Assembly: GCF_024623785.1 (NCBI RefSeq)
Contig: NZ_JANKBZ010000011.1
Coordinates: 124,001-188,000 of the forward strand
Source: Archangium lipolyticum
GTDB lineage: Bacteria; Myxococcota; Myxococcia; Myxococcales; Myxococcaceae
Reading direction: 5' to 3'
DNA: 64,000 bases
The position numbers and the translations under genes were made by a program. Below are positions 1 through 64,000 of the stretch, in pieces. The notes beneath the pieces are model-generated. The model ran no database searches. It was given only the letters and a program-made list of their open reading frames with translations, and was not told the origin of the DNA. Each line of letters starts with the position of its first letter. The first letter of the stretch is position 1.

Positions 1-830
1 AGGACGCCCACCGCGAGGAAGCCCAGCACGAACCAGGGGATGGGCGGTTCCTTCCACGAGTAGCGCACCCTGCCGCCCGCGCCGGAGGCGAGCCCCAGCA
101 CGACGAGCGCGGGAGCCAGCAGCACCACGCGGGTGAGCTTCACCAGCGTGCCCAGGTCCCCCGCCGAGGTGCCCCAGGTGAAGGCCGCGGCCATCACCTG
201 CGCCACCTCGTGCAGCGTGGCGCCCGAGAGGATGGCGAGCTGCGCCGTGCTCAGCCCCAGCAGCGGCCCCACGAAGACGTAGAAGAGGACGCCCACCGTG
301 CCGAGAATGCCGCACAGGCCCACCGCCAGCGTGGTGTCCTCCTCCTCGGCTCGGGTGACGGAGCTGGCGGCCACCACCGCGCTGGCGCCGCAGATGGAGG
401 TGCCCACGGCCAGCAGCGTGCCCAGCTTCTCCGGAACGCCGAAGCGCTGCGTCACCCAGCGGATGCCCAGAATGCCGCCGACGATGACGGCCAGGGCGAG
501 CAGCAGCACGCGCGGGCCCACCTTCGCCACCAGGCCGAAGTCCAGCCGGGCCCCCATCAGCACGATGCCCAGCCGCAGCACCGTGCGTGCCGAGTAGCGC
601 GTGCCCTCCGTCAGTAGGGCTGGCAGCCCCATCGCGGAGCGGAGCGCGATGCCGATGAACAGGGCCACCGTGAGCGGCCCCACCACCTTCAGCCCCGGGA
701 GCATGGCGAGCCAGTAGCTGGCCACCGCCAGCCCGGCGGCGAGCCCCAGGCCCGGCAGGCGTCGGCGCCAGACTCCCCCCGGAGGAGATGCGGCGGTGGT
801 GGCGGCAGGAGTAGCGAGAGGAGCAGTCAT
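1..830 (-). CDS. YeiH/UPF0324 family putative sulfate exporter (3' end outside window)
   Basis: The reading frame begins at ATG 830-828 and stays open to the window edge, giving about 276 residues of a multi-pass membrane protein. The conserved family motif GTSICGASA is present, and hydrophobic helices run throughout (for example the stretch around GIVLMGARLDFGLV). UPF0324/YeiH proteins are inner-membrane proteins annotated as putative sulfate exporters; transport is inferred for most members. The gene lies 119 bp downstream of the SoxB-like gene on the same strand and probably shares its transcript, which fits export of sulfate or another oxidised sulfur product. The C-terminus is missing only because the window ends. 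Confidence 0.88.
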   Translation of the reverse strand, partial: MTAPLATPAATTAASPPGGVWRRRLPGLGLAAGLAVASYWLAMLPGLKVVGPLTVALFIGIALRSAMGLPALLTEGTRYSARTVLRLGIVLMGARLDFGLVAKVGPRVLLLALAVIVGGILGIRWVTQRFGVPEKLGTLLAVGTSICGASAVVAASSVTRAEEEDTTLAVGLCGILGTVGVLFYVFVGPLLGLSTAQLAILSGATLHEVAQVMAAAFTWGTSAGDLGTLVKLTRVVLLAPALVVLGLASGAGGRVRYSWKEPPIPWFVLGFLAVGV

Positions 831-949
831 TTCGTGTTCTCGTTCCATCCGGGAGGGCTCGGGTGACGCGCACACCGGCCCGGTGCTCCTCCCAGTTCGG
901 TTTCGTGTCAGGCCGCGGCGGAAGGCGTCCGCGCCATCTCGGCCAAGGC

Positions 950-2566
950 TCACTGCACCTGCTGGGTGCGCAGCACGGGCGGGAGGTCCTCGCCCACGGC
1001 GCGCCCTTGCAACGCGTCGTTCAGACGCGGCTTGCCGGCGAGGAAGCGGCGCACCGCCTCGTGCGCGTCAACGTCCAGGACGCGCGGCTCCTGGACGCCG
1101 GGAATCCGGCACACCATGTCGGGGGCATCGCCCTCACGCTCGCAGGCCGTCACGGTGTAGAGGCGGTCGTCCTCCACCGGCTTGCCACCGACTTCCAGGG
1201 CGAGGAGGCGCTTGCCCTTGGGCGCGTCGGCCCGGAAGCGCAGCGTCATCCCCGAGGGGCGCGGCAGCCACCCGCCAAAGCGCTTCTCCGGCTCCCTGGC
1301 GAAGACGTTCTCCAGCTCCTGCTCCCAGAAGGCGCGCAGCTGGCGGCCACTCACCTTGCCCGTCTTCAGCTTGTTGACGATGGGGAAGAAGTTCCACAGG
1401 TCCGCCTCACGCACCGGCCCGGGCAGCAGCGGCGTGCCGAAGCGGAAGCCGTTGGAAAGGCCAATCTCCGTCCCTCCGGCGACGCGGATGGCGTCGGCCA
1501 GCACGTTGTCGAGCGGGTTCTCCACCACCGCGTAGCGCGCGAGCGTCACATCGGTGCGGCCCACCGGGGAGGACAGCTTCGCCTCGTGCGGAGCGAGTGC
1601 GGCGTCCACCAGCCGTGCCACCCGCGGGTCCTCGGGGAAGCGCGAGGCGGTCAGCTCGATGAGCTCCCAGCGGCGGTCCACCACCCTGCCCTCCTCCACC
1701 CACAAGTCCAGCCGCCCGAGGAAGGAGCCGAAAGCGCCGGGCTCCACCACCCAGCTCCCGGCCTGCTCAATCGGCGCATAGGTGCGCTCGTGCGTGTCGC
1801 TGGACAGGTGGACGTCCACCCCGGGCACCTTGGCGGCGAGGCCCACCGCCTTGGCGAGCCCCACATGCGTCATCAACAGCACCACCTGGGCCCCCTCGCG
1901 CTCGCGCACCTCCCGCACGAGCGCCGGCAACTCCTCCGGGCCGTCGTAGCGCAGGCCCTGGCTGTAGCCCGGGGGTTGGCGGCGCGGGACGTCCGGGTCC
2001 GTGAAGCCGACGACGGCCACCTTCACCCCACCCACCTCCTTCATGAAGTACGGCGGGAAGAGGCGCTCTCCGCTCGCCGCATCGCGCAGGTTGGCGGCGA
2101 AGAGCGGATGCTTCAGCTCGCGAGCCCGCTGCTTGAGCACCTCGGGGCCGTACACCACCTCCCAGTTGCCGGGCACCGCGGCGTCCAGCCCGAGCGCGTT
2201 GAGGGGCTCGACGAGGACGCCGCCCTCGGTGAGCGCCGCCGCGCCCGAGCCCTGAATCGTGTCTCCGGCGTCGAGCACCAACACCTCACCGCCGCGCTCG
2301 GCGCGAATCCGCTGGATGGCGGCGGCCACACGGGCAAAGCCGCCGGCCTCTTCAATCCGCTCCTTGCCGCCGTGCCAGAAGAGCTCGGGGTGGGCGCGCA
2401 ACTGCGCGTGCAGGTCCGCCACATAGAGGACGGTGAGCTGCTTGCGCTCGGGCTCGGGGGCGCTGACGGCCAGCGAGGAGATGGAACCCGGCCGCGGCAA
2501 GGTACAGCCGGAGCCCAGGCCGCCCAGCGCGAACAGCGCGCCGAGCAGCGAGAAGAGACGCATCAT
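950..2566 (-). CDS. SoxB-like 5'-nucleotidase/metallophosphatase family lipoprotein
   Basis: A 538-aa protein with a signal peptide ending in a lipobox (LGSGC, Cys about residue 21), so it should be an envelope lipoprotein. The N-terminal metallophosphatase domain shows the metal-site motifs DLHAQL, DAGDTIQGSG, GNWE, MTHVG and SSDTHE. The C-terminal 5'-nucleotidase domain contains NPLDNVLAD and a substrate-site region around FRFGTPL. GNWE followed by VYGPEV, in place of the GNHE of nucleotidases, is the pattern of SoxB, which hydrolyses sulfate from the SoxY-bound thiosulfate intermediate. No soxXYZA genes are visible, so the substrate is uncertain and a nucleotidase is the alternative. The rhodanese, CcdA, YeeE and YeiH neighbours favour sulfur chemistry. 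An ECF-type promoter lies just upstream (2601-2629). Confidence 0.82.
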   Translation of the reverse strand: MMRLFSLLGALFALGGLGSGCTLPRPGSISSLAVSAPEPERKQLTVLYVADLHAQLRAHPELFWHGGKERIEEAGGFARVAAAIQRIRAERGGEVLVLDAGDTIQGSGAAALTEGGVLVEPLNALGLDAAVPGNWEVVYGPEVLKQRARELKHPLFAANLRDAASGERLFPPYFMKEVGGVKVAVVGFTDPDVPRRQPPGYSQGLRYDGPEELPALVREVREREGAQVVLLMTHVGLAKAVGLAAKVPGVDVHLSSDTHERTYAPIEQAGSWVVEPGAFGSFLGRLDLWVEEGRVVDRRWELIELTASRFPEDPRVARLVDAALAPHEAKLSSPVGRTDVTLARYAVVENPLDNVLADAIRVAGGTEIGLSNGFRFGTPLLPGPVREADLWNFFPIVNKLKTGKVSGRQLRAFWEQELENVFAREPEKRFGGWLPRPSGMTLRFRADAPKGKRLLALEVGGKPVEDDRLYTVTACEREGDAPDMVCRIPGVQEPRVLDVDAHEAVRRFLAGKPRLNDALQGRAVGEDLPPVLRTQQVQ

Positions 2567-2600
2567 CGTGGAGCACCTTGAGTGAGAGGGACAGCGGAGA

Positions 2601-2629
2601 GGACACGAGGCGTGCCACGCGAAGTTCCC
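2601..2629 (-). promoter_or_regulatory. ECF sigma promoter, copy C (upstream of soxB-like gene)
   Basis: Read on the minus strand, GGGAAC (2629-2624) is followed after exactly 17 nt by GTGTCC (2606-2601). The GGAAC -35 element is typical of ECF sigma factors. The same elements with the same spacer occur at 3556-3584 and 4876-4904. The -10 element lies 35 nt before the start codon at 2566. Confidence 0.75.
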
Positions 2630-2650
2630 GAATCGCAGTCAAGGCAGGCA

Positions 2651-2992
2651 TCACTCCCAGGCCGACATGGGGCCGAGGTTGAAGACGTCCTGGAAGCCAC
2701 GATCCTTCAGGAGGCGCTCGGCGCGGCTGCTGCGCGCGCCACTGCGGCAGTAGATGACGAGGGGCTTCTCCGGCGACCCGAGCTCGGGGAGCCGCCGGAG
2801 CAATTCCTCCACGGGGATGTTCACCGCACCTGGCAGGTGCCCGGCGGCGAACTCTTCCGGAGTACGGACATCCACCAGCGTGGCGCCGGCCTCGACCCGT
2901 CGATGGGCCTCGGCCCCAGCGGAGCGGTTGTGCGCACAGGAGACGAGGAACAGACCGAGGAACAAGGCTGAGACGACGAGAACGGCCTTCAT
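2651..2992 (-). CDS. Rhodanese-like lipoprotein
   Basis: A 113-aa protein starting at ATG 2992-2990. This start is chosen because it gives a clean lipoprotein signal peptide (MKAVLVVSALFLGLFLVSC, lipobox LVSC); a longer frame from 3064 adds a non-signal leader. The single rhodanese domain contains VDVRTPEEFAAGHLPGAVNIP and the active-site loop CRSGARSS with the catalytic Cys. Rhodanese domains carry persulfide sulfur, and this one would do so at the envelope face. It follows the ccdA remnant on the same strand and precedes the soxB-like gene, consistent with a role in envelope sulfur transfer. Confidence 0.9.
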   Translation of the reverse strand: MKAVLVVSALFLGLFLVSCAHNRSAGAEAHRRVEAGATLVDVRTPEEFAAGHLPGAVNIPVEELLRRLPELGSPEKPLVIYCRSGARSSRAERLLKDRGFQDVFNLGPMSAWE

Positions 2993-3079
2993 GGAGCGGC
3001 TCCATCGGATTCCGGAGGCCCACGGGCCTCCGAGGGAAGAGGTACGGCCAGGTGAGAGCCTCAAGGGAGGACAAAGGAT

Positions 3080-3547
3080 TCAGCGGCCTCGGTGCATGGC
3101 CGCCCTGTCGGACAGCCCCGCGGCATAGGTGCCGAGGTAGAGCGCTCCCATGGCGGGCTCCGACGTGGAGGAGGCGGTATAGGTCACCCGCCCGAGCAGG
3201 GGCCGCGCCTCACCCTCCAACCAGGGAATGCGGATGAGCCCGAGCTGCTTGAGTCCCAGCAGGAAGAGCGCGAGCCCGCCGAACTGGAGGAGCCCGCTCC
3301 GGTGCTCCGCGAGCGCCCCACCCACGGCGGTGGCCGCCATCCCGAGCGCGACGAACACGGAGCCGAGCCCCAGCGAGAACGCGAGCGCCACACCCCACGG
3401 CCGCCGCACGCCACTCCCCGCCTCCCGCAACTGGGACAGGGACACGCCCGCGAGGAAGGACAGGTAGAGCGGGACGAGTGGAAGGACGCAGGGTGACAGG
3501 AACGTCAGCAGGCCCGCGAGGAAGATGCCGGGAAGACCGAGACTCAT
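3080..3547 (-). pseudogene. Truncated CcdA-family thiol-disulfide transporter
   Basis: From ATG 3547-3545 the frame encodes 155 aa beginning with the CcdA hallmark GIFLAGLLTFLSPCVLPLVP, which carries the first redox Cys in a Pro-Cys-Val-Leu-Pro context. CcdA proteins usually have about 220-240 aa, six helices and a second Cys in a GWTPC-type motif. Here the sequence passes directly from EARPLLGRV to TYTASSTSEPAMGALYLGTYAAGLS, a junction best explained by an in-frame deletion that removed the second-Cys helix. It then ends after 11 unrelated residues, losing the last helices. It is therefore probably non-functional, although transcription may persist from the ECF-type promoter at 3556-3584. 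Confidence 0.7.
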
Positions 3548-3555
3548 GCCCGCGA

Positions 3556-3584
3556 GGACACGAGCGGAGCCCTCGGAAGTTCCC
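3556..3584 (-). promoter_or_regulatory. ECF sigma promoter, copy B (upstream of ccdA-like gene)
   Basis: On the minus strand GGGAAC (3584-3579), a 17-nt spacer and GTGTCC (3561-3556). It is identical in both elements and in spacing to the copies at 2601-2629 and 4876-4904. It lies between the anti-sigma gene stop and the ccdA-like start; the -10 element is only about 8 nt from the ATG, so the transcript would be nearly leaderless. Confidence 0.75.
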
Positions 3585-3596
3585 GGCCGCGCGCCC

Positions 3597-4358
3597 TCAA
3601 GGAGCCAGGCGGGCCAGGGCGTCGACGAGCACCGGCGTCTCCAGCTCGGAGACGGCCAACGCGGCCTGACCGCCCCCGCGCGACGCCACGCAGATGCGCT
3701 CACCGAGGGGGCCCTGCGTGCAGCGCGTCTCCTCTCCGGCGAAGCTCGCCGCCTCCCGCGCCGCGGTAGAGCCCGGCGGCGGCAGGAAGAGTGTCATCGC
3801 CTTGCCCTCCTCGTGCCGGTACAGCAGCGAGGCGGAGAGCTGTCCATGCAACCGGCAGCGGCGGGCGCCTAGCAGCGTCGCGCCGGGCACCACCGGCACC
3901 TCCACCGCATAGCCCACCTCCTGCTCTACCCACGCCTTCACCGCGGCCGGGTCCGGGGATTCGAACTCGCAGGGGGTGGCACGCGAGAAAGCCTTGAGGT
4001 GGTGCCGCTCGAGATCCATCGCCAGCGCGTCATTCATGGCGCCAGGCCACGACGACCAGAGGACGCCCACGGACGCGAGCGCCGCCGCCAGGCCCACCGT
4101 CCATCGCCGCCGCCGGGAGGCGGGGCGGGCGCGCGGAGCCAGCCGGGAGACACGCTCCGTCAGCTCGGGCGGCACGTGCGTCTCCGTGGCGGCCTGGGCC
4201 TTCAGCGACTCGCTCAGCGAGACATAGCGGGCCGCCTCCCGGGCACAGCCCACGCATCGCGACAGGTGCTGCTCCACGGCCTGCCCCTCGTGTGCCTGGA
4301 CCTCTCCGTCGAACCACGCGGAGAGACGCTCCTGCCACTCCGGGCTACAGGCTTCCAT
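3597..4358 (-). CDS. Zinc-finger anti-sigma factor
   Basis: A 253-aa protein from ATG 4358-4356. The N-terminal zinc anti-sigma (ZAS-type) motif is visible as HLSRCVGC following a cytoplasmic helical segment, then one membrane span (about WTVGLAAALASVGVLW) and an extracytoplasmic C-terminal domain with several Cys residues (TPCEF, RRCRLHG, TRCTQG, RICVAS). Such proteins hold an ECF sigma factor at the membrane until a periplasmic signal releases it; the Cys-rich outer domain would suit a redox or sulfur signal, which is inferred. Its start overlaps the sigma gene stop by 14 bp, indicating translational coupling. Confidence 0.88.
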   Translation of the reverse strand: MEACSPEWQERLSAWFDGEVQAHEGQAVEQHLSRCVGCAREAARYVSLSESLKAQAATETHVPPELTERVSRLAPRARPASRRRRWTVGLAAALASVGVLWSSWPGAMNDALAMDLERHHLKAFSRATPCEFESPDPAAVKAWVEQEVGYAVEVPVVPGATLLGARRCRLHGQLSASLLYRHEEGKAMTLFLPPPGSTAAREAASFAGEETRCTQGPLGERICVASRGGGQAALAVSELETPVLVDALARLAP

Positions 4359-4866
4359 GTGCCTTCTCCTTCTCGAGGAAGTCGAGCATCGCCACCCGGG
4401 CCCGCGCAAGGCGCGAGCGCACGGTGCCCACCGGGCAGCCCTGCACCTGGGCGATCTCCTCGTAACTCAGCTCTTCGACTTCGCGCAGCCACAGCGCGTC
4501 ACGCCACTCCGGGGCCAGCGACTCCAACGCCGCCTTCATGCCCGAGCTGAGCGTCTGGGCGTGCAGCTCCGCCTCCAGGTCCGCGGAAGGCTCGGAAGGG
4601 GCATCCTTGCCCAGCCCACCCTCCAGCACTTCCAACCGGGGACGCAGGCCCCGGCGGGAGTTGAGGAAGGTGGTGCGCTGCACGGCGAGCAACCACCCCT
4701 TGAGCCGCTCCGGGTCGCGCAACTCGCCACGCCGCTCCAGAGCGCGCGCCACCGTCTCCTGCACGAGGTCATCCGCCTCCGCCGGGCTGCCCGTCAGGCG
4801 GCGGCCTACCCGTCGTAGGGCTGGCAGGTGCTCCAGGGCACGTTCGATGAAGGACCGGCTGCTCAC
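4345..4866 (-). CDS. ECF-family RNA polymerase sigma factor
   Basis: A 173-aa protein from a GTG at 4866-4864, chosen because GGAG lies 5 nt upstream and the ECF domain begins right after it; the longer open frame has no sigma-like sequence. Region 2 is visible around EADDLVQETVARALE and region 4 as LSYEEIAQVQGCPVGTVRSR, the recognition helix-turn-helix. It is followed by, and overlaps, a zinc anti-sigma gene. Its own promoter at 4876-4904 matches promoters before the ccdA-like and soxB-like genes, so it probably autoregulates and drives the sulfur cluster. Confidence 0.92.
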   Translation of the reverse strand: MSSRSFIERALEHLPALRRVGRRLTGSPAEADDLVQETVARALERRGELRDPERLKGWLLAVQRTTFLNSRRGLRPRLEVLEGGLGKDAPSEPSADLEAELHAQTLSSGMKAALESLAPEWRDALWLREVEELSYEEIAQVQGCPVGTVRSRLARARVAMLDFLEKEKAHGSL

Positions 4867-4875
4867 GTTTCTCCA

Positions 4876-4904
4876 GGACACGGCGGCGGTCGAGAAAAGT
4901 TCCC
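4876..4904 (-). promoter_or_regulatory. ECF sigma promoter, copy A (autoregulatory)
   Basis: On the minus strand GGGAAC (4904-4899), 17 nt, GTGTCC (4881-4876), placed 9 nt upstream of the GTG start of the sigma gene. One of three identical-element copies in 2.3 kb. Confidence 0.75.
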
Positions 4905-4963
4905 GAGGGATGATGCCACCGCAGTGGAGGAGCCCTCCTCCCGCGGCGGCAGACGCACCGGGG

Positions 4964-5425
4964 CTACGGAGCGGACGTCGCGCCCAGGCTCGGAGTCCCC
5001 GCGCTCGCGTTCGGTCGCGCTTGCAGCACCTGGGCGAGGTACATGCCGGCGAACATGGTGGGCACGAAGACGAGCAACTGCGTCGCGCCGGTGGCGAGCG
5101 AGGTGAGCGCGGGTCCTGGGCAGTAGCCGCCAAGCCCCCAGCCCACGCCGAAGAGGCCCGCGCCCACGAGGAGCTTGCGGTCCACCCCGCTGGCGGAGAA
5201 GGCGGGGAACTTCGCGGCGAAGAGGGGCCGCTCCCGCTTGTGGATGAGGGGCCGCAGCGCCGCGTGCACGGCGATGGCGCCGCCCATGACGAAGGCGAGC
5301 CGGAAGTCCCAGTCGCCGACGATGTCGAGGAAGCCCAGGACGTTGGCCGGGTCCGTCATGCCGCTGAGGCCCAGGCCGAGGGCGAAGAGGAGGCCGCTGA
5401 GGAACGCACTGATGTTGGGACGCAT
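4964..5425 (-). CDS. YeeE/YedE family sulfur transport protein, C-terminal-half type
   Basis: A 153-aa membrane protein from ATG 5425-5423, the first Met in front of the hydrophobic domain (MRPNISAFLSGLLFALGLGLSGM). The motifs GMTDPANVLGFLD and GVGWGLGGYCPGPAL, with a conserved Cys, are those of the DUF6691 half of split YeeE/YedE transporters. The family moves thiosulfate or related sulfur species through the inner membrane. It lies 10 bp downstream of the other half on the same strand, so the two probably form one heteromeric transporter. Confidence 0.88.
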   Translation of the reverse strand: MRPNISAFLSGLLFALGLGLSGMTDPANVLGFLDIVGDWDFRLAFVMGGAIAVHAALRPLIHKRERPLFAAKFPAFSASGVDRKLLVGAGLFGVGWGLGGYCPGPALTSLATGATQLLVFVPTMFAGMYLAQVLQARPNASAGTPSLGATSAP

Positions 5426-5435
5426 GGGGAGCTCT

Positions 5436-5861
5436 CTAGAAGACGTGGCGGGCCAGGAAGACGGTGAGGATGCCCGTGGCCATGAAGGTGAGCGTGGCCG
5501 CGATGGAACGGGCCGAGCCCCGGCTGATGCCGCAGACGCCATGTCCACTGGTGCAGCCGTTGCCCAGCCGCGAACCGAAGCCGACCAGCAGGCCGGCCGC
5601 CACCAGCAGGGCCACTCCGCCCGCGCTCAGGGACACCGGAGCCGCGAAGGACGCGGGGCGCAGCCACGCCAGCAGCAGGCCGCCGGTAACCAGCCCGCCG
5701 AAGAAGAGCACGCGCCAGGCGATGTCGCCACGAACGGGCGCCAGCAGCGAGCCCACCACACCGCTGATGCCGGCCACCCGGCCATTGGCCAGGAGGAGAA
5801 GGGAGGCACTCAGCCCGATGAGTGCTCCGCCCAGGAGAGGAAGGAGGAGGGAAGAAGTCAT
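5436..5861 (-). CDS. YeeE/YedE family sulfur transport protein, N-terminal-half type
   Basis: A 141-aa protein with about four membrane segments. It contains [18 protein letters not shown], the conserved two-Cys motif of YeeE/YedE proteins whose Cys residues relay sulfur compounds through the pore. A second typical segment is VAGISGVVG near the N-terminus. It pairs with the following gene (10-bp gap). The cluster around it (rhodanese, SoxB-like, redoxin) makes thiosulfate or polysulfide the likely cargo; the exact substrate is inferred. Confidence 0.9.
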
Positions 5862-5942
5862 GTCCTTTTAGAGCCAGGCTCCTGGAAGAGGATTCACCCG
5901 TTCAGCAACCGCGCCGCTTCGGGGCCGGTTGGAGGGGTGAAG

Positions 5943-6449
5943 CTAGCGCGCGTGCGCCTCGAGCAGCTCGCGCACCCTCCGCTCGAAGAAATCCTGGTCC
6001 CGCTCCCCGCTGACCGACGCCACGATGAGGCCCCGCGCATCGATGAAAACGGTGGAGGGCACCTGGTTCACCCCCAAGGGCCCGAGCACCTCCCCTTCCG
6101 CATAGGCCAGGCGCATCTGCACCCCAAGCTGCTGCGCCACCGTGCGCACACGCTCCACCTCGAGCAGGGAGAGGGCCACGAAGCCCACGCCCTTCCCCTC
6201 GTACTCGCGGCGGACCTTCTCGAGTTCGGGCAACTCCCGAACGCAGGAGAGTCAACCAGGCACCCAGAGGTTGATGACCCAGGGGCGGCCCAGCAGCGCC
6301 TGGCGATCCAGCGGGGTGCCATCCGCGAAGTGCGCCTTGAACGTGTCCGGCACCGGGCGGTGGGGTTTATCGTAGACGTCGCAGCCGGAGGCCAGCACCC
6401 ACAGCCCCAGCAGCAGCCTCCCGAGAGTGTCCCTGCGGCTCATCGACAT
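5943..6449 (-). CDS. TlpA/thioredoxin-like lipoprotein with in-frame UGA at the active-site Cys (candidate selenoprotein)
   Basis: Read from ATG 6449-6447 (AAGGAG 8 nt upstream), the frame encodes a signal peptide with lipobox LASGC, a thioredoxin-like N-terminal strand (PWVINLW), a UGA at 6254-6252, then LSCVRELPEL, a cis-Pro loop (QVPSTVFID) and a normal C-terminus: 168 residues counting the UGA. Aligned to the WxxWCxxC motif of TlpA proteins, the UGA falls precisely on the first catalytic Cys, giving UxxC (residues 66 and 69). A 7-bp hairpin with a G in its loop lies 17 nt past the UGA (6224-6242). Either UGA is read as selenocysteine or a TGC codon mutated to TGA and the gene is dead. The lengthy conserved downstream frame and the hairpin favour recoding; the decayed ccdA nearby is a caution. 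Proposed role: envelope thiol or persulfide reduction. Confidence 0.7.
6224..6242 (-). promoter_or_regulatory. Candidate bacterial SECIS hairpin
   Basis: On the minus strand, GTTCGGG (6242-6236), loop AGTTG (6235-6231), CCCGAAC (6230-6224): a perfect 7-bp stem. The loop begins 17 nt after the UGA and has G at its second position. Bacterial SECIS elements recognised by SelB sit about 16-37 nt after UGA with a G in the first two loop positions, so geometry and loop agree. Confidence 0.55.
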
Positions 6450-6526
6450 CGCGACGTCTCCTTCAACATCGGTGATGGTAGACTTTTGGGGGCCTGGACG
6501 TCTGGGTCTACGTGCTTGCTATAGAC

Positions 6527-7519
6527 TCACCGCCGCCCCGAAGCAGTTGACGGCCCTGGCGTCAGCCCCGTCAGGACGCCGGCGAGCGTGGCGATATGCC
6601 GCTCGTCGGTGCCACAGCATCCGCCGAGCAGGCGCGTGCCGAGTTCCGCGTGCACGCGGGCCATCTCCCGCGCGAAGGCGTCCGGGGGCTCGCTGTCGAG
6701 CTCCGCCCGCCCGTCGAGCTCCTCGGGTGAGAGGCGGGAGGTGTTGGCCTGCAAGCCCACCACGCGCTCGCCGAGTGAGGGCCAGGCCGCCAGCTGGCGC
6801 GCCATCCCCTCGCGAAAGACGTAGGGATGGACGCAGTTCACCATGTACGCCGTCGGGCGCGCGCCGGGCAGGGCGTCGATCCGCGCCACGGCCTCACCCA
6901 GCGGGGTGCCGTCGAGCAGCGTCCCGGTGGGACGCAAAACGAAGCTCAAGAGGAACGGCGCCCCCGTGCGCGCCATCGCGAGCGCCAGACCCTCGGCCTC
7001 CGAGAGGGCCGGCAGCGCCTGGGCCACGAGGAAGTCCACCTCCGCACGCGCGAGCGCCTCCACGTGCGGCGCGTGGAACGCCGCCGCCTCCCCGCGCGGC
7101 AGGGCCTCCGCGGGCTGGTAGGCGTCCCCGCGACACCCGACGAGCCCGCCGATGAAGACGTCTGCGCCCCGGTCGCCGACCTCGTCGCGCAGTCCCGCCA
7201 GCAGCCCCACCGCCTTGCCGAAGACGTCCCGGCCGGAGAGGCCCGCACGCGCGAGCCGCTCCGCGTTCGCGCGCCAGGTGGGCGTGAGGAGGAGGGTGGG
7301 CAGGCCGTGGCGCAGGCCGATATCGCGGTAGTCGCGGTAGATGCCGGCGAGCGCCTCGCGCCCCTCCGGCCTGAAGAGGAGGCCCGCGTTGGCCACGTGC
7401 GGGTCCAGCAGTCCCGCGGGGTGGCGGCGCAGGCGCTCGACCACGGAGCCTTCGGCGAGCAGCAGCGGCGCCTCGTGCAGGGCGCGGAGGAACGGTGCGT
7501 GTCTCGCCAGGAGTCCCAT
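6527..7519 (-). CDS. Homocysteine S-methyltransferase family protein
   Basis: A 330-aa protein with the zinc site of the family: MVNCVHP (first Cys) and the C-terminal LGGCCGTDERH (two adjacent Cys). The N-terminal AEGSVVERLRRHP replaces the usual DG.M.T.L. start. These enzymes transfer a methyl group from S-methylmethionine or similar donors to homocysteine or another thiol. The start codon overlaps the stop of the upstream dehydrogenase gene (TGATG), so the two are co-translated. The methyl donor cannot be told from sequence. Confidence 0.85.
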   Translation of the reverse strand: MGLLARHAPFLRALHEAPLLLAEGSVVERLRRHPAGLLDPHVANAGLLFRPEGREALAGIYRDYRDIGLRHGLPTLLLTPTWRANAERLARAGLSGRDVFGKAVGLLAGLRDEVGDRGADVFIGGLVGCRGDAYQPAEALPRGEAAAFHAPHVEALARAEVDFLVAQALPALSEAEGLALAMARTGAPFLLSFVLRPTGTLLDGTPLGEAVARIDALPGARPTAYMVNCVHPYVFREGMARQLAAWPSLGERVVGLQANTSRLSPEELDGRAELDSEPPDAFAREMARVHAELGTRLLGGCCGTDERHIATLAGVLTGLTPGPSTASGRR

Positions 7520-8577
7520 CAGCGCCCCTCCGTCATCGTCAGCACCATCCGGAACTTCGCCTCGCCGGACTTCATTCGCGCGAAGGCCTCGCCCGCCCTC
7601 TCGAGCGGCAGAGTCTCGATGCGCGGCAGGACGTTGGCAAGGACGCTGAAGTCCAGCGTCTTCTCGGCCTCGAACGGCGTGCCGGTGATGGTCCCTTGCA
7701 CCAGCCGCTCGCCCACCACCAGTGGGCCGGGTGAGACGGTCAGCGGGGCCTTCCCGACCCCTACGACGAGGAGGGTTCCCTGCGGCGCCAGGGCCGGCAG
7801 GAGCGCCGACGCCGCGGCGCTGTCCGAGATGGTCGTCATGACGACCTGGGCGCCGCCCATCTCGTGGAGGCGGGCGACAGCATCCTCCTGCGCGCTGTCG
7901 ACATAGGTGTGCGCCCCCAGGCCGAGAACGTCATTCGCGATGTCTGCGCCGCGCCCGATGGCCACGACCTTGAAGCCCATCTTGCGCGCATACTGGACTG
8001 CGAGGTGGCCCAGGCCGCCGATGCCCTGGATGGCGACGAGGTCTCCTGCCTGCGCGCCCGACTTCTTGAGGGCGTTGAAGGTCGCAATCCCCGCGCACAG
8101 CAGGGGCGCAGCTTCCTCGGAGCCGAGCGCGTCCGGGATTGCCACCAGGCCTGTGCTTCGCGCGACCATCATCTCGGCATAGCCGCCGTCCTGCGAGGTG
8201 CCGACGAAGGGCTGGTTCCCGCAGAGCTGGAACTGCCCGCGGCGGCACTGGTCGCATGCATTGCAGTGCCCCCCGAGCCGGCCCACGCCGACGCGCTGGC
8301 CCACCCTCCAGAGTGCGGGCGTGCCGGCACCCACCGCGGCGATCCGGCCGACGACCTCGTGTCCGGGGACACGCAGGAACTGCTGCCCGTCGATGGTGCT
8401 GGCATCCGCGCCGCAGATGCCACACGCCTCGACCCGGAGCAGCACTTCTCCCGCCCCAGGCTCCGGCGTCTGCCGCTCGACCAACTCCAGCACTCCCGGC
8501 CGGGTCGCCTGCATGGCGCGGTACGTCTTTGCCAAGGCCATCTCCTGCACGCCGTCCTTCGAACGACTCCTGGTCAT
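7519..8577 (-). CDS. Zinc-dependent alcohol dehydrogenase (MDR family)
   Basis: A 352-aa protein from ATG 8577-8575, which has AAAGGAG 6 nt upstream; longer frames lack a better start. Catalytic-zinc residues lie in EACGICGAD and PGHEVVG, the structural zinc site is CNACDQCRRGQFQLC (four Cys), and the Rossmann motif is GIGGLGHLAVQYA. Family members oxidise alcohols or reduce aldehydes with NAD(P). It is translationally coupled to the methyltransferase gene downstream. The substrate is unknown. Confidence 0.9.
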   Translation of the reverse strand: MTRSRSKDGVQEMALAKTYRAMQATRPGVLELVERQTPEPGAGEVLLRVEACGICGADASTIDGQQFLRVPGHEVVGRIAAVGAGTPALWRVGQRVGVGRLGGHCNACDQCRRGQFQLCGNQPFVGTSQDGGYAEMMVARSTGLVAIPDALGSEEAAPLLCAGIATFNALKKSGAQAGDLVAIQGIGGLGHLAVQYARKMGFKVVAIGRGADIANDVLGLGAHTYVDSAQEDAVARLHEMGGAQVVMTTISDSAAASALLPALAPQGTLLVVGVGKAPLTVSPGPLVVGERLVQGTITGTPFEAEKTLDFSVLANVLPRIETLPLERAGEAFARMKSGEAKFRMVLTMTEGR

Positions 8578-8779
8578 GGTTGCTCCTTTCATGGGTTCGG
8601 CGCCGCCAGCGCGGCCGCCACGCCGCGGGTCGCGGCATCCAGGGCGCCGGCGACATAGCCGGGGCGGGCCTCTCCTGAGAGTCCGAGCGAGCATGAGTCA
8701 TGAGCGCGAGAGCGCGGGGACGACGGGTGGCCAAATCCGGGGACGTATCACCGCGATGCCTGGGGAATCCTTCCAAGGG

Positions 8780-9256
8780 TCAGCTGTACTTGTTGCGTCC
8801 TGCCATGACGCCGCCGTCGACATCCCAGATTGCGCCGGTGACCCAAGAGGTCTCGTTCGACAACAGATGGGCGATGGTCCGCGCAACATCCTCTACGCGG
8901 CCCACACGGCCGATCGGATGGAATCCGTTGAACCCCTGAAGCGCACTGTGAACCTGCTCCTTCGGGATGAACCCCTCGTAGATGGGGGTCTCGACGACTG
9001 CCGGCGAAACCGCGTTGACGCGGATGCCATGGCCGGCCAACTCCATCGCCAGGTGCTGCGTCAGCGAGTGAAGTCCTGCCTTGGCCATCGAATAGGCCGA
9101 GGAGGGAGTGGCCTGGATGGCCTGCCTGGCCCACATCGAGCCGATGTTGACAATCGCGCCCCCCTTGCGCAGCGCGACCATGGACCTGGCGACGGCCTGC
9201 GTGATGAAGAAGGTGGCCTAGTTGCTCCCTTGCGGGTACCTGGTGAACGTCGGGAC
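8780..9256 (-). pseudogene. Broken short-chain dehydrogenase/reductase gene
   Basis: The C-terminal two thirds of an SDR is intact: GGAIVNIGS (catalytic Ser strand), the YSMAK catalytic Tyr/Lys pair, GIRVNAVSP and the WDVDGG end. Upstream the same frame reads [13 protein letters not shown], the usual SDR helix, but is interrupted by TAG at 9220-9218. Before that come only about a dozen plausible residues (VPTFTRYPQGSN), with no TGxxxGxG cofactor motif or NNAG. A 133-aa product could start at 9181 but would lack the NAD(P) site. It is best read as a 5'-deleted relic. Confidence 0.75.
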
Positions 9257-9289
9257 GCAGCGGTCGGCGACGGCCCGACACGGAAAGCC

Positions 9290-9571
9290 TCAGGTGGCCT
9301 GGTAGATGCGGACGTCCGGGGCGGCGTCGAGGAGCGGCTTCAGCGCGGTCACGACGTCGGCGGTGAACAGGTCGGTCTTGAGGTAGGCGCTGGCCTGCTG
9401 CGCCGTGTCGAACCCGTGCAGCACCTGCACGTCCTCGTCACGGACGAGGAGCTCCTTCGACTTCGAGCCGGCGATCGTCTCGAGGAAGGGCGCCTTGTAG
9501 CGTTGGTAGACGCCAGCGGCTGCAGGGCGGTTGGCGGGAGAAATCTTCAGGGTGATTTGCAGGTAGACCAT
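9290..9571 (-). CDS. Small antibiotic-biosynthesis-monooxygenase-like (dimeric alpha/beta barrel) protein
   Basis: A 93-aa protein starting at ATG 9571-9569 with GGAGGACA upstream. The pattern of N-terminal strand (YLQITLKIS), central helix ending in ETIAGSKSKELLV, and C-terminal helix plus strand (APDVRIYQAT) resembles the ABM/dimeric barrel family, whose members are cofactor-free monooxygenases or heme-binding proteins. It is transcribed divergently from a LysR-type regulator 209 bp away, the usual arrangement for a regulated target. Function uncertain. Confidence 0.6.
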   Translation of the reverse strand: MVYLQITLKISPANRPAAAGVYQRYKAPFLETIAGSKSKELLVRDEDVQVLHGFDTAQQASAYLKTDLFTADVVTALKPLLDAAPDVRIYQAT

Positions 9572-9780
9572 GGGTGTCCTCCGTCTTGGCTTCTGTGCTC
9601 CGTGAAAGGTAGGCTATCCCGTCGGAGCAGCTTCGACGGGCAGCCTTCGGCTCTGGTACGAGCCTGAGAGGGGAGGTCGGCCCCGGCGCACCGTGGTCCG
9701 ACGCAGGATTCATCGTCCAGAGCACCCGCCGCCGCAATCGAGAGTTTCTTGGCATGCGGCAAAGGAAATCTTGACCGGCT

Positions 9781-10695
9781 ATGAGCGCACCTGAATACCT
9801 CAACGCCCTGCGTGCCTTCGAGGCGGCGGCCAGGCACGAGAGCTTCTCCGCCGCGGCCGCCGAGCTCCACGTGACCCCGGCGGCGGTCGGACAGCTCGTG
9901 CGAAGCCTCGAGGACGTGCTCGGCACACCGCTGTTCCACCGGGGCACGAGCGGACGCAAACGGCTCGTCCTCACCGAGGCGGCCCAGCGGGCCCTGCCGG
10001 ATATCCGTGCGGGGTTCGAGCGGCTGAGCGCCGGCGTCGCGCGGCTGAAGGAGGGCTCGTCGACCGGCGTGCTGACCGTGACGGTCAGCCCCGCCTTCGC
10101 GGCCAAGTGGCTCCTGCCGCGCCTCGAGCGATTCCAGGCCGCATGGCCGGAGCTGGACGTGCGGCTCGACGCGTCCACCGAGTTGCTCGACTTCGCCGCG
10201 CGCGGCGTCGATATCGGCGTGCGCTACGGCGCTGGGGTCTGGCCCGGGCTGACCGCCGAGAAGCTCTTGGACGAGGAGGTCTATCCCGTTTGCTCGCCTG
10301 CCCTCCTGCGGCAGAGCCGCCGTCTGCGCCGGCCGTCGGATCTGGTCGGCCTACGGCTCATCCACGACCGGTCCGTGGATGCCCGCTCGGGATTCGCCAC
10401 GTGGGATGCCTGGCTCGAGAAGGCGGGCGCAAGGGACGTCGGCACGAAGCGAGGCCTGCGTATCAACAACTCCGCTGCCGTGCTGCAGGCGGCAATCGAC
10501 GGACAGGGCGTGGCGCTGGCCCGCAGCATCATGGCGCATGACGACCTCGCGGCCGGACGGCTGGTGCGCCTGTTCCCGGAGGTGGAGTTCTCCTCGGTGC
10601 TCTCCTACTACGTGGTCTACCGGCCCGATTGCGCCACGCTCCCCAAGCTCGTTGCGTTTCGTGACTGGCTCGTCCGCGAAGCGTCCACGGGGTAA
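9781..10695 (+). CDS. LysR-family transcriptional regulator (GcvA-like)
   Basis: A 304-aa protein with an N-terminal winged helix-turn-helix (LNALRAFEAAARHESFSAAAAELHVTPAAV, given here in outline: recognition helix around AAELHVTPAAVGQLV) and a periplasmic-binding-like effector domain from about residue 95 (VLTVTVSPAFAAKWLLPRL). The AFEAAAR and SFAAKWL-type motifs are those of the GcvA subgroup. The divergent intergenic region 9572-9780 should hold its operators. Likely target: the divergent monooxygenase-like gene and perhaps the SDR relic behind it. Confidence 0.92.
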   Translation: MSAPEYLNALRAFEAAARHESFSAAAAELHVTPAAVGQLVRSLEDVLGTPLFHRGTSGRKRLVLTEAAQRALPDIRAGFERLSAGVARLKEGSSTGVLTVTVSPAFAAKWLLPRLERFQAAWPELDVRLDASTELLDFAARGVDIGVRYGAGVWPGLTAEKLLDEEVYPVCSPALLRQSRRLRRPSDLVGLRLIHDRSVDARSGFATWDAWLEKAGARDVGTKRGLRINNSAAVLQAAIDGQGVALARSIMAHDDLAAGRLVRLFPEVEFSSVLSYYVVYRPDCATLPKLVAFRDWLVREASTG

Positions 10696-10740
10696 TCGTC
10701 GGGGCTAGGTGCCCATTCGATCCAGTGTAGCTGGTGGCCC

Positions 10741-11337
10741 GTGCCAGGCGCGCGAGAACGGGCCTGGTACTACGAGGTAACTTCGGAAGTGACTGCAACG
10801 GCCGAGGTGGAGTTGACGCGCGACTACCTGCTCTGGTGCGAGCGCACCGGCAGGCCCGTGGACTGTCTGCGCCTGCTGACGGAGAGCCCCACCATCAACG
10901 GGGATGGTCGTTTCGCGCTCGCCATGGCCCTGGCCAAGGGCGCCGTGCTGGACACGAGATGCTGGAGGCGTTCAAGGACATGGCCGACCCTCACGCCATG
11001 GTGGTGGCGGTTCTCTGGACCTGGACGACGTACATGGTCCTCGTCTCCATTCCCGACGTGACGATCTCGAAGGGCCTCGCAGCCGTGATGACCGCCACGA
11101 AACGAGCTGCGCGCAGCGGGCGAGCGGTATGGCAAGCTCATGGGCCGGAACGCGGCGCGAGCGTTCGCCATGCGGGCCATGGCAGCCATCGGCAACACGG
11201 CGCCGGGGCTGGCTGCGAAGGTGCCGACGCTGCCCGGCTCGATGCAAGCGGCTGTACAAGCCGAGACGCAGGTGGGCATCCGGCTTGCGGCGGTGGGAGA
11301 AGTGGAGACGGTCGATCAGAGACTTGGGAGGAGAACC
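10741..11337 (+). pseudogene. Frameshifted relic of a SitA-like polymorphic toxin lipoprotein
   Basis: Coding-like sequence passes through three frames. The first reads WYYEVTSEVTATAEVELTRDYLLWC through ALAKGAVLD; near 10951 an apparent 2-nt insertion shifts it to EMLEAFKDMADPHAMVVAV and a membrane-like segment WTWTTYMVLVSIPDVT; near 11100 it shifts again to NELRAAGERYGKLMGRNAARAFAM through VGEVETV. This order resembles the delivery part of myxobacterial SitA toxin lipoproteins as I recall them; no search was possible. The signal peptide at the start and the C-terminal toxin domain are missing. It ends directly against a well-formed immunity-like gene. Confidence 0.65.
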
Positions 11338-11631
11338 GTGAAGATTCAGCTTTCCGACCTGCGACGGGCAGCAAATGCCCTGTTCGACCATCTGGAGCGA
11401 ACTGGCCGTACGGAGATCGAAGTCACCGAGGACTTCTACTGGAGCATCCCGGAGAAGCACCTGTACTCGGTGTACACTCCCCCACCCGAGTCCGAGCTGA
11501 CGATGGGGCAGTTGTCCGATGACTGGAACGAGGTGGCGAAGATTGCGTCCGGCCAACGTCCCCCGACCGCCTATGCCCTGGTCTGGCTCTCGTCACTCCT
11601 GCGCATCATCGGCTCGAAGCTCATCTCCTGA
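11338..11631 (+). CDS. Probable orphan immunity protein
   Basis: A 97-aa acidic, soluble protein from GTG 11338, chosen because GGGAGGAGAACC lies immediately upstream. It begins VKIQLSDLRRAANALFDHLE and contains DFYWSIPEKHLYSVYTPP. No catalytic motif, signal peptide or membrane segment is seen. It follows a decayed SitA-like toxin in the position where sit immunity genes lie, so it probably protected against the lost toxin domain and could still protect against related toxins from kin. Function is inferred from context. Confidence 0.6.
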   Translation: MKIQLSDLRRAANALFDHLERTGRTEIEVTEDFYWSIPEKHLYSVYTPPPESELTMGQLSDDWNEVAKIASGQRPPTAYALVWLSSLLRIIGSKLIS

Positions 11632-11649
11632 AGAACACGCCGGGCAGGC

Positions 11650-11760
11650 ATGGCCCCACTCCATTACCCGGCGGGCGCCTTTCTTACCGGCACGCTGGGG
11701 CATTTCCACACGGAAGCCTTCGCCTTGACCGTGGTCATGGGGGTGGACAATGCGTGCTGA
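11650..11760 (+). CDS. Small ORF, 36 aa, overlapping the toxin start
   Basis: ATG 11650 to TGA 11760; its end overlaps the start of the toxin gene by 11 bp in another frame. The peptide (MAPLHYPAGAFLTGTLGHFH and onward, ending GVDNAC) has plausible codon use, but nothing identifies it. It may be a leader that couples translation to the toxin or the tail of a lost gene. Confidence 0.3.
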   Translation: MAPLHYPAGAFLTGTLGHFHTEAFALTVVMGVDNAC

Positions 11761-13276
11761 CTCGCTCCGGACCCTATGGGCGGGCCTGCTGCTTACCCCT
11801 GCCCTGCTGTCCACTGGCTGCCTGTCTCTGATACCTCCGCCCGGCCGGGGGATGAACCTGCACTACACGCCGCACGAGGCCTCGGCGCCTGCATCGGCCG
11901 ACGGGCCCGGTCTCGAAGCTCCGCGCGCCCTCCCCTCCCCGCCTGAGCCCAAGGCACCAGAGAGGCTGCTCCGGCGCCGGGCCTCCCGGGAGGAGCTGAC
12001 GGCGGTGGGCCCGGACAGCGCCGAGAAAGCCTCGCGGCGGAGCGCCCTCGCGGCCCAGCTGGCATTTCGCAGTGCCGTTCTCGACGTGTCTGGCTCCACC
12101 CGTCGCATCTCCGCAGAACTCTCCAAGCTCAAGGCCAGTGAGCGTGGCCTCGCCAGCGGAAACGACGTTTTCCTCCGCTACGTCGATTACGGCGCCCAGC
12201 AACTGCGGTGGATGGAGGCCCAGCTCGCCGCCGCCACCCGGCTCGCCAACACCGCTTCAGAAGTGGACGACCCCGACATGCAACTCGCCGTGCTGCGCAT
12301 GGCCGGCCCACGGTTGGAGGCCGCCATGCTCGGCTCACTCGTGCTCGCCGTCTGGGTGGACTTCCTCACCCTCGCCGACGTCGCGCTCAGACAGCACCTC
12401 TACCCCGTGGAGACGCTCTTCGCTGACATGTGGCGCAGGCAGGAGATGCTCCAGCCCGCCATGACGGCGCTCTCCTCCCGGGAGCACGAGGATGTGGAGG
12501 CCGCGGCGCAAGACGTGCCCCCGCTGGTGGGCCACCTCACGGACGAATTCGCGCGAGCCCAGCAGCGCATGCGCGTGGCAGCGGAGAACCTCCAGAAGGT
12601 GCTGTTGCTCAAGGAAGCCATCGAGACGGTCACCCTGCTTTCGACGTTGAGGTTTTCGCTACCCTCGGCGCCCCCGTCCGCGCCCGTCCTCGTCGGCATC
12701 GGCCTCTCGGTGGGAGGCGACGGGGTGATGGTGGGCACGCGCCTTGTCGTCTCCGCCGAGTGGGTGGAGATGGTGCGCCACCTGGTGCGCGCGGGCGTCC
12801 TCTCCCTGCCCGTCGTCAGCGCCGCCGTACGGATTCACGCGGGCGGGGTGATGATGGCGCAGTACGGCGAGCTGCCCAGGGGCGTGCGTGAGGCGCTCGG
12901 AGACGGGCCAGAAGTGGGGGCGATGCATGAGGCAGGCAAGGCGGGGGCTGGCATGGCCGAGCCGCCGCGGCACCACGTCATGCCGAAGGAGTTCCGCGAG
13001 TGGTTCGAGCGGCGCGGCTTCACGGGCGAGATGGACATCGACGAGTTCTGCGTCAAGCTGGAGCAGGCGCACCACGAGGCCATTCACGGCGGCGGCGACT
13101 GGCGCCTCGGTCGCACATGGGCCGGCGAATGGAACCGGATGCTCATGGAAGCGCTGTACGAAGCCGAGACAACGGCCGGCCGGATGTTGACGCGAAACGA
13201 AGTCCTGGAAACAGTCTCAAAGCGTATGAAGGACTACTACATTCCGATGAACTTCGTCCCGTGGAGAGGACCATGA
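11750..13276 (+). CDS. DUF2380-type lipoprotein toxin with HHxxP/HNH-like nuclease domain
   Basis: A 508-aa protein with lipobox LSTGC (Cys about residue 24). After a variable segment come long amphipathic helices (about 90-290) and hydrophobic stretches (about 310-370). The C-terminal about 95 residues carry the nuclease-like pattern HHVMPKEFREWFE, then HHEAIHGGGDW and WAGEWNRML: two His clusters, a conserved Pro and an Asn-containing WN, typical of HNH/GHH-fold toxins and of the DUF2380 and related myxobacterial lipoproteins. Such lipoproteins can act as polymorphic toxins passed between kin by outer-membrane exchange (Sit systems). The stop overlaps the start of a small downstream gene (ATGA), the expected immunity position. 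Toxicity is inferred. Confidence 0.75.
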   Translation: MRADSLRTLWAGLLLTPALLSTGCLSLIPPPGRGMNLHYTPHEASAPASADGPGLEAPRALPSPPEPKAPERLLRRRASREELTAVGPDSAEKASRRSALAAQLAFRSAVLDVSGSTRRISAELSKLKASERGLASGNDVFLRYVDYGAQQLRWMEAQLAAATRLANTASEVDDPDMQLAVLRMAGPRLEAAMLGSLVLAVWVDFLTLADVALRQHLYPVETLFADMWRRQEMLQPAMTALSSREHEDVEAAAQDVPPLVGHLTDEFARAQQRMRVAAENLQKVLLLKEAIETVTLLSTLRFSLPSAPPSAPVLVGIGLSVGGDGVMVGTRLVVSAEWVEMVRHLVRAGVLSLPVVSAAVRIHAGGVMMAQYGELPRGVREALGDGPEVGAMHEAGKAGAGMAEPPRHHVMPKEFREWFERRGFTGEMDIDEFCVKLEQAHHEAIHGGGDWRLGRTWAGEWNRMLMEALYEAETTAGRMLTRNEVLETVSKRMKDYYIPMNFVPWRGP

Positions 13277-13743
13277 GTGGCGGACGTGCCTGGCAGGGCA
13301 ACGTGAAGGCGCGCCTGTATGAGCGGGTCCGCGAGCGCGGCTACGATTCGCTCACCGCCTTCGCTGGGGCGCGCCCTGCCGTCCCGCTGCACTTGCTGGC
13401 AGAGGAACTGGGCAAGGACGACATCGCCGGGGTACAGGTACTGAGTGGGCTGCTCGCCGAGGCGGAACGGAGCAAGCAGGTCACGCGGTTTGTACGCGAT
13501 GTTTTCGCGCGCCTGTGGTCCCAGAGCGTGCCCGACGGCTGGCCACCTGTTCTGGACGATGCCAACCGCTTCAAGGTTGCCGAGGCAATTGGCTCGTGGA
13601 TTGCCTACACCCCCGAAACTCATAAGGAGCGTGCCAGGAGAGTCAGGACAGCTCTCCTGGCCACGCCTCCTCCCCCAGGGTGGCGGCCTCTTGGCCCCGA
13701 CGACGAGCTGCTTCTCTCACTTCTACCCGACACGGAAGTCTGA
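13273..13743 (+). CDS. Probable immunity protein for the adjacent toxin (paralogue 1)
   Basis: A 156-aa protein from ATG 13273, overlapping the toxin stop by 4 bp, so expression is coupled. It is soluble, with segments YDSLTAFAGARPAVPLHLLA, LGKDDIAGVQVLSGLLAEAE and LATPPPPGWRPLGPDDELLL. It has no known catalytic motif. The next gene is a clear paralogue, and tandem immunity paralogues are common behind polymorphic toxins. Role inferred from position. Confidence 0.65.
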   Translation: MSGGRAWQGNVKARLYERVRERGYDSLTAFAGARPAVPLHLLAEELGKDDIAGVQVLSGLLAEAERSKQVTRFVRDVFARLWSQSVPDGWPPVLDDANRFKVAEAIGSWIAYTPETHKERARRVRTALLATPPPPGWRPLGPDDELLLSLLPDTEV

Positions 13744-13764
13744 ACCTCCCCCACGTAGAGGACC

Positions 13765-14206
13765 ATGAGTGACGGACGTTCCTGGGAGGGCAACTGGACG
13801 GTGCGCCGACTCGCTCACCGCCTTCGCAGATGCGCGCCCGACGGCTTCGCTGGAGGCGCTGGCCAAGGAACTTGGCAAGGACGACGTCGCAGGGGTGCAG
13901 GTGTTCAGAGGGTTGCTTGCCGAGGCGGAGCGAAGCCATCGGGTCACACGCCTTGTCTGCGGACAACTCGTGCGCGAACTGTGGGCATGTCTCCCAAACG
14001 GCTGGCCGACCGTTATGGATGACACCAACCGTTTCAAGGTTGCCAAGGCAATCGGATTGTGGAGTTCCCTTACCCCAACAACCCACGAGAAGCGCGTCGA
14101 TCAGGCTCGGGCAGCGCTTCGTGCCACGCCACCACCGCCCGGTTGGCTCCCGCGCGGGCCCGACGACGAGTTGCCGCTCACGCTCCTTCCTGACAAGGAA
14201 GTCTGA
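13765..14206 (+). pseudogene. Frameshifted immunity paralogue 2
   Basis: The first codons from ATG 13765 (MSDGRSWEGNW) match the start of paralogue 1 (MSGGRAWQGNV), but a deletion of about 29 nt relative to it shifts the frame. The remainder matches in another frame: DSLTAFADARPTASLEALAK, LGKDDVAGVQVFRGLLAEAE, RATPPPPGWLPRGPDDELPL, ending DKEV against DTEV. A 145-aa product from GTG 13769 is open across the junction but loses the conserved N-terminus. Probably a dead or shortened copy left by tandem duplication. Confidence 0.7.
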
Positions 14207-15209
14207 GTTTCACCTCTGGGTCGAGCCATACCGCTGCGGTGGCGGCACCTGCCGGCGCTGGTATCAGCCGGGCACACCAGGCAGGAACGGCGACATGAGC
14301 GCTACTCTCCCTGCCGCTCCTGAGCATCTTCTCCGAGATCTGGCCGCAGCCCATCCGGCGAGACTTCTTGGAGTCGGTGATGAGCAGCAAGCACGCCCTC
14401 CAGGCCAGCCTGTAACTTTCACCTGCGTAGGCAACTGAACGCAGAGGCCCGCCCGTCCTGCTCAAGCCCTTGGGGGGAGGTCAGAGGCGGCGGCTCGTCC
14501 AGCACCGTCAACGCTCCACTGGGTTTCTCATCCCGCCACCTACTTCCAGGGTGCGTTCCACTTGCCCGGAATCGGTGTTCCACATGGTCCGGTGCACACA
14601 CTTGGGGACCGAGCGAGTTGTGGCGGTAGCCCGCAAGGAGGCTGCCGTGTGAGGTGCCCGTGGCACGCGAGGACTGACGGAGCACCCCACCGTATAGGGT
14701 GGACCAGCGGGGAGACGCCCCAGGTGGTCCTTCAAAGGGGAGGCGAGCTCTGGTTGAAGGTCGAGCGTGAGCACCACCTCAAGGAAGAAGCCGGAGCAGG
14801 CCGCCCTGTCGGAAGTAGCCGCCAGCGAGAGGCCGGAGATGGAGGGGACGAAGAGCAGTGCCCGCTACGCCTCGCCGAGACCGTTCCGGGAGTAGCAGCC
14901 GGCGGAGCAGGGGCGGTTGCTGCCGCGGTATACGGCTTCGCTCCGTCTCACTCTCAACAACAGACATCCTTTACCTGTACCCGCTCATGGGAGAGGGCTT
15001 TCCCAAGGGGGATGGAAGCGAGGAGGAATTACTGGACATGACGGGCGAGGTCATGCCATGGAGCCCCATGGGAGAAGTAAGCCCAGGAAGGTCCGTATCG
15101 AGAGAAGAATAGGAGACGCATCCGCGCGAGCGTTGGTGCGTGAGCTGAAGCTGCGGCTCCGATTCTGTTTTGTATGGAGCGCCGGTCGGAAACGATCGGT
15201 GTTGATTTG
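14207..15209 (+). other. About 1 kb without a recognisable gene; decayed accessory sequence
   Basis: Short frames occur but none has a credible start, ribosome site or family motif. One piece near 14300-14410 looks coding by third-position G/C (frame reading ALLSLPLLSIFSEIW, then PQPIRRDFLESV, ending at a TAA near 14412) but is preceded directly by a stop. I read it as remnants of further toxin-island genes plus the upstream region of the Hsp70 operon. Confidence 0.5.
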
Positions 15210-15779
15210 ATGTTCACCTGGCTGAGACGCCTGTTCATTGGACGTTCAGGAGTGCCCGGGCTCCCCGGGGCCACGCTCCCTGCCGAGTCGCCTCCCACCT
15301 GGAGCACCATGCTTCTGGATGCCGTCCAGAAGTCCTCCCGGGCCCAGGCCCGTCTGGCCCTCCATGTCGAGGATCTGGAGCGCAAGCTGGAGGGGGGTCT
15401 CGCGGAACTGAGGGGCTCGCTCTCTTCTCTCCGCGACGCTACGTCGAGCAACTCTTCGGGGCGCGAGCCCCCCTGGGACGAGCTCCTGGATGCCCTGGAT
15501 CTGCTCGAAGAGGCCTCCCGCGTCGCGGCGGATGCGGCGCTCGCATCGGGACTCATGGGAGTGGCGGCCCGGATCGAGCGCTTTCTGACCTCCTCCGGGG
15601 TCACGCGACTGACGTCCATCGGCCACATTCCTGACGGACGCCTGTTCCGGATTGTAGGCACTCAGCCCCACCCCAGCTTCGCCGAGGGCGCCATTGCCCG
15701 CGTGGTTCGCGCCGCCGCCCTGCGGGGCGAGCGCCTCATTCGCGAGGGCGAAGCCATCATCGTGAGGAATGCCCCTTGA
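15210..15779 (+). CDS. GrpE-like nucleotide exchange factor of a compact Hsp70 operon
   Basis: A 189-aa protein if started at ATG 15210 (MFTWLRRLFIG); a start at 15174 would add 12 residues and neither has a clear ribosome site. A coiled coil (ARLALHVEDLERKLEGGLAEL) is followed by helices and a C-terminal beta region, IVGTQPHPSFAEGAIARVV, then EGEAIIVRN, which resembles the GrpE head (VGTEP...EGT...R.G). Its stop overlaps the TTG start of a DnaK-like gene. It would act as exchange factor for that Hsp70. The similarity is moderate, so GrpE-like rather than GrpE. Confidence 0.65.
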   Translation: MFTWLRRLFIGRSGVPGLPGATLPAESPPTWSTMLLDAVQKSSRAQARLALHVEDLERKLEGGLAELRGSLSSLRDATSSNSSGREPPWDELLDALDLLEEASRVAADAALASGLMGVAARIERFLTSSGVTRLTSIGHIPDGRLFRIVGTQPHPSFAEGAIARVVRAAALRGERLIREGEAIIVRNAP

Positions 15780-17455
15780 GCCATGTCTTTGGAATCGATC
15801 TGGGTACGACCAACTCTGTCATCGCCCACCTGGTGGAGGGCCGCCCGGTGGCCGTGCCAGTGGAAGGCAGTCGCATCGTCCCCTCGGTGGTCCTCTACGA
15901 GGACAATCGTGTCGTCGTGGGGCGCGAGGCGCGCAACCTCGAGATGCTGAGGCCCGAGCGGTGCATCCGCTCGGCCAAGCGCAAGATGGGGACACTCCAC
16001 CGCTACTCCATCGCCGGGCGCGAGGTGTCTCCCGAGGAGGTCTCCGCCGAAATCCTGTCCGCGCTCAAGCAGGGAGCCGAGAAGGCCACCGGCGTCCCCG
16101 TGCGTGACGTGGTTATTACCGTGCCTGCCTACTTCGATGACGCCCAGCGCCGCGCAACCCTCGAGGCCGGCCAGCGCGCGGGGCTGCACGTGTTGCGGCT
16201 GCTCAATGAGCCCACCAGCGCCTCGCTCCTGTATGAGCGCGTGCTGCATCCCGAGGCCCTCCGTGTAGCCGAGCCCGAGATCCTTCTCGTCTACGACCTG
16301 GGGGGCGGCACGTTCGACGTGTCGGTGCTCGAGGTGTTCCAGGGGGTGCGTGAGGTGCGCTCCACCGCGGGCAACACCCACCTGGGCGGAGACGACTTCG
16401 ACGACAAGCTCGTTCAGCTCTTCCTCGAGGAGCTCAAGAAGCAGGGCGTGGAGCCTCGCGAGGACGTGCGGGCCATGGCGCGCCTGCGCCAGCTGGCCGA
16501 GGAGACGAAGATCCGTCTGTCCGCGGACATCTCCGTGCACGTGAAGGAGGAGTTCCTCACCCAGGCGCAAGGCAGGCCCATCCACCTCGAGTTGGAGGTG
16601 CGGCGGCGCGACTTCGAGGTGCTCATCGAGCCGCTGCTCGAGTCCACCGTGGCCCTGACCCGCCAGGCCCTGGCGGAGGCCCGGCTCGAGGGGCAGTCCC
16701 TGTCCAAGATATGCCTGGTGGGAGGCTCGACACGGATCCCCCGGGTCCGCCAGATGCTCGAGGAGGCATTCGGAGTAGACATCCATGAGGAAGTGGATCC
16801 GGACCTGGCCGTGGGGCTGGGCGCGGCCATCCAGGCCGGCATGTTGTCCGGCGAGCCGGTGGGGCGCATCCTCGTGGATGTGGCGTCGCACAGCCTGGGC
16901 ATGCGCGTCATCGGAGAGGACGACATCGGGAGCGCCACGCCGGATACCTTTGCCCCGGTCCTCCGCCGCAACACGGTATTGCCGACAACGAAGGTGGAGG
17001 AGTTCTACACCCTGGTGCCCGGGCAGGAGCTCGTCAAGGTGGAGGTGTTTCAGGGCGAGTCGCGCCGGGCCTCGGAGAACACGCGGGTGGGGGCCTTCGA
17101 GTTCCCGCTCGAGCCCCGGCCCGCGAACTCACCGGTGCGGGTGGAGTTCGCCTACGATCTCAACGGAGTGGTGAAGGTATCCGTCAGCCAGCCCGGCACG
17201 ACGAACACCAAGACGGTGGCCCTCTCGGTGGCGGACGTGGGCAAGGCCGTCCCGGCCCTGGCGCCGGAGCAGAGCGCGGTGGAGCGCAAGGGGCACGCCC
17301 TGCTCGAGCGGCTCCCTCCCGAGCTCCGCGCCGGGTTGAAGCGGCTTCTTGACCAGTACGCGCAGGCCCAGGGTGTGACGCGCGAGCGCGCGGAGGAGGC
17401 GCTCCTGGATTTCTTCCTCGAGCTCGAACACGGGTCGGGACGCCCGGAGCCCTGA
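15776..17455 (+). CDS. DnaK-like Hsp70 with shortened C-terminus
   Basis: A 559-aa protein from TTG 15776, which overlaps the preceding stop (TTGA). Hsp70 ATPase motifs are clear: [10 protein letters not shown] (phosphate 1), [16 protein letters not shown] (phosphate 2), [11 protein letters not shown] and [15 protein letters not shown]. The beta substrate domain follows, but the lid is only about 80 residues and there is no EEVD-type or Gly-rich tail, so it is about 80 aa shorter than housekeeping DnaK. It sits with GrpE-like and J-like genes in one operon, which suggests a dedicated chaperone with its own cofactors and perhaps one client. Confidence 0.9.
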
Positions 17456-17458
17456 GCC

Positions 17459-19483
17459 ATGGTGAAGCACGACCGCACCGGGCGCCAGCACCGCCAGTGG
17501 CTGGAGGAGGCCCGAAAGTACCAGAAACGGGGGGACCTGGAGGGGATGCTGTCCGCGCTACTGCGGCTGCCGCCGCCGCTGAGGGAGGAACTGCTCCCCA
17601 GCGCCGCCGCCCTCTTCCGGCAGACCGTCCGGGAGCAGCACCGCCGCGGCTCCTGGGGGATGCTCGGCATCTTGGCCATGCGCGTGGACACCGAGCCCGG
17701 CCTGGTGGAGCGAGGCGCGGCTCCAGAGGAGGCCTGGGCCACGTACTGGCCACTGGTATGGGCGGCGGGCCGCGCCCGCGATTGGGAGCGCGCGCGGCGG
17801 CTGTGGCAACCCCTCACCGGCCCGGCGCGAGCGCATGCGCCCCTTCTGGCCGGGGCGATGGATGACTGGCTCTCCGCCCAGGGGAGCCCCGCTCCCGAGC
17901 TCATCACGCCGGCGCTCGAACGCCTGCCCCCAGTGGAGTCGCTCCTGGGAATCGAGCCGCCGAGCCAGCGCGTCTCCCTGCCGCCGCCCCGCTCACTGGA
18001 GGAGGTGGAAGGGGCGCTCCTCTCCCTGTGCGCGCTCGAGCCCTTCCCCGTCTTCGCCAGCCGCGCCGAGGCGTGGGCACGAGCGGCACCCGCCGAGGTA
18101 GCTCGGGCGATATGGGAGCTGGCGGGACAGCTGGCGGCGCGAGAGCTCTGGCTCCGGGCGGCGGAGGGCAAGGAGCGTGCTGCTTTCTCGGAGCCAGCCT
18201 CGTTGTTGGCTCGGGCGGTGCGTGAGGGAGGAGCCCCCCAGGCGCTGTCCGCTTCCACGTTGCAGGCGCTGCGGGTGGTAGCCGCGGGGCTTGCCCAGAC
18301 GGTCGTCTCGCGCATCGAGGACGCCGAGCCCCTGTGCACCCTGGCTCAGGCCGCGGCGCTCCAACCGTCGGCCCAGCCCTGGGTGGTGCTGGCGGTGTCC
18401 GGGCTCCGCTTCGAGGGGGCGGCCCTGTCGCGAGCGCTGGGCCTCTATCAGGAATTGCTGGCTCGGAGCACGAACGCGCCCCTCTGGGCGCGGGCCTTCC
18501 TGGCCTGGTGCGAGCAGAACCCCGAGGCGCCAAACGCACCCGGGTGGCTCCAGGATGGCTTGGGCCGGCTGGTCGCCACGGAGGCCTCTTCCCTGCTGTC
18601 CTGGCTGGGCGGGGCCACCCCCTCTGAGCGTATGAAGTTGGTCGAGTGCGTGGCCTCTACCGGCGCGCCGGCCCTGGTGGAGTCATGGGTGGATGTCTGC
18701 TGGGAGGGCGCGAACGAGGAGCTCCGGAGGGAGCTCAGCGAAGCCGTTCGTATCCTGCTGGACCGCAGCCGGATGAAGCAGGGAGGACGGCAGTTGGAGC
18801 GGCTGCTGCGTGGCGTGCGGAACATGGAGGATGCGGAGCGGATGCTGATGGGGGTGGAGGAGGCGATGGAGCAGGTCTACTCCTCGATGAAGCTGACCGG
18901 GGACGGCCTGCGCATCTGGCGCCGGTTCGCTCCCAGGGTGCTGACCTACCAGGTGGAGTTCCTCGAGGAGGCGGTGCGCCATGCTTCCTCGGACGACGAG
19001 GCGTGGGATGCCGCCGTGCGGTACCTGGAGGCCCATCCTGGGGACGCGGGGCATATCGAGGCGCTCCGGACGATGGAGATATTCGGACGGGAGGCGCTCG
19101 CCAGGCGCATTCTGGATCGCTGGCTGGAGCGCCGCGCCGCCAATGTGCTGGCGCTCGCCGAGGCGGTGGTGGCCGCCGGGAGGATGAGCACCCCTTGCGA
19201 GTACCTCCACCCGGTGCTGGAGGCGTTCATGCGGGCCCTGTCGGAGCAGTTACCCGCTCTCCATGCCCCGGTGGTGGAGCAGGCGCAGGCGTTGGCGCAC
19301 AAACATGGGTACCGGCTGCGCAAGCGCGGGGCTTCGCGGAAGAAGAAGGCCGCGAGCACCACGGCGCGCCGTGCGTCACGCTCGAAGAAGAAGCCCGCCG
19401 CGGAGGGCGCGGCGCCACCGAAGGAGCCCGGGAGAAGCCCGCCGAAGGCTGTCTCTCCGGAGGAAGGGGAGGAGAGCAGCTGA
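17459..19483 (+). CDS. Large helical protein with Lys/Arg-rich tail, in Hsp70 operon
   Basis: A 674-aa protein starting 3 bp after the dnaK-like stop. I do not recognise a named family. It is almost entirely helical, with repeat-like units rich in Ala, Leu, Glu and Trp, as in TPR- or HEAT-like scaffolds. The last about 70 residues are low-complexity and strongly basic (RKKKAAS, RSKKKPA) before a short acidic end (EEGEESS). Its place between the Hsp70 and J-like genes suggests a client, adaptor or scaffold of that chaperone set; this is contextual only. The basic tail could bind nucleic acid or membrane. Confidence 0.6.
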   Translation: MVKHDRTGRQHRQWLEEARKYQKRGDLEGMLSALLRLPPPLREELLPSAAALFRQTVREQHRRGSWGMLGILAMRVDTEPGLVERGAAPEEAWATYWPLVWAAGRARDWERARRLWQPLTGPARAHAPLLAGAMDDWLSAQGSPAPELITPALERLPPVESLLGIEPPSQRVSLPPPRSLEEVEGALLSLCALEPFPVFASRAEAWARAAPAEVARAIWELAGQLAARELWLRAAEGKERAAFSEPASLLARAVREGGAPQALSASTLQALRVVAAGLAQTVVSRIEDAEPLCTLAQAAALQPSAQPWVVLAVSGLRFEGAALSRALGLYQELLARSTNAPLWARAFLAWCEQNPEAPNAPGWLQDGLGRLVATEASSLLSWLGGATPSERMKLVECVASTGAPALVESWVDVCWEGANEELRRELSEAVRILLDRSRMKQGGRQLERLLRGVRNMEDAERMLMGVEEAMEQVYSSMKLTGDGLRIWRRFAPRVLTYQVEFLEEAVRHASSDDEAWDAAVRYLEAHPGDAGHIEALRTMEIFGREALARRILDRWLERRAANVLALAEAVVAAGRMSTPCEYLHPVLEAFMRALSEQLPALHAPVVEQAQALAHKHGYRLRKRGASRKKKAASTTARRASRSKKKPAAEGAAPPKEPGRSPPKAVSPEEGEESS

Positions 19484-19484
19484 C

Positions 19485-19850
19485 ATGACGCCCGAAGAGC
19501 CGTTCGCCGTATTGGGGTTGGCGCCTACGATGGACCCGGTCGCCGTCAAGAGCGCCTATTTCGCCGCGCTGGCGCGGCACCCACCTCACCAGGATCTGGA
19601 GGGGTTCCAGCGGTTGCGCCGTGCCTACGAGGCGCTCACCCGACCGGGAGGCCTGGAGGTGGCATACCTGACCAGCCCCGTGGACGTGCGGAAGCTGGCC
19701 AGGGACGCGCGCGAGCGTTTCGATGCACCACTCGAGAAGGCCGCCGTGGTGGCGTCGGCCGCGCGAACGGGAGCGGAGACCGTGGCGCGGTGGGTGGAGC
19801 GGTGCTCCCGGATGAGCTGGGATGAGGCACTCCGGGCTTTTGCCGGGTGA
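19485..19850 (+). CDS. J-domain-like cochaperone with HPP in place of HPD
   Basis: A 121-aa protein from ATG 19485. It begins PFAVLGLAPTMDPVAVKSAY, then AALARHPPHQDLEGFQRLRRAYEAL, matching helices I-III of a J domain. The essential HPD tripeptide reads HPP. In canonical J proteins the Asp is needed to stimulate Hsp70 ATPase, so this copy may only dock, or may suit the shortened Hsp70 of this operon. The rest is helical. It is the last gene of the four-gene chaperone operon. Confidence 0.7.
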   Translation: MTPEEPFAVLGLAPTMDPVAVKSAYFAALARHPPHQDLEGFQRLRRAYEALTRPGGLEVAYLTSPVDVRKLARDARERFDAPLEKAAVVASAARTGAETVARWVERCSRMSWDEALRAFAG

Positions 19851-19957
19851 TACGGCCTGCATTCAGCCCCCTCCAACCCGCTATGTTGTGCGCGAGGCAG
19901 GGTTCAGTGGGCCCTGTTTCACCATCACCGCCGGTACACTATCGGGCCCACACAAGG

Positions 19958-21397
19958 ATGGAAGCCATCGTCACCGAACTCGCCATCATCTTCCTGCTCG
20001 TCCTCGCCAACGGCATCTTCGCTGGGGCGGAGCTCGCGCTCCTCTCGATTCGCAAGACGCGGTTGCAAGAGCTCCTCGAACAAGGAAGCGGTGCCGCACG
20101 CGCGGTCCAGGCCCTGCGGGACAACCCCGAGCGGTTCCTCGCAACCGTACAGATCGGCATCACCGTCGTGGGCTCCACGGCGGCGGCCTTCGGCGGCGCG
20201 TCCATCGCCCAGCGCCTCGCTGGCCCGCTCGCGCAGCTCGGGCTCTCACTGGAGCGAGCCGAGGAGGTCGCCTTCGCCCTGGTGGTGGGCATGGTGTCGT
20301 ACCTCTCCCTGGTCCTGGGCGAGCTGGTGCCCAAGTCGCTCGCCCTGCGCTACGCCGAGAGCTACGCGCTCCTCATCGGCCGGCCGCTGCGCGGGTTGTC
20401 GCGGCTGGTGAAGCCCGTGGTGTGGCTCCTCACCTTCAGCTCCAACCTGGTGCTGCGCTTCTTCGGTGACAGGACCTCCTTCACGGAGTCCCGCCTCTCC
20501 TCGGATGAGCTCCAGCAGCTCGTCGAGGAAGCCGCCCGCAGTGGGAGCGTCCACCCGCGCACCGGAGAGATTGCCTCCCGAGCCTTCGACATGGCGGCGC
20601 TCACCGTGGCAGACATCATGGTGCCCAGGAGGAACGTGGTCGCCATCCGCCGGCATGCCTCCCCCGAGGAAGTCAAACGGGTACTCCTGGAGGAGGGGCA
20701 CAGCCGGATGCCCGTCTACGAGGGCGACCTGGACCATGTCGTCGGGTACGTGGTGGCCAAGGACCTGCTGGCCTTCGCCCTGGAGCAGCAGCTCATTCTC
20801 TTGGAGGACGTGCTGCGCCCCGCCTACTTCGTCCCCGAGACGATGCGGGCCATGGATGCTCTCCAACAGATGCAGGCGCGGCGGATACAGATGGCACTCG
20901 TCGTGGACGAGCAGGGAGGGCTTTCCGGGCTCATCACCATGGAGGACGTGGTGGAGGAGTTGGTGGGAGACATCGTGAGCGAGCACGAGACACCGCACGA
21001 GACCATCCGCAGAGAGCCAGATGGCAGCGTGCTCGTCGATGCGGCCCTCCCCATCCGGGAGGTGAACCGGGCGCTGGACCCGCTGGAACTTTCGGAGGGC
21101 GAGACCTGGAGCACCGTTGGTGGGCTGTGCATTTCCCTGGCAGGTTGCATTCCCACCGCCGGTGCGCGCTTCTCCCTGCCCGATGGCACCGCGCTCGAAG
21201 TCGTGGATGCCTCGCCCAGGCGGGTGAAGCAGGTCCGCATCCACCCACCCCCCCCCCTCTTCAGGCGAAGAGCAGCCGAAAGAGCAGTGAGCGATCACTC
21301 TTCCACTTTTCGGTGCAGCGTTCGCCGGTCAATGCCGAGGACACGTGCCGCGGCTGCCTTGTTTCCTCCGTGTGCCTCCACCACCCTTCGGATGTAG
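19958..21397 (+). CDS. CorC/HlyC (CNNM) family membrane protein with CBS pair
   Basis: A 479-aa protein from ATG 19958, chosen because the first membrane helix follows at once (ELAIIFLLVLANGIFAGAE). Order: CNNM/DUF21 membrane domain with about four helices and LGELVPKSLAL, two CBS domains (IMVPRRNVVAIRR region and MALVVDEQGGLSGLITMED), then a CorC-type C-terminal domain. The family is linked to Mg2+/Co2+ handling. The last about 45 residues, after a run of ten C at 21248-21257, look unrelated and run 103 bp into the convergent gene; one C fewer would stop the protein at 21290. The true C-terminus is therefore uncertain. Confidence 0.88.
   Translation: MEAIVTELAIIFLLVLANGIFAGAELALLSIRKTRLQELLEQGSGAARAVQALRDNPERFLATVQIGITVVGSTAAAFGGASIAQRLAGPLAQLGLSLERAEEVAFALVVGMVSYLSLVLGELVPKSLALRYAESYALLIGRPLRGLSRLVKPVVWLLTFSSNLVLRFFGDRTSFTESRLSSDELQQLVEEAARSGSVHPRTGEIASRAFDMAALTVADIMVPRRNVVAIRRHASPEEVKRVLLEEGHSRMPVYEGDLDHVVGYVVAKDLLAFALEQQLILLEDVLRPAYFVPETMRAMDALQQMQARRIQMALVVDEQGGLSGLITMEDVVEELVGDIVSEHETPHETIRREPDGSVLVDAALPIREVNRALDPLELSEGETWSTVGGLCISLAGCIPTAGARFSLPDGTALEVVDASPRRVKQVRIHPPPPLFRRRAAERAVSDHSSTFRCSVRRSMPRTRAAAALFPPCASTTLRM
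21248..21257 (+). repeat. C10 homopolymer tract in the 3' end of the corC-like gene
   Basis: Ten consecutive C. With nine C the frame continues SSGEEQPKEQ and ends at TGA before the convergent gene begins; with ten it reads on to 21397. The tract may be a slippage or sequencing-error site. Confidence 0.6.
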
Positions 21398-22641
21398 GCC
21401 CGCTCTACCTCCTCGAGTGGGACGCCCTTCTCCGCCCCAGTCATCAAGAGCGCCGTCACCTCGTCCTCCTTCCGAGGAAAGTCCAGATCCTCGGGAAGGA
21501 GGGTGTCGTGCTCGCTCAGTGCGACAGCCCGCTCGATGAGGTTGGCGAGCTCACGAACGTTCCCAGGCCACGAGTAGCTCGTCAGCCGCTTCATGGCGGC
21601 GGCTGAAAGTCCGAGAACCTCTCGGGAGTGACGGTCGTTTGCCCGGCTGAGGAACAGGTCCGAGAGGGGCACGACATCCTCGCGCCTCTCGCGAAGCGGC
21701 GGCACCTCGAGCCGAATGACATTCAATCGGTAGTAGAGATCGGGCCGGAACTGCCCCGCCCTCAAGAGGGCTTCCAGCGGCTGGTTGGTCGCGGCAATGA
21801 CGCGGGCGCGCACCGCGACCTCGGCTGTGGCCCCCACGGGCCGAACCCTCCCTGTTTCGAGGGCGTGGAGCAACTTCGCCTGAGTCGCCAGCGGGAGCTC
21901 ACCGACCTCATCCAGAAACAGTGTCCCATTCCCCGCCGAGACGAAGAGCCCCACCCGGTCTTCTTTTGCGTCCGTGAAGGCCCCACGCTTCACGCCGAAG
22001 AGCTCACTCTCGATGAGGCTGGTGGGCAGCGCCGCGCAGTTGAGCTGGGTGAAGGGCGAGTCGCGCCTGGAACTGGTGTCGTGAATGAACCGCGCAAGGC
22101 AGCTCTTTCCCGTCCCCGTCTCGCCTGTCAGGAGTACCGTCGCATCGGACCTCGCCGCCCGGCGTGCGACATCCAGCACCTTCCGCATCGCTGGGCTCCT
22201 CGCGACGAGCTCTCCTGGAGCCTCGGTGGGCAGGGCCGTGCGCAGGCGGACAATCTCCCGACGCATCTGGCGCTCACGAAGGGCTCTCTCGATGGCCAGC
22301 AACAACACTTCGATTTTGAACGGCTTCGTCACGAAGTCGCAGGCCCCCGCCTTCACGGCGGCGACGGCGGACTCGATGCTGCCGAACGCGGTGATGAAAA
22401 GGACGAGCTGGCTCGGTCTTTCCTCCTGGATGGCCGTCAGCAACTCCGTCCCGCGCATCTCCGGCATTTCCATGTCGGTGATGACCAGGTCGAACTCCTC
22501 GTTCCGGACCCGGGCAAGCGCCTCATGGGGCGAGGTGAGCCCCACGGTCTGGTAGCCCTTCTCCCCCAGGCTCTCACAGAGGAAGTCGACCACACCCGGG
22601 TCGTCATCAAGGACGAGCAACTTCCTGGCGGACGAACTCAT
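21295..22641 (-). CDS. NtrC-family sigma-54 response regulator
   Basis: A 448-aa protein from ATG 22641-22639 with GAGGGAG upstream. Order: receiver domain (LVLDDDPG, phospho-acceptor in DLVITDMEMPEM, KPF), AAA+ domain with Walker A GETGTGKS, a GAFTDA loop, Walker B LFLDEVGEL, and a Fis-type helix-turn-helix (GGNKAAAARVLGIDRRTLHR). The sigma-54 contact loop is normally GAFTGA; GAFTDA departs at one position but may still work. The start overlaps the kinase stop (ATGA). The divergent RND operon has a -24/-12 promoter, so it is the probable target. Confidence 0.93.
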   Translation of the reverse strand: MSSSARKLLVLDDDPGVVDFLCESLGEKGYQTVGLTSPHEALARVRNEEFDLVITDMEMPEMRGTELLTAIQEERPSQLVLFITAFGSIESAVAAVKAGACDFVTKPFKIEVLLLAIERALRERQMRREIVRLRTALPTEAPGELVARSPAMRKVLDVARRAARSDATVLLTGETGTGKSCLARFIHDTSSRRDSPFTQLNCAALPTSLIESELFGVKRGAFTDAKEDRVGLFVSAGNGTLFLDEVGELPLATQAKLLHALETGRVRPVGATAEVAVRARVIAATNQPLEALLRAGQFRPDLYYRLNVIRLEVPPLRERREDVVPLSDLFLSRANDRHSREVLGLSAAAMKRLTSYSWPGNVRELANLIERAVALSEHDTLLPEDLDFPRKEDEVTALLMTGAEKGVPLEEVERAYIRRVVEAHGGNKAAAARVLGIDRRTLHRKVEE

Positions 22642-24137
22642 GCGGCAATCTCCCTCGTCTCCTGGTTGTTTCTCACCGGCAGGTGCACGGTGAACCGCGT
22701 TCCCTCGTCCTTGCGCGAGTCCACCACCAGGGTGCCCCCGTGCTCGGCGACAATGGACTTGACGACGGCAAGGCCGAGGCCCGTTCCACTGGAATCCCCC
22801 CATGCGGTGAAGAAAGGCTCGAACACCTTGGCGAGCACCTCCTGCGTCATGCCAACTCCCGTATCCTCGACCACGAGGGCAACGGAGGCACGCTCCGTGC
22901 CGCTCCCGGGCAGCCGATAGAGGGAGGGCGCGAGAGACAGCCTCACGCGCCCTCCTCGCGGAGTAGCCCGGAGCGCATTTCCAAGGAGATTGAGGAGGAC
23001 CTGCTGCAGCTGATCTCCATCCGCGAGCACCCGGGGCAGCGCCTCGGGAGCCTCGAATTCGAGCCGCACACCCCTGCGGCGCGCATCCAGCTCGACCAGC
23101 TCGAAGATGGCACGCCCCGCGGTGCGGACATCCACCTCCTCGAAGCGGGGTGGCTTGCGCCGCGCGAGGTTGAGGAGTTGCTGGATGATGCGGGCGATCC
23201 GGTCCGACTGCTCGACGAGAATGTCCGCGTTGCGCCGCACTTCAGGAGAGATGTCCGGGCGCCCTGCCAGCGCACGGGCCCTCCCGTTCAAGACCTGAAG
23301 GGGTGAGCCAATCTCATGCGCCACCCCGGCGGCGAGCTGGCCGATGGTGACGAGTTTGTCGGCTCGCTGGAGCTCCGCGTTGAGTGCACGCCGTGAGTCC
23401 TCCTCCTGGGCGAGCCGTCGCCGTACTTCAGCAAGCTCGCCGAGCATCCCGTTGAACTCGGCGGCGACCTCCCCCACCTCATCCCTCCTGTCCACGCTGG
23501 CACTCGCCTGCAGGTCGCCCGCGCGCACGGAGCGCATCGCCTCGAGAAGGCTCGCGAGGGGCTGGTGGACGTAAAGACGGAAGAGCAGCCAGCCGACCGC
23601 CGCGATGCCCACGACCAGCGTCAAAATGGACAGGAAGATGGAGAACGCGGTCGCCGCCAGGTCGCGCCGTACATCATCGAGTGGCCGCACGAGCGCTAGC
23701 GCGCCCGCCAGCGCGTCGTTGTCATTTCGCAGAGGCAGCACCGCGACCAGATGCGAGAGGCCACCAGGTCCCTCGAAGCGAACGACCGGCTCGCGTGACG
23801 CGAGAACCTCGGCGACTGCCCCGGGAAGCGCGGGGAGGCTCTGGCTTCCCCCCCAGGAGCTGGCGCTCAACCGCGCCTTCGCATCGAACACGAAGACGTC
23901 GGTTGCGGGGTCCTTGAACTCGAGGGACTCGAGGATTTCATGGACATCCGCCGTCTGCCCATCGCGGAGCGCGTTCTCGACGGCGACCTGAATGGCCGTG
24001 CCCAGCAGCCGGAACTCCTGATCGACCGCGTGGCGAAGGTCCTCCTGCTCCTGCCGCACCTGGCGGTAGCCATACGAGCCGAGGATGAGCGCCGTCGTCA
24101 GTGTCAGCCCCAGCCAGAGCTTGGTGGAGACCCGCAT
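22638..24137 (-). CDS. Membrane sensor histidine kinase (NtrB-like output)
   Basis: A 499-aa protein from ATG 24137-24135. Two membrane helices (about residues 10-28 and a second near FSIFLSILTLVVGIAAVGWL) bracket a periplasmic sensor domain of about 130 aa; a HAMP segment and coiled coil follow. The phospho-acceptor is in AAGVAHEIGSPLQVL (E.H.E.G.P type); ATPase motifs are NLLGNALRAT, DTGVGM and GTGLGLAVVKSI. Its gene overlaps the sigma-54 regulator. It probably senses an envelope or toxic-compound signal for the divergent efflux operon; the ligand is unknown. Confidence 0.93.
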   Translation of the reverse strand: MRVSTKLWLGLTLTTALILGSYGYRQVRQEQEDLRHAVDQEFRLLGTAIQVAVENALRDGQTADVHEILESLEFKDPATDVFVFDAKARLSASSWGGSQSLPALPGAVAEVLASREPVVRFEGPGGLSHLVAVLPLRNDNDALAGALALVRPLDDVRRDLAATAFSIFLSILTLVVGIAAVGWLLFRLYVHQPLASLLEAMRSVRAGDLQASASVDRRDEVGEVAAEFNGMLGELAEVRRRLAQEEDSRRALNAELQRADKLVTIGQLAAGVAHEIGSPLQVLNGRARALAGRPDISPEVRRNADILVEQSDRIARIIQQLLNLARRKPPRFEEVDVRTAGRAIFELVELDARRRGVRLEFEAPEALPRVLADGDQLQQVLLNLLGNALRATPRGGRVRLSLAPSLYRLPGSGTERASVALVVEDTGVGMTQEVLAKVFEPFFTAWGDSSGTGLGLAVVKSIVAEHGGTLVVDSRKDEGTRFTVHLPVRNNQETREIAA

Positions 24138-24229
24138 GGCGGCGGACTGTGACAAAAATGTACACGTGGGTCAAAGATGCTCAGCGGGCCGAGCGTCCTC
24201 CAGTCCCTCGAAACGACTGGGACAGAGCC

Positions 24230-24245
24230 TGGCATAGGCAGTGCA
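24230..24245 (+). promoter_or_regulatory. Sigma-54 (-24/-12) promoter of the RND operon
   Basis: TGGCATAGGCAGTGCA has GG (24231-24232) and GC (24243-24244) separated by exactly 10 nt, the sigma-54 spacing. It lies 37 nt before the membrane fusion gene start. An imperfect upstream inverted repeat, TGAC (24150-24153) N16 GTCA (24170-24173), could be an activator site. The gene divergently adjacent encodes a sigma-54 activator. Confidence 0.65.
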
Positions 24246-24281
24246 AGGGGGGCGGCATCCTCTTTCCCCCTGCGTCCGTAC

Positions 24282-25391
24282 ATGCACCTTCGCCGCCTGG
24301 CCCACCTTCTCTTCGCAGCAGCGCTCCTGCTCTCCGCGTGCACGCCCCCGCCCGCCGTCGAGCCACCCGATGAGTTTCCCGTCACCACCCCCATGCAGAC
24401 CGCGGTGGAGCACGACCGCGAGTACGTCGGCGAGGTCCAGGCCATCCAACGCGCGGAGATCCTGGCGCGCTCGAACGGCCACATCGAAGCGGTAGCGGTC
24501 GACGAGGGAGCGTCCGTCAAGGAGGGGCAGCTGCTCTTCAGGCTCAGCGCCAAGGATCTTCAGCAGGAGGCGCGAAAGGCGCGGGCGGCGGTGGCCAGCG
24601 TGGAAGCGGAGTTGAAGGCGGCGCAGCTCGAGCGCGAGAGCACGAAGCTCCTGCTCGACACAAAGGTGGTCTCGCCCGCCGAGTTCGCGCTGGTCGATTC
24701 GAAGGCGCAGTTGCTGACCGCGAAGTTGGAGGAAGCGCGGGCACAACTGGCGCAGGCGGAGCTCCACCTCGCCCGAAGTGAGATCCGCGCCCCCTTCGAC
24801 GGCGTGGTCGGCCGGCTCACGAAGAAGGTCGGGAGCATGGTTCACGCGGGTGACGCGCTCACGACGCTGACCAACACGGACGAAGTGTTCGTCTACTTCC
24901 GGGTCTCGGAGAGCGAGTACCTCGCGCACACGAAGGACACCGGGTCAGCGCTCGGCACCACCGTCGGTTTCCTCCTCGCCAATGGTGAGAAGTATGGCGC
25001 CCCCGGAGCGATCGACGCGGTGGCCAGCGAGTTCGACCGCGCCACCGGCACCCTCGCCTTCCGCGCGCGGTTCCCGAACGAGCAGCGGCTCTTGAAGCAC
25101 GGCGGCAGCGGCCGGGTCGTGCTCCGGACGTCGCTCGAGAACGCCATCACGGTGCCGCAGGCGGCGACCTTCGAGGTTCAGGACCAGCTGTACCTGTACG
25201 TGGTCGACTCCGATGGCACCGCGCGGGCCAGGAAGCTCGTGCCCGGCCTCCGGTTGAGGGATGCATTCGTCGTCCGCTCGGGCATCGAGCCCGGCGAGCG
25301 CTTCATCGCCTCTGGAATCCAGAAGGTGAAGGACGGCGACAAGATCGCGGTGCGGGTGAGCTCACCGCCAAACTCCACCTCTCAGCTCTAG
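24282..25391 (+). CDS. RND efflux membrane fusion (periplasmic adaptor) lipoprotein
   Basis: A 369-aa protein from ATG 24282, chosen because a lipoprotein signal follows (LLFAAALLLSAC, lipobox LSAC). It has the adaptor order: lipoyl half (EYVGEVQAIQRAEILARSNG), helical hairpin (about QEARKARAAVASVEAELKAA), second lipoyl half (SEIRAPFDGVVGRL), beta barrel and membrane-proximal domain. It joins the inner-membrane pump to the outer-membrane channel encoded downstream. Probably regulated by the divergent two-component system through the sigma-54 promoter. Confidence 0.93.
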   Translation: MHLRRLAHLLFAAALLLSACTPPPAVEPPDEFPVTTPMQTAVEHDREYVGEVQAIQRAEILARSNGHIEAVAVDEGASVKEGQLLFRLSAKDLQQEARKARAAVASVEAELKAAQLERESTKLLLDTKVVSPAEFALVDSKAQLLTAKLEEARAQLAQAELHLARSEIRAPFDGVVGRLTKKVGSMVHAGDALTTLTNTDEVFVYFRVSESEYLAHTKDTGSALGTTVGFLLANGEKYGAPGAIDAVASEFDRATGTLAFRARFPNEQRLLKHGGSGRVVLRTSLENAITVPQAATFEVQDQLYLYVVDSDGTARARKLVPGLRLRDAFVVRSGIEPGERFIASGIQKVKDGDKIAVRVSSPPNSTSQL

Positions 25392-25404
25392 AGGCACTCC
25401 GCCC

Positions 25405-28400
25405 ATGCCATTTGATTTCACGCGGCGTCCCGTGCTGGCCGCCGTCGTCTCGCTGATCATCATCCTCCTCGGCCTCATCTCGCTCGAGCAGCTGCCGGTC
25501 TCGCTGTTCCCGAGCGTCGCGCCTCCCGAGGTCAACGTCACCGTCGAGTACACGGGCGCCAATGCCGAAACGGTCGCCAAGGCGGCGATCGTTCCACTCG
25601 AGCGGGCGATCAACGGCGTCCCCGGCATGAAGTACATGAGCAGCGACACCGGGAACGACGGTGTCGGCGTCGTGCAGATCCTGTTCGAGACGGGCACGGA
25701 CCCCGACGTCGCCGCGATCAACGTTCAGAACCGCGTCAACGCCGTGATGGGCGAGCTGCCGGAGGAGGTCATCAAGAACGGGGTGAAGATCGCGAAGGAG
25801 GAGAACTCGATGCTCATGTACCTGAGCATCAACAGCGCCAACCCCGACCACGACGAGAAGTTCCTCTACAACTTCGCCGACATCAACGTGCTGGCGGAGC
25901 TCAAACGCATCCCCGGGGTCGGCTTCGCCGACATCCTCGGCGCCAAGGAGTACGCCGTCCGCGTGTGGCTCAAGCCCGCGAGCATGGCGGCGTATCAGGT
26001 CTCCGCCGACGAGGTCCTCGAGGCGCTGGACGCGTACAACCTCGAAGCGGCGCCTGGAAGGATCGGCGAGAACAGCGACAAGGGCCGTTCCCCCCTGCAG
26101 TACACGGTCAAGTACACCGGGAAGTTCAGCACGCCCGAGGAGTACGGCAACATCCCCATCCGCTCCACGCCCGGAGGCGAGATCCTCAAGATCAAGGATG
26201 TTGCCGACGTGGAGTTCGGCACGACCTACTTCGACGTCGAAGCGAAGTTCAACGGACGTCCCGCCGCGGCGATCATGCTCAAGCAGCTGCCGGGCTCGAA
26301 CGCCAACGAGGTCATCGCGGCGGTGAAGGAGCGGATGGCCGCCTTGAAGGAGGAGGTCTTCCTCCCCGGCATGGACTACCACTACAGCTTCGACGTGAGC
26401 CGCTTCCTCGAGGCGTCGATGAAGAGCGTCGCGCAGACGTTCGTCGAGGCCTTCCTCCTCGTCGTCCTGGTGGTCTTCCTCTTCCTCCAGGACTGGAGGA
26501 CGACCGTCATCCCCCTGTTCGCGGTGCCCGTCGCGCTGGTGGGCACGTTCTTCTTCATCCAGTTCCTGGGATTCTCCCTCAACCTCATCACGCTCTTCGC
26601 CCTGGTGCTCGCCATCGGCATCGTCGTGGACGACGCGATCGTCGTCGTGGAGGCGGTGCACGCGAAGATGGCCAGGTCCGGGCTGGGGCCGAAGGAGGCC
26701 ACCCGGGAGGTGATGCGGGAGCTGACCCCCGCGCTGGTCGCCATCACGCTGGTGATGTCATCGGTGTTCGTGCCGGTGGCGCTCATCGGCGGTCCATCGG
26801 GGATGTTCTACCGGCAGTTCTCCCTCACCATGGCGATCGCCATCGTGCTCTCGGGGCTCGTGGCACTGACGCTGAGCCCGGCGCTGTGTGCCACGCTGCT
26901 GCGACGACACGCTTCGGGTTCCCACTCCGAAAGGCCGGGGTGGCTGGCCCGCCTCTTCGCACGGTTCAACGCGCGCTATGAGCGCCTGGAAGAGAGCTAC
27001 GCGGGGCTCACCGCGCGGACGGCGGGTCACCGCATCTTCACCGTCCTTCTGCTCGGCGCCTTCCTCGCCGGCGGCGCCGTTCTCGTGCGCTTCGTCCCGG
27101 CGGGGTTCATCCCCAACGAGGACCAGGGCTTCTTCTATGTGAGCGTGACGACCCCGCCGGGCGCGACGCTGGAGCGGACCCAGGAGATTGTTGACGGCAT
27201 CGTGCAGGCCGGAGGGGACCTGCCTGAGGTGGAGAGCATCGCCTCACTCGCCGGGACCAACATCCTCTCCGATGGAACGGGCGCCACGTACGGCACCTGC
27301 CTCGTGAACCTCAAGCCGTGGGGCGAGCGCCAGCGGCCGGTGGAGGAGGTCATCACCGCGTTCAAAGCCAGGACGAGGCACCTCCAGGGAGCGGAGCTCG
27401 AGTTCTTCCCGCCCCCGCCGGTGCCGGGCTACGGCAACGCGAGTGGGTTCGAGCTGCGGCTCCTCGACAAGACGGGGAGCGGCGATGTGGCGAAGATGGA
27501 GCAGGTGCTCGAGACGTTCCTGAGCGACCTCAGGGCGCGGCCGGAGATCGCCTCCGCCTTCACCATCTTCAACGCGCGCTTCCCGCAGTACCTGGTGTCA
27601 GTGGACATGGACAAGGCGGCGCAGAAGGGCGTCACGGCGAGGACCGCTCTGGACTCGCTCCAGACGATGCTCGGGAGCGAGTACGCGACCAACTTCATCC
27701 GCTTCGGGCAGATGTACAAGGTGATGGTCCAGGCAGCCCCCGAGGATCGCGCCGTCCCGGAGGACCTGCTTCGGCTGCAGGTCCGGAGCGAGCACGGGGA
27801 GATGGTGCCGCTCTCCGCATTCGTCACGCTGAGCAAGACCTACGGCCCGGATCAGATCACCCGCTACAACATGTATCCCTCGGCGGAGATCAACGGCGAC
27901 GGAACGCCCGGGACGAGCAGCGGAACGGTGCTCGCGGCCGTTCAGGAGACCGCACGCGAGAGCCTCCCCCGCGGGTTCGCCATCGACTGGGCAGGCATCT
28001 CCCGGGATGCGGTCAACGCAGGCAACGAGGGCGCCTACGTGTTCCTGCTCTGCCTGGTGTTCGTCTACCTGGTGCTGGCCGCGCAGTACGAGAGCTTCGC
28101 GCTGCCGCTCCCGGTCATTCTGTCACTCCCGCCCGGCGTCTTCGGCGCCTTCCTGGGGCTCAAGCTGGCGGGCCTCGACAACAACATCAACGCCCACCTG
28201 GCGCTCATCCTCCTCATCGGTTTGCTGGGCAAGAACGCGATCCTCATCGTCGAGTTCGCCGAGCAGCGCCGGCGGGAGGGGGCGAGCATCTTCGAGGCCG
28301 CGGTGGAGGCGGCGAGGCTGCGGCTCCGGCCGATCTTGATGACGTCCCTGGCCTTCTTCGTGGGGCTGCTGCCGCTGGCGCTTGCCTCGGGCGCGGGCGC

Positions 28401-28617
28401 GGTGGGCAACCGGACCGTGGGCACCGCGGCCGCGTCGGGAATGCTGTTCGGCACGGTGTTCGGACTCCTTCTGGTCCCGGGCCTCTACTGCTCGGTCGCC
28501 ACGCTCGCCGCCGGCCGGAAGAGCTCGGCGGGAGGGTCCACTCCGCACGCGCTGGAAAGCGCGGGTCTGACGAACGAGGAGCAGGCAGCGGCAGTAGCGA
28601 AGCAGGTGAGCGCATGA
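25405..28617 (+). CDS. RND efflux pump, HAE1 (hydrophobe/amphiphile) family
   Basis: A 1070-aa inner-membrane pump of normal HAE1 length with twelve predicted helices and two large periplasmic loops. It begins FTRRPVLAAVVSLIIILLG, and helix 4 has GIVVDDAIVVVEAV, whose paired Asp residues carry protons. The repeated helix of the second half is LIGLLGKNAILIVEFA. Such pumps export drugs, dyes or detergents. It starts 13 bp after the adaptor gene and overlaps the channel gene by 4 bp (ATGA), so the three form an operon. Substrate range cannot be read from sequence. Confidence 0.95.
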   Translation: MPFDFTRRPVLAAVVSLIIILLGLISLEQLPVSLFPSVAPPEVNVTVEYTGANAETVAKAAIVPLERAINGVPGMKYMSSDTGNDGVGVVQILFETGTDPDVAAINVQNRVNAVMGELPEEVIKNGVKIAKEENSMLMYLSINSANPDHDEKFLYNFADINVLAELKRIPGVGFADILGAKEYAVRVWLKPASMAAYQVSADEVLEALDAYNLEAAPGRIGENSDKGRSPLQYTVKYTGKFSTPEEYGNIPIRSTPGGEILKIKDVADVEFGTTYFDVEAKFNGRPAAAIMLKQLPGSNANEVIAAVKERMAALKEEVFLPGMDYHYSFDVSRFLEASMKSVAQTFVEAFLLVVLVVFLFLQDWRTTVIPLFAVPVALVGTFFFIQFLGFSLNLITLFALVLAIGIVVDDAIVVVEAVHAKMARSGLGPKEATREVMRELTPALVAITLVMSSVFVPVALIGGPSGMFYRQFSLTMAIAIVLSGLVALTLSPALCATLLRRHASGSHSERPGWLARLFARFNARYERLEESYAGLTARTAGHRIFTVLLLGAFLAGGAVLVRFVPAGFIPNEDQGFFYVSVTTPPGATLERTQEIVDGIVQAGGDLPEVESIASLAGTNILSDGTGATYGTCLVNLKPWGERQRPVEEVITAFKARTRHLQGAELEFFPPPPVPGYGNASGFELRLLDKTGSGDVAKMEQVLETFLSDLRARPEIASAFTIFNARFPQYLVSVDMDKAAQKGVTARTALDSLQTMLGSEYATNFIRFGQMYKVMVQAAPEDRAVPEDLLRLQVRSEHGEMVPLSAFVTLSKTYGPDQITRYNMYPSAEINGDGTPGTSSGTVLAAVQETARESLPRGFAIDWAGISRDAVNAGNEGAYVFLLCLVFVYLVLAAQYESFALPLPVILSLPPGVFGAFLGLKLAGLDNNINAHLALILLIGLLGKNAILIVEFAEQRRREGASIFEAAVEAARLRLRPILMTSLAFFVGLLPLALASGAGAVGNRTVGTAAASGMLFGTVFGLLLVPGLYCSVATLAAGRKSSAGGSTPHALESAGLTNEEQAAAVAKQVSA

Positions 28618-30038
28618 AGACACTCCCCCTCATTACTTTGTTCGGCGTCCTGGCTCTTGGCTGCGCTGCGCATGTGGACGCGGTGGTGAAGGAGCGCCCC
28701 CTGCCACAGGCGTTTCCCTCCGCGGACGCGGTGAGCGAAGGCCCAAGCAGCGCTGCGTTGAGCTGGCGCGAGTGGTTCGCCAATGAGCGGCTCAACGGGC
28801 TGATTGAGGAGGCGCTGCAAGGCAACCAGGACCTGCTCATCGCCGTGCAGCGGATCGAGATGGCGCGCGCCAGCGTCACCTCGACCACCGGAGCGCTGTT
28901 GCCTACGGTGGACGTGACCGCCGGAGTCGGCCTGCGCAGGTTCGGCCTCTACACCATGGACGGTGCCGGAAACGCGACGACGGACATCGCGCCGGGACAG
29001 CCTGTGCCGCTGCATCTGCCCGACTTCGGGGTGGGTCTGCAGTCCGTCTGGGAGGTGGACCTCTGGGGACGGCTTCGGAGTCAGCGCCAGTCCGCGATCG
29101 CGCAGTACCTTGCCACGGTCGAGGCGAGGACGCTGGTGCGGACGTCACTCGTCGCCGAGGTTGCGTCGGGCTACTACGACCTCGTGATGTCGGACCACAC
29201 CCTCGAGGTGCTTCGACGGGCGGTGGAAAGACAGGAGCAGGCGCTGGCGATCGTGAAGCTGCAGAAGGAGGCGGGACGCTCGACCGAGCTCGCCGTCCAG
29301 CAGTTCGAAGCCCAGCTCGCCGAGACGAAGGCACTGGCGCGAGCGGCGAGGCAGAAGGTTCTCGAGTCCGAGAACCGGCTCAACCTGCTGCTCGGTCGTT
29401 ACCCCACGCAGCTCGAGCGCGACCGGGACGTGCTCTTCGCGGAGCCGCCTCGAACGCTCTCCGCCGGAGTGCCTTCGGAGTTGCTCAGGAACAGGCCCGA
29501 CGTCCGACAGGCGGAGCTGCTGGTCGAAGCGTCGAAGTTCGACCTGAAGGCCGCTCGCGCCGCCTTCTTCCCGAGTCTCAATCTCAGCGCGACCGTCGGC
29601 CTCCAGGCCTTCAACCCCGCCTATCTGGTGAGCATACCGGAGTCGGTGGCCTACTCCGTCCTGGGGGGGCTGATTGCGCCACTGGTGAACCGCGCCGCGA
29701 TCGAGGCGCAGTTCGAAGGCGCGAAGGCGAATCAGCTCCAGGCCATGTACGAGTACCAACGCACCGTGCTCTCGGCCTACGTCGAGGTGGTCAACGCGCT
29801 TGCCGATGTCCAGAACACGGAGGAGATCCTCTCGCACAGAAGGAGCCAGAAGGCCGCCGTCGAAGGGGCGATCGCATCGGCGGACATCCTCTATCGCGCT
29901 GGAAAGGCGAGCTACCTGGAGGTCCTGCTCGCGCAGCAGAGCGCACTTCAAGCGGAGCTCGACCTCCTCGAAGCGGCCAGGCAGCGGCGGACCGCGCTGG
30001 TATCCGTCTACCGGGCACTCGGAGGCGGGGTGCAGTGA
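28614..30038 (+). CDS. Outer-membrane efflux channel, TolC/NodT family lipoprotein
   Basis: A 474-aa protein from ATG 28614 with lipobox ALGC. It has two repeats of the outer-membrane efflux domain; visible motifs are WEVDLWGRLRSQ, the coiled-coil helices and NRPDVRQAELLVEASKFDLK, which is characteristic of NodT-type channels. It completes the tripartite RND system encoded just upstream and is translationally coupled to the pump gene. Confidence 0.94.
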   Translation: MKTLPLITLFGVLALGCAAHVDAVVKERPLPQAFPSADAVSEGPSSAALSWREWFANERLNGLIEEALQGNQDLLIAVQRIEMARASVTSTTGALLPTVDVTAGVGLRRFGLYTMDGAGNATTDIAPGQPVPLHLPDFGVGLQSVWEVDLWGRLRSQRQSAIAQYLATVEARTLVRTSLVAEVASGYYDLVMSDHTLEVLRRAVERQEQALAIVKLQKEAGRSTELAVQQFEAQLAETKALARAARQKVLESENRLNLLLGRYPTQLERDRDVLFAEPPRTLSAGVPSELLRNRPDVRQAELLVEASKFDLKAARAAFFPSLNLSATVGLQAFNPAYLVSIPESVAYSVLGGLIAPLVNRAAIEAQFEGAKANQLQAMYEYQRTVLSAYVEVVNALADVQNTEEILSHRRSQKAAVEGAIASADILYRAGKASYLEVLLAQQSALQAELDLLEAARQRRTALVSVYRALGGGVQ

Positions 30039-30198
30039 GTTGCGTATTCCGGCGAGGTGGAACACCCGTTCTGGCCATGTGGGTTGGTTGAGCTAGCGCC
30101 ACGCGAATAGGCTCCAGCACGGGCCGAAGCGCTCCCGGGAGGCGGGCCGCGCCACGGGTTGTTGCAGAGCCGACACCCGGTCTCCACGTCAACGCAAT

Positions 30199-32901
30199 GT
30201 GACGAGTCTACGAACCCGATGCATGGCTCCTGGAAACTCCGCTCCCGCAGTCCCTCACGCGGAGCTCGGCAAGTATCTGCTGCTCGCCACGTTGGGACGT
30301 GGCGGCATGGCCGAGGTGTACCTCGCCCTCGCTCGGGGTCCGGTCGGCTTCAAGAAGCTCGTCGTCATCAAGAAGTTGCGCCCGGACATGACCGACCAGG
30401 CCCCCATGGTCACCATGTTGCTGGACGAGGCGCGCCTGGCCGCCCGGCTCCACCACCCCAATGTCGTGCAGACCCTCGAGGTGGGCGAGAACGCCGCGGG
30501 CCCCTTCATCGCCATGGAGTACCTGGACGGCCAGCCACTCGACAAGCTCATCCGCGCCACCCTGCGCAGACCCGACCGGCCCGGCCCCTCCTTCTGGGGC
30601 CGCCTCGTCGCCGACGCCCTCGCCGGACTCCATTACGCCCACGAGCTGCGCGACTTCGACGGCTCGCCGCTCCACATCATCCACCGCGACGTCAGCCCTC
30701 ATAACCTCTTCGTCACCTACGAGGGCGAGGTGAAGCTCGTCGACTTCGGCATCGCCAAGGCCGCGCTCTCCTCCGGCGAGGTGACGGAGGCCGGCCTCGT
30801 CAAGGGCAAGCTGGCCTACATGGCTCCGGAACAGGCCCTGGGGCAGCCCATGGACCGGCGCGCCGACGTCTTCGCCATGGGCGTGGTGCTCTGGGAGCTG
30901 CTCGTCGGCCAGCGGCTGTGGCACGCAGACACCCCCGCGGCCACGCTTCAGAAGCTGATGCAGGAGCCCATTCCCCCGCTCTCGGTGCTCGTGCCGGGCC
31001 TGGACGCGCGACTGGAAGCCGTCTGCATGCGCGCGCTGGAAAAGGACCCGGCCCGGCGCTACCCCACCGCGGGGCAGTTCCGCGAGGAGCTGGAGGCCGC
31101 GCTCGAGGGCCTCAGCCCCCGCGCGCCGCGCCGCGACGAGGTCGCCCGCACCCTCCAGGCCCTCTTCGCCGAGGAGCGCGCCAAGGTCGAGGAGCGCATC
31201 CAACAGATGATGCGCTCGGCCCAGGACGAGGATCTGGACCTGGACGTGACGGTCGAGGGCGAGCCCCTCGCCCCCGCCCTGCCCAGCCTCGTCACCCCGG
31301 CCAGCCGCAAGCAGCACACCAATCCCTTCTCGCGCTCTGGGCCCTCGGGTGGCGGTACGCAGGTCTCCGGTGCGAGCCCGCGAGCCATCCCGGACACCGC
31401 GGCGCCCGCTCAGGCCCCTACCGGCCCGTCCACCCCGGAGCCCGGTTCGCTCCCCGGGGCTCGGGCACCTGGGGCCGCGAATTCGCGGGGAGTCGTCCTG
31501 GCCGGGGTCGCCGTCGCGCTGGTGCTGCTGGCCGGCGGCGCCGCGCTGGTGGGGCGGCGTGACCCCGGGCCCCGTCCTTCGGCGGCGGTGGCCGTGGCGG
31601 AGCCCCCTGCCCCACCCGCCGCGCCGCTGGACCCTGAGGCCACGGGCGAGCTGGTGCTCCGCATCTGCGGCTCCAACACCGTCGGCGCGGAGCTGATGCC
31701 AACGCTGGTGGAAGCATTCCTCAAGCAGAAGGGGGCCAGCGAGATATCGCGCGTGGCGGGCCCCCAGGCCGATCAGCTCTACATCTCGGCCCAGGTGGCC
31801 GGCCAGCCCCGGCCGCAGCTCATCCGTATCGACGCACAGGGCAGCGCCACCGCCTTCACGGGCCTGGCGGCGCGCACGTGCGATCTGGGCATGGCCTCGC
31901 GCCCGGTGAAGGACGACGAGGCCGAGAAGCTGAAGGCCGCGGGCCTCGGGGATGTGCGGCTGCCCGGCGGCGAGCACGTGCTGGCGCTCGACGGCATCGC
32001 CGTCATCGTCCACCCGTCCAACCCGGTGCGCGAGCTGACGGTGGAGCAGCTCCAGGGCATCTTCTCCGGCCGGCTCGAGGACTGGTCCCAGGTGGGCGGC
32101 GTGACGGGTCCCATCCGCCTCTACGCGCGCGACGACCGATCGGGCACCTTCGACACCTTCCAGAACCTGGTGCTTCACAAGGACAAGCTGGCCGGCGGCG
32201 CGAAGCGGTACGAGGACAGCAACAAGCTGTCGGATGACGTGGCGGGCGATCCCTCGGGCATTGGCTTCATCGGCGTGGCCTACGTGCGCAACGCGAAGGC
32301 GCTGGCGGTGACTCGCGGGGAAGCCCTCCCGACGTTCCCCTCGGCCTTCACCGTCAACACCGAGAGCTACGCCCTGGCGCGCCGCCTGTACCTGTACACA
32401 CCAGTGGGCACCCGGGTGCCCATGATGTCCAACCTGGTGGGCTTCGCGCTGTCCCCGGCCGGCCAGGAGGTGGTGCGTGCGCAGGGCTTCGTGGACCTTT
32501 CCGTCGAGGCCCAGGTGGTGGAGGCCTGCACCCGGTGCTCACCGAAGTACCGGCAGTTCGTGAAGGGCGCCCGGCGGCTCAGCCTGGACTTCCGGTTCCG
32601 CGCCGACGGCGACACCCTGGACTCGCGAGGCCAGCGTGACCTGGAGAGGCTGGTGCTCTTCCTGCGGGGCCACACTGGCAAACGGCTGCTGCTGCTGGGC
32701 TTCTCCGACGCGAGGGAGAACCCGGCCGCCAGCCACAAGCTCTCCCTGGAGTGGGCGAAGCGGGTGGGCTCGGAGCTGTCGGCGCGCGGCGTCCACGCCG
32801 TGGAGGTGAGGGGCTTCGGCGCGGAGATGCCGGTGGCGCCCAACACGGACCCGGCTGGCCGCGAGCGCAACCGGCGCGTCGAGGTGTGGCTCGAGGGCTG
32901 A
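30199..32901 (+). CDS. Ser/Thr protein kinase fused to PstS-like and OmpA-like domains
   Basis: A 900-aa protein (GTG 30199; ATG 30223 is an equally possible start, neither with a clear ribosome site). Cytoplasmic kinase domain residues about 25-290: GRGGMAEVYLA, VVIKK, HRDVSPHN, DFGIAKA, GKLAYMAPE. A Pro-rich linker leads to one membrane helix (about 431-452). Outside lies a PstS-type phosphate-binding-like domain (from about 484: ICGSNTVGAELMPTLVEAFL, later RLYARDDRSGTFDTF and PSGIGFIG), then an OmpA-type peptidoglycan-binding domain (from about 790: FRFRADGDTLDSRGQRDL, GFGAEMP, RERNRRVEVWL). It looks like a cell-wall-anchored receptor kinase sensing phosphate or another anion; the ligand is inferred. 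Domain order is unusual. Confidence 0.9.
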   Translation: MTSLRTRCMAPGNSAPAVPHAELGKYLLLATLGRGGMAEVYLALARGPVGFKKLVVIKKLRPDMTDQAPMVTMLLDEARLAARLHHPNVVQTLEVGENAAGPFIAMEYLDGQPLDKLIRATLRRPDRPGPSFWGRLVADALAGLHYAHELRDFDGSPLHIIHRDVSPHNLFVTYEGEVKLVDFGIAKAALSSGEVTEAGLVKGKLAYMAPEQALGQPMDRRADVFAMGVVLWELLVGQRLWHADTPAATLQKLMQEPIPPLSVLVPGLDARLEAVCMRALEKDPARRYPTAGQFREELEAALEGLSPRAPRRDEVARTLQALFAEERAKVEERIQQMMRSAQDEDLDLDVTVEGEPLAPALPSLVTPASRKQHTNPFSRSGPSGGGTQVSGASPRAIPDTAAPAQAPTGPSTPEPGSLPGARAPGAANSRGVVLAGVAVALVLLAGGAALVGRRDPGPRPSAAVAVAEPPAPPAAPLDPEATGELVLRICGSNTVGAELMPTLVEAFLKQKGASEISRVAGPQADQLYISAQVAGQPRPQLIRIDAQGSATAFTGLAARTCDLGMASRPVKDDEAEKLKAAGLGDVRLPGGEHVLALDGIAVIVHPSNPVRELTVEQLQGIFSGRLEDWSQVGGVTGPIRLYARDDRSGTFDTFQNLVLHKDKLAGGAKRYEDSNKLSDDVAGDPSGIGFIGVAYVRNAKALAVTRGEALPTFPSAFTVNTESYALARRLYLYTPVGTRVPMMSNLVGFALSPAGQEVVRAQGFVDLSVEAQVVEACTRCSPKYRQFVKGARRLSLDFRFRADGDTLDSRGQRDLERLVLFLRGHTGKRLLLLGFSDARENPAASHKLSLEWAKRVGSELSARGVHAVEVRGFGAEMPVAPNTDPAGRERNRRVEVWLEG

Positions 32902-32928
32902 GGCTCGCGTCGAGCCCACCTGACCGGT

Positions 32929-35232
32929 TCACTGCTGCTCGCCGGCCTCGTCCGTGGACCGCTGTGCTTCCGGCAGTGCTGGCTGGTAGCGCAGCAGGCG
33001 CAGTGAGTTGAGCACCACGATCTGCGTGCTCAGGTTGTGCATGATGGCGGCCATCACCGGGTTGAGCAGGCCCAGCGCGCCAATGGCCACGCCTCCCGAG
33101 TTGACCACCACCGACACGGCATAGTTCTGCTGGATGACGCTCAACGTGCGGCGCCCGAGCGTCAGCACGTCCACCACGCCGCGCAAGTCATTGGAGGCCA
33201 GGGCGATGTCCGCGGCCTCCACGGCCACGTCACTGCCCGCGGTATCCAGCGCGATGCCCACGTTGGCCAGCGCGAGCGCGGGAGCATCGTTGATGCCGTC
33301 GCCCACCATCGCCACCCGGGCCCCCTCGTCGCGCAGCTGGCGGATGAGGGCGTACTTGTCGTCCGGCAGCAGGTTGGCCTTCACCTCGTCGATGCCCAGG
33401 TGCCGGGCCACCACGGCGGCGCTCGTGGCGGCGTCGCCCGTCAGCATCAGGATGCGGCGGATGCCCGAGGCGCGCAGGGCCTCGATGGCCTCGGCCGCCT
33501 CGGGCCGCACCGTGTCGGCCACTCCCACCACGCCGACCGCCTTGTCGTTCACCGCGACGCAGATGGCCGTGTCGCCGCTGCGCTGGAATTCCTCCACCTC
33601 GCGATCCAATGCCTCCGTCACGGGCACGTCGTGCTCGCGCAACAGCCGGCGGCTTCCCACCAGGATCCGGTTGCCCGCCAGGTCCGCCCTCATGCCCCGG
33701 CCCACCACCACCTCGCAGCGGGTGTGCTCCGGCACCTTCATCTCCCGCTCACTCGTGTACTGGAGCACCGCCAGCGCCAGCGGGTGCTGGCTGTGCAGCT
33801 CGCCACTGGCCGCCACCGTGACCACGTCCAGCGGCGGGTACTCCGCGTCCAGCGAGACGACGCGCGTCACCCGCGGCGTGCCGACCGTGAGCGTTCCCGT
33901 CTTGTCGAAGACGATGGTGTCCAGCGAGCCCGCCTCCTCGAGGTAGGCACCGCCCTTGATGAGGATGCCGCGCCGGGCCGCGTTGCCGATGGTGGCGGTG
34001 ACGGCCGTGGGCGTGGCGAGGCCGGCCGCGCACGGGCAGGCCACCACCAGCATGGTGAGCGCCCGGCGGTAGTCCCCGGTGAGCAGCAGCACCAGTCCCG
34101 ACATGGCGAAGGACCACGGCACGAAACGGCTGCTGAAGCGCTCTCCCACCAGCTCGATGGGAGCCTGGTGCTCGCGCGCCTCCTCCACCCGCTGGATGAG
34201 CCTCCCCATCGCCGTCTGGTTCCCCAGGCGCGTCGCCCTCACCTGGAGATGGCCCGCCACCAGCAACGTGCCGGCGTACACCTCGTCTCCCGAGGCCTTC
34301 ATCACCGGGAGGCTCTCGCCAGTGATGGGCGCCTGGTTGACGGTGCCGTTGCCGCTCACCACGGTGCCATCCACGGCCACCTTCTGGCCCTCGTAGAAGG
34401 CCACCGTCTGCCCCACCTGCACCTCGCTCAGCGGACGCTTCACCTCCGTGCCGTCCACCACCACGAAGACCTCGTCCTCGCCCAGCGACAGCAGCTCCTC
34501 GATGGCCTGGCGCGAACGCCGCAGCGTGAGGAAGCGGAGGTACTCGCCCAGGTTGAGCAGCCAGATGACCACCAGCGCCGGCACGTTCTCGCGCAGCACG
34601 AGGCTGGCGATGGTGGCCACCGTCACCAGCGTGTCCGTGTCGATGTGGCTCGGCTGCCCCAGGCTGCGCACACCTCCCTTGAAGAACGGGTAGCCGGTGA
34701 TGAGCGTCACCAGGCCCGCCACCGTCTTCAGGGGCCCCGAGATGGGCGCGCTCCGCCGGCCCACCAGCAGCTTCTTGACCAGCACCAGCGTCAGCACCGC
34801 TCCGCCGATCATCAAACGGAGGACGTGCCCCCGCTCCACCGCGTCACTCTCCTCCTTGGTGAGCTCGTAGGGGTTGTCATGGTGGTGGTGGTGGCCCGGT
34901 ACGCCTTCGGTGTCGGTGTGCTTGCCCGACAATTCCTGCACGTGGGGCGTGCCCCTCGGCCGCGGCTCTTCCGGAGATGGCTCCGGGCGAGACAGGAGCT
35001 CCTCCACCGCCCGGGCCAGCGCCTCGGTGGGTGGAGTCCCGCCCCGCCAGAGCAACAGGACACCGCCGGTGAGCGGGTTGACCTGCGCCTGCTCCACCCC
35101 GGGCAGGCGCGCCGCGTCCTGCTCGAGCGCCCGCGCGAGCCGGCTCCGCCCCTTCACCCGCGCCACCCGGTAGCGCGTGCGTCCCGGAATGTCGGACAGC
35201 ACCTCCACGCGTCGCGCTCCGGCCACCGCCAT
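32929..35232 (-). CDS. P1B-type heavy-metal-transporting ATPase
   Basis: A 767-aa protein from ATG 35232-35230. An N-terminal ferredoxin-like metal domain lacks CxxC but has SDIPGRTRYRVARVKG; a His-rich linker (GHHHHHDNPYELT) follows. Motifs: TGES in the actuator domain, membrane CPC (VACPCAAGL), DKTGTLTVGT (phosphorylated Asp), SQHPLALAV (HP) and MVGDGINDAPAL. CPC pumps export Cu, Zn, Cd or related ions. The His linker and the His-rich neighbour suggest Zn, Ni or Co, which sequence alone cannot settle. The gene starts right after the DUF5132 gene. Confidence 0.93.
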   Translation of the reverse strand: MAVAGARRVEVLSDIPGRTRYRVARVKGRSRLARALEQDAARLPGVEQAQVNPLTGGVLLLWRGGTPPTEALARAVEELLSRPEPSPEEPRPRGTPHVQELSGKHTDTEGVPGHHHHHDNPYELTKEESDAVERGHVLRLMIGGAVLTLVLVKKLLVGRRSAPISGPLKTVAGLVTLITGYPFFKGGVRSLGQPSHIDTDTLVTVATIASLVLRENVPALVVIWLLNLGEYLRFLTLRRSRQAIEELLSLGEDEVFVVVDGTEVKRPLSEVQVGQTVAFYEGQKVAVDGTVVSGNGTVNQAPITGESLPVMKASGDEVYAGTLLVAGHLQVRATRLGNQTAMGRLIQRVEEAREHQAPIELVGERFSSRFVPWSFAMSGLVLLLTGDYRRALTMLVVACPCAAGLATPTAVTATIGNAARRGILIKGGAYLEEAGSLDTIVFDKTGTLTVGTPRVTRVVSLDAEYPPLDVVTVAASGELHSQHPLALAVLQYTSEREMKVPEHTRCEVVVGRGMRADLAGNRILVGSRRLLREHDVPVTEALDREVEEFQRSGDTAICVAVNDKAVGVVGVADTVRPEAAEAIEALRASGIRRILMLTGDAATSAAVVARHLGIDEVKANLLPDDKYALIRQLRDEGARVAMVGDGINDAPALALANVGIALDTAGSDVAVEAADIALASNDLRGVVDVLTLGRRTLSVIQQNYAVSVVVNSGGVAIGALGLLNPVMAAIMHNLSTQIVVLNSLRLLRYQPALPEAQRSTDEAGEQQ

Positions 35233-35233
35233 C

Positions 35234-35662
35234 TCAGCTCTCCGTCTTGGAAGGAGGGGGGGTGGAATGGGCGTGACCGTGGTCATGCCCGTGGTGGTGG
35301 TGGTGATGGCCGTGCGGCTCTTCCTCCTCGCCCATCTCGTGGCGCGCCTCCGCCACCACGTCCTCGAAGTGCTCGCGCGTCTGCTCGGCCACCTGGGACA
35401 GCCAACGGCCCGTCCGGATGCCTCCCTTCACGGCCGTCCGCAACACGGGCCGCAACGCCCTCGCCATCGGCCCTCCCGCCGCCCCCATCACCGCCGCCAG
35501 CGCGAAGCCCAGGCCAAAGCCCGTCAGCCCGCTCACGCCCCGGCGGGGAACGGTCTCCAGCACGCCCTCCTCCACCTCAGTGCCCTCGTTCCCCTTCACC
35601 CGAGTCCTGACCACCTGAGCCCTGCTGACCACGCGTGCCTTGGCCCGCGACCCTCCGGCCAT
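35234..35662 (-). CDS. DUF5132-like membrane protein with His-rich C-terminus
   Basis: A 142-aa protein from ATG 35662-35660. One or two hydrophobic glycine-rich stretches (GFGLGFALAAVMGAAGGPMA) precede a helical region (GRWLSQVAEQTREHFEDVVAEA) and a tail HGHHHHHHGHDHGHAH that would bind divalent metals. Such small proteins accompany P1B ATPases of this type and may buffer or deliver the metal. Its stop is immediately before the ATPase start, so the two are one operon. Confidence 0.75.
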   Translation of the reverse strand: MAGGSRAKARVVSRAQVVRTRVKGNEGTEVEEGVLETVPRRGVSGLTGFGLGFALAAVMGAAGGPMARALRPVLRTAVKGGIRTGRWLSQVAEQTREHFEDVVAEARHEMGEEEEPHGHHHHHHGHDHGHAHSTPPPSKTES

Positions 35663-35830
35663 GTCCCCACTCCTTTCAGCCCACCCTGGTCGAGATAGGT
35701 CGGTGTTCTTCACCCGACAACCTGACGCCTGACAGCCAGGTCAGTGACCGCCCCGGGAACCTCGGGGATTCGAGGGCATGGAGTGTCACCAGGGCCCAAC
35801 CGGGCCGCAGGGCAAAGCATGGTGCACGGC

Positions 35831-37066
35831 TCAGGCCGTCTCCCCGGCAGACGGTTCATCCTCTCCCTCGCGCACCATCACCCAGGGCGGGAAGGGATCC
35901 TCGAGCTGGCTCCAGCCCTCCGGGCCCTGGGTGAGCTCCTCATCGGTGAGCAGACACTCCTCGAGCGCCTCGCGCAGCAGCGTCTGGTCCACCTGCCGGG
36001 TGATGAAGACGATCTCCTGGCGCCTGTCACCCCAGGGCGCTTGCATCTCCTGCTCGAGCTCGGCCCGGACCTCGGGCTCCTCGGGCCACTCCTCCCGGGG
36101 CACGGCGTCCCACCACAACCCCGCCGGCTCGAAGGAGCAGGCCCCTCCCGCCTGGGCCCACACGCCCGTCACCTCCATGCGCGTGGCCAACCAGAAGAAC
36201 CCCTTGGAGCGCAGCACGCCCTTCCAGCTTCCATGGATGAACTCCCAGAGACGCCCCGGGTGGAAGGGTCGACGGGCACGAAAGACGAAGCTCTCGATTC
36301 CATACTCCTCGGTCTCGGGAACGGTCTCGCCGCGCAATGTCCGCAGCCAGCCGGGGGCGCGCTGGGCCTTCTCCAGGTCGAAGAGTCCCGTCTCCAGCAC
36401 CTCGGACAGCGGAACCCGGCCGTGCTGGACGCGCACGAGCCTCGCGCCCGGATTGAGTTGCCGGAGGATGGACTCCAGCTCCCCCAACTGCTCGGGCAAC
36501 ACCAGGTCCGTCTTGTTCAGCACCAGCACGTCCGCGAACTCCACCTGCTCCACCAGCAGGTCCACCACCGTGCGCTCATCCTCCTCGCCCGCGGCGATTC
36601 CCCGCTCCCGCAGCTCCTCGGTGTCCTCCCAGTCCTTCAAGAAGTTGAAGGCGTCCACCACCGTCACCAGGGTGTCCAGCCGGGCCACCTCCGCCAGGCT
36701 CCGGCCCTGTTCGTCCGTGAAGGTGAACGTCTCCGCCACCGGCATGGGCTCGGCGATGCCGGTGGACTCGATGAGCAGGTGATCGAAGCGGCCCTCGCGC
36801 GCCAGCCGGCCCACCTCCACCAGCAGATCCTCGCGCAGCGTGCAACAGATGCAGCCGTTGCTCATCTCCACCAGCTTCTCGTCCACGCGCGACAGCGAGG
36901 CCCCGCCCTTCACCAGCCGGGCGTCGATGTTCACCTCGCTCATGTCATTGACGATGACGGCCACCCGGCGGCCCTCCCGGTTGTTGAGCACGTGGTTGAG
37001 AAGCGTCGTCTTCCCCGCGCCCAGGAAGCCCGAGAGCACGGTGACTGGCAGGCGTCCATCGCTCAT
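35831..37066 (-). CDS. CobW/ZNG1-type GTP-dependent metal chaperone
   Basis: A 411-aa protein with Walker [12 protein letters not shown] near the N-terminus, the metal-binding [11 protein letters not shown], switch [14 protein letters not shown] base-recognition motif ([10 protein letters not shown]) and a CobW C-terminal domain ([10 protein letters not shown] region). Members of this COG0523 group deliver zinc to client enzymes, mostly under zinc limitation. It starts inside the stop of a 36-codon gene (ATGA), downstream of a perfect palindrome at 37206-37224. A metal-responsive regulator is the likely controller. Confidence 0.92.
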
Positions 37067-37173
37067 GGCGTGCCCTCCCCCCGCGCGGAGCGCTCGTTCT
37101 TCGTCGTCGTGTCGGAGTGTCCGGTCTCCGCGGTGGACACCGAGTGGATGATGGTCCGGTCAACCTTGGGCAT
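37063..37173 (-). CDS. 36-aa small protein coupled to the cobW-type gene
   Basis: ATG 37173-37171 with AAGGAG 8 nt upstream; the stop TGA overlaps the cobW-type ATG. The peptide ([20 protein letters not shown] and onward) is hydrophilic, with two His and no Cys. The ribosome site and ATGA coupling support real translation. It could be a regulatory leader or a small metal-related protein; I do not recognise it. Confidence 0.6.
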
Positions 37174-37205
37174 GGTGGCGCTCCTTGTAGCGCCGCGCCC
37201 CTGTT

Positions 37206-37224
37206 GATGCAACTCTGTTGCATC
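37206..37224. promoter_or_regulatory. Perfect palindrome, candidate metal-regulator operator
   Basis: GATGCAAC-TCT-GTTGCATC, 8-bp arms with no mismatch, in the divergent region between the cobW-type operon (start 37173) and the GTPase gene (start 37286). COG0523 genes are commonly under Zur, so a Zur-like operator is plausible, but the sequence is not the classical gamma-proteobacterial Zur box. Confidence 0.6.
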
Positions 37225-37285
37225 TGAATGACGGAAAGGACGGCCGGCTGCTGATCGTGAGCGCCAGAGTCCCTATCATCCCCTC

Positions 37286-38575
37286 ATGGCCCCAACGAAC
37301 GAACCGACGTTCCAGGAAATCGCCGAGACGATCCGCCGGCTGGAGGAGCTGCTGGACCGCGTCCCGGATCCGCTCGCCCGGGACATCCGCCAGAAGATCT
37401 CCCACCTGCGTGCCCTGCTCCTCGAACAGCGCTCGCCCAACCTCGTCCTCGTGGGCCGCCGCGGCGCCGGCAAATCCTCCCTCATCAACGCCCTCTTCGG
37501 CGCCCGCGTCGCCGAGGTCGGTCACGTCAAGGCCCAGACGGGCCGCGGCCGCTGGTTCGACGTCCAGGGCGAGCTCGGCACCCTCTCCATCCTCGACACC
37601 CGCGGCATCCAGGAGGGCTCCCGCCCCGAGGAGGCCGATGAGGCCGATACCCCCATCGACTCCATCCTCGACGAGGTCCGCCGCAAGGCCCCCGACGCCC
37701 TCCTCTTCCTCATCAAGGCCACCGAGGTCGATGCCGCCATCGACGCCGACCTGGACGTCCTCGCCCAGATCGTCTCCGCCGTCGAGCAGGCCCACGGCAT
37801 TCGCCCTCCCCTCCTCGCCGTCGCCACCCACTGCGACCTGCTCGAGCCCAAGCGCACCGACCTCCACCACCCCGACGCCCAGGACCCCTCCGACCTCCAG
37901 GAGAAGCTCCGTCACGTCGAGGCCGTCGAGCGTCAACTGCGCGAGAAGCTCCGCTCCCGCGATGAGCTGCGCGGCGAGCTCGTCACCGTCATGGGCATCT
38001 CCTCCTATCTGTCCTGGCGCCCCGATGGCACCATCCGCTCCGACGAGCGATGGAGGCTGGGCGAGCTCGCCCAGGTCCTCTTTCGCGAGCTTCCTGAACA
38101 GGGCCGCCTCGTCCTCGCCCGCGTGACTCGCGTCCGCGCCCTCCAGGAGGAGCTCGCCAACGCCCTCACCCGCGCCATGGCCTCCCTCTGCATGGGCCTC
38201 GCCGTCGTCCCCATCCCCATCGCCGACATCATCCCCATCACCTCCGCCCAGGTCAGTCTCATCGTCGGCATCGCCTGGATCTCCGGCCGCCAGTTGGACC
38301 TCAAGGCCTCCGCCGAGTTCCTCGCCGCCCTCGGCGTCAACGTCGGCGCCGCCTTCGCTCTCCGTGAGACCGCCCGCGCCCTCGTCAAGTTCGTCTTCCC
38401 TGGGGCGGGCAGTGTCGTCTCCGGGGCTGTTGCCTTCGCTGGGACGCTCGCCATCGGGGCTGCTGCTCGCGCCTTCTTTCTCCGCGGGGTCTCCGCCGAG
38501 GAGGCCCGGAACCTGTTTCAGTCCACTCGCGCTTCCGCCGAGGTGAACCCGGACCGCGCACTGACCAGCGGGTGA
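37286..38575 (+). CDS. Era-like GTPase with C-terminal DUF697-like membrane domain
   Basis: A 429-aa protein. G1 is GRRGAGKSSLINALFG, G3 is DTRGIQEG; G4 is not a standard NKxD but ATHCDLLEP, so nucleotide specificity may be relaxed. The C-terminal third is hydrophobic (CMGLAVVPIPIADIIPITSA, AGTLAIGAAARAFF), as in DUF697/YcjF-type proteins that place a GTPase at the inner membrane. It may share the divergent region with the cobW-type operon. Cellular role unknown. Confidence 0.85.
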   Translation: MAPTNEPTFQEIAETIRRLEELLDRVPDPLARDIRQKISHLRALLLEQRSPNLVLVGRRGAGKSSLINALFGARVAEVGHVKAQTGRGRWFDVQGELGTLSILDTRGIQEGSRPEEADEADTPIDSILDEVRRKAPDALLFLIKATEVDAAIDADLDVLAQIVSAVEQAHGIRPPLLAVATHCDLLEPKRTDLHHPDAQDPSDLQEKLRHVEAVERQLREKLRSRDELRGELVTVMGISSYLSWRPDGTIRSDERWRLGELAQVLFRELPEQGRLVLARVTRVRALQEELANALTRAMASLCMGLAVVPIPIADIIPITSAQVSLIVGIAWISGRQLDLKASAEFLAALGVNVGAAFALRETARALVKFVFPGAGSVVSGAVAFAGTLAIGAAARAFFLRGVSAEEARNLFQSTRASAEVNPDRALTSG

Positions 38576-38615
38576 GGCACAGAGGGGAGGACGGGGGCTT
38601 TTACCCTCACCCCGT

Positions 38616-38636
38616 CCCTCTCCCAGGGGGAGAGGG
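38616..38636. repeat. GC-rich hairpin, likely dispersed intergenic repeat or terminator
   Basis: CCCTCTCCC-AGG-GGGAGAGGG, a perfect 9-bp stem in CCCTCACCCCGTCC context, 41 bp after the GTPase stop. This sequence type recurs between genes in many high-GC genomes. There is no T tract, so a repeat is more likely than a classical terminator. Confidence 0.6.
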
Positions 38637-38683
38637 GTTGGTTGCTCGTTTTCTCCTCGGGGGACGGAGGCTTTTATTTAGCG

Positions 38684-38697
38684 AGTGACCAGTCACT
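38684..38697. promoter_or_regulatory. Candidate TetR operator
   Basis: AGTGAC-CA-GTCACT, 6-bp arms with a 2-bp centre, 35 bp before the TetR start codon, in an AT-richer promoter stretch (TTTATTTA upstream, TTTCTTTTTAT downstream). Position and symmetry suit autorepression by the TetR protein. Confidence 0.65.
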
Positions 38698-38731
38698 TTC
38701 TTTTTATCGAGGCCGCCGGTACACTCCTCGT

Positions 38732-39367
38732 ATGTCTGAGTCTTCCCCGGTGGCCGCTCCTCGCGCCCGACGCACCCAGCAGGAACGGCGGGATTCCACC
38801 CGCCTCAAACTGCTCGAGGCCACCGTCGAGTGTCTCGTCGAGCTCGGCTACGCCCAGGCCACCACCATCGCGATCGCCCAGCGCGCCGGCATCTCCCAGG
38901 GCGCCCTGTTCAAGCACTTCCCCACCAAGGCCGAGCTGCTCGCCGCCTCCGTCGCCCACCTCTTCCCCAGGCTCATCGCCGAGTACCGCGACGGTCTCGA
39001 CGCCGTCCCCCACCCGGACCGCGTCTCCCTGGCCATCGAGCGCCTGTGGTCCATCTACCAGCGCCCCGAGCTGATCGCCGCCCTCGAGCTGTACGTCGCC
39101 GCGCGCACCGACACCGAGCTCGCCTCCGCCCTCGGCTCCGTCGACCCGCCCCACCGCCGCCACCTCCACCAGGTCGCTCGCGAGCTCTTCCCCTCCGCCG
39201 CCTCCTCCCACCCCGACTTCGACGCCACCATCGAGCTCATCCTCAACGCCGTCCAGGGCGCCGCCGTCGGTGGGGTCGCCCTCCCCGCCAATCCCGCTCA
39301 CCGCCAGATGCTCGCCCTCCTCACCCAGCTCGCACTCCGCGCCCTCTCCCCTCCACCCCAGCCCTAG
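38732..39367 (+). CDS. TetR-family transcriptional regulator
   Basis: A 211-aa protein from ATG 38732, placed after the promoter and operator; a longer frame would begin upstream of them. N-terminal DNA-binding domain: RLKLLEATVECLVELGYAQA, then ISQGALFKHFPTKAELL (recognition helix). The C-terminal ligand domain is variable. The hydroxylase-like gene begins 11 bp after the stop, so they are probably co-transcribed and the regulator likely responds to a lipid-like ligand, an inference from context. Confidence 0.93.
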   Translation: MSESSPVAAPRARRTQQERRDSTRLKLLEATVECLVELGYAQATTIAIAQRAGISQGALFKHFPTKAELLAASVAHLFPRLIAEYRDGLDAVPHPDRVSLAIERLWSIYQRPELIAALELYVAARTDTELASALGSVDPPHRRHLHQVARELFPSAASSHPDFDATIELILNAVQGAAVGGVALPANPAHRQMLALLTQLALRALSPPPQP

Positions 39368-39378
39368 CGAGTCCCTCC

Positions 39379-40296
39379 ATGGCTGACCTTCCTTCCTTCG
39401 ATCCCACCCAGCTCGCCACTCCGGCGTTCATCCTCTTGATGGTCATCGAGAGCGTCTGGCTCGCACGCCACCGCGAGGAAGGTCTCGTGGGCTACGCCGT
39501 CAAGGACACCGCGGCCAGCCTCACCATGGGCACCGTCTACTCGCTCATCTACATGCTCTGGAAGGGCGTCGAGTACGCCTTCTACCTCGCCCTCTACGAG
39601 CTCACGCCCCTCAAGCTCGGCACCGGCGTGCTCACCTGGGTCGCGCTCTTCTTCGCCGAGGACCTCTGCTATTACTGGTTCCACCGCGTCCATCACGAGT
39701 CCCGCTTCTTCTGGGCCTCGCACGTGGTGCACCACTCCAGTCAGCACTACAACCTCTCCACCGCCCTGCGGCAGACGTGGACGCCCATGACGGGTCTGCT
39801 CTTCTGGGCGCCGCTCGCGCTGCTCGGCTTCCACCCCGCCCTCATCCTCACCCAGCACGCCATCAGCCTGCTCTACCAGTTCTGGATCCACACCGAGTCC
39901 ATCGGCCGCATGGGTCCGCTCGAGTGGGTGCTCAACACGCCCTCGCACCACCGCGTCCACCACGGCGCCAACCCGCGCTACCTGGATCGCAACTACGCCG
40001 GCATCCTCATCATCTGGGACCGGCTCTTCGGCACCTTCCAGCCCGAGGACGAGCGCCCCGTCTACGGCCTCACCAAGAACATCCAGACGTACAACCCCGT
40101 GCGCATCGCCTTCCACGAGTACGCCGCCATCGTCCGTGACGTGCTCCGCCCCAACCCGCTCCGCGTCCGGCTCGGCCTCGTCTTCCGCAACCCCGCCTGG
40201 AAGCCGCCGGAGCCCTCAGTCGCGGCAGCAGGCGATGGCGCCGTCCTGCGAACGGAAGAAGGCGGTCGTCAGCTCCCGTCCCACCCAGGCGCATAG
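39379..40296 (+). CDS. Sterol desaturase/fatty acid hydroxylase family membrane protein
   Basis: A 305-aa protein with about four membrane helices and the di-iron His clusters WFHRVHHESRFFWASHVVHH and SHHRVHHGANPRY. Enzymes of this family hydroxylate or desaturate lipids at the membrane. The catalytic region is complete. The final about 27 residues (after NPAWKPPEP) overlap the 3' end of the convergent gene by 81 bp and look non-conserved, so the original stop may have been lost. Confidence 0.88.
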   Translation: MADLPSFDPTQLATPAFILLMVIESVWLARHREEGLVGYAVKDTAASLTMGTVYSLIYMLWKGVEYAFYLALYELTPLKLGTGVLTWVALFFAEDLCYYWFHRVHHESRFFWASHVVHHSSQHYNLSTALRQTWTPMTGLLFWAPLALLGFHPALILTQHAISLLYQFWIHTESIGRMGPLEWVLNTPSHHRVHHGANPRYLDRNYAGILIIWDRLFGTFQPEDERPVYGLTKNIQTYNPVRIAFHEYAAIVRDVLRPNPLRVRLGLVFRNPAWKPPEPSVAAAGDGAVLRTEEGGRQLPSHPGA

Positions 40297-41274
40297 CACC
40301 TCGTACGTCCGCCGCCGCGCGCCTCCCACGCGCGCGGGCTCGCGGATCAGCGTCTCCGGGTGCCGGATGAAGACGTTGTAGCCCAGGATGCACCCGTCCG
40401 AGCGCAGCACCGTGATGCCATCCGTGGCCATCATCCCGCGCAGCAGCTGCGCCGCCGAGCTCACCGCCGACGCCGCCTCCACGTCCGGGCTCTCGTGGTA
40501 GCGCATCACCCGCGCCACCATGTCGATGGGCTCCTCCAGCAGCACCCCGTCCACGAACAGCGGCGAGCCCGAGCTCCCCTTGGGCAGCACCGCCACCAGC
40601 GTGCCGTGCGCGGCCTGCATCGCCTCGAAGAGCACCCGCCGGTAGAAGTCCCGCGTCAGGCTCCTCGCCGGATCCTTCAGGTCCGACGTCAGCCCCAGCG
40701 CCAGCTCGTCCATGGCCACCGTGGGCAGCGTCACCTCCGCCCTCGCGCCCGACAGGAAGACGTGCCGGTACAGGCCCCCCATTCCCCTCAGCTCGATGAT
40801 GTTCTCCGCCAGTTGCAGCACGCCCACCAGGCGTTGTGAGCGATCTCCCGCCCGCCGCATCCGCTCCAGCGGCGTCTCCACCAGCGGGAAGGGATCCGTC
40901 TGGAAGATGCCGTAGGCGAACCCCTCCGGCACCAGCAGCACGTACAGCGACCACCACCGTCCCTGGCCCAACGGCGCGCACTGCTTGAGCGCCCGCTGGA
41001 TCGTCTCCCGCGTCCGAGGGCCCTTTCCGATCGCGACCGGATCCCTCCCGCCGAGCACCCGCAGCATCCCCTCCAGGTCGTCTCCCAGGAACGCCACTGG
41101 GAAGAGCGGCTCGCCCTCCTCGCGGTAGCGCGACAGCGTCACCATGAGCTCGCTGAGTGGATCCCCCACCTTCTCGGGACCCAACCCGGCCTCATTGAGG
41201 AAGGAACAGACCGCGTCCGACAGCAGGTGCCGGAAGGAAAGGACCGGGGACTCTCCCGGAGCCAGATTGCTCAT
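40216..41274 (-). CDS. Possible DAC-like (DACNV-type) sensor-domain protein
   Basis: A 352-aa soluble protein from ATG 41274-41272 with GAGGA upstream. The C-terminal part has MATDGITVLRSDGCILGYNV and, later, GGARRRTYEVL, an arrangement reminiscent of diadenylate cyclase (DisA-type) DGA and RHR motifs but with altered residues, so cyclase activity is doubtful. The assignment to a DAC-related nucleotide-sensor group is tentative. The N-terminal two thirds match nothing I recognise. The 3' end overlaps the convergent hydroxylase gene. Confidence 0.5.
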   Translation of the reverse strand: MSNLAPGESPVLSFRHLLSDAVCSFLNEAGLGPEKVGDPLSELMVTLSRYREEGEPLFPVAFLGDDLEGMLRVLGGRDPVAIGKGPRTRETIQRALKQCAPLGQGRWWSLYVLLVPEGFAYGIFQTDPFPLVETPLERMRRAGDRSQRLVGVLQLAENIIELRGMGGLYRHVFLSGARAEVTLPTVAMDELALGLTSDLKDPARSLTRDFYRRVLFEAMQAAHGTLVAVLPKGSSGSPLFVDGVLLEEPIDMVARVMRYHESPDVEAASAVSSAAQLLRGMMATDGITVLRSDGCILGYNVFIRHPETLIREPARVGGARRRTYEVLCAWVGRELTTAFFRSQDGAIACCRD

Positions 41275-41469
41275 GGATGTCCTCAGTCTCCCCCAGATCC
41301 AGCCGCTCGTGCAGCCCTCATGACTCGGCCTGGCTGGTCGCCCTTCGCCGGATTAGCACGTCTGATATCTCTCCCGTTTGACTGATTGCTGGAATCCAAG
41401 AAAAATGAGAGTAACAGGTGTGCACAGGGCCGAGCCTCCTGCACGAACCTCTCCCCCCCGGAGGTACAG

Positions 41470-43299
41470 GTGAGCAATCGGAGCGCGATCGCGGTGTTGG
41501 TGGAAGGTGGCTCCCCGAGCATGCTTCCAGCCAGGGCCATCGAGGTGGACGCGGGCGTGGCGCTGCCCGTGGCCTTCGGTGGCCTGCGGAAGATCCTCCA
41601 GGCCTGCGAGGACGCGGCGCCGGAGGCCGTGCGCCCCCTGGCGCGACAGCGGCCCTCCGAGTGGAACCGCCTCTTCCCCGGCGCCATCCAGGGGGTCCCG
41701 GATCTCACCGATCTGGCCCTCACCCCGTCCGAGCGCCGGCTCCACCGCGAGTCGGAGGAGATCTTCTGGATCCTCAACCTCGCGGCGCGCGCCATCGTGG
41801 AGACGCTGCGGGTGAGCGGGAGGCCGCTCGTCATCCACGGGGCCGGAGAGTGCGATCTGGTCAGCCTGCGCGCGGTGATGCGGGCGGCCGAGTGGGGCCG
41901 GCTGGAGCAGCTCGAGGGCCGCATCCTGCTCACCGGCTGGAACGTGCGCCGGCCGCACTACGCCGCCTTCTTCGAGGAGCGGCGCCGGGCCTTCCTCGAC
42001 TCGCTCTGCGATCGGATGCACACCGCGCGCCCCGGCGGGGGCGTGGGCCCCGTGTCCGGCCGGGCGCTGGAGCCGGCCGTGGACCTCGAGGGCCGCTACC
42101 TGCGCCACGTGGTGGATGACGAGGCGCCACTGGAGCACCGCATCGCCGCGGCCGTGCTCGCCATCCGCGGCTGCTTCTTCACCACCAACTACGAGGGCGC
42201 CCTGCTCGCCGCCGAGCGGGGACTGGCGCTGCTCGATGCCGCGGGAGACGCGCTCTCCCCCGCGCGGGTGCTCGAGGGCTGGGACGCGCTCGACACGGGC
42301 TTCACCACGCCGGCCATCGAGATCGACCGGACGAGCCTGGGAGACGCGGAGGAGCTGCGCGTGCTCTTCGAGCGCGGCATCGGCGTGGTGCACGTCTTCA
42401 CCGGCCAGCACGACGAGGCGCTGGAGGCCTTCGGCCGGGGCCTGGAGCGCCGGGTACCACCGGAGCGGCTCGCGCACCTGCACATGTTCCGCGCCCTCAC
42501 CCGCACCAAGCGTCTGGCGCAGATGCCCGACGCCCGCGCCGAGGTGGAGGCGGGGTTGAAGCTGCTGGAGGGCACCCGGGAGACCGGGCTGCGCCTGCTG
42601 CACGAGGCCTGGCTGCGCAACGTCTACGCGCTCACGTACTTCCTGGAGAAGAAGCTCGAGCTGGCGCAGGAGCAGGAGAAGCTGGCCATGCGCTGCGTGG
42701 GAGACCTGCACGACGCGAGCGCCACGCACTTGAAGATCAACCTCATCTCCAACGCGAGCTACCTGCAGGAGACGGCGCGCAACTACCCGGTCTCCATCGC
42801 CATCTGGCGGCGCTTCGAGAAGATCAGCGAGAACTGGGGCGCGAACTTCGCCAAGCACCACCGCTACCGGCTGGCCGCGCTGCAGATGGCCAACGGCGAG
42901 CGCGAGGCCGCCGTGAGCAGCTACACCGAGGCCTATGAGTGCGCCGGGAAGCTGGGAGATCCCCTGCACCAGCAGGTGATCGCCGCCGACCTGGGGCTGC
43001 ACCTGCTGGACGCACAACCGGCCACCGCGGCGCAGTGGTTCTCGCGGGCAGCGGAGCACGGACGGGTCACCGGAGAGCCCCTCCGGGTGGCGCAGAGCCT
43101 CGCCGGCCAGGTGCTGGCCGAGGGCAGCCGGGACTGGGCGGAGGCCCTGCGCTGCGCCAACGCGAGCACCACCACCCCGGCCGAGACGGAGCCGCTGAAG
43201 CAGGCGCTCTCTCACGGTGACGCCGAGGCCGTGCGCAAGGCCCTGCCCCGCCCGCGCAGCAAGCTCAACCGCCCCTTCGACGCGGTGAATCTGTACTGA
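41470..43299 (+). CDS. Large helical-repeat (TPR-like) protein of unknown function
   Basis: A 609-aa protein from GTG 41470, chosen because GGAGGT lies 4 nt upstream; an ATG-like start at 41386 adds 28 atypical residues. The N-terminal about 200 residues form an unrecognised domain (IAVLVEGGSPSMLPARAIEV; LVIHGAGECDLVSLRAVMRA). The rest is helical repeats with TPR-like spacing (HDEALEAFGRGLERR, ISIW-type units, REAAVSSYTEAYECAGKLGD). No signal peptide or membrane segment. It is divergent from the DAC-like gene (195-bp gap), which may hint at a shared regulatory system. Confidence 0.6.
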   Translation: MSNRSAIAVLVEGGSPSMLPARAIEVDAGVALPVAFGGLRKILQACEDAAPEAVRPLARQRPSEWNRLFPGAIQGVPDLTDLALTPSERRLHRESEEIFWILNLAARAIVETLRVSGRPLVIHGAGECDLVSLRAVMRAAEWGRLEQLEGRILLTGWNVRRPHYAAFFEERRRAFLDSLCDRMHTARPGGGVGPVSGRALEPAVDLEGRYLRHVVDDEAPLEHRIAAAVLAIRGCFFTTNYEGALLAAERGLALLDAAGDALSPARVLEGWDALDTGFTTPAIEIDRTSLGDAEELRVLFERGIGVVHVFTGQHDEALEAFGRGLERRVPPERLAHLHMFRALTRTKRLAQMPDARAEVEAGLKLLEGTRETGLRLLHEAWLRNVYALTYFLEKKLELAQEQEKLAMRCVGDLHDASATHLKINLISNASYLQETARNYPVSIAIWRRFEKISENWGANFAKHHRYRLAALQMANGEREAAVSSYTEAYECAGKLGDPLHQQVIAADLGLHLLDAQPATAAQWFSRAAEHGRVTGEPLRVAQSLAGQVLAEGSRDWAEALRCANASTTTPAETEPLKQALSHGDAEAVRKALPRPRSKLNRPFDAVNLY

Positions 43300-43362
43300 G
43301 CGTGTAGACCCGAAGTTCTTTGATGTCTCAACGGGTTCCCCTGGCATAGCGTTCCCGGAAGC

Positions 43363-44457
43363 ATGCGGAACACCATTCGCTGGGGCATCCTCGGAACGGG
43401 CAGGATCGCGGGACTCTTCGCGCAGGGGCTGCGGGAGATTCCCGACGCCCGGCTGGTCGCGGTGGGCTCGCGCTCGCGTCAGAGCGCCGATGCGTTCGCC
43501 CGCGAGCACGGGGCCGCGCGTGCCCATGGCTCCTACGAGGAGCTGGTACGTGACGCCGAGGTGGACGTCGTCTACGTGGCCACGACCAACAACGCGCACC
43601 GGGACAACTGCCTGCTGGCGCTCGAGCACGGCAAGGCGGTGCTGTGCGAGAAGCCCTTCACCCTGGACGCCGCCGAGGCCACCGCCGTCGTCGAGGCGGC
43701 CCGGGCGCGCGGGCTGTTCTGCATGGAGGGCATGTGGATGCACTGCGTGCCCGTGATGCGCGAGCTGGAGTCGCTGGTTCGTCAGGGGGCCATCGGCGAC
43801 GTGCGCATGCTCACCGCGCAGCTCGGCTTCCCCGTGGAGTTCGACGCGCGGCACCGCCTCTTCGATCCGGCGCTCGGCGGCGGCGCGCTGCTGGACCTGG
43901 GCGTCTACCCGCTGGCCCTCGCGCTGCGGTTGATGGGCAAGCCCACGCGCATCACCAGCCAGGCGGTGCTCGGGAAGACGGGGGTGGACGAACAGTGCAC
44001 CGTGCTCCTCGAGTTCCCCGAGGGCCGGCAGGCGGCGATCACCACCAGCATCCGCAACCGCACGACCAACGACGCGGCCCTCATGGGCACGGAGGGGATG
44101 ATCCACCTCCACGAGCCCATCTACCGCCCGGAGACGCTGTCGCTGGTGCGCGCGCCCCGGCAGGGCGGTGCTCGCACGGCTTCACGGGTGCGAGGATACG
44201 CGGAGCGGCTCGGGCTGGATCGGATCGCTCGGCACCCGCGGGTGCGCGACGTGCGCGAGCTCCTCCAGCTCGTGAGGGCGGAGCGGGTGACAAGCCGGGT
44301 GCTCGGCAACGGCTACGCGCACGAGGCCCTCGAGGTCATGCGCTGCCTGCGAGAGGGGCTGAAGGAGAGCCCGCTGATGCCGCTCGACGAGTCCGTGGAA
44401 CTGATGAGGACGGTGGATGCCATCCGCCGTGAATGGACGCGCCAGGGCCGGGAGTAG
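43363..44457 (+). CDS. Gfo/Idh/MocA family NAD(P)-dependent oxidoreductase
   Basis: A 364-aa protein. The Rossmann motif is GILGTGRIAGLFAQGL; the catalytic-region motif is CEKPFTLDAAEA, with the conserved EKP. The C-terminal domain includes GGGALLDLGVYPLALALRLM, with His replaced by Tyr at the usual G.H position, a trait of dihydrodiol dehydrogenase-like members. The substrate is probably a sugar, inositol or cyclic alcohol. A second member of the same superfamily follows 44 bp downstream. Confidence 0.9.
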   Translation: MRNTIRWGILGTGRIAGLFAQGLREIPDARLVAVGSRSRQSADAFAREHGAARAHGSYEELVRDAEVDVVYVATTNNAHRDNCLLALEHGKAVLCEKPFTLDAAEATAVVEAARARGLFCMEGMWMHCVPVMRELESLVRQGAIGDVRMLTAQLGFPVEFDARHRLFDPALGGGALLDLGVYPLALALRLMGKPTRITSQAVLGKTGVDEQCTVLLEFPEGRQAAITTSIRNRTTNDAALMGTEGMIHLHEPIYRPETLSLVRAPRQGGARTASRVRGYAERLGLDRIARHPRVRDVRELLQLVRAERVTSRVLGNGYAHEALEVMRCLREGLKESPLMPLDESVELMRTVDAIRREWTRQGRE

Positions 44458-44501
44458 AGGCGCACCGAAGTGGGGGGGATGCCCCAGAGGACGAAGGAGA
44501 C

Positions 44502-45650
44502 ATGCGTATCGCCATCGTCGGCACGGGCTACGTCGCCGACTACTACCTGAAGACGCTGCCCAACCACCCCCGCCTGCAGTTGGTGGGCGTCATGGACCGG
44601 GACGGGCCCCGTGCCGAACGCTTCGCGCGTTTCCACCACGTGCCCCGGGTGTACCGCACCTACGAGGAGCTCCTCGCGGATGAGCGCGTGGAGTGCGTGG
44701 TGAACCTGACCAACCCGGGCAGCCACTACGCGTTGACGAAGGCGGCCCTGGAGGCGGGCAAGCACGTCTACTCGGAGAAGCCGCTGGCCATGGAGATGCC
44801 CCTGGCCGAGGAGCTGGTGGCGCTCGCCGAGTCGCGGAGGCTCCAGCTCGCGAGCGCGCCGTGCAATCTGCTCAGCGAGACGGCGCAGACGCTGTGGAAG
44901 GCGCTGCGCGAGGAGCGCATTGGCAAGGTGCGCCTGGTGTACGCGGAGCTGGACGACGGGCCCATCCACCTGATGAAGCCCGAGCGGTGGCGCAGCGACT
45001 CGGGCAACCCGTGGCCGCTGAAGGACGAGTACGAGGTCGGCTGCACGCTGGCCCACGCGGGCTACTACATCACCTGGATGGTGGCCTTCTTCGGCCCGGC
45101 CGTGCGCGTCACGTCCTTCTCCACGGTGCTCACGCCGGACAAGGGCCAGGAAGTGGAGCGGCAGACGCCGGACTTCAGCGTGGCCTGCATCGAGTTCGCG
45201 TCGGGCACGGTGGCGCGGCTCACGCACAGCATCTACGCGCCGTATGACCACGGGCTGCGGATCATCGGAGACCGGGGCATCCTGAGCACGCAGGAGTGCT
45301 GGACCTACGGCTCGCCGGTGTACCTGCGGCGGAGAGACGCGCTCGGGTTGAAGGCGGAGAAGAATCCGCTGAAGGCGAAGCTGCTGGGGCTGGGCCCCGA
45401 GAAGCTGCCGCTGGTGCCCGGTCCCGGCCAGCCCCGCGCGGCGAGGAAGGCCAACGTCATGGATGTCTCGCGAGGCATCGCCGAGATGGCCGAGGCGGTG
45501 GACCAGCGGCGTCCGTGCAGGCTGTCCCCACGGTTCGCCCTGCACGTGAACGAGGTCACCCTCGCCATCCAGCACCCGGTGGAGCCCGGCACCCCGAGGA
45601 AGATGACGACGACGTGCGGCCCCATCGCGCCGATGCCGTGGGCGCTGTAG
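44502..45650 (+). CDS. Gfo/Idh/MocA family oxidoreductase, second copy
   Basis: A 382-aa protein from ATG 44502 with AAGGAGAC upstream. The Rossmann motif is IAIVGTGYVADYYLKTL and the EKP motif is YSEKPLAMEMPLA. It differs strongly from the first copy, so it is not a recent duplicate. The C-terminal domain has CTLAHAGYYITWMVAFFGP. The pair probably acts in the same sugar or cyclitol pathway; substrate unknown. It ends 10 bp before the convergent STAS-like gene. Confidence 0.9.
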   Translation: MRIAIVGTGYVADYYLKTLPNHPRLQLVGVMDRDGPRAERFARFHHVPRVYRTYEELLADERVECVVNLTNPGSHYALTKAALEAGKHVYSEKPLAMEMPLAEELVALAESRRLQLASAPCNLLSETAQTLWKALREERIGKVRLVYAELDDGPIHLMKPERWRSDSGNPWPLKDEYEVGCTLAHAGYYITWMVAFFGPAVRVTSFSTVLTPDKGQEVERQTPDFSVACIEFASGTVARLTHSIYAPYDHGLRIIGDRGILSTQECWTYGSPVYLRRRDALGLKAEKNPLKAKLLGLGPEKLPLVPGPGQPRAARKANVMDVSRGIAEMAEAVDQRRPCRLSPRFALHVNEVTLAIQHPVEPGTPRKMTTTCGPIAPMPWAL

Positions 45651-45660
45651 CCCGTGCCGG

Positions 45661-46116
45661 CTACCTGGGGCGCCGCATGGGCTGTGCGCTGAAGTCGCGG
45701 CGGATGCGTTCGGCCGCCTCCTCGAATCCGGCCTCCGCGAGCCTCGCCGTGGTCCATTTCACTCCCTCGGCCATGTCGCGGATGACGATGTAGGACGTGG
45801 GCATGGGAATCACGTGGAAGATGGCGCTCTGCACCAACCGGATGAACGGAGAGGTGACGATGAGCGCGCAGCCGATCAGGCGCTCACGAATGAGTTCCTG
45901 ATGCGCCTTCAGCCACTCGGCCTGTTGCTGCCGCTGCGCGGCCGTGAGCAGGGCGAGCTCACCCATGTCGACGATGCTGACGTACCGCTCCCCCCGCAGG
46001 AGATAGGCCTCCCCCCTGGCCAGATACTCTGTGTGGTCCGCGTCCGTCGGAACCCCATGGAACCGGGAGATGAGCAGTGGCCAGTGTGAGTCGTCGACCG
46101 TGATGGAAGCACCCAT
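45661..46116 (-). CDS. STAS/SpoIIAA-like small protein
   Basis: A 151-aa protein from ATG 46116-46114 with AGGAGGC upstream. The fold pattern of strand (WPLLISRFHG), helix, RYVSIVDMGELALLTAAQR, helix and IVIRDMAEGVKW resembles the STAS/SpoIIAA-like proteins common in myxobacteria. No catalytic residues are evident. It could bind a small ligand or a partner protein; function unknown. Confidence 0.55.
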   Translation of the reverse strand: MGASITVDDSHWPLLISRFHGVPTDADHTEYLARGEAYLLRGERYVSIVDMGELALLTAAQRQQQAEWLKAHQELIRERLIGCALIVTSPFIRLVQSAIFHVIPMPTSYIVIRDMAEGVKWTTARLAEAGFEEAAERIRRDFSAQPMRRPR

Positions 46117-46304
46117 GCCTCCTCCTGGGTGCCAGCATGCCCGATTCCACACCGACGAATTCAACCCACCCTGGCCAGGAGTGGCTCGAAGTGGATCCGC
46201 CTTCACGCCAGGTGCCAGCGAGGCGGAAAGGCCAGCAACGGGCCATGCTGCTTCTTGGTGGAGGACGGTGGGCCCGTCCTCCACCGGAGTGTCCGACCGC
46301 GCCG

Positions 46305-48452
46305 CTAGTAGTTGTAGCGGTAGACGTAGATGTTCGACGCCGTGCCGTCGGACTCGTGCCAGGCGACAAGCGGCTGACCGTTGTTGTCGAGGGTCAGCAC
46401 CGGCTTGAAGGCCGCCGTGCTGATCCCCGAGGCCGCGCTGAGCGGGGCCCCCAGGAGCTGCCACTCGCTGCCCGTCCAGCGGCTCACCCTGATGGAACGC
46501 TCGGGTGAGGAGAAACCACTCCAGGCGATGAGGGGATGCCCGTCATTGCCCATGATGAGAGAGGGCGCTGTATTGTCCGTCGAGATGCCGTTGATGGGGG
46601 AGGTACCGAGCATCTTCCATGCGCTCCCATCCCAGCGAGCGGCGTAGATGACACAACCCGACTGCTCGGAGCCATCCGGGCACTCCTGCCAGGCGATGTA
46701 CGGGTTGTCGGCCCCGTCCAGCGTCAGTGAAGGATAGGTCGCCTTGCGCTTCAGCGGGCTGGTGACCACCTCTCCGCCCAGGAGGCCAGCGCCATTGCTC
46801 TTCTGCACGGCGATTCCTCGGACGGATAGGGAGTCTGAATACGCGTCATAGGCAACGACCTCCGCGTTCTTCGCGGCCACCGTCGCGACCTGGACCCACC
46901 CGACGTTGTGGATGCGATTGGTGGGCTGCTCGATGGAGAACTGAGCCGACCAGAAATTGTGGGTCGGATTCAACCAGAAGAGGGGCTCCAGGTAGGTCAA
47001 CGTACCATTGTAACGACTCGTGACGACAACCGGGGTGTTGGAGCTGGCGAGCGTCATGGCCGGGGCCCCGCGAGTCTCGGAGTCGGGCAGAGGGCCGAAC
47101 TCAGGGAGAGCCTCCCAGGCACCACTCCACTTCTTCCCGTGGAGATTGATGCTGGTTCCGTTGGACTGGTACTCCCGCCACACGAGGTAGATCTGATTGT
47201 CGGAAGTGATGCTCATGGCGGGCATGTCCGCGCTGGTGGCGTTTCCATCGACCGCGCTCAGTGCGCCCCCCAGGGCTTCCCACTTCGTCCCGTTCCAACG
47301 ATGGGCGTGGATGTTCTTCGCGGTACCGCCGAGCTCGGCCCAGGCCACCACGGGATTGCCGTCCGTCCCGACCTTCATGGCCACGTTCTCGGCGGGAGTG
47401 TTCCCCGTCACCGCACTGAGAGCTCCGCCGACGGGCAGCCAGACCGGAAGCGAGAAGAGCCAGGCGGTCGACCCGGAGAGCGTGTTGCCCGCCAGGTCCG
47501 TCAGGGGCGCCGTGTCCATCCCCAGGGAGATGGTGACCGTACTCGGGACGGGCAGCGGCTCCGTCGGAGTCAGGGTCAGCGTCTTCCCATCCGTGGAGAG
47601 AGCGAGCGTCTTGGCGACGTTCGTCCCCCCCGCCCTCACCAGAATCGAGGAGTCGGTCACCGACGACGCCTTCAGCGCCTCGGAGAAGGTCACCTGGAAC
47701 GCCTGGCGGGCGGAGACATTGTTGCTTCCAGCCTCCGGCGTACGCGTCTGCGCGACGGGCGCCGTGCGATCCACCGTGACGGTGATGGCCGGGCTCGTGA
47801 ACGACGCGCCACCGCGGGTCGCACGTGCGGTGAGCTGATGGCTGCCCTCGGACTCCTGGGTCGTATCCCAGGTGTACTGGTACGGAGACCCGGTGAGCCG
47901 CGCCAGAACGGTCGCTCCCTTCAGCAACTCGACGAAATCCGCCGTCCCGCCCTCCACCGCCACCCGCAGCTGAACCGAGTCCTTCACGTACGCCTGTCCC
48001 TGGCTCGGGCTCTCCCACTTCACCAGGAGGTCTCCCTGCCGCACCACCGTGAGCGACACCGTGGTTTCCCGGGACAGCGAGCCAGCGGCCGCGCGCACCG
48101 TGAGCGTCGTGGTCCCGGGCGCCGCGTTCGCATCGACACTCACCGTCAGGGAGCCACTCGAGCTACCGGAGGCAATGGTGGCGGGCTGCGCCGAGATGCC
48201 CGCCGGGGGATTGACGAGGCTGACCGATACGTCGTCGCTGAAGCCATCCGTCCGGGAGAGGGAGAGTGGGAAGGTATGGCTGCCGCCCTGGAAGACGCTG
48301 GCCTGGGTGGACCCGGAGATGCTCAGCGAGAACCCTCCCTGAGGGTCAACGGTCCCCGAGTCGGGCTGCTGCCCATCGACATCGGGGACGTTGATGCAAC
48401 CGAAGCAGGACAACAACACCACTGGAACGAGAAATTTGGTTCGTAGGGGCAT
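46305..48452 (-). CDS. Surface lipoprotein with Ig-like domains and beta-propeller-like repeats
   Basis: A 715-aa protein from ATG 48452-48450, signal peptide with Cys in LLSCFGC. Order: an Ig-like domain (FSLSISGSTQASVFQGG), a second (VKWESPSQGQAYVKDSVQL), a Big_5-type domain (TRTPEAGSNNVSARQAFQVT), then about 370 residues of repeats with a recurring pattern of W.G..W..LG and NP.VAW.E (NPVVAWAELGG, NPYIAWQECPDG, HPLIAWSGFSS, QPLVAWHESDG), as in seven-bladed propeller-like surface proteins. It is probably exposed at the cell surface, in adhesion or binding. Role not identifiable. Confidence 0.8.
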   Translation of the reverse strand: MPLRTKFLVPVVLLSCFGCINVPDVDGQQPDSGTVDPQGGFSLSISGSTQASVFQGGSHTFPLSLSRTDGFSDDVSVSLVNPPAGISAQPATIASGSSSGSLTVSVDANAAPGTTTLTVRAAAGSLSRETTVSLTVVRQGDLLVKWESPSQGQAYVKDSVQLRVAVEGGTADFVELLKGATVLARLTGSPYQYTWDTTQESEGSHQLTARATRGGASFTSPAITVTVDRTAPVAQTRTPEAGSNNVSARQAFQVTFSEALKASSVTDSSILVRAGGTNVAKTLALSTDGKTLTLTPTEPLPVPSTVTISLGMDTAPLTDLAGNTLSGSTAWLFSLPVWLPVGGALSAVTGNTPAENVAMKVGTDGNPVVAWAELGGTAKNIHAHRWNGTKWEALGGALSAVDGNATSADMPAMSITSDNQIYLVWREYQSNGTSINLHGKKWSGAWEALPEFGPLPDSETRGAPAMTLASSNTPVVVTSRYNGTLTYLEPLFWLNPTHNFWSAQFSIEQPTNRIHNVGWVQVATVAAKNAEVVAYDAYSDSLSVRGIAVQKSNGAGLLGGEVVTSPLKRKATYPSLTLDGADNPYIAWQECPDGSEQSGCVIYAARWDGSAWKMLGTSPINGISTDNTAPSLIMGNDGHPLIAWSGFSSPERSIRVSRWTGSEWQLLGAPLSAASGISTAAFKPVLTLDNNGQPLVAWHESDGTASNIYVYRYNY

Positions 48453-48596
48453 GGTGCGCGGGCGGTGCATGGGGTGAGCCAGCGATTCAGCGCTGGAAGC
48501 CTGGATAGGGTTCCCTTGTGAATTCAGGAACTTCCAAGCCGCCCTCATGGCAGGGCGTTCCGTACCACGTCCTCGCTTCCGTCCAGGCGCATCCGC

Positions 48597-48622
48597 CTCG
48601 CTGGACGAACGTCCACGCAGCG
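48597..48622 (-). terminator. Hairpin after the FAD-oxidase gene, possible terminator
   Basis: Arms TCGCT/AGCGA and GGAC/GTCC around a GAAC/GTTC loop, with a 4-nt bulge on one side, 59-84 nt beyond the last stop of the minus-strand RiPP-like operon. There is no T tract, so termination is uncertain. Confidence 0.35.
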
Positions 48623-48680
48623 AGACAGAAATGTCCGGCACACGGGACGCACCTGGAACAGGCGCGCCGACCCGGAAACC

Positions 48681-49793
48681 TCACGCGGATGGGCGCTCCG
48701 AGGCCGATGCGAGCACACGCGCCGGCTCGAAGGCGGCGGCCACTTCGCTGTGCCCGTGCTCGATGAGCTCGGCCACGGCGCGGCCCGTGAGCGCGCTCGT
48801 GAGGATGCCCTGCCCCGCGTGCCCGCTCGCGATCAGCACCGAGCTCGTCCCCGGATAGCGGCCGATGAGGGGCTTGCCCCCCGGCGTCACCGAGCGCAGT
48901 CCCGCCCAGGCCCGGACGAAGCGCGCCTCGCGCAGCCTCGGCGCCAGCTTCGCCACTGTCGCCCCCAGGTGCATCAATCCCGTGGGCGTCACGTGGCACG
49001 CGAAGCCCGCGTCCTCCTCCGTGGCTCCCACGACGATCTCCCCCGTGCGCCAGGGCGCCAGGTACGTGGGCCCCGACACCACCCGCGTCAGCCGCACTTC
49101 CGGGTGGAAGATCGTCAGCATCTGCCCTCGCACGGGTTTCACCGGCAACGCCGGCAGCCCGGCGATTCCCCCGGACCATGCCCCCGCGCACACCACCAGC
49201 ATCCCGGCCCGGAGCGTCTCGTGCTCCGTCCGCACCTCGACGCCCCCGTCCACCTCGGCCACCGAGCGAGCGCTCTCGCCCAGGCGCACCCGCGCGCCCT
49301 TCCGGTGCACGTCGTGCAACAGCGCGTTGAGGTAGGCCTCCGTGTCCACCATGTAGCCCTGCTCGGTGACGAAGGCTCCGAGGATCGGCGTCCCCTCCAG
49401 CGCGGGCTCCAGCTCCACCACGTGCGCCGCGTCCGTCCACGTCCCCAGCCACTCGGGATGGCTCGCGGCCTTCTGACCGAGCGCGTCCCGGCCCTTCGCG
49501 TCCATCGCCACCCGGAGCACGCCCTGGCCGCGGCGCAGGTGCGGGCCTTCACCCAGTGAGGCGAGCTCCTCGGTCAGCGCACCGTGCGCCGCCCGCGTGA
49601 AGGCGAGCATGTCCGGATCGTCCAGCAGCCGCACCGAGGGAATCGCCACCCCCGCCGCCGCTCGCGAGCCCTGCCCTCCCGGCTCCACCGGGTCCAACAC
49701 CGTCACCCGAGCCCCGAGCGCCGCCACCCGGCGCGCCACCGACAGGCCCATCACTCCCGCCCCGAGGACGAGGATGTCCTGGCTCCCACTCAT
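48681..49793 (-). CDS. FAD-dependent amine/amino-acid oxidase (ThiO/DAO family)
   Basis: A 370-aa protein from ATG 49793-49791. FAD-binding motif near the N-terminus: ILVLGAGVMGLSVARRVAAL. Later family motifs include PVRGQMLTI, a substrate-domain WAGLRSVTPGGKPLIGRYP and GHAGQGILTSALTGR. Glycine-oxidase-like enzymes oxidise glycine or D-amino acids to imines with H2O2. It overlaps the LanB-like gene upstream by 4 bp (ATGA), so it is the last gene of the peptide-modification operon. It may oxidise a peptide-borne amine or an added amino acid; this is inferred. Confidence 0.85.
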   Translation of the reverse strand: MSGSQDILVLGAGVMGLSVARRVAALGARVTVLDPVEPGGQGSRAAAGVAIPSVRLLDDPDMLAFTRAAHGALTEELASLGEGPHLRRGQGVLRVAMDAKGRDALGQKAASHPEWLGTWTDAAHVVELEPALEGTPILGAFVTEQGYMVDTEAYLNALLHDVHRKGARVRLGESARSVAEVDGGVEVRTEHETLRAGMLVVCAGAWSGGIAGLPALPVKPVRGQMLTIFHPEVRLTRVVSGPTYLAPWRTGEIVVGATEEDAGFACHVTPTGLMHLGATVAKLAPRLREARFVRAWAGLRSVTPGGKPLIGRYPGTSSVLIASGHAGQGILTSALTGRAVAELIEHGHSEVAAAFEPARVLASASERPSA

Positions 49794-52081
49794 CGGTCCG
49801 CCTCGCTCCAGCGCACCGCCTGCATCCGCATCTCGCAGGTGTAGCGGCCCCGCTCGTCCTTCAGCCACAGCTGCTCCGGTGCCGGGTACATCTCCTCCAC
49901 CGAGAGCTGCTCCGCCGCTCGCGACAGGTACAGCAGCAGCTCCAGCGCGAACGGAGATGCCGTGTCGATCAGGTACGGCTTGCGCTCCGTGGTGCTGCGC
50001 ATGAACACGAAGCGTGGCCAACCACTCGCGCGGCGCTCGCGCTCCACCGCCAGCAGCAGGTCCATCCCGCTCACCTGCGAAAACGTGGTGGTCGGCAGCT
50101 CCCACCGCTCGCGCTGATACACCGCGCCGCCGATGCTCAGCCTCGGCAGGTGGCGGCCGTGGGTGCGCAGCTTCGCGTGCAGCACCTGCGGGTGCGCCAA
50201 CGCCGCGAACGGCGGGTACGTGTTGAAGTCGTCCAGCGGCATGTACAGCGAGAGCCTCTGCCCCTCACCGTCCACCAACACCGGGCCCTCCCGCGTGGGC
50301 AGCACCTTCACCTCGTGCGGCTTCAGCGCCCCCTGCTCCACGTCCAGCACGTCCGACACCGAGTACACCAGCCTCCGCCCAGGGTAGACGTAGAACCCCT
50401 TGTTGCGCCGGCGGATCGCGAGCCCCACCAGCCCTCGTGCCGCGGGCTCACGCTCCAACCACTGGCCGGCCACCGACTCGTAGCGCGCCCGGTCCGGATA
50501 GAAGGCGCTCAGCCAGCTCCACAGCATCAGGTGGTGGTGCACGCGGGCGCACATCACCTCGTAACCGTTCCCCGTCGCCGCGAGGCACACGTCCGGCAGC
50601 GCGTAACGGCCTCCCGGCTTTGAGGTGCCCAGGAAGTCCTCTGGCAGCGTCCGGGCCCGCGACATGTCCTCGTCGAGCAGGATCGGCGGCACCGGCGCGA
50701 AGCGGCTCCCCGCCACCTGGTCCGGACGCAGCCGCACCGCGTACTCCAGGAAGTCCAACGGGCGCTCCTCGGAGCCCAGTGCGTCGCGCACCTGCTCGCG
50801 GTAGCTGCCCTGCACCCGGTCTCCGTAGGCCGCCGAGAGCTCCAGTCCTCCCGACAGCTTCGCCGCCATCTCCTCGCTGAAGCGCCGGCCCAGCTTCAAC
50901 CGGAAGGGCGAGGAGGCCTCCTCGTAGAGGATGAGCCGGTCCGAATACACCTGTCCCTCTCCCCGGCGCGCGGGCTTGCCCGTGTACTCGGTGAAGCGCG
51001 TCTCCAACGTCTGCAACAGCTCCCGGCGGCGTGCCAGCCCCGCCCCCTCGAACCCGGCGCGCAGCCGCTCCAGCTCGTCCAGCCGCGACAGCCAGCGCTC
51101 CCGGGTCTCGGACGCGGGCAACGCCACCACCGCCTCGCGCAGGCTCTCGAGCGTGGCGAAGTCGTTGGCCACGAAGGGCAGCCCCAGCAGCACCACCGCC
51201 GACTTCACCAGCGGCACCACCCACCGCTCCACCGTCTCCACCGGCACGCCCAGCTCGCGCGCGGCCGCGTCCAGCGTCGGCGCCGTGGGCAGCACCCCGA
51301 GCAGCCGCTCCGCCTCCGGCGACAGCGCCACCTCCAGCTTCAGCGGCGCACAGCCCGCCCGGCCCGCCTCCACCTTGAAGATCGGATTGATCCGCAGCGG
51401 CAGGTGCGGGCGCACCGCGCGCTCCCGGCCCACCGCCCGCGCCAGCTCGGTGACCGCCCAGAACGTGAGGAAGGTGCGCCGCCGCGTACTCCCGCTCGGC
51501 ACCACGCGCACGTCCGTGCCGTCCTCGCCGTCGCACTCGCCGTAGGAGATGGGACCGAAGAAGCTCGTCGTCTCGTTCTTCGCGCAGAAGCGTTGCAGGT
51601 ACGTGTAGACCTGCCGCTCCACCCGGCGCGCCTCCGAGTTGTCCGGCCGCGCTTCCCCCTCCAGGTAGCGCGACCAGACGTTCTCGTACATCGCCGGGTT
51701 GGAGAAGAAGACGGCCTCCTGGATGGCGGGCTCCGCCGCTCGCTCGCGCAGGCGCCTCCGCAGTTCCTGCCGCTCTCCGGTATACCGGGCCGACAGCGCC
51801 GCCCGGCGCGAGCGGTAGCGCTCCAGCGCCTGCTGGCACCCGGGCCCGTACTTCGGCTTGAGGGAGGGCTCCCTGCCCCGCTCCAACGCCTCGCGGGCCG
51901 AGCGCGCCGCGTCCTCGCCCCCCGCGCCGCGCACCGCCTCCACCAGGGCCCGCTCGTCCTCCAACAGCACCGCCACCTCGGACCGCAGCGACTCCGAGAA
52001 GCCCAGGCCCTCCAACCAGTCGAATGGGAAGCCCGCGTGACGAAGTACGAAGACGTCGCCCAGCGTCCAGCGCCCGCTCAT
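49790..52081 (-). CDS. LanB-like lantibiotic dehydratase N-terminal/PEARL-type protein 2
   Basis: A 763-aa protein from ATG 52081-52079. It has the LanB N-terminal (glutamylation) domain hallmark QRFCAKNETTSFFGPISYG and the typical end of that domain: LPRLSIGGAVYQRERWEL, then RFVFMRSTTERKPYLID and YPAPEQLWLKDERGRYTCEMR. There is no SpaB_C elimination domain, and none is encoded nearby. LanB proteins use glutamyl-tRNA to dehydrate Ser/Thr; elimination-less relatives (PEARLs) add amino acids from aminoacyl-tRNA to a peptide end. This protein is more like the second type. It overlaps both neighbours by 4 bp. Confidence 0.82.
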   Translation of the reverse strand: MSGRWTLGDVFVLRHAGFPFDWLEGLGFSESLRSEVAVLLEDERALVEAVRGAGGEDAARSAREALERGREPSLKPKYGPGCQQALERYRSRRAALSARYTGERQELRRRLRERAAEPAIQEAVFFSNPAMYENVWSRYLEGEARPDNSEARRVERQVYTYLQRFCAKNETTSFFGPISYGECDGEDGTDVRVVPSGSTRRRTFLTFWAVTELARAVGRERAVRPHLPLRINPIFKVEAGRAGCAPLKLEVALSPEAERLLGVLPTAPTLDAAARELGVPVETVERWVVPLVKSAVVLLGLPFVANDFATLESLREAVVALPASETRERWLSRLDELERLRAGFEGAGLARRRELLQTLETRFTEYTGKPARRGEGQVYSDRLILYEEASSPFRLKLGRRFSEEMAAKLSGGLELSAAYGDRVQGSYREQVRDALGSEERPLDFLEYAVRLRPDQVAGSRFAPVPPILLDEDMSRARTLPEDFLGTSKPGGRYALPDVCLAATGNGYEVMCARVHHHLMLWSWLSAFYPDRARYESVAGQWLEREPAARGLVGLAIRRRNKGFYVYPGRRLVYSVSDVLDVEQGALKPHEVKVLPTREGPVLVDGEGQRLSLYMPLDDFNTYPPFAALAHPQVLHAKLRTHGRHLPRLSIGGAVYQRERWELPTTTFSQVSGMDLLLAVERERRASGWPRFVFMRSTTERKPYLIDTASPFALELLLYLSRAAEQLSVEEMYPAPEQLWLKDERGRYTCEMRMQAVRWSEADR

Positions 52082-53586
52082 GCCTGTACCCTCTCGAGGA
52101 CCGCCCGGCCCACCAGCGTCTCTTCCACCCTGGCGCGCTGTGACTCCGGCAACGTCGCGAAGAGCTCTCCCGCCGTCACCGGGTGCTCGGCCCCGACGAT
52201 CACCGGCACCAGCCGCGCGTCCACCGCCAGCACCCCTCCCGTGCGCAGGTTCGCCGCGTACCAGGACAGCTTCGCCACTCCGTCCAGCGTCGCCGGCAGT
52301 TGCACCAGCGCGCAGTCTCCATCCAGCCGCAACCGGTCTCCTCCGGAGGACAGGGTCCTCGGTGGGTGGAGCGAGGCCCAGGCCACCCGGCCAGGACTGA
52401 GCGGCGCACGTTGCAGCAGCTGCCCCGCCAGCGAGCCCATCAGCTCCGGGAGCCGGTCGCGAGGCACCGTCCCGGGGGCCTCGAAGGGCACGGTGCGCGC
52501 CAGATCCCAGCCCTCGGGCGATGGGAGGAAGCGCACCGGCACGCCCGCGAAGTCCTCGCCGGGACGCCCGCGCGTCCAGTGGAACCGCCTCACGCCCGAG
52601 ACCCAATCGAACAAGGGCCGCTGGCCGAGCAGTTCGAGGGTCCGCTCGTGCGCGGGCTCGTCCACGCCGGGAGCCCCCACCCACCACTCCGCCACCACGC
52701 GCACTCCAGCGGAGCGCAGGCGCTCCACCGCGGCGGCCAGCGCCTCCAGCGGCACGTACCCACCATCGGTCCCCAGCACCCCGCGCTCGTCCACCGCGCA
52801 GAAGCCCACCACCACCGTGAGGCAGCCACTCGCCACGAGCAGCTCCGGCTCGAGCAGTGCCCTCAGCGCCACGTGGCCCGCCCAGGGCCCACCATCCGCG
52901 GGCGGACGCGCGTCCTCGGGGCACCAGGTGAGCGGCTCCCGTGCATCCAGATCCAATGACGCCACCCGCCAGCGCAGGGGCACCACGTCCTCGGGGAAGG
53001 AGGCCCGCTGGAAGGCAGGGAGCGTGGACAGCACGGCGCGGTGGGCGCTCGCGAACGGGCCCGCCACCTCCAGCGGTACCGAGGCCGGGCAGGCCCCCGC
53101 CAGCTTCACCGCCGCCGGGAGTTGCAGATCCTTCTCCAGCCACAGCCTCACCCGCTCCGCGGCCGAGAGGAAATCCGACGCATGGGCCAGATCCTCGTCG
53201 AAGATCGCGGATTGCTGGACGTTGCGCAGCACGTCCACCACGCGCTGGGTGGTGCCGCCCTCCAGCTCGATGTCATCCAGCCGCAGGCGCACGCCCGACG
53301 GGGGGCCGGAGAGCGCCGTCAACATCGCGCCCAGGGCCCGCAGGGGCCGGTGCGCATCCGCTCCACTGCGCTTCAGCAACACGCGCGCGGCGCGCAGGAG
53401 CAACAACTCCCGCATCGTCTGGGGGGTGGCGACAGCGCGCTCCCGGGCCTGCACCGCTCGCGAGAGCGTCTCCGGGGCCAGCACGCGCTGGCAGAAGGTA
53501 CGTGCCACGTCGATCACGCACCAACCCTCGGGCGCGTCCGGCACGCACGTCACGTCACGGTGGGGAGGCAGGACGAGCAGCTTCAT
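52078..53586 (-). CDS. Unrecognised protein between two LanB-like genes, possible TIM-barrel
   Basis: A 502-aa protein from ATG 53586-53584, overlapping both LanB-like genes by ATGA. No family is certain. The stretch GGYVPLEALAAAVERLRSAG, then VRVVAEWWVGAPGVDEPAHE and LFDWVSGVRRFHW has the strand-helix pattern of a (beta/alpha) barrel and resembles the C-terminal part of radical-SAM RiPP enzymes, but there is no CxxxCxxC cluster motif. The Cys residues (TCVPDA, GWCVID, TFCQRV, TWCPED) are scattered. It could be a degenerate radical-SAM-like protein, a scaffold or a precursor-binding partner. Coupling to both LanB genes implies joint action. Confidence 0.5.
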   Translation of the reverse strand: MKLLVLPPHRDVTCVPDAPEGWCVIDVARTFCQRVLAPETLSRAVQARERAVATPQTMRELLLLRAARVLLKRSGADAHRPLRALGAMLTALSGPPSGVRLRLDDIELEGGTTQRVVDVLRNVQQSAIFDEDLAHASDFLSAAERVRLWLEKDLQLPAAVKLAGACPASVPLEVAGPFASAHRAVLSTLPAFQRASFPEDVVPLRWRVASLDLDAREPLTWCPEDARPPADGGPWAGHVALRALLEPELLVASGCLTVVVGFCAVDERGVLGTDGGYVPLEALAAAVERLRSAGVRVVAEWWVGAPGVDEPAHERTLELLGQRPLFDWVSGVRRFHWTRGRPGEDFAGVPVRFLPSPEGWDLARTVPFEAPGTVPRDRLPELMGSLAGQLLQRAPLSPGRVAWASLHPPRTLSSGGDRLRLDGDCALVQLPATLDGVAKLSWYAANLRTGGVLAVDARLVPVIVGAEHPVTAGELFATLPESQRARVEETLVGRAVLERVQA

Positions 53587-55892
53587 CCGCGCGCCTCCGT
53601 TCCCCAGAGGAAACAGCAACGCAGCTCCGCCGTGTGCCGCCCGCCGGCCGCGTCCAGCCACAGCTGTCCGGGAGCCGGAAGCATCTCCGAGACCATGACT
53701 TCCCCCTTTTGCTCGAGCAGGTTGACGAAGACGCGCAGCAGCGCCGGGCTCCGCACGTCGATGAGCACCGGCTTTCGCTCGCCCGGGAACTTCGCGAACA
53801 CGTGGTCCGGCAGTCCCCTTCGCGCCCAGATGCCCACCGCCGTCTGGAGCCGGGCCCGGTCATCCTTGCACGCGAGGAGCGCGTCCCGGTCCTCCGCCTC
53901 CAGCCGCCACTGCTCGCGCTGAAGCACCGCGCCGCCCAGCACCACCCGGGGCGTGTGCGCGCCCAGGGACACCCGCAGGGGACGGATGCGCGGCAGGGCG
54001 AAGGCCGTCTGCACCAGGCTCTCCATCTCACCATTGTAGAGGCACACCTCCGAGCCCAGCCGCGTGGACAACAGCCGCGCCGTGCGCCCGTCGCTCTCCA
54101 CCTGGAGGTCATCGAAGGGCAACCGCCACCCCGAGGCCCGGGCGCTCACTCCGCCCAGCTCCACCACGGGCCCGGGGAACTCCGAGGGCAGCAGTCCGGT
54201 GCGCCGCGAGGCCAGCACGGTGACGAACGGCACCGGCCGCCGCAGCGCACCGAGGGCCCGCACCATCTCGCTCTCCACCCGCCTCCGCTCCTCGTGGAAC
54301 TGCAGCGCCCAGCCCCACACCAGGGCCGTGTCGTGCACGTCCCCCACCACCAGCTCGTAATCGCCGCGGCTCCAGGCCTCCACGTCCGAGGCCCCGATGA
54401 GCAGATCGATCGACGTGACGATCGGCAGGTCCACGTCCTCACGAGGCGTGGGGAGCGCCGAGGGCTCCAACTCCACGCGGGAGGCCGCCGGATCGGGGAG
54501 CGCCGCCGCGAGCGCCGCGGCCACCGTGGTGTCGTATGGCAGCGGCCGATCTCCGTACGCCGCCACCACCTTCCAGAACGGCACCGTGCGCGCCCCCACC
54601 AGGGCCGCCACGGCCGCCCGGGCCGCCTCACGCGTGCGCAGCGCCGCCTCGGCCATCAACCCGAGCGCTGGCTCCAGCTTCCGCGTCAGCTCCCGTGCAC
54701 GCTCGCCGCCCACCGTGAGGCGCAGGTCTCCGCCGCACTCCTCCCGCATCGGAAGGCGGTCCTGGTAGAAGTTGTGGCTGTCCCCGCTCGACGCCGGAGC
54801 CGGTGGCGCCACGCTCCAGCGCTCCCGGGCGCGCTTCGCCATCTCCTCGTTGAGCGCCATCTTGCCCGCCGCGTCCGCCGCGCCGTAGCGGGCCATCAGC
54901 CGCAGCAGGCCCTCCAGCTCCCGCAGATGGTCGCGAGCCACCGGGCCGGGAATCCCGGCGAGGCGCTCGGTCAGGTCCTCCAGCGGGTGGTGCGAGGCCG
55001 CGGGCACCTCGAGCTGGTGGGTGAGCAGGTTGCGTTGGAGCCCGAAGTGGACGCACTCGAGCAACAGCGGCCACTCCACCCCGAGCGCCTCGCGCAGGGC
55101 CGACAGGGGCCGCGTCCCGTCCACCGCCTCCATCAGCCTCGGGAGCACATCCTCCACGCTCGCCGCCGGGGGCGCCGGCCCCTTGCGCGGGGGCAGCACG
55201 GCGAAGGACTTGCGGCGCAGGACGAGCCAGGGCGCCACCTCGGGGTCCGCCGCGATGGCGCGCACGAGGCCCAGCACCAGCCACGAGGCGGCGAAGGTGT
55301 TGCGCCCCACCAGCAGCTCCGGACCGGACCAGCGCACCGAGACGCCCGTGGGCGCGTCGGGCTCCACCCGGCCGTAGTTGATGGGACCGAAGAAGCTCAT
55401 CGTCTCGTTCTTCGCGCACAGCCGCTGCAGGTAGCTGGCCACCTGCCGCTTCAGCCGCGCTCCCTCCCGGCCGGCGAGCAGATCCCTCGCCACCGGAGGG
55501 CTCGAGCTGGCCACCGCCTCCAGGAAACGCGGCTCGGTGCGCAGCGCCGCGAGCGACGCCTCCACCCCGGCCAACTCCCGGGTGAACGCCGTCTCGAAGG
55601 AGGACGCGGCCTCCTGCGCGGCCCGGGCCAGCGTGTTGTAGGCGGCGAAGGACTCGGGAGACTCCAGTCCCTCCACCTCCACCGGACGCCCCGCCTTCAA
55701 CGCCGCCAATACCCCGGGCGGAGGACGGCGCAGGCGCGGACCGCTGGCCTTCAGCCCCTCCAGCTCACGCCGGGCAGCCCACAACTTCCGGGCGCTCGCC
55801 GCGGCCTCGGGACAACGCAGCCGCTCCAGCCGCTCGAACGAGAAGCCGGTGGTGCGCACGACGAGGTGAGGAAAGACGCTCCAACCCTTCAT
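53583..55892 (-). CDS. LanB-like lantibiotic dehydratase N-terminal/PEARL-type protein 1
   Basis: A 769-aa protein from ATG 55892-55890. The hallmark is LQRLCAKNETMSFFGPINYG; the domain end reads RPLRVSLGAHTPRVVLGGAV, then VFAKFPGERKPVLIDVRSP and PAPGQLWLDAAGGRHTAEL. Like the second LanB-like protein it lacks a SpaB_C elimination domain. The two are clearly related but divergent, so they probably act as partners or on different residues. The gene follows the kinase-fusion gene after 45 bp and is coupled to the next gene by ATGA. Confidence 0.82.
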   Translation of the reverse strand: MKGWSVFPHLVVRTTGFSFERLERLRCPEAAASARKLWAARRELEGLKASGPRLRRPPPGVLAALKAGRPVEVEGLESPESFAAYNTLARAAQEAASSFETAFTRELAGVEASLAALRTEPRFLEAVASSSPPVARDLLAGREGARLKRQVASYLQRLCAKNETMSFFGPINYGRVEPDAPTGVSVRWSGPELLVGRNTFAASWLVLGLVRAIAADPEVAPWLVLRRKSFAVLPPRKGPAPPAASVEDVLPRLMEAVDGTRPLSALREALGVEWPLLLECVHFGLQRNLLTHQLEVPAASHHPLEDLTERLAGIPGPVARDHLRELEGLLRLMARYGAADAAGKMALNEEMAKRARERWSVAPPAPASSGDSHNFYQDRLPMREECGGDLRLTVGGERARELTRKLEPALGLMAEAALRTREAARAAVAALVGARTVPFWKVVAAYGDRPLPYDTTVAAALAAALPDPAASRVELEPSALPTPREDVDLPIVTSIDLLIGASDVEAWSRGDYELVVGDVHDTALVWGWALQFHEERRRVESEMVRALGALRRPVPFVTVLASRRTGLLPSEFPGPVVELGGVSARASGWRLPFDDLQVESDGRTARLLSTRLGSEVCLYNGEMESLVQTAFALPRIRPLRVSLGAHTPRVVLGGAVLQREQWRLEAEDRDALLACKDDRARLQTAVGIWARRGLPDHVFAKFPGERKPVLIDVRSPALLRVFVNLLEQKGEVMVSEMLPAPGQLWLDAAGGRHTAELRCCFLWGTEARG

Positions 55893-55937
55893 GGGTGACG
55901 CACCCCGGCCCATCTGCCTCTGGAAAGGCAAGGCTCC

Positions 55938-58900
55938 CTAGTTCTTCGGCAGCGGTACGGCCTCGATCTCCTGATCCGGCACCGCCATCACCCACCGGGA
56001 CCACACCGGCAGGTTCGGGCAGGTGACGACGACCTCCAATTCCTTGCCAGCCTCGATGGGCGCCGTCACCGGCGTGGCGCCGGGCAGCATGTCCGCGCCC
56101 ACCTTGACGAAGCAGCCCGGCTGCCCGCCCACGTGCAGCGTGCCCTTGCCGTCCGACTCCGACTTCGCCTCGGGCAGGGTGTGCACATCGATGAGATCCT
56201 TGCGCACCGGAATCCCGAAGCGGCGCAGGCGTCCGTTCATCGCCGTGGAGACGACGTTCTGGCGGGCCCCCTCCAGGCTGAGACTCGAGGTGTCCTCCAC
56301 CCGGAGGCCCGCGATGTAGAGCTGCTCGCCCGGCGCGCGGTTGATCACCTCGACGCCTCCGCCGGAGAGCAGCTTCGGAGCCACCAGTCCCACCCCTCCC
56401 ACGAGCAGCAGCGCGACGCCGCCGAGGAGGACCCACTTGAGCGGCGAGGACTTCGGGGCCGCGGCGGCGACAGGAGCGGCAGGGGCCACCGGGGCGGCCG
56501 GAGCGCGGGGAGGCGCGGCCATCGGAGCCGGAGCGGCCGGGGGAGCCGCCTGGGGCACAGGGCGGTTGGCCACCGGGACCGAGGGCTGCACCGCGGCTCC
56601 GGACGAGCGGGGCGGCACCGCGGGAGTGGAGATGGACGCACGCGGCGGGACGGATGCCGACGGACGTGCCGCCACGGTCGGCGGAGGCGGAAACGCCACG
56701 GGGGGCGCGGGCCGGCCCTGCACCGCGAGCGCCGGCTCGTTCTGCGTCGGAGGCTCGGGAGGCAGGGCGTTGGGGGCGATGAGTCCCTGGGTCGCCGGAC
56801 GGTAGACCTCGGTGCGCTCGTCCGGAGGGAGCGCTCCCACGGGCAGAGGTTTCTGCGCCAGGCGAGGGGCCGCGACGGGGTGCTGGGGCACGGGCGGCGG
56901 GGCGCTATGCGACCCTGTACCCGTGCCCACCCCGGACCGCGCACCCGCGGCGGGCTTGACCGGCGCACTCGTGTCCGCGGGCGCCGCCATCTCCAGCGTG
57001 GGGCTCGGCGGAGGAGGCGCGGGAGGACGAGGCCCGCTGCCCGTGAGCCCTGGCGTCCCGCCCACGCCCGGGAACGAGCCGGACATCGGGCCGGCGATGG
57101 GACCGAACTCCGCGAGCCGCTCGCCCAGGGTGGCCTTGAAGAACTGGGCCACGGCCGCCGGCGACGAGTTGAGCCGGTGGTGGGCCATCACCGCCTCGAT
57201 CTCCTCGCGCACGGCGGCGGCGGAGGGCGTGCGGCGCGCCGGGTCCTTCACCAGGGCGCGCAGGATGAGATCCGACACGTCCTGGGGGATGGTGGGCTTG
57301 AGCTGCGACGGCACGGGGGCCGGCTCGCGGACGATCGCGTTGAGCGTGGCCGCGTCATGGTCGCGCTTGAAGGGCAGCTGGCCGGTGAGCAGCTCGAAGA
57401 GCATCACGCCCAGGGCGAACACGTCGTTGCGTGCGTCCAGGGAGCGGCCCGCGGCGGCCTCCGGGGAGATATAGGAGATCTTCCCCTTGAGCACGCCCGC
57501 CTGGGTGTTCTCCTCGCCCTGCACCTTGGCGATGCCGAAGTCGCTCAGCTTGATGGCGCCATCGAGCGAGATGAGGACGTTGTGCGGGCTGACGTCGCGA
57601 TGCACCACCGGGTGGGGCACACCGGCCGGGTCCACGTAGCTGTGCGCGTAGTGCAGGCCCGCGGCCGTCTCGGCGACGATGCGCAGCGCGTGCTCCATGG
57701 GCAGCGCGAGGCCCTTGCGCCGCAGCTCGTTCATCAGCTTCTTGAGATCCGGGCCGCGGACGTACTCCATGAGGATGTAGGCCACGCCATCGGACATGCC
57801 CACGTCGAACGTCTGCACGACGTTGGGGTGCGTGAGGCGCGCGTTGGCCCGCGCCTCGGCGAAGAGCATGTCGACGAACTCGGCGTTCTCCGCGAACTGC
57901 GGGAGAATCTTCTTCATCACCAGGAACTTCTCGAACCCCTTCACGCCCACCTGCTTGGCGAGGAACACCTCGGCCATGCCGCCCTGGCCCAGCCGGCGGA
58001 TGACCTGCAGCTTGCTGGCGCTGATGGAGTTGCTGATGTCCGAGTTGCTGCCCTTGTTGCCGCTCGGCTCCACGTTGGTGGAGCCAAAGAGGTACTGGCT
58101 GAGGGCGCGCGGCTCGAGCGCCTCGATGTCCTCCAGCGGCTGGTCCACCAGCGACGAGCGGTTGAGCAGCGGCATCAGCTGGGGCACGGCGGGCAGGCGC
58201 GCGGTGCCGCCGCAGATGGGGCACTGGCGCTCCGGGCTGGCGTTGGCGCGCAGCTTGGCCAGGTACTCGGAGGCCAGGGCGCGCTGATGGTGCTCATGGC
58301 CGCAGTTGCGGCACTCGCACGGCAGCCACAGCGTGCCGATCTTCGCGGAGAGCGGCCTGGTGAAGCGCGCCAGGGCATTGAGCACCGGCGGTGGCACGCG
58401 GCACAGCACCACCTCCTTGGCGCCCTGCGCCGCCATGGCCAGCACCTGCTCCAGCTTGGGCACCGCCTCCGGCTCCACCTTGGTGACGTGGGCGAAGTCG
58501 AACGCGACGCGCCCCTCCAGGCCCGAGGCCAACCGGCGCACGTTCAGGTCACCCTTCAGCTCGCTGGCCAGGGTGACGTAGGTGATGTCGTCCTGGACGA
58601 TCTTCAGGTGCGTGGTGAGCGACGTCGGCGCGCTGGGCGTGGTGGCGCGCAGGTAGCGCATCACCACCGGATCCACCGTGCCGAACTGCTGGCGCCTGGC
58701 GTAATCGAAGAACTCGCTCGGCAGGTCCGCGAACTCCAGCTTGCCCGCGCACACGGGGCAGGAGTGCTCCGGCGCACGGCCCTCGGCGATGACGGCCGAC
58801 TCCGTCTGCAGGTCCACCAGCCGCAGCCGGTCCTCCCCACAGGCGCGGCACGTGTAGGGCGCGAGCACCGACAGCACCCGCGCCACGCCGACGAAGCCCT

Positions 58901-59192
58901 CCACCATGTTGAGCTGGTCCACCATCACCGGTGGCGCGTTGACCACGTACAGCGAGATGGCACCCGGAGGCAGCTTGCTGGCGAACTCGATCCACCGCCG
59001 CACGCCAAAGGAGCTGATGCGCTCCACCTGGCCCAGATCCACGATGAGCAGCCCACCGAGCTCTGGCGACGCGGACGTCAGCGGGAACGTCTCGTCGATG
59101 ATGCCGGCGATGCGGACGTGGTTGATGGTACCCACGCGCACGCGGCTGATAGTGGCATTGGAACCCTGCGTCTCCACCGTCCCGCTCCTCAT
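55938..59192 (-). CDS. STAS and zinc-ribbon domains fused to a membrane Ser/Thr kinase
   Basis: A 1084-aa protein. Residues about 15-105 are a STAS-like domain (GLLIVDLGQVERISSFGVRRW); CRACG...CPVC forms a zinc ribbon; a second STAS-like domain follows (VAFDFAHVTKVEPEAVPKLE) and a second ribbon (CRNCG...CPIC). The kinase domain runs about 393-660: GQGGMAEVFLA, VMKK, HRDVSPHN (near 528), DFGIAK (near 550), GKISYISPE. A long Pro/Ala-rich stretch leads to one membrane helix (about 919-941) and a C-terminal domain of about 140 aa. STAS domains are partners of anti-sigma-type ATPases, and the coupled upstream gene encodes an HATPase protein. It may regulate the LanB operon it precedes. Confidence 0.88.
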   Translation of the reverse strand: MRSGTVETQGSNATISRVRVGTINHVRIAGIIDETFPLTSASPELGGLLIVDLGQVERISSFGVRRWIEFASKLPPGAISLYVVNAPPVMVDQLNMVEGFVGVARVLSVLAPYTCRACGEDRLRLVDLQTESAVIAEGRAPEHSCPVCAGKLEFADLPSEFFDYARRQQFGTVDPVVMRYLRATTPSAPTSLTTHLKIVQDDITYVTLASELKGDLNVRRLASGLEGRVAFDFAHVTKVEPEAVPKLEQVLAMAAQGAKEVVLCRVPPPVLNALARFTRPLSAKIGTLWLPCECRNCGHEHHQRALASEYLAKLRANASPERQCPICGGTARLPAVPQLMPLLNRSSLVDQPLEDIEALEPRALSQYLFGSTNVEPSGNKGSNSDISNSISASKLQVIRRLGQGGMAEVFLAKQVGVKGFEKFLVMKKILPQFAENAEFVDMLFAEARANARLTHPNVVQTFDVGMSDGVAYILMEYVRGPDLKKLMNELRRKGLALPMEHALRIVAETAAGLHYAHSYVDPAGVPHPVVHRDVSPHNVLISLDGAIKLSDFGIAKVQGEENTQAGVLKGKISYISPEAAAGRSLDARNDVFALGVMLFELLTGQLPFKRDHDAATLNAIVREPAPVPSQLKPTIPQDVSDLILRALVKDPARRTPSAAAVREEIEAVMAHHRLNSSPAAVAQFFKATLGERLAEFGPIAGPMSGSFPGVGGTPGLTGSGPRPPAPPPPSPTLEMAAPADTSAPVKPAAGARSGVGTGTGSHSAPPPVPQHPVAAPRLAQKPLPVGALPPDERTEVYRPATQGLIAPNALPPEPPTQNEPALAVQGRPAPPVAFPPPPTVAARPSASVPPRASISTPAVPPRSSGAAVQPSVPVANRPVPQAAPPAAPAPMAAPPRAPAAPVAPAAPVAAAAPKSSPLKWVLLGGVALLLVGGVGLVAPKLLSGGGVEVINRAPGEQLYIAGLRVEDTSSLSLEGARQNVVSTAMNGRLRRFGIPVRKDLIDVHTLPEAKSESDGKGTLHVGGQPGCFVKVGADMLPGATPVTAPIEAGKELEVVVTCPNLPVWSRWVMAVPDQEIEAVPLPKN

Positions 59193-60046
59193 TCCGACTG
59201 GAAGTACAGCAACGACTTGGGAAGCGCCGCGCGGCGGCGCGCCTCCCCCAACCCGACCACGCCCAGCATCCGCGTCTCCTTGCCTGGTACCACGCGGACC
59301 GCGATCAGCTCACACGCCTCCAGGATGCGCCGCATCCCGAGCCCCGCTCCACCGCCCGAGGCATTCACCTGCATCCGCCCGCCCAGCGACGCCACCGCCC
59401 GCGCGATGGGCCCGGGAGTCAACCGCCCGAAGCGGTCCACCGCCTCCAGGTAGATGCCACCCTCCCCCACCGCGAAGGACACCTGACAGACGTGCTCCGG
59501 GGCCACCGCCTGCACGGACTCCCGCTGGTGGGCATAGAGCGGCGTCCCCTTCGCATCCACGGGCGCGTCCAGCAGCGCGTTGGCGGCCAGCTCGTGCATC
59601 ACCTCGGCCGCCAGGCTCGCCGCGTTGCGGCTGCCCTTGGAGGCCTCCACCAGCGCGGCCGCCTCGGACGAGGCGCCCTTGAGATCCAACACCCGCTCCA
59701 ACCACAGCTTCGCCACCGCCGCCCCGGGGGGCATCAGCGACTCGCCCCGCAGGAGCGAGGCCAGCACCCGCATCTCCCACGCGGACGGAGTCCCCCCCGG
59801 CTCGCGTGTGGCCAATAGCAGGGATGGTGGGGTCCTCTCGAGGTGCGCGGCATGAGACGGACCCAGACGGCCATCGAAGAGGACCAGCTCCCGAGCCGGA
59901 GCGCGCGTACTTCCCCCACCCTCCACCAGCGGTAGTCCACTGCGGACGAGCCCGGGCGTGGCCAGCTCCAGCGCGGCGGGAGCCAGGGAGGGGTCTGCGA
60001 CCAGATGGAGGCCGGTAGCGGCCTCCGGGCGATGGGCGGCTCTCAC
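59189..60046 (-). CDS. HATPase-like (RsbW/anti-sigma-type) protein
   Basis: A 285-aa protein from GTG 60046-60044. The C-terminal half has ATPase-like boxes: EVMHELAANALLDAP (N box), VEAVDRFGRL-type D box (read YLEAVDRFGRL), and GGGAGLGMRRILEACELI (G box). No phospho-acceptor His domain is present, so it resembles serine-kinase/anti-sigma ATPases of partner-switching systems. The N-terminal half is unrecognised. It overlaps the STAS-kinase gene by ATGA, so the two products probably interact through the STAS domains. Confidence 0.7.
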   Translation of the reverse strand: MRAAHRPEAATGLHLVADPSLAPAALELATPGLVRSGLPLVEGGGSTRAPARELVLFDGRLGPSHAAHLERTPPSLLLATREPGGTPSAWEMRVLASLLRGESLMPPGAAVAKLWLERVLDLKGASSEAAALVEASKGSRNAASLAAEVMHELAANALLDAPVDAKGTPLYAHQRESVQAVAPEHVCQVSFAVGEGGIYLEAVDRFGRLTPGPIARAVASLGGRMQVNASGGGAGLGMRRILEACELIAVRVVPGKETRMLGVVGLGEARRRAALPKSLLYFQSE

Positions 60047-60062
60047 GTGACGGCTCGGTGAC

Positions 60063-62330
60063 TCAGTACTGGTATTTGATCTCGCTGAAGACGCTCAGCG
60101 GCGGTGCGGGGAAGCCGTGGGACTCCTCGTACCTCGCGTTGAAGAGGTTGGAGCCGAGCAGCGACACCGTCAGCCCCTTGGTGACGTTGGCCCCCACGCG
60201 CGCGGTGGCGGTGAAGTAGCCGGGCAGCTTCACCTGCTCGAGCTCGCCCGTCTGCGCGTTCGCCAGGAAGCCCGGGTCATACCGCTCACCCACGAACAGG
60301 GCGTACAGCTCGGCGAAGGCGAACTTGCCGAAGTTCGTCCGGCCCCGCGCGTACACGCGATGGGCGGGCGCGTAGTCCAGCGGCCGGTCCGGCCGGCCCT
60401 CGAAGGCAAGCGCGCGCGCATCCAGGAACTGGTACGCCACGTCGAAGGAGGAGTTGATGGACGCCACCTGCGCCGCGGCCTCCACCTCGAAGCCCCTCAC
60501 GCGCGCGTCACCGACGTTCTTGAACTGCGACGTGGAGCCGAAGAGGAGCTCCTGGTTGATGAAGTTCTTCGCCAGGTTGTAGAAGCCCGTGCCCGTCACG
60601 CGCACCGTACGGTCGAACGGCCAGAAGTCGACCGACGCCTCGACGGTGTCCAGCGTCTCGGCGCGCAGGTTGCCGTTGCCGATCAGCGTGGCCGCGTACA
60701 TCTGCTGGTTGATGGCCAGCTCCGCCAGCGTGGGGGCGCGGAAGGCGCGGCCGTAGTTGGCGCGGAAGGTCAGGTCCGGCCGGGCGTGGAAGACGACGCT
60801 GGCACGCGGGGAGAGCTGATCCGTGCGCGCCTGCCAGATCTTCTCGGGGATCATGTACTTGTCGTAGCGGGCACCCGCGCTGACCACGAGCTGGCTGAGG
60901 GGCCGGTACTCCGCGTCGACGAAGCCACCGGCGATGTCCTGGCGGGTCTCCTCCAGCGACAGGCCGGGCAGCACGTTGGGGTTGTTGACCAGGTCGTTCT
61001 TGTAGTCACCGCCGAAGGTGAGCGTGAGATCACCCAGGGTGAGCAGCGCGCGGGCCTCGGCACCCAGCCGGCGGCGCTTGCCGAGCGCCGTGTTGGGGGT
61101 GTCGTTGAAGGCGTTCTCCATCTGCACTTCGCGGCGCTTGAAGAGCGTGTAGCCCTGGGCGAACACGCGCAGGTTGTCCGTCACCTGCTGGTCCACCTGG
61201 GCGCTGGCGTTGAAGTTCTGCACGCGCTCGACGTCGTTGGGCGTGTAGTGGCAGCGGCCGCAGTTGCCCACGGTGGAGATCTGCTGGCCACCCGGGCGGC
61301 CGATGTCGGCGTCGGTGAAGGCGGCATCCAGCGCCACGCCCTTCACGTTCAGCTTGCCGCTCACCTGGTGCACCAGCGAGTCCTGGTTGGTGTCCACGCG
61401 GCCCGTCTTCGGATCATTGAAGAGCTGCGGGCCGTCCGAGCCGAAGCCGTAGTAGTTGACGAGCGCCTCCACGGGGCCGCCCCGGCCGGCCGCGGTGGCC
61501 TGCGCGCGCCAGGTGCGGTCCTGGCCCGCCATCAGCCGCGCGTCCACGCCCCAGTCGCGCCCGTCCTGCATCAGGTCCGACGGCTGGCGCTCGATGATGT
61601 TGATGACGCCGCTGAAGGCGTTGGAGCCGTACAGCGACGAACCGGGGCCGCGGATGACCTCGATCTGCTTGAGGTTGTTCAGCGGCGTGGTCTCGTCCGC
61701 GTAGAACTGGCCCGTCCACGGGTCCGTCAGCGGCCGGCCGTCCTTGAGCAGCAGGAGCCGGTTGGAGAGGTAGTTGGAGCCCAGGCCGCGCGCGCTCACC
61801 GCCGCCTTGCGCATGGAGCCCCGCCGGCACTCCATGCCGGGGAAGTACTGGATGGCCTCGCACAGGGTGAACTGGCCGGTGCCCTCCAGCTCCTCGGCGG
61901 GAATCCAGGACACCGTCATCGGCACGTCCGCGATGCGCTGGCTGCGCTTGGAGGCCGTGGACACCACCGCCTCGCTCAGCAGCTGCTGCACGGACTCCTC
62001 CAGGGAGTCGGTGCCGGGACCGGCGAGCGGATCCGGGATGTCCACGCCGGCCAGGGCGGACGGCGGGGGCAGCGGACGCGTGGTGGACGGCCCGGAGAAG
62101 GGCGCGCTCTTGGGGATGTTGGACGAGGACGGCGCCGGCAGCGGCAGCGGCTTGCGAGCCTTCGGAGCATCCGCGCCCTGAGAAGCCGGAGCCTCGGCCG
62201 CCGGTCCCTTCGCGGTGCTCGCGGAAGCAGCCGGGGAAGACTTCGTCTGCGCCGCCCCACCACTGCTGGCGGCGAGGCCACACACCAGCCCGACGAGGGC
62301 CGGGAGCCAAGCGATTCGAGTCGAGTGCAT
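60063..62330 (-). CDS. TonB-dependent outer-membrane receptor with CxxCH motif
   Basis: A 755-aa protein with a signal peptide, a Pro/Ala-rich spacer (about 30-105), then a plug domain (ADVPMTVSWIPAEELEGTG, EVIRGPGSSLYGSNAFSGVINII) and a 22-strand barrel ending in an aromatic residue (SEIKYQY). TonB receptors take up siderophores, vitamins or metal complexes with energy from the inner membrane. A loop contains NCGRCHYT: a CxxCH c-type heme attachment motif, not normal for receptors. It is followed downstream on the operon strand by the HATPase gene (16-bp gap), and preceded by the PhnD-like gene, 169 bp upstream. Confidence 0.9.
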   Translation of the reverse strand: MHSTRIAWLPALVGLVCGLAASSGGAAQTKSSPAASASTAKGPAAEAPASQGADAPKARKPLPLPAPSSSNIPKSAPFSGPSTTRPLPPPSALAGVDIPDPLAGPGTDSLEESVQQLLSEAVVSTASKRSQRIADVPMTVSWIPAEELEGTGQFTLCEAIQYFPGMECRRGSMRKAAVSARGLGSNYLSNRLLLLKDGRPLTDPWTGQFYADETTPLNNLKQIEVIRGPGSSLYGSNAFSGVINIIERQPSDLMQDGRDWGVDARLMAGQDRTWRAQATAAGRGGPVEALVNYYGFGSDGPQLFNDPKTGRVDTNQDSLVHQVSGKLNVKGVALDAAFTDADIGRPGGQQISTVGNCGRCHYTPNDVERVQNFNASAQVDQQVTDNLRVFAQGYTLFKRREVQMENAFNDTPNTALGKRRRLGAEARALLTLGDLTLTFGGDYKNDLVNNPNVLPGLSLEETRQDIAGGFVDAEYRPLSQLVVSAGARYDKYMIPEKIWQARTDQLSPRASVVFHARPDLTFRANYGRAFRAPTLAELAINQQMYAATLIGNGNLRAETLDTVEASVDFWPFDRTVRVTGTGFYNLAKNFINQELLFGSTSQFKNVGDARVRGFEVEAAAQVASINSSFDVAYQFLDARALAFEGRPDRPLDYAPAHRVYARGRTNFGKFAFAELYALFVGERYDPGFLANAQTGELEQVKLPGYFTATARVGANVTKGLTVSLLGSNLFNARYEESHGFPAPPLSVFSEIKYQY

Positions 62331-62499
62331 CGTTCTCTACGTCCCGCGAGTTGAAGAAGAAGCGTTCGAGGACACGTCCATGGTCGCCGACCGGTGCGCT
62401 CCCCACGCCGTCCCCGAGACGGCCGTCCCCAAACGCCCAGGTTGTTGAATGGTGGGTACTCTATCTTTTCGACGAGGAAAAAGTCGCCCCCCGCCCGGG

Positions 62500-63405
62500 T
62501 CAGTCATCCGGCTGCTCCGCCGACACGTCCAGGGCATCGGCGAAGGAAGGCAGCACGGGCTGGAGGGCCGCCGGCTCCATGAAGGCCTTCGTCTCCACGC
62601 GCAGTGCGGGGGCTTCCACCAGCACGGGCTGGCGGCGGGGCGGACCGCTCTGGAGGAGCTTGCGGAAGTCCTCCAGCTCCTTGCCCTGCACGGCCACGAA
62701 GGCGCCGAAGGGGGCCACCGCGTCGAGCTTCGGCAGGTTCTCCTTCAGGTCATCCACGTTGCCCTTCATGCCCACCAGGACGGCGCCCGGCACCCGGGTG
62801 CTGCGGAAGAGCACCTTGACCCCCTGTGGCACGTGCGTCAGCGGAACCAGGGCGGCCTCGGCGCCCTTGGCCTCGAGCATCTTGAGGGCGGACTCCACGT
62901 TGGGCACCGGGGTGAGCTTGAAGTGCTTCCTGGCGTCCAGGTCACCGGCCAGCACCACGTTGGTGACGAACTTGGGATCCGTCGCGCCCGCGCCCTTGAC
63001 GATGGCGAGCCGCGCCCCGGCCAGCTCCTTCATCGAGCCCTTCGAGAGGGAGACGATGGCCCAGCGCTGGGACGTCTCACCGGAGAGCGGAGCGAGCGCC
63101 ACCGGGGTGGCCTTGGCCAGCTGCACCGCGGCCCACGAGTCCACGACGGCGAAGTCGACGATGCCCTCGGAGACGGCCTTCGAGAAGTCCTCGTAGCGGG
63201 CGAAGCTCTTGGCGGCGGTGGGCCGGCCGGTGGCCGTCGACAGCTTCGCGGCGAGCGCCTCGGCGTACTGGAAGCGCTGCTGGCCGTCGGTGAGGGTGGT
63301 GGGCAGGAAGACGCCCAGGGTGGCCTTCTTGGGGGCCGCGCCAGCGGCGGGCGCCCACGCGCACACGAGCGCGAGACCCAGGATGAGCGAGCGAAGGAGG
63401 TTCAT
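62500..63405 (-). CDS. PhnD/SsuA-like periplasmic substrate-binding protein
   Basis: A 301-aa protein from ATG 63405-63403 with a signal peptide (LILGLALVCAWAPAAGA). The two-lobed fold is seen in ATLGVFLPTTLTDGQQRFQY, FAVVDSWAAVQLAKATPVAL and LAIVKGAGATDPKFVTNVVL; this resembles phosphate/phosphonate-binding PhnD relatives. No ABC permease or ATPase gene is adjacent, so it may serve as a sensor or partner of the TonB receptor downstream. It is coupled to the TPR gene upstream by ATGA. Ligand not known. Confidence 0.8.
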   Translation of the reverse strand: MNLLRSLILGLALVCAWAPAAGAAPKKATLGVFLPTTLTDGQQRFQYAEALAAKLSTATGRPTAAKSFARYEDFSKAVSEGIVDFAVVDSWAAVQLAKATPVALAPLSGETSQRWAIVSLSKGSMKELAGARLAIVKGAGATDPKFVTNVVLAGDLDARKHFKLTPVPNVESALKMLEAKGAEAALVPLTHVPQGVKVLFRSTRVPGAVLVGMKGNVDDLKENLPKLDAVAPFGAFVAVQGKELEDFRKLLQSGPPRRQPVLVEAPALRVETKAFMEPAALQPVLPSFADALDVSAEQPDD

Positions 63406-64000
63406 GGCGTGGTGTCGGAAGCGGTGGCGCTGGAGGACTCGGGGTTGGAGACCGGAGCGGAGTCGGAGAGGCCGTAGAGCATCTGCAGGCGATCCTTCCA
63501 CTCGCGGACGGTGGCGGCGCGCGGCACGCTGCCCGAGGCGAGGTAGCGGCGGTAGGCATCCACGGCCTCGCCCATGCTGTTGCGGCGCTCCTGGGCGTCG
63601 ATGCCGAGGTTGAGCGTGGCCTGGGGGACGGTGCCCTCCAGCTTGCGCCAGGTGGCCACGGCATCCGCGGCCTTGCCACCGCGGTAGGCCACGCAAGCCA
63701 GGTTGTGCTGAAGGGCGGCACTGTCCGGCGAGAGGGCCAGCGCGGCCTTGAGGGCCTTCTCCGCGGCCTTCATGTTGCCGGACGCGTAGGCGCGCTCGGC
63801 CTCGCGGCGGTGGAGGACGCTGGTGAGGGCGCTCGTCCACTGGGCCTGCTCGGGGATGGGGCGCTTGATGGCCGCCGCGAGCGCCTTGCGCGACTGGGGC
63901 AGCATGTCGCGGCGGTAGAGGACGTAGGCGTCGGTGAGCTGCCGGGTGTTGGGACGGGCCCACGAGGGCGTCGGGGAGAGCACGCGCTTGAGGAGCGTGG
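63402..64000 (-). CDS. TPR-repeat protein (5' end outside window)
   Basis: The frame is open to the window edge; about 198 C-terminal residues are visible. At least two TPR units are seen: AERAYASGNMKAAEKALKAA, LALSPDSAALQHNLACVAYR and ATLNLGIDAQERRNSMGEAV. The C-terminal tail is Ser/Thr/Pro-rich. The stop overlaps the PhnD-like start (ATGA), so the two are co-translated; the TPR protein may scaffold the uptake system. The N-terminus, and any signal peptide, cannot be seen. Confidence 0.82.
   Translation of the reverse strand, partial: TLLKRVLSPTPSWARPNTRQLTDAYVLYRRDMLPQSRKALAAAIKRPIPEQAQWTSALTSVLHRREAERAYASGNMKAAEKALKAALALSPDSAALQHNLACVAYRGGKAADAVATWRKLEGTVPQATLNLGIDAQERRNSMGEAVDAYRRYLASGSVPRAATVREWKDRLQMLYGLSDSAPVSNPESSSATASDTTP

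Follow-up and report, generated by a model that had tools for sequence, protein, structure and literature searches.

A gene on the minus strand of an Archangium lipolyticum contig raises the question of whether its in-frame UGA codon specifies selenocysteine (Sec) or marks a reading frame that has begun to decay. Within the window, which is the whole 64,000-nucleotide stretch of DNA that was analysed, the frame runs from an ATG at position 6449 to a TAG at 5943 (5943..6449, minus strand; 168 residues plus the stop codon), and its sole interruption, when the sequence is read with TGA as Sec, is the UGA at 6254-6252. The list of open reading frames splits the gene at this codon, and 6233-5943 appears there as a frame starting with TTG. 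An earlier note on this DNA had proposed that the frame continues past the UGA through a TlpA-like domain and that the UGA aligns with the first cysteine of a CxxC motif, and both statements proved correct.

A predicted lipoprotein with a UxxC active site

A Shine-Dalgarno-like AAGGAG (6458..6463, minus strand) can be read 8 nt upstream of the ATG, and the encoded signal peptide, with its hydrophobic stretch, ends in the lipobox LASGC, whose Cys23 (6381..6383, minus strand) is invariant in the family alignment and is, from the motif, the predicted site of acylation. Next comes a redoxin/AhpC-TSA domain that matches both PF00578 (38.6 bits; gathering score 26) and PF08534 (36.9 bits, likewise above gathering), and the residues C-terminal to the UGA constitute the remainder of this domain. 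The UGA is codon 66 (6252..6254, minus strand) and occupies the first position of U66-x-x-C69 in the active-site motif W-V-P-G-U-L-S-C (UGA-Leu-Ser-Cys). Its alignment column holds TGA in Sec-form relatives and the cysteine codons TGC or TGT in Cys-form relatives, and the codon for the putative resolving residue, Cys69 (6243..6245, minus strand), is invariant.

An AlphaFold2 model built from 27 aligned sequences has a thioredoxin fold (pLDDT 90). Among solved structures, the model lies closest to Bacillus ResA and related thiol-disulfide oxidoreductases; TlpA is also among the best PDB matches, and the TM scores for ResA and TlpA structures are about 0.7 (query) and up to 0.88 (target). As in such oxidoreductases, the first long helix of the model begins with UxxC, and the protein has a putative cis-Pro loop, whose proline, P131, is invariant in the alignment.

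Immediately 3' of the UGA lies a candidate bacterial SECIS element (6224..6242, minus strand), which the earlier note had described accurately. This hairpin, GTTCGGG-AGTTG-CCCGAAC, has a perfect 7-bp stem and a 5-nt loop (6235-6231) with G at loop position 2, and the loop begins at nucleotide 17 after the UGA, leaving a gap of 16 nt. The published bSECIS model calls for a loop of 3-9 nt with G as its first or second nucleotide, a stem of 4-16 bp, a spacing of 16-37 nt and a minimum free energy of at most -7.5 kcal/mol (PMC13188914). With a computed energy of -10.1 kcal/mol, the hairpin agrees with this model in every respect.

By itself, such a hairpin is weak evidence and not significant, because in a window this rich in GC an equally good hairpin follows 4-12% of TGA triplets. 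Of the 1314 TGA triplets on both strands, 158 (12%) precede a bSECIS-like hairpin with an energy of -7.5 kcal/mol or lower; when seven or more base pairs and -10 kcal/mol or lower are demanded, the number is 54 (4%). These frequencies, together with the truncation of the neighbouring ccdA gene, are what one would expect if a TGC codon had mutated to TGA in a decaying gene and the hairpin were a chance product of GC-rich sequence. Nothing in Rfam matches at the hairpin, where there are only unrelated sub-threshold hits. A covariance model of the SECIS element, run against the genome, gave no other convincing copy: the next hit (E 0.019) is not convincing because it starts at model position 11 and hence omits the UGA part.

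Conservation of the UGA and the hairpin among Myxococcota

Comparison with relatives separates decay from function. Our protein search covered 96 genomes of the source genome's taxonomic family, and a second search covered 195 genomes of the phylum. In 23 of the 96 family genomes the search found a closely related gene interrupted by a single internal TGA, which on inspection is the same codon in all 23, and these homologues align end to end with the TGA inside. The phylum search adds three inspected TGA forms from two other families of the order (G155, G156 and G157), bringing the inspected set to 26 genomes in 13 genera of Myxococcota, with protein identity down to about 37%. It also returned G152, a TGA form by search that lies outside the inspected set. 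Thus, the alignment of close homologues that the note had recommended reveals a retained UGA, rather than a cysteine codon, accompanied by a conserved hairpin.

Several characteristics of these sequences point to selection on the hairpin itself. First, its location and its spacing from the UGA are identical in every aligned TGA copy, and 98.4% of the alignment cells in the stem remain paired, compared with at most 57% after sliding the partner strand. Second, two stem pairs covary, one changing from C-G to U-A in A. lipolyticum and the other from U-A to C-G in L017, and each exchange is accompanied by an amino-acid change. The same change as in L017 occurs in L099, and L101 has a U-G at the second stem pair. 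Third, the codons that build the hairpin are unusual for these genes. The loop leucine codon is TTG in 22 of 22 copies, a codon that makes up 2.8% of leucine codons elsewhere in the same genes; where the loop encodes phenylalanine, the codon is TTT in all three cases, compared with none of 81 phenylalanine codons elsewhere; and the alanine codon at the base of the stem is GCT in 20 of 23 copies (4.2% at other positions). The simplest reading of these sequence patterns is that selection acts on the RNA, beyond what the protein alone would need. Two kinds of TGA copy have imperfect stems, with a C-A mismatch in L024 and L030 and an A-C mismatch in L025, and these fail a simple energy cut when the stem is kept ungapped.

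For the region 3' of the UGA, comparison of 66 pairs of related loci gives a median dN/dS of 0.19, and the sequences accordingly indicate that the protein downstream of the codon is under purifying selection. Conservation across genomes, as judged from these alignments, is what makes the hairpin significant. A nonsense mutation, the alternative that the note itself had raised, does not account for a TGA that recurs at one position in 26 genomes from 13 genera and is followed by an open frame in them, for purifying selection 3' of the UGA, for rare loop codons that have become fixed, or for the lack of the hairpin in Cys relatives. We consider this explanation refuted by the cross-genus conservation of both TGA and hairpin, and very improbable for the gene at hand.

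A different possibility is that the UGA ends a first product and that ribosomes begin again at 6233, where the hairpin loop contains a TTG, yielding two polypeptides. An open reading frame from 6233 to 5943 with this start does exist. However, five loci (L017, L032, L034, L099 and L101) have TTT at the corresponding position, which is not a start codon, and a polypeptide begun there would contain neither of the active-site residues, both of which are invariant; moreover, the hairpin and the selABCD genes would be left unexplained. We therefore reject translational restart and assign it a negligible probability. Decoding of the UGA as Sec is the reading that we carry forward.

The family is apparently distributed in a patchy manner in Myxococcota. 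The five other genomes of the source's own genus all carry selC and lack the selenoprotein gene, and the gene is therefore dispensable. Positions 1-10764 of the window match L052 (G031:C4), a locus from another genus, over approximately 10 kb at 94-97% DNA identity, gaps and insertions aside. Because of this near-identity and the absence of the gene from five congeners, recent transfer of the selenoprotein region is suggested.

Selenocysteine machinery and cysteine-containing relatives

If the UGA is decoded as Sec, the organism should possess the necessary machinery, and the look-up proposed in the note finds all four genes in the genome. The selC gene (C11:77955-78049; 73 bits), which ARAGORN calls as tRNA-SeC, resides on the same contig approximately 46 kb ahead of the window start, and searches of the genome return selB (320 bits), selA (575 bits) and selD (379 bits). 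Furthermore, in SelD (L050, contig C47) the active-site stretch CAGUAAKI includes an in-frame TGA, and the alpha subunit of formate dehydrogenase (L112, contig C40) has a TGA at its U-H site, RIUHSS. A bSECIS-type hairpin follows each codon, with a loop of GGTTC or GGTCT, the latter being that of formate dehydrogenase. These UGAs and hairpins imply that A. lipolyticum evidently decodes Sec elsewhere in its genome. The conserved UGA and hairpin, together with a complete set of selA, selB, selC and selD, support the selenoprotein interpretation put forward in the note.

The machinery accompanies the TGA form in other genomes as well. A selA gene is present in every TGA-form genome tested for it, and selC scores at least 61 bits in all those tested except G156, a TGA-form genome that is 86% complete, in which selA was found and selC gave no hit. 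In G157, which also bears the UGA form, selA lies in two pieces in different open frames (C147:88223-89684), possibly as a result of a frameshift or an assembly error.

Six relatives have no internal TGA (those in G050, G083, G087, G106 and G177, and the second copy in G155). The codon at the UGA position, read in L026, L040, L042 and L100, is TGC or TGT, and the first three of these loci have no comparable hairpin, the stem being lost or weak. Four of the six Cys-form relatives (G050, G083, G106 and G177) occur in genomes from which selA is absent. G050 and G083, the genomes with the two closest Cys forms, appear to have no convincing selC: their top-scoring tRNA-Sec candidates reach 45-48 bits, the range of tRNA-Ser hits in A. 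lipolyticum. G087 and G155 have the Cys form, yet keep selA and selC. G155 contains a natural Sec/Cys paralogue pair, with the UGA form at C9:22928 and a form with no internal stop at C5:25933.

These observations bear on a further explanation, in which a near-cognate tRNA reads the UGA and inserts Trp or Cys instead of Sec. Bacteria can show readthrough that is independent of SelB, and such decoding is possible in principle. Near-cognate reading is at odds with the catalytic cysteine found at the UGA position in all non-UGA relatives read, with a SECIS-type hairpin kept at the right distance, and with the residence of four of six Cys forms in genomes that have no selA. In addition, several relatives terminate the selenoprotein gene itself with TGA, which must therefore be a working stop codon. 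We reject this explanation on the basis of hairpin conservation, the catalytic-Cys alignment and the loss of selA alongside Cys forms, and regard it as highly unlikely in comparison with insertion of Sec.

In the gene tree, Cys rows are scattered singly among Sec rows and the deep branches are weak. This pattern suggests that a change from Sec to Cys has occurred repeatedly; the direction is suggested only, because the tree is poorly resolved at depth. We tentatively entertain, with somewhat less than even confidence, the idea that these proteins form an undescribed Myxococcota selenoprotein family in which Sec is ancestral and has given way to Cys on several occasions, for the most part in genomes that lost the Sec-decoding genes. 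If Sec is ancestral, this would be the rarer direction of change and would constitute a natural experiment on the benefit of Sec to an extracytoplasmic thiol reductase.

Proposed function, genomic setting and known systems

The locus is almost certainly a functional selenoprotein gene, with Sec at residue 66 of a predicted lipid-anchored ResA/TlpA-like protein. Computation establishes the open frame, the conserved UGA, the covarying SECIS stem, the constrained codons, the genes for Sec decoding and the fold family; the insertion of Sec itself, the location of the protein, its substrate and its redox partner are inferred. SelB carrying Sec-tRNA-Sec would bind the hairpin just 3' of the UGA and place Sec at residue 66, and decoding of the UGA in this manner would yield the full-length lipoprotein. 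The mature protein would be held outside the cytoplasm via lipid-modified Cys23, with Sec66 as the attacking nucleophile and Cys69 as the resolving thiol. Like ResA and TlpA, it would most likely act on periplasmic proteins, reducing their disulfides or other forms of oxidised sulphur, and would plausibly be returned to the reduced state by a CcdA/DsbD-type electron carrier in the membrane.

A partnership with CcdA is only suggested, because the gene neighbours are not conserved: no conserved operon was found around the selenoprotein gene, and neighbours differ between genomes. In three relatives (G031, G021 and G075), an intact ccdA-thioredoxin fusion resides near the selenoprotein gene. Relative to these, the window's ccdA (3080..3703, minus strand; start at MSLGL within; partial match to PF02683) has two deletions. 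One, of roughly 93 bp, is internal and takes out the second WTPC motif; the other is larger and takes out the C-terminal thioredoxin part. The note was thus also right in calling this gene damaged. The genome contains two other DsbD_TM genes, and thus local loss of ccdA need not deprive the selenoprotein of a reductant. We also considered a Sec codon hidden in ccdA, and rejected it, since the residue concerned is Cys in the intact relatives and deletions have shortened the window's copy. Assignment of ccdA as TsoB was likewise rejected, the NCBIfam hit being far under the cut-off. Elsewhere in the window, an SDR reductase fragment (8780-9181), seemingly lacks its N-terminal half; a sequence 95% identical to it is found in G075 (L065), next to HMT and LysR genes.

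Downstream of the selenoprotein gene are sulphur genes, namely YeeE/YedE halves and a rhodanese lipoprotein. The nearest, a YeeE/YedE-type sulphur transporter half (5436..5861, minus strand; PF04143), lies 81 nt past the selenoprotein stop codon and is linked to it by position only. These neighbours are consistent with a sulphur-redox role, and are not proof of one.

Such a gene would add a selenium-dependent extracytoplasmic redox protein to the myxobacteria, most of which live aerobically in soil. Because standard gene callers end a frame at UGA, the family is easily missed or taken for a pseudogene. Matched Sec and Cys forms are available in relatives with and without Sec machinery, and the unusual constraint on the SECIS element, with its fixed stem, spacing and rare codon, offers a clean case for studying the recognition by SelB of a hairpin that differs from the formate dehydrogenase element.

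The predicted fold matches that of Bacillus ResA and Bradyrhizobium TlpA, which are membrane-anchored thiol reductases. ResA has a glutamate (Glu80) three residues past its second active-site cysteine that tunes the active site. E72 of the window protein, three residues past Cys69, occupies the same position, and Glu80 mutants are among the structures matched. In contrast, ResA and TlpA use CxxC with ordinary cysteine, and their identity to the window protein is about 20-25%. No NCBIfam model (June 2026) claims the protein, the best being the ResA equivalog NF002854 (47.9 bits compared with a cut-off of 170); the families of Haft and Tolstoy (2025) were compared via NCBIfam only. Among the matches listed, plasmid records contain only distant CxxC TlpA proteins of less than 35% identity.

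Several selenoprotein families share parts of this architecture. The UGC-containing TlpA disulfide reductase and the ResA-like WAxxUGC selenoprotein (NF041054) likewise combine a ResA/TlpA-like domain with an active-site Sec, but their motif is UGC rather than UxxC, and the score of the window protein is 24.9 bits where the cut-off is 300. The VPGUxxT thioredoxin-like selenoprotein (NF041383) has the letters VPGU in common with our active site, but its motif ends in Thr instead of Cys, and hmmscan gives no match to the window protein even at an E value of 10.

Also among the closest counterparts are UxxC selenoproteins of PF00578, PF08534 and cd02966, which are already catalogued (PMC13188914 Table 1). 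Prx-like UxxC proteins were listed in 2006 for Geobacter and relatives (PMC1794560 Table 3). The Prx-like thiol:disulfide oxidoreductases (PF00578; Geobacter, Syntrophus and Desulfotalea) and the 'Redoxin family protein' (PF08534) have in common with the window protein both the Pfam family, with PF00578 found here at 38.6 bits, and a Sec-first UxxC, which here is U-L-S-C. Compared by description only, the proteins reported here differ in carrying a lipobox and in having been found only in Myxococcota. The 2006 list for Anaeromyxobacter dehalogenans comprises only FdhA, SelD, peroxiredoxin, proline reductase, thioredoxin and a DsbA-like protein (PMC1794560), and does not name the lipobox UxxC type. 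We conclude that the window protein is a member of a known UxxC kind of selenoprotein, whose catalogued representatives were compared by description, and that it represents a family probably uncurated for Myxococcota.
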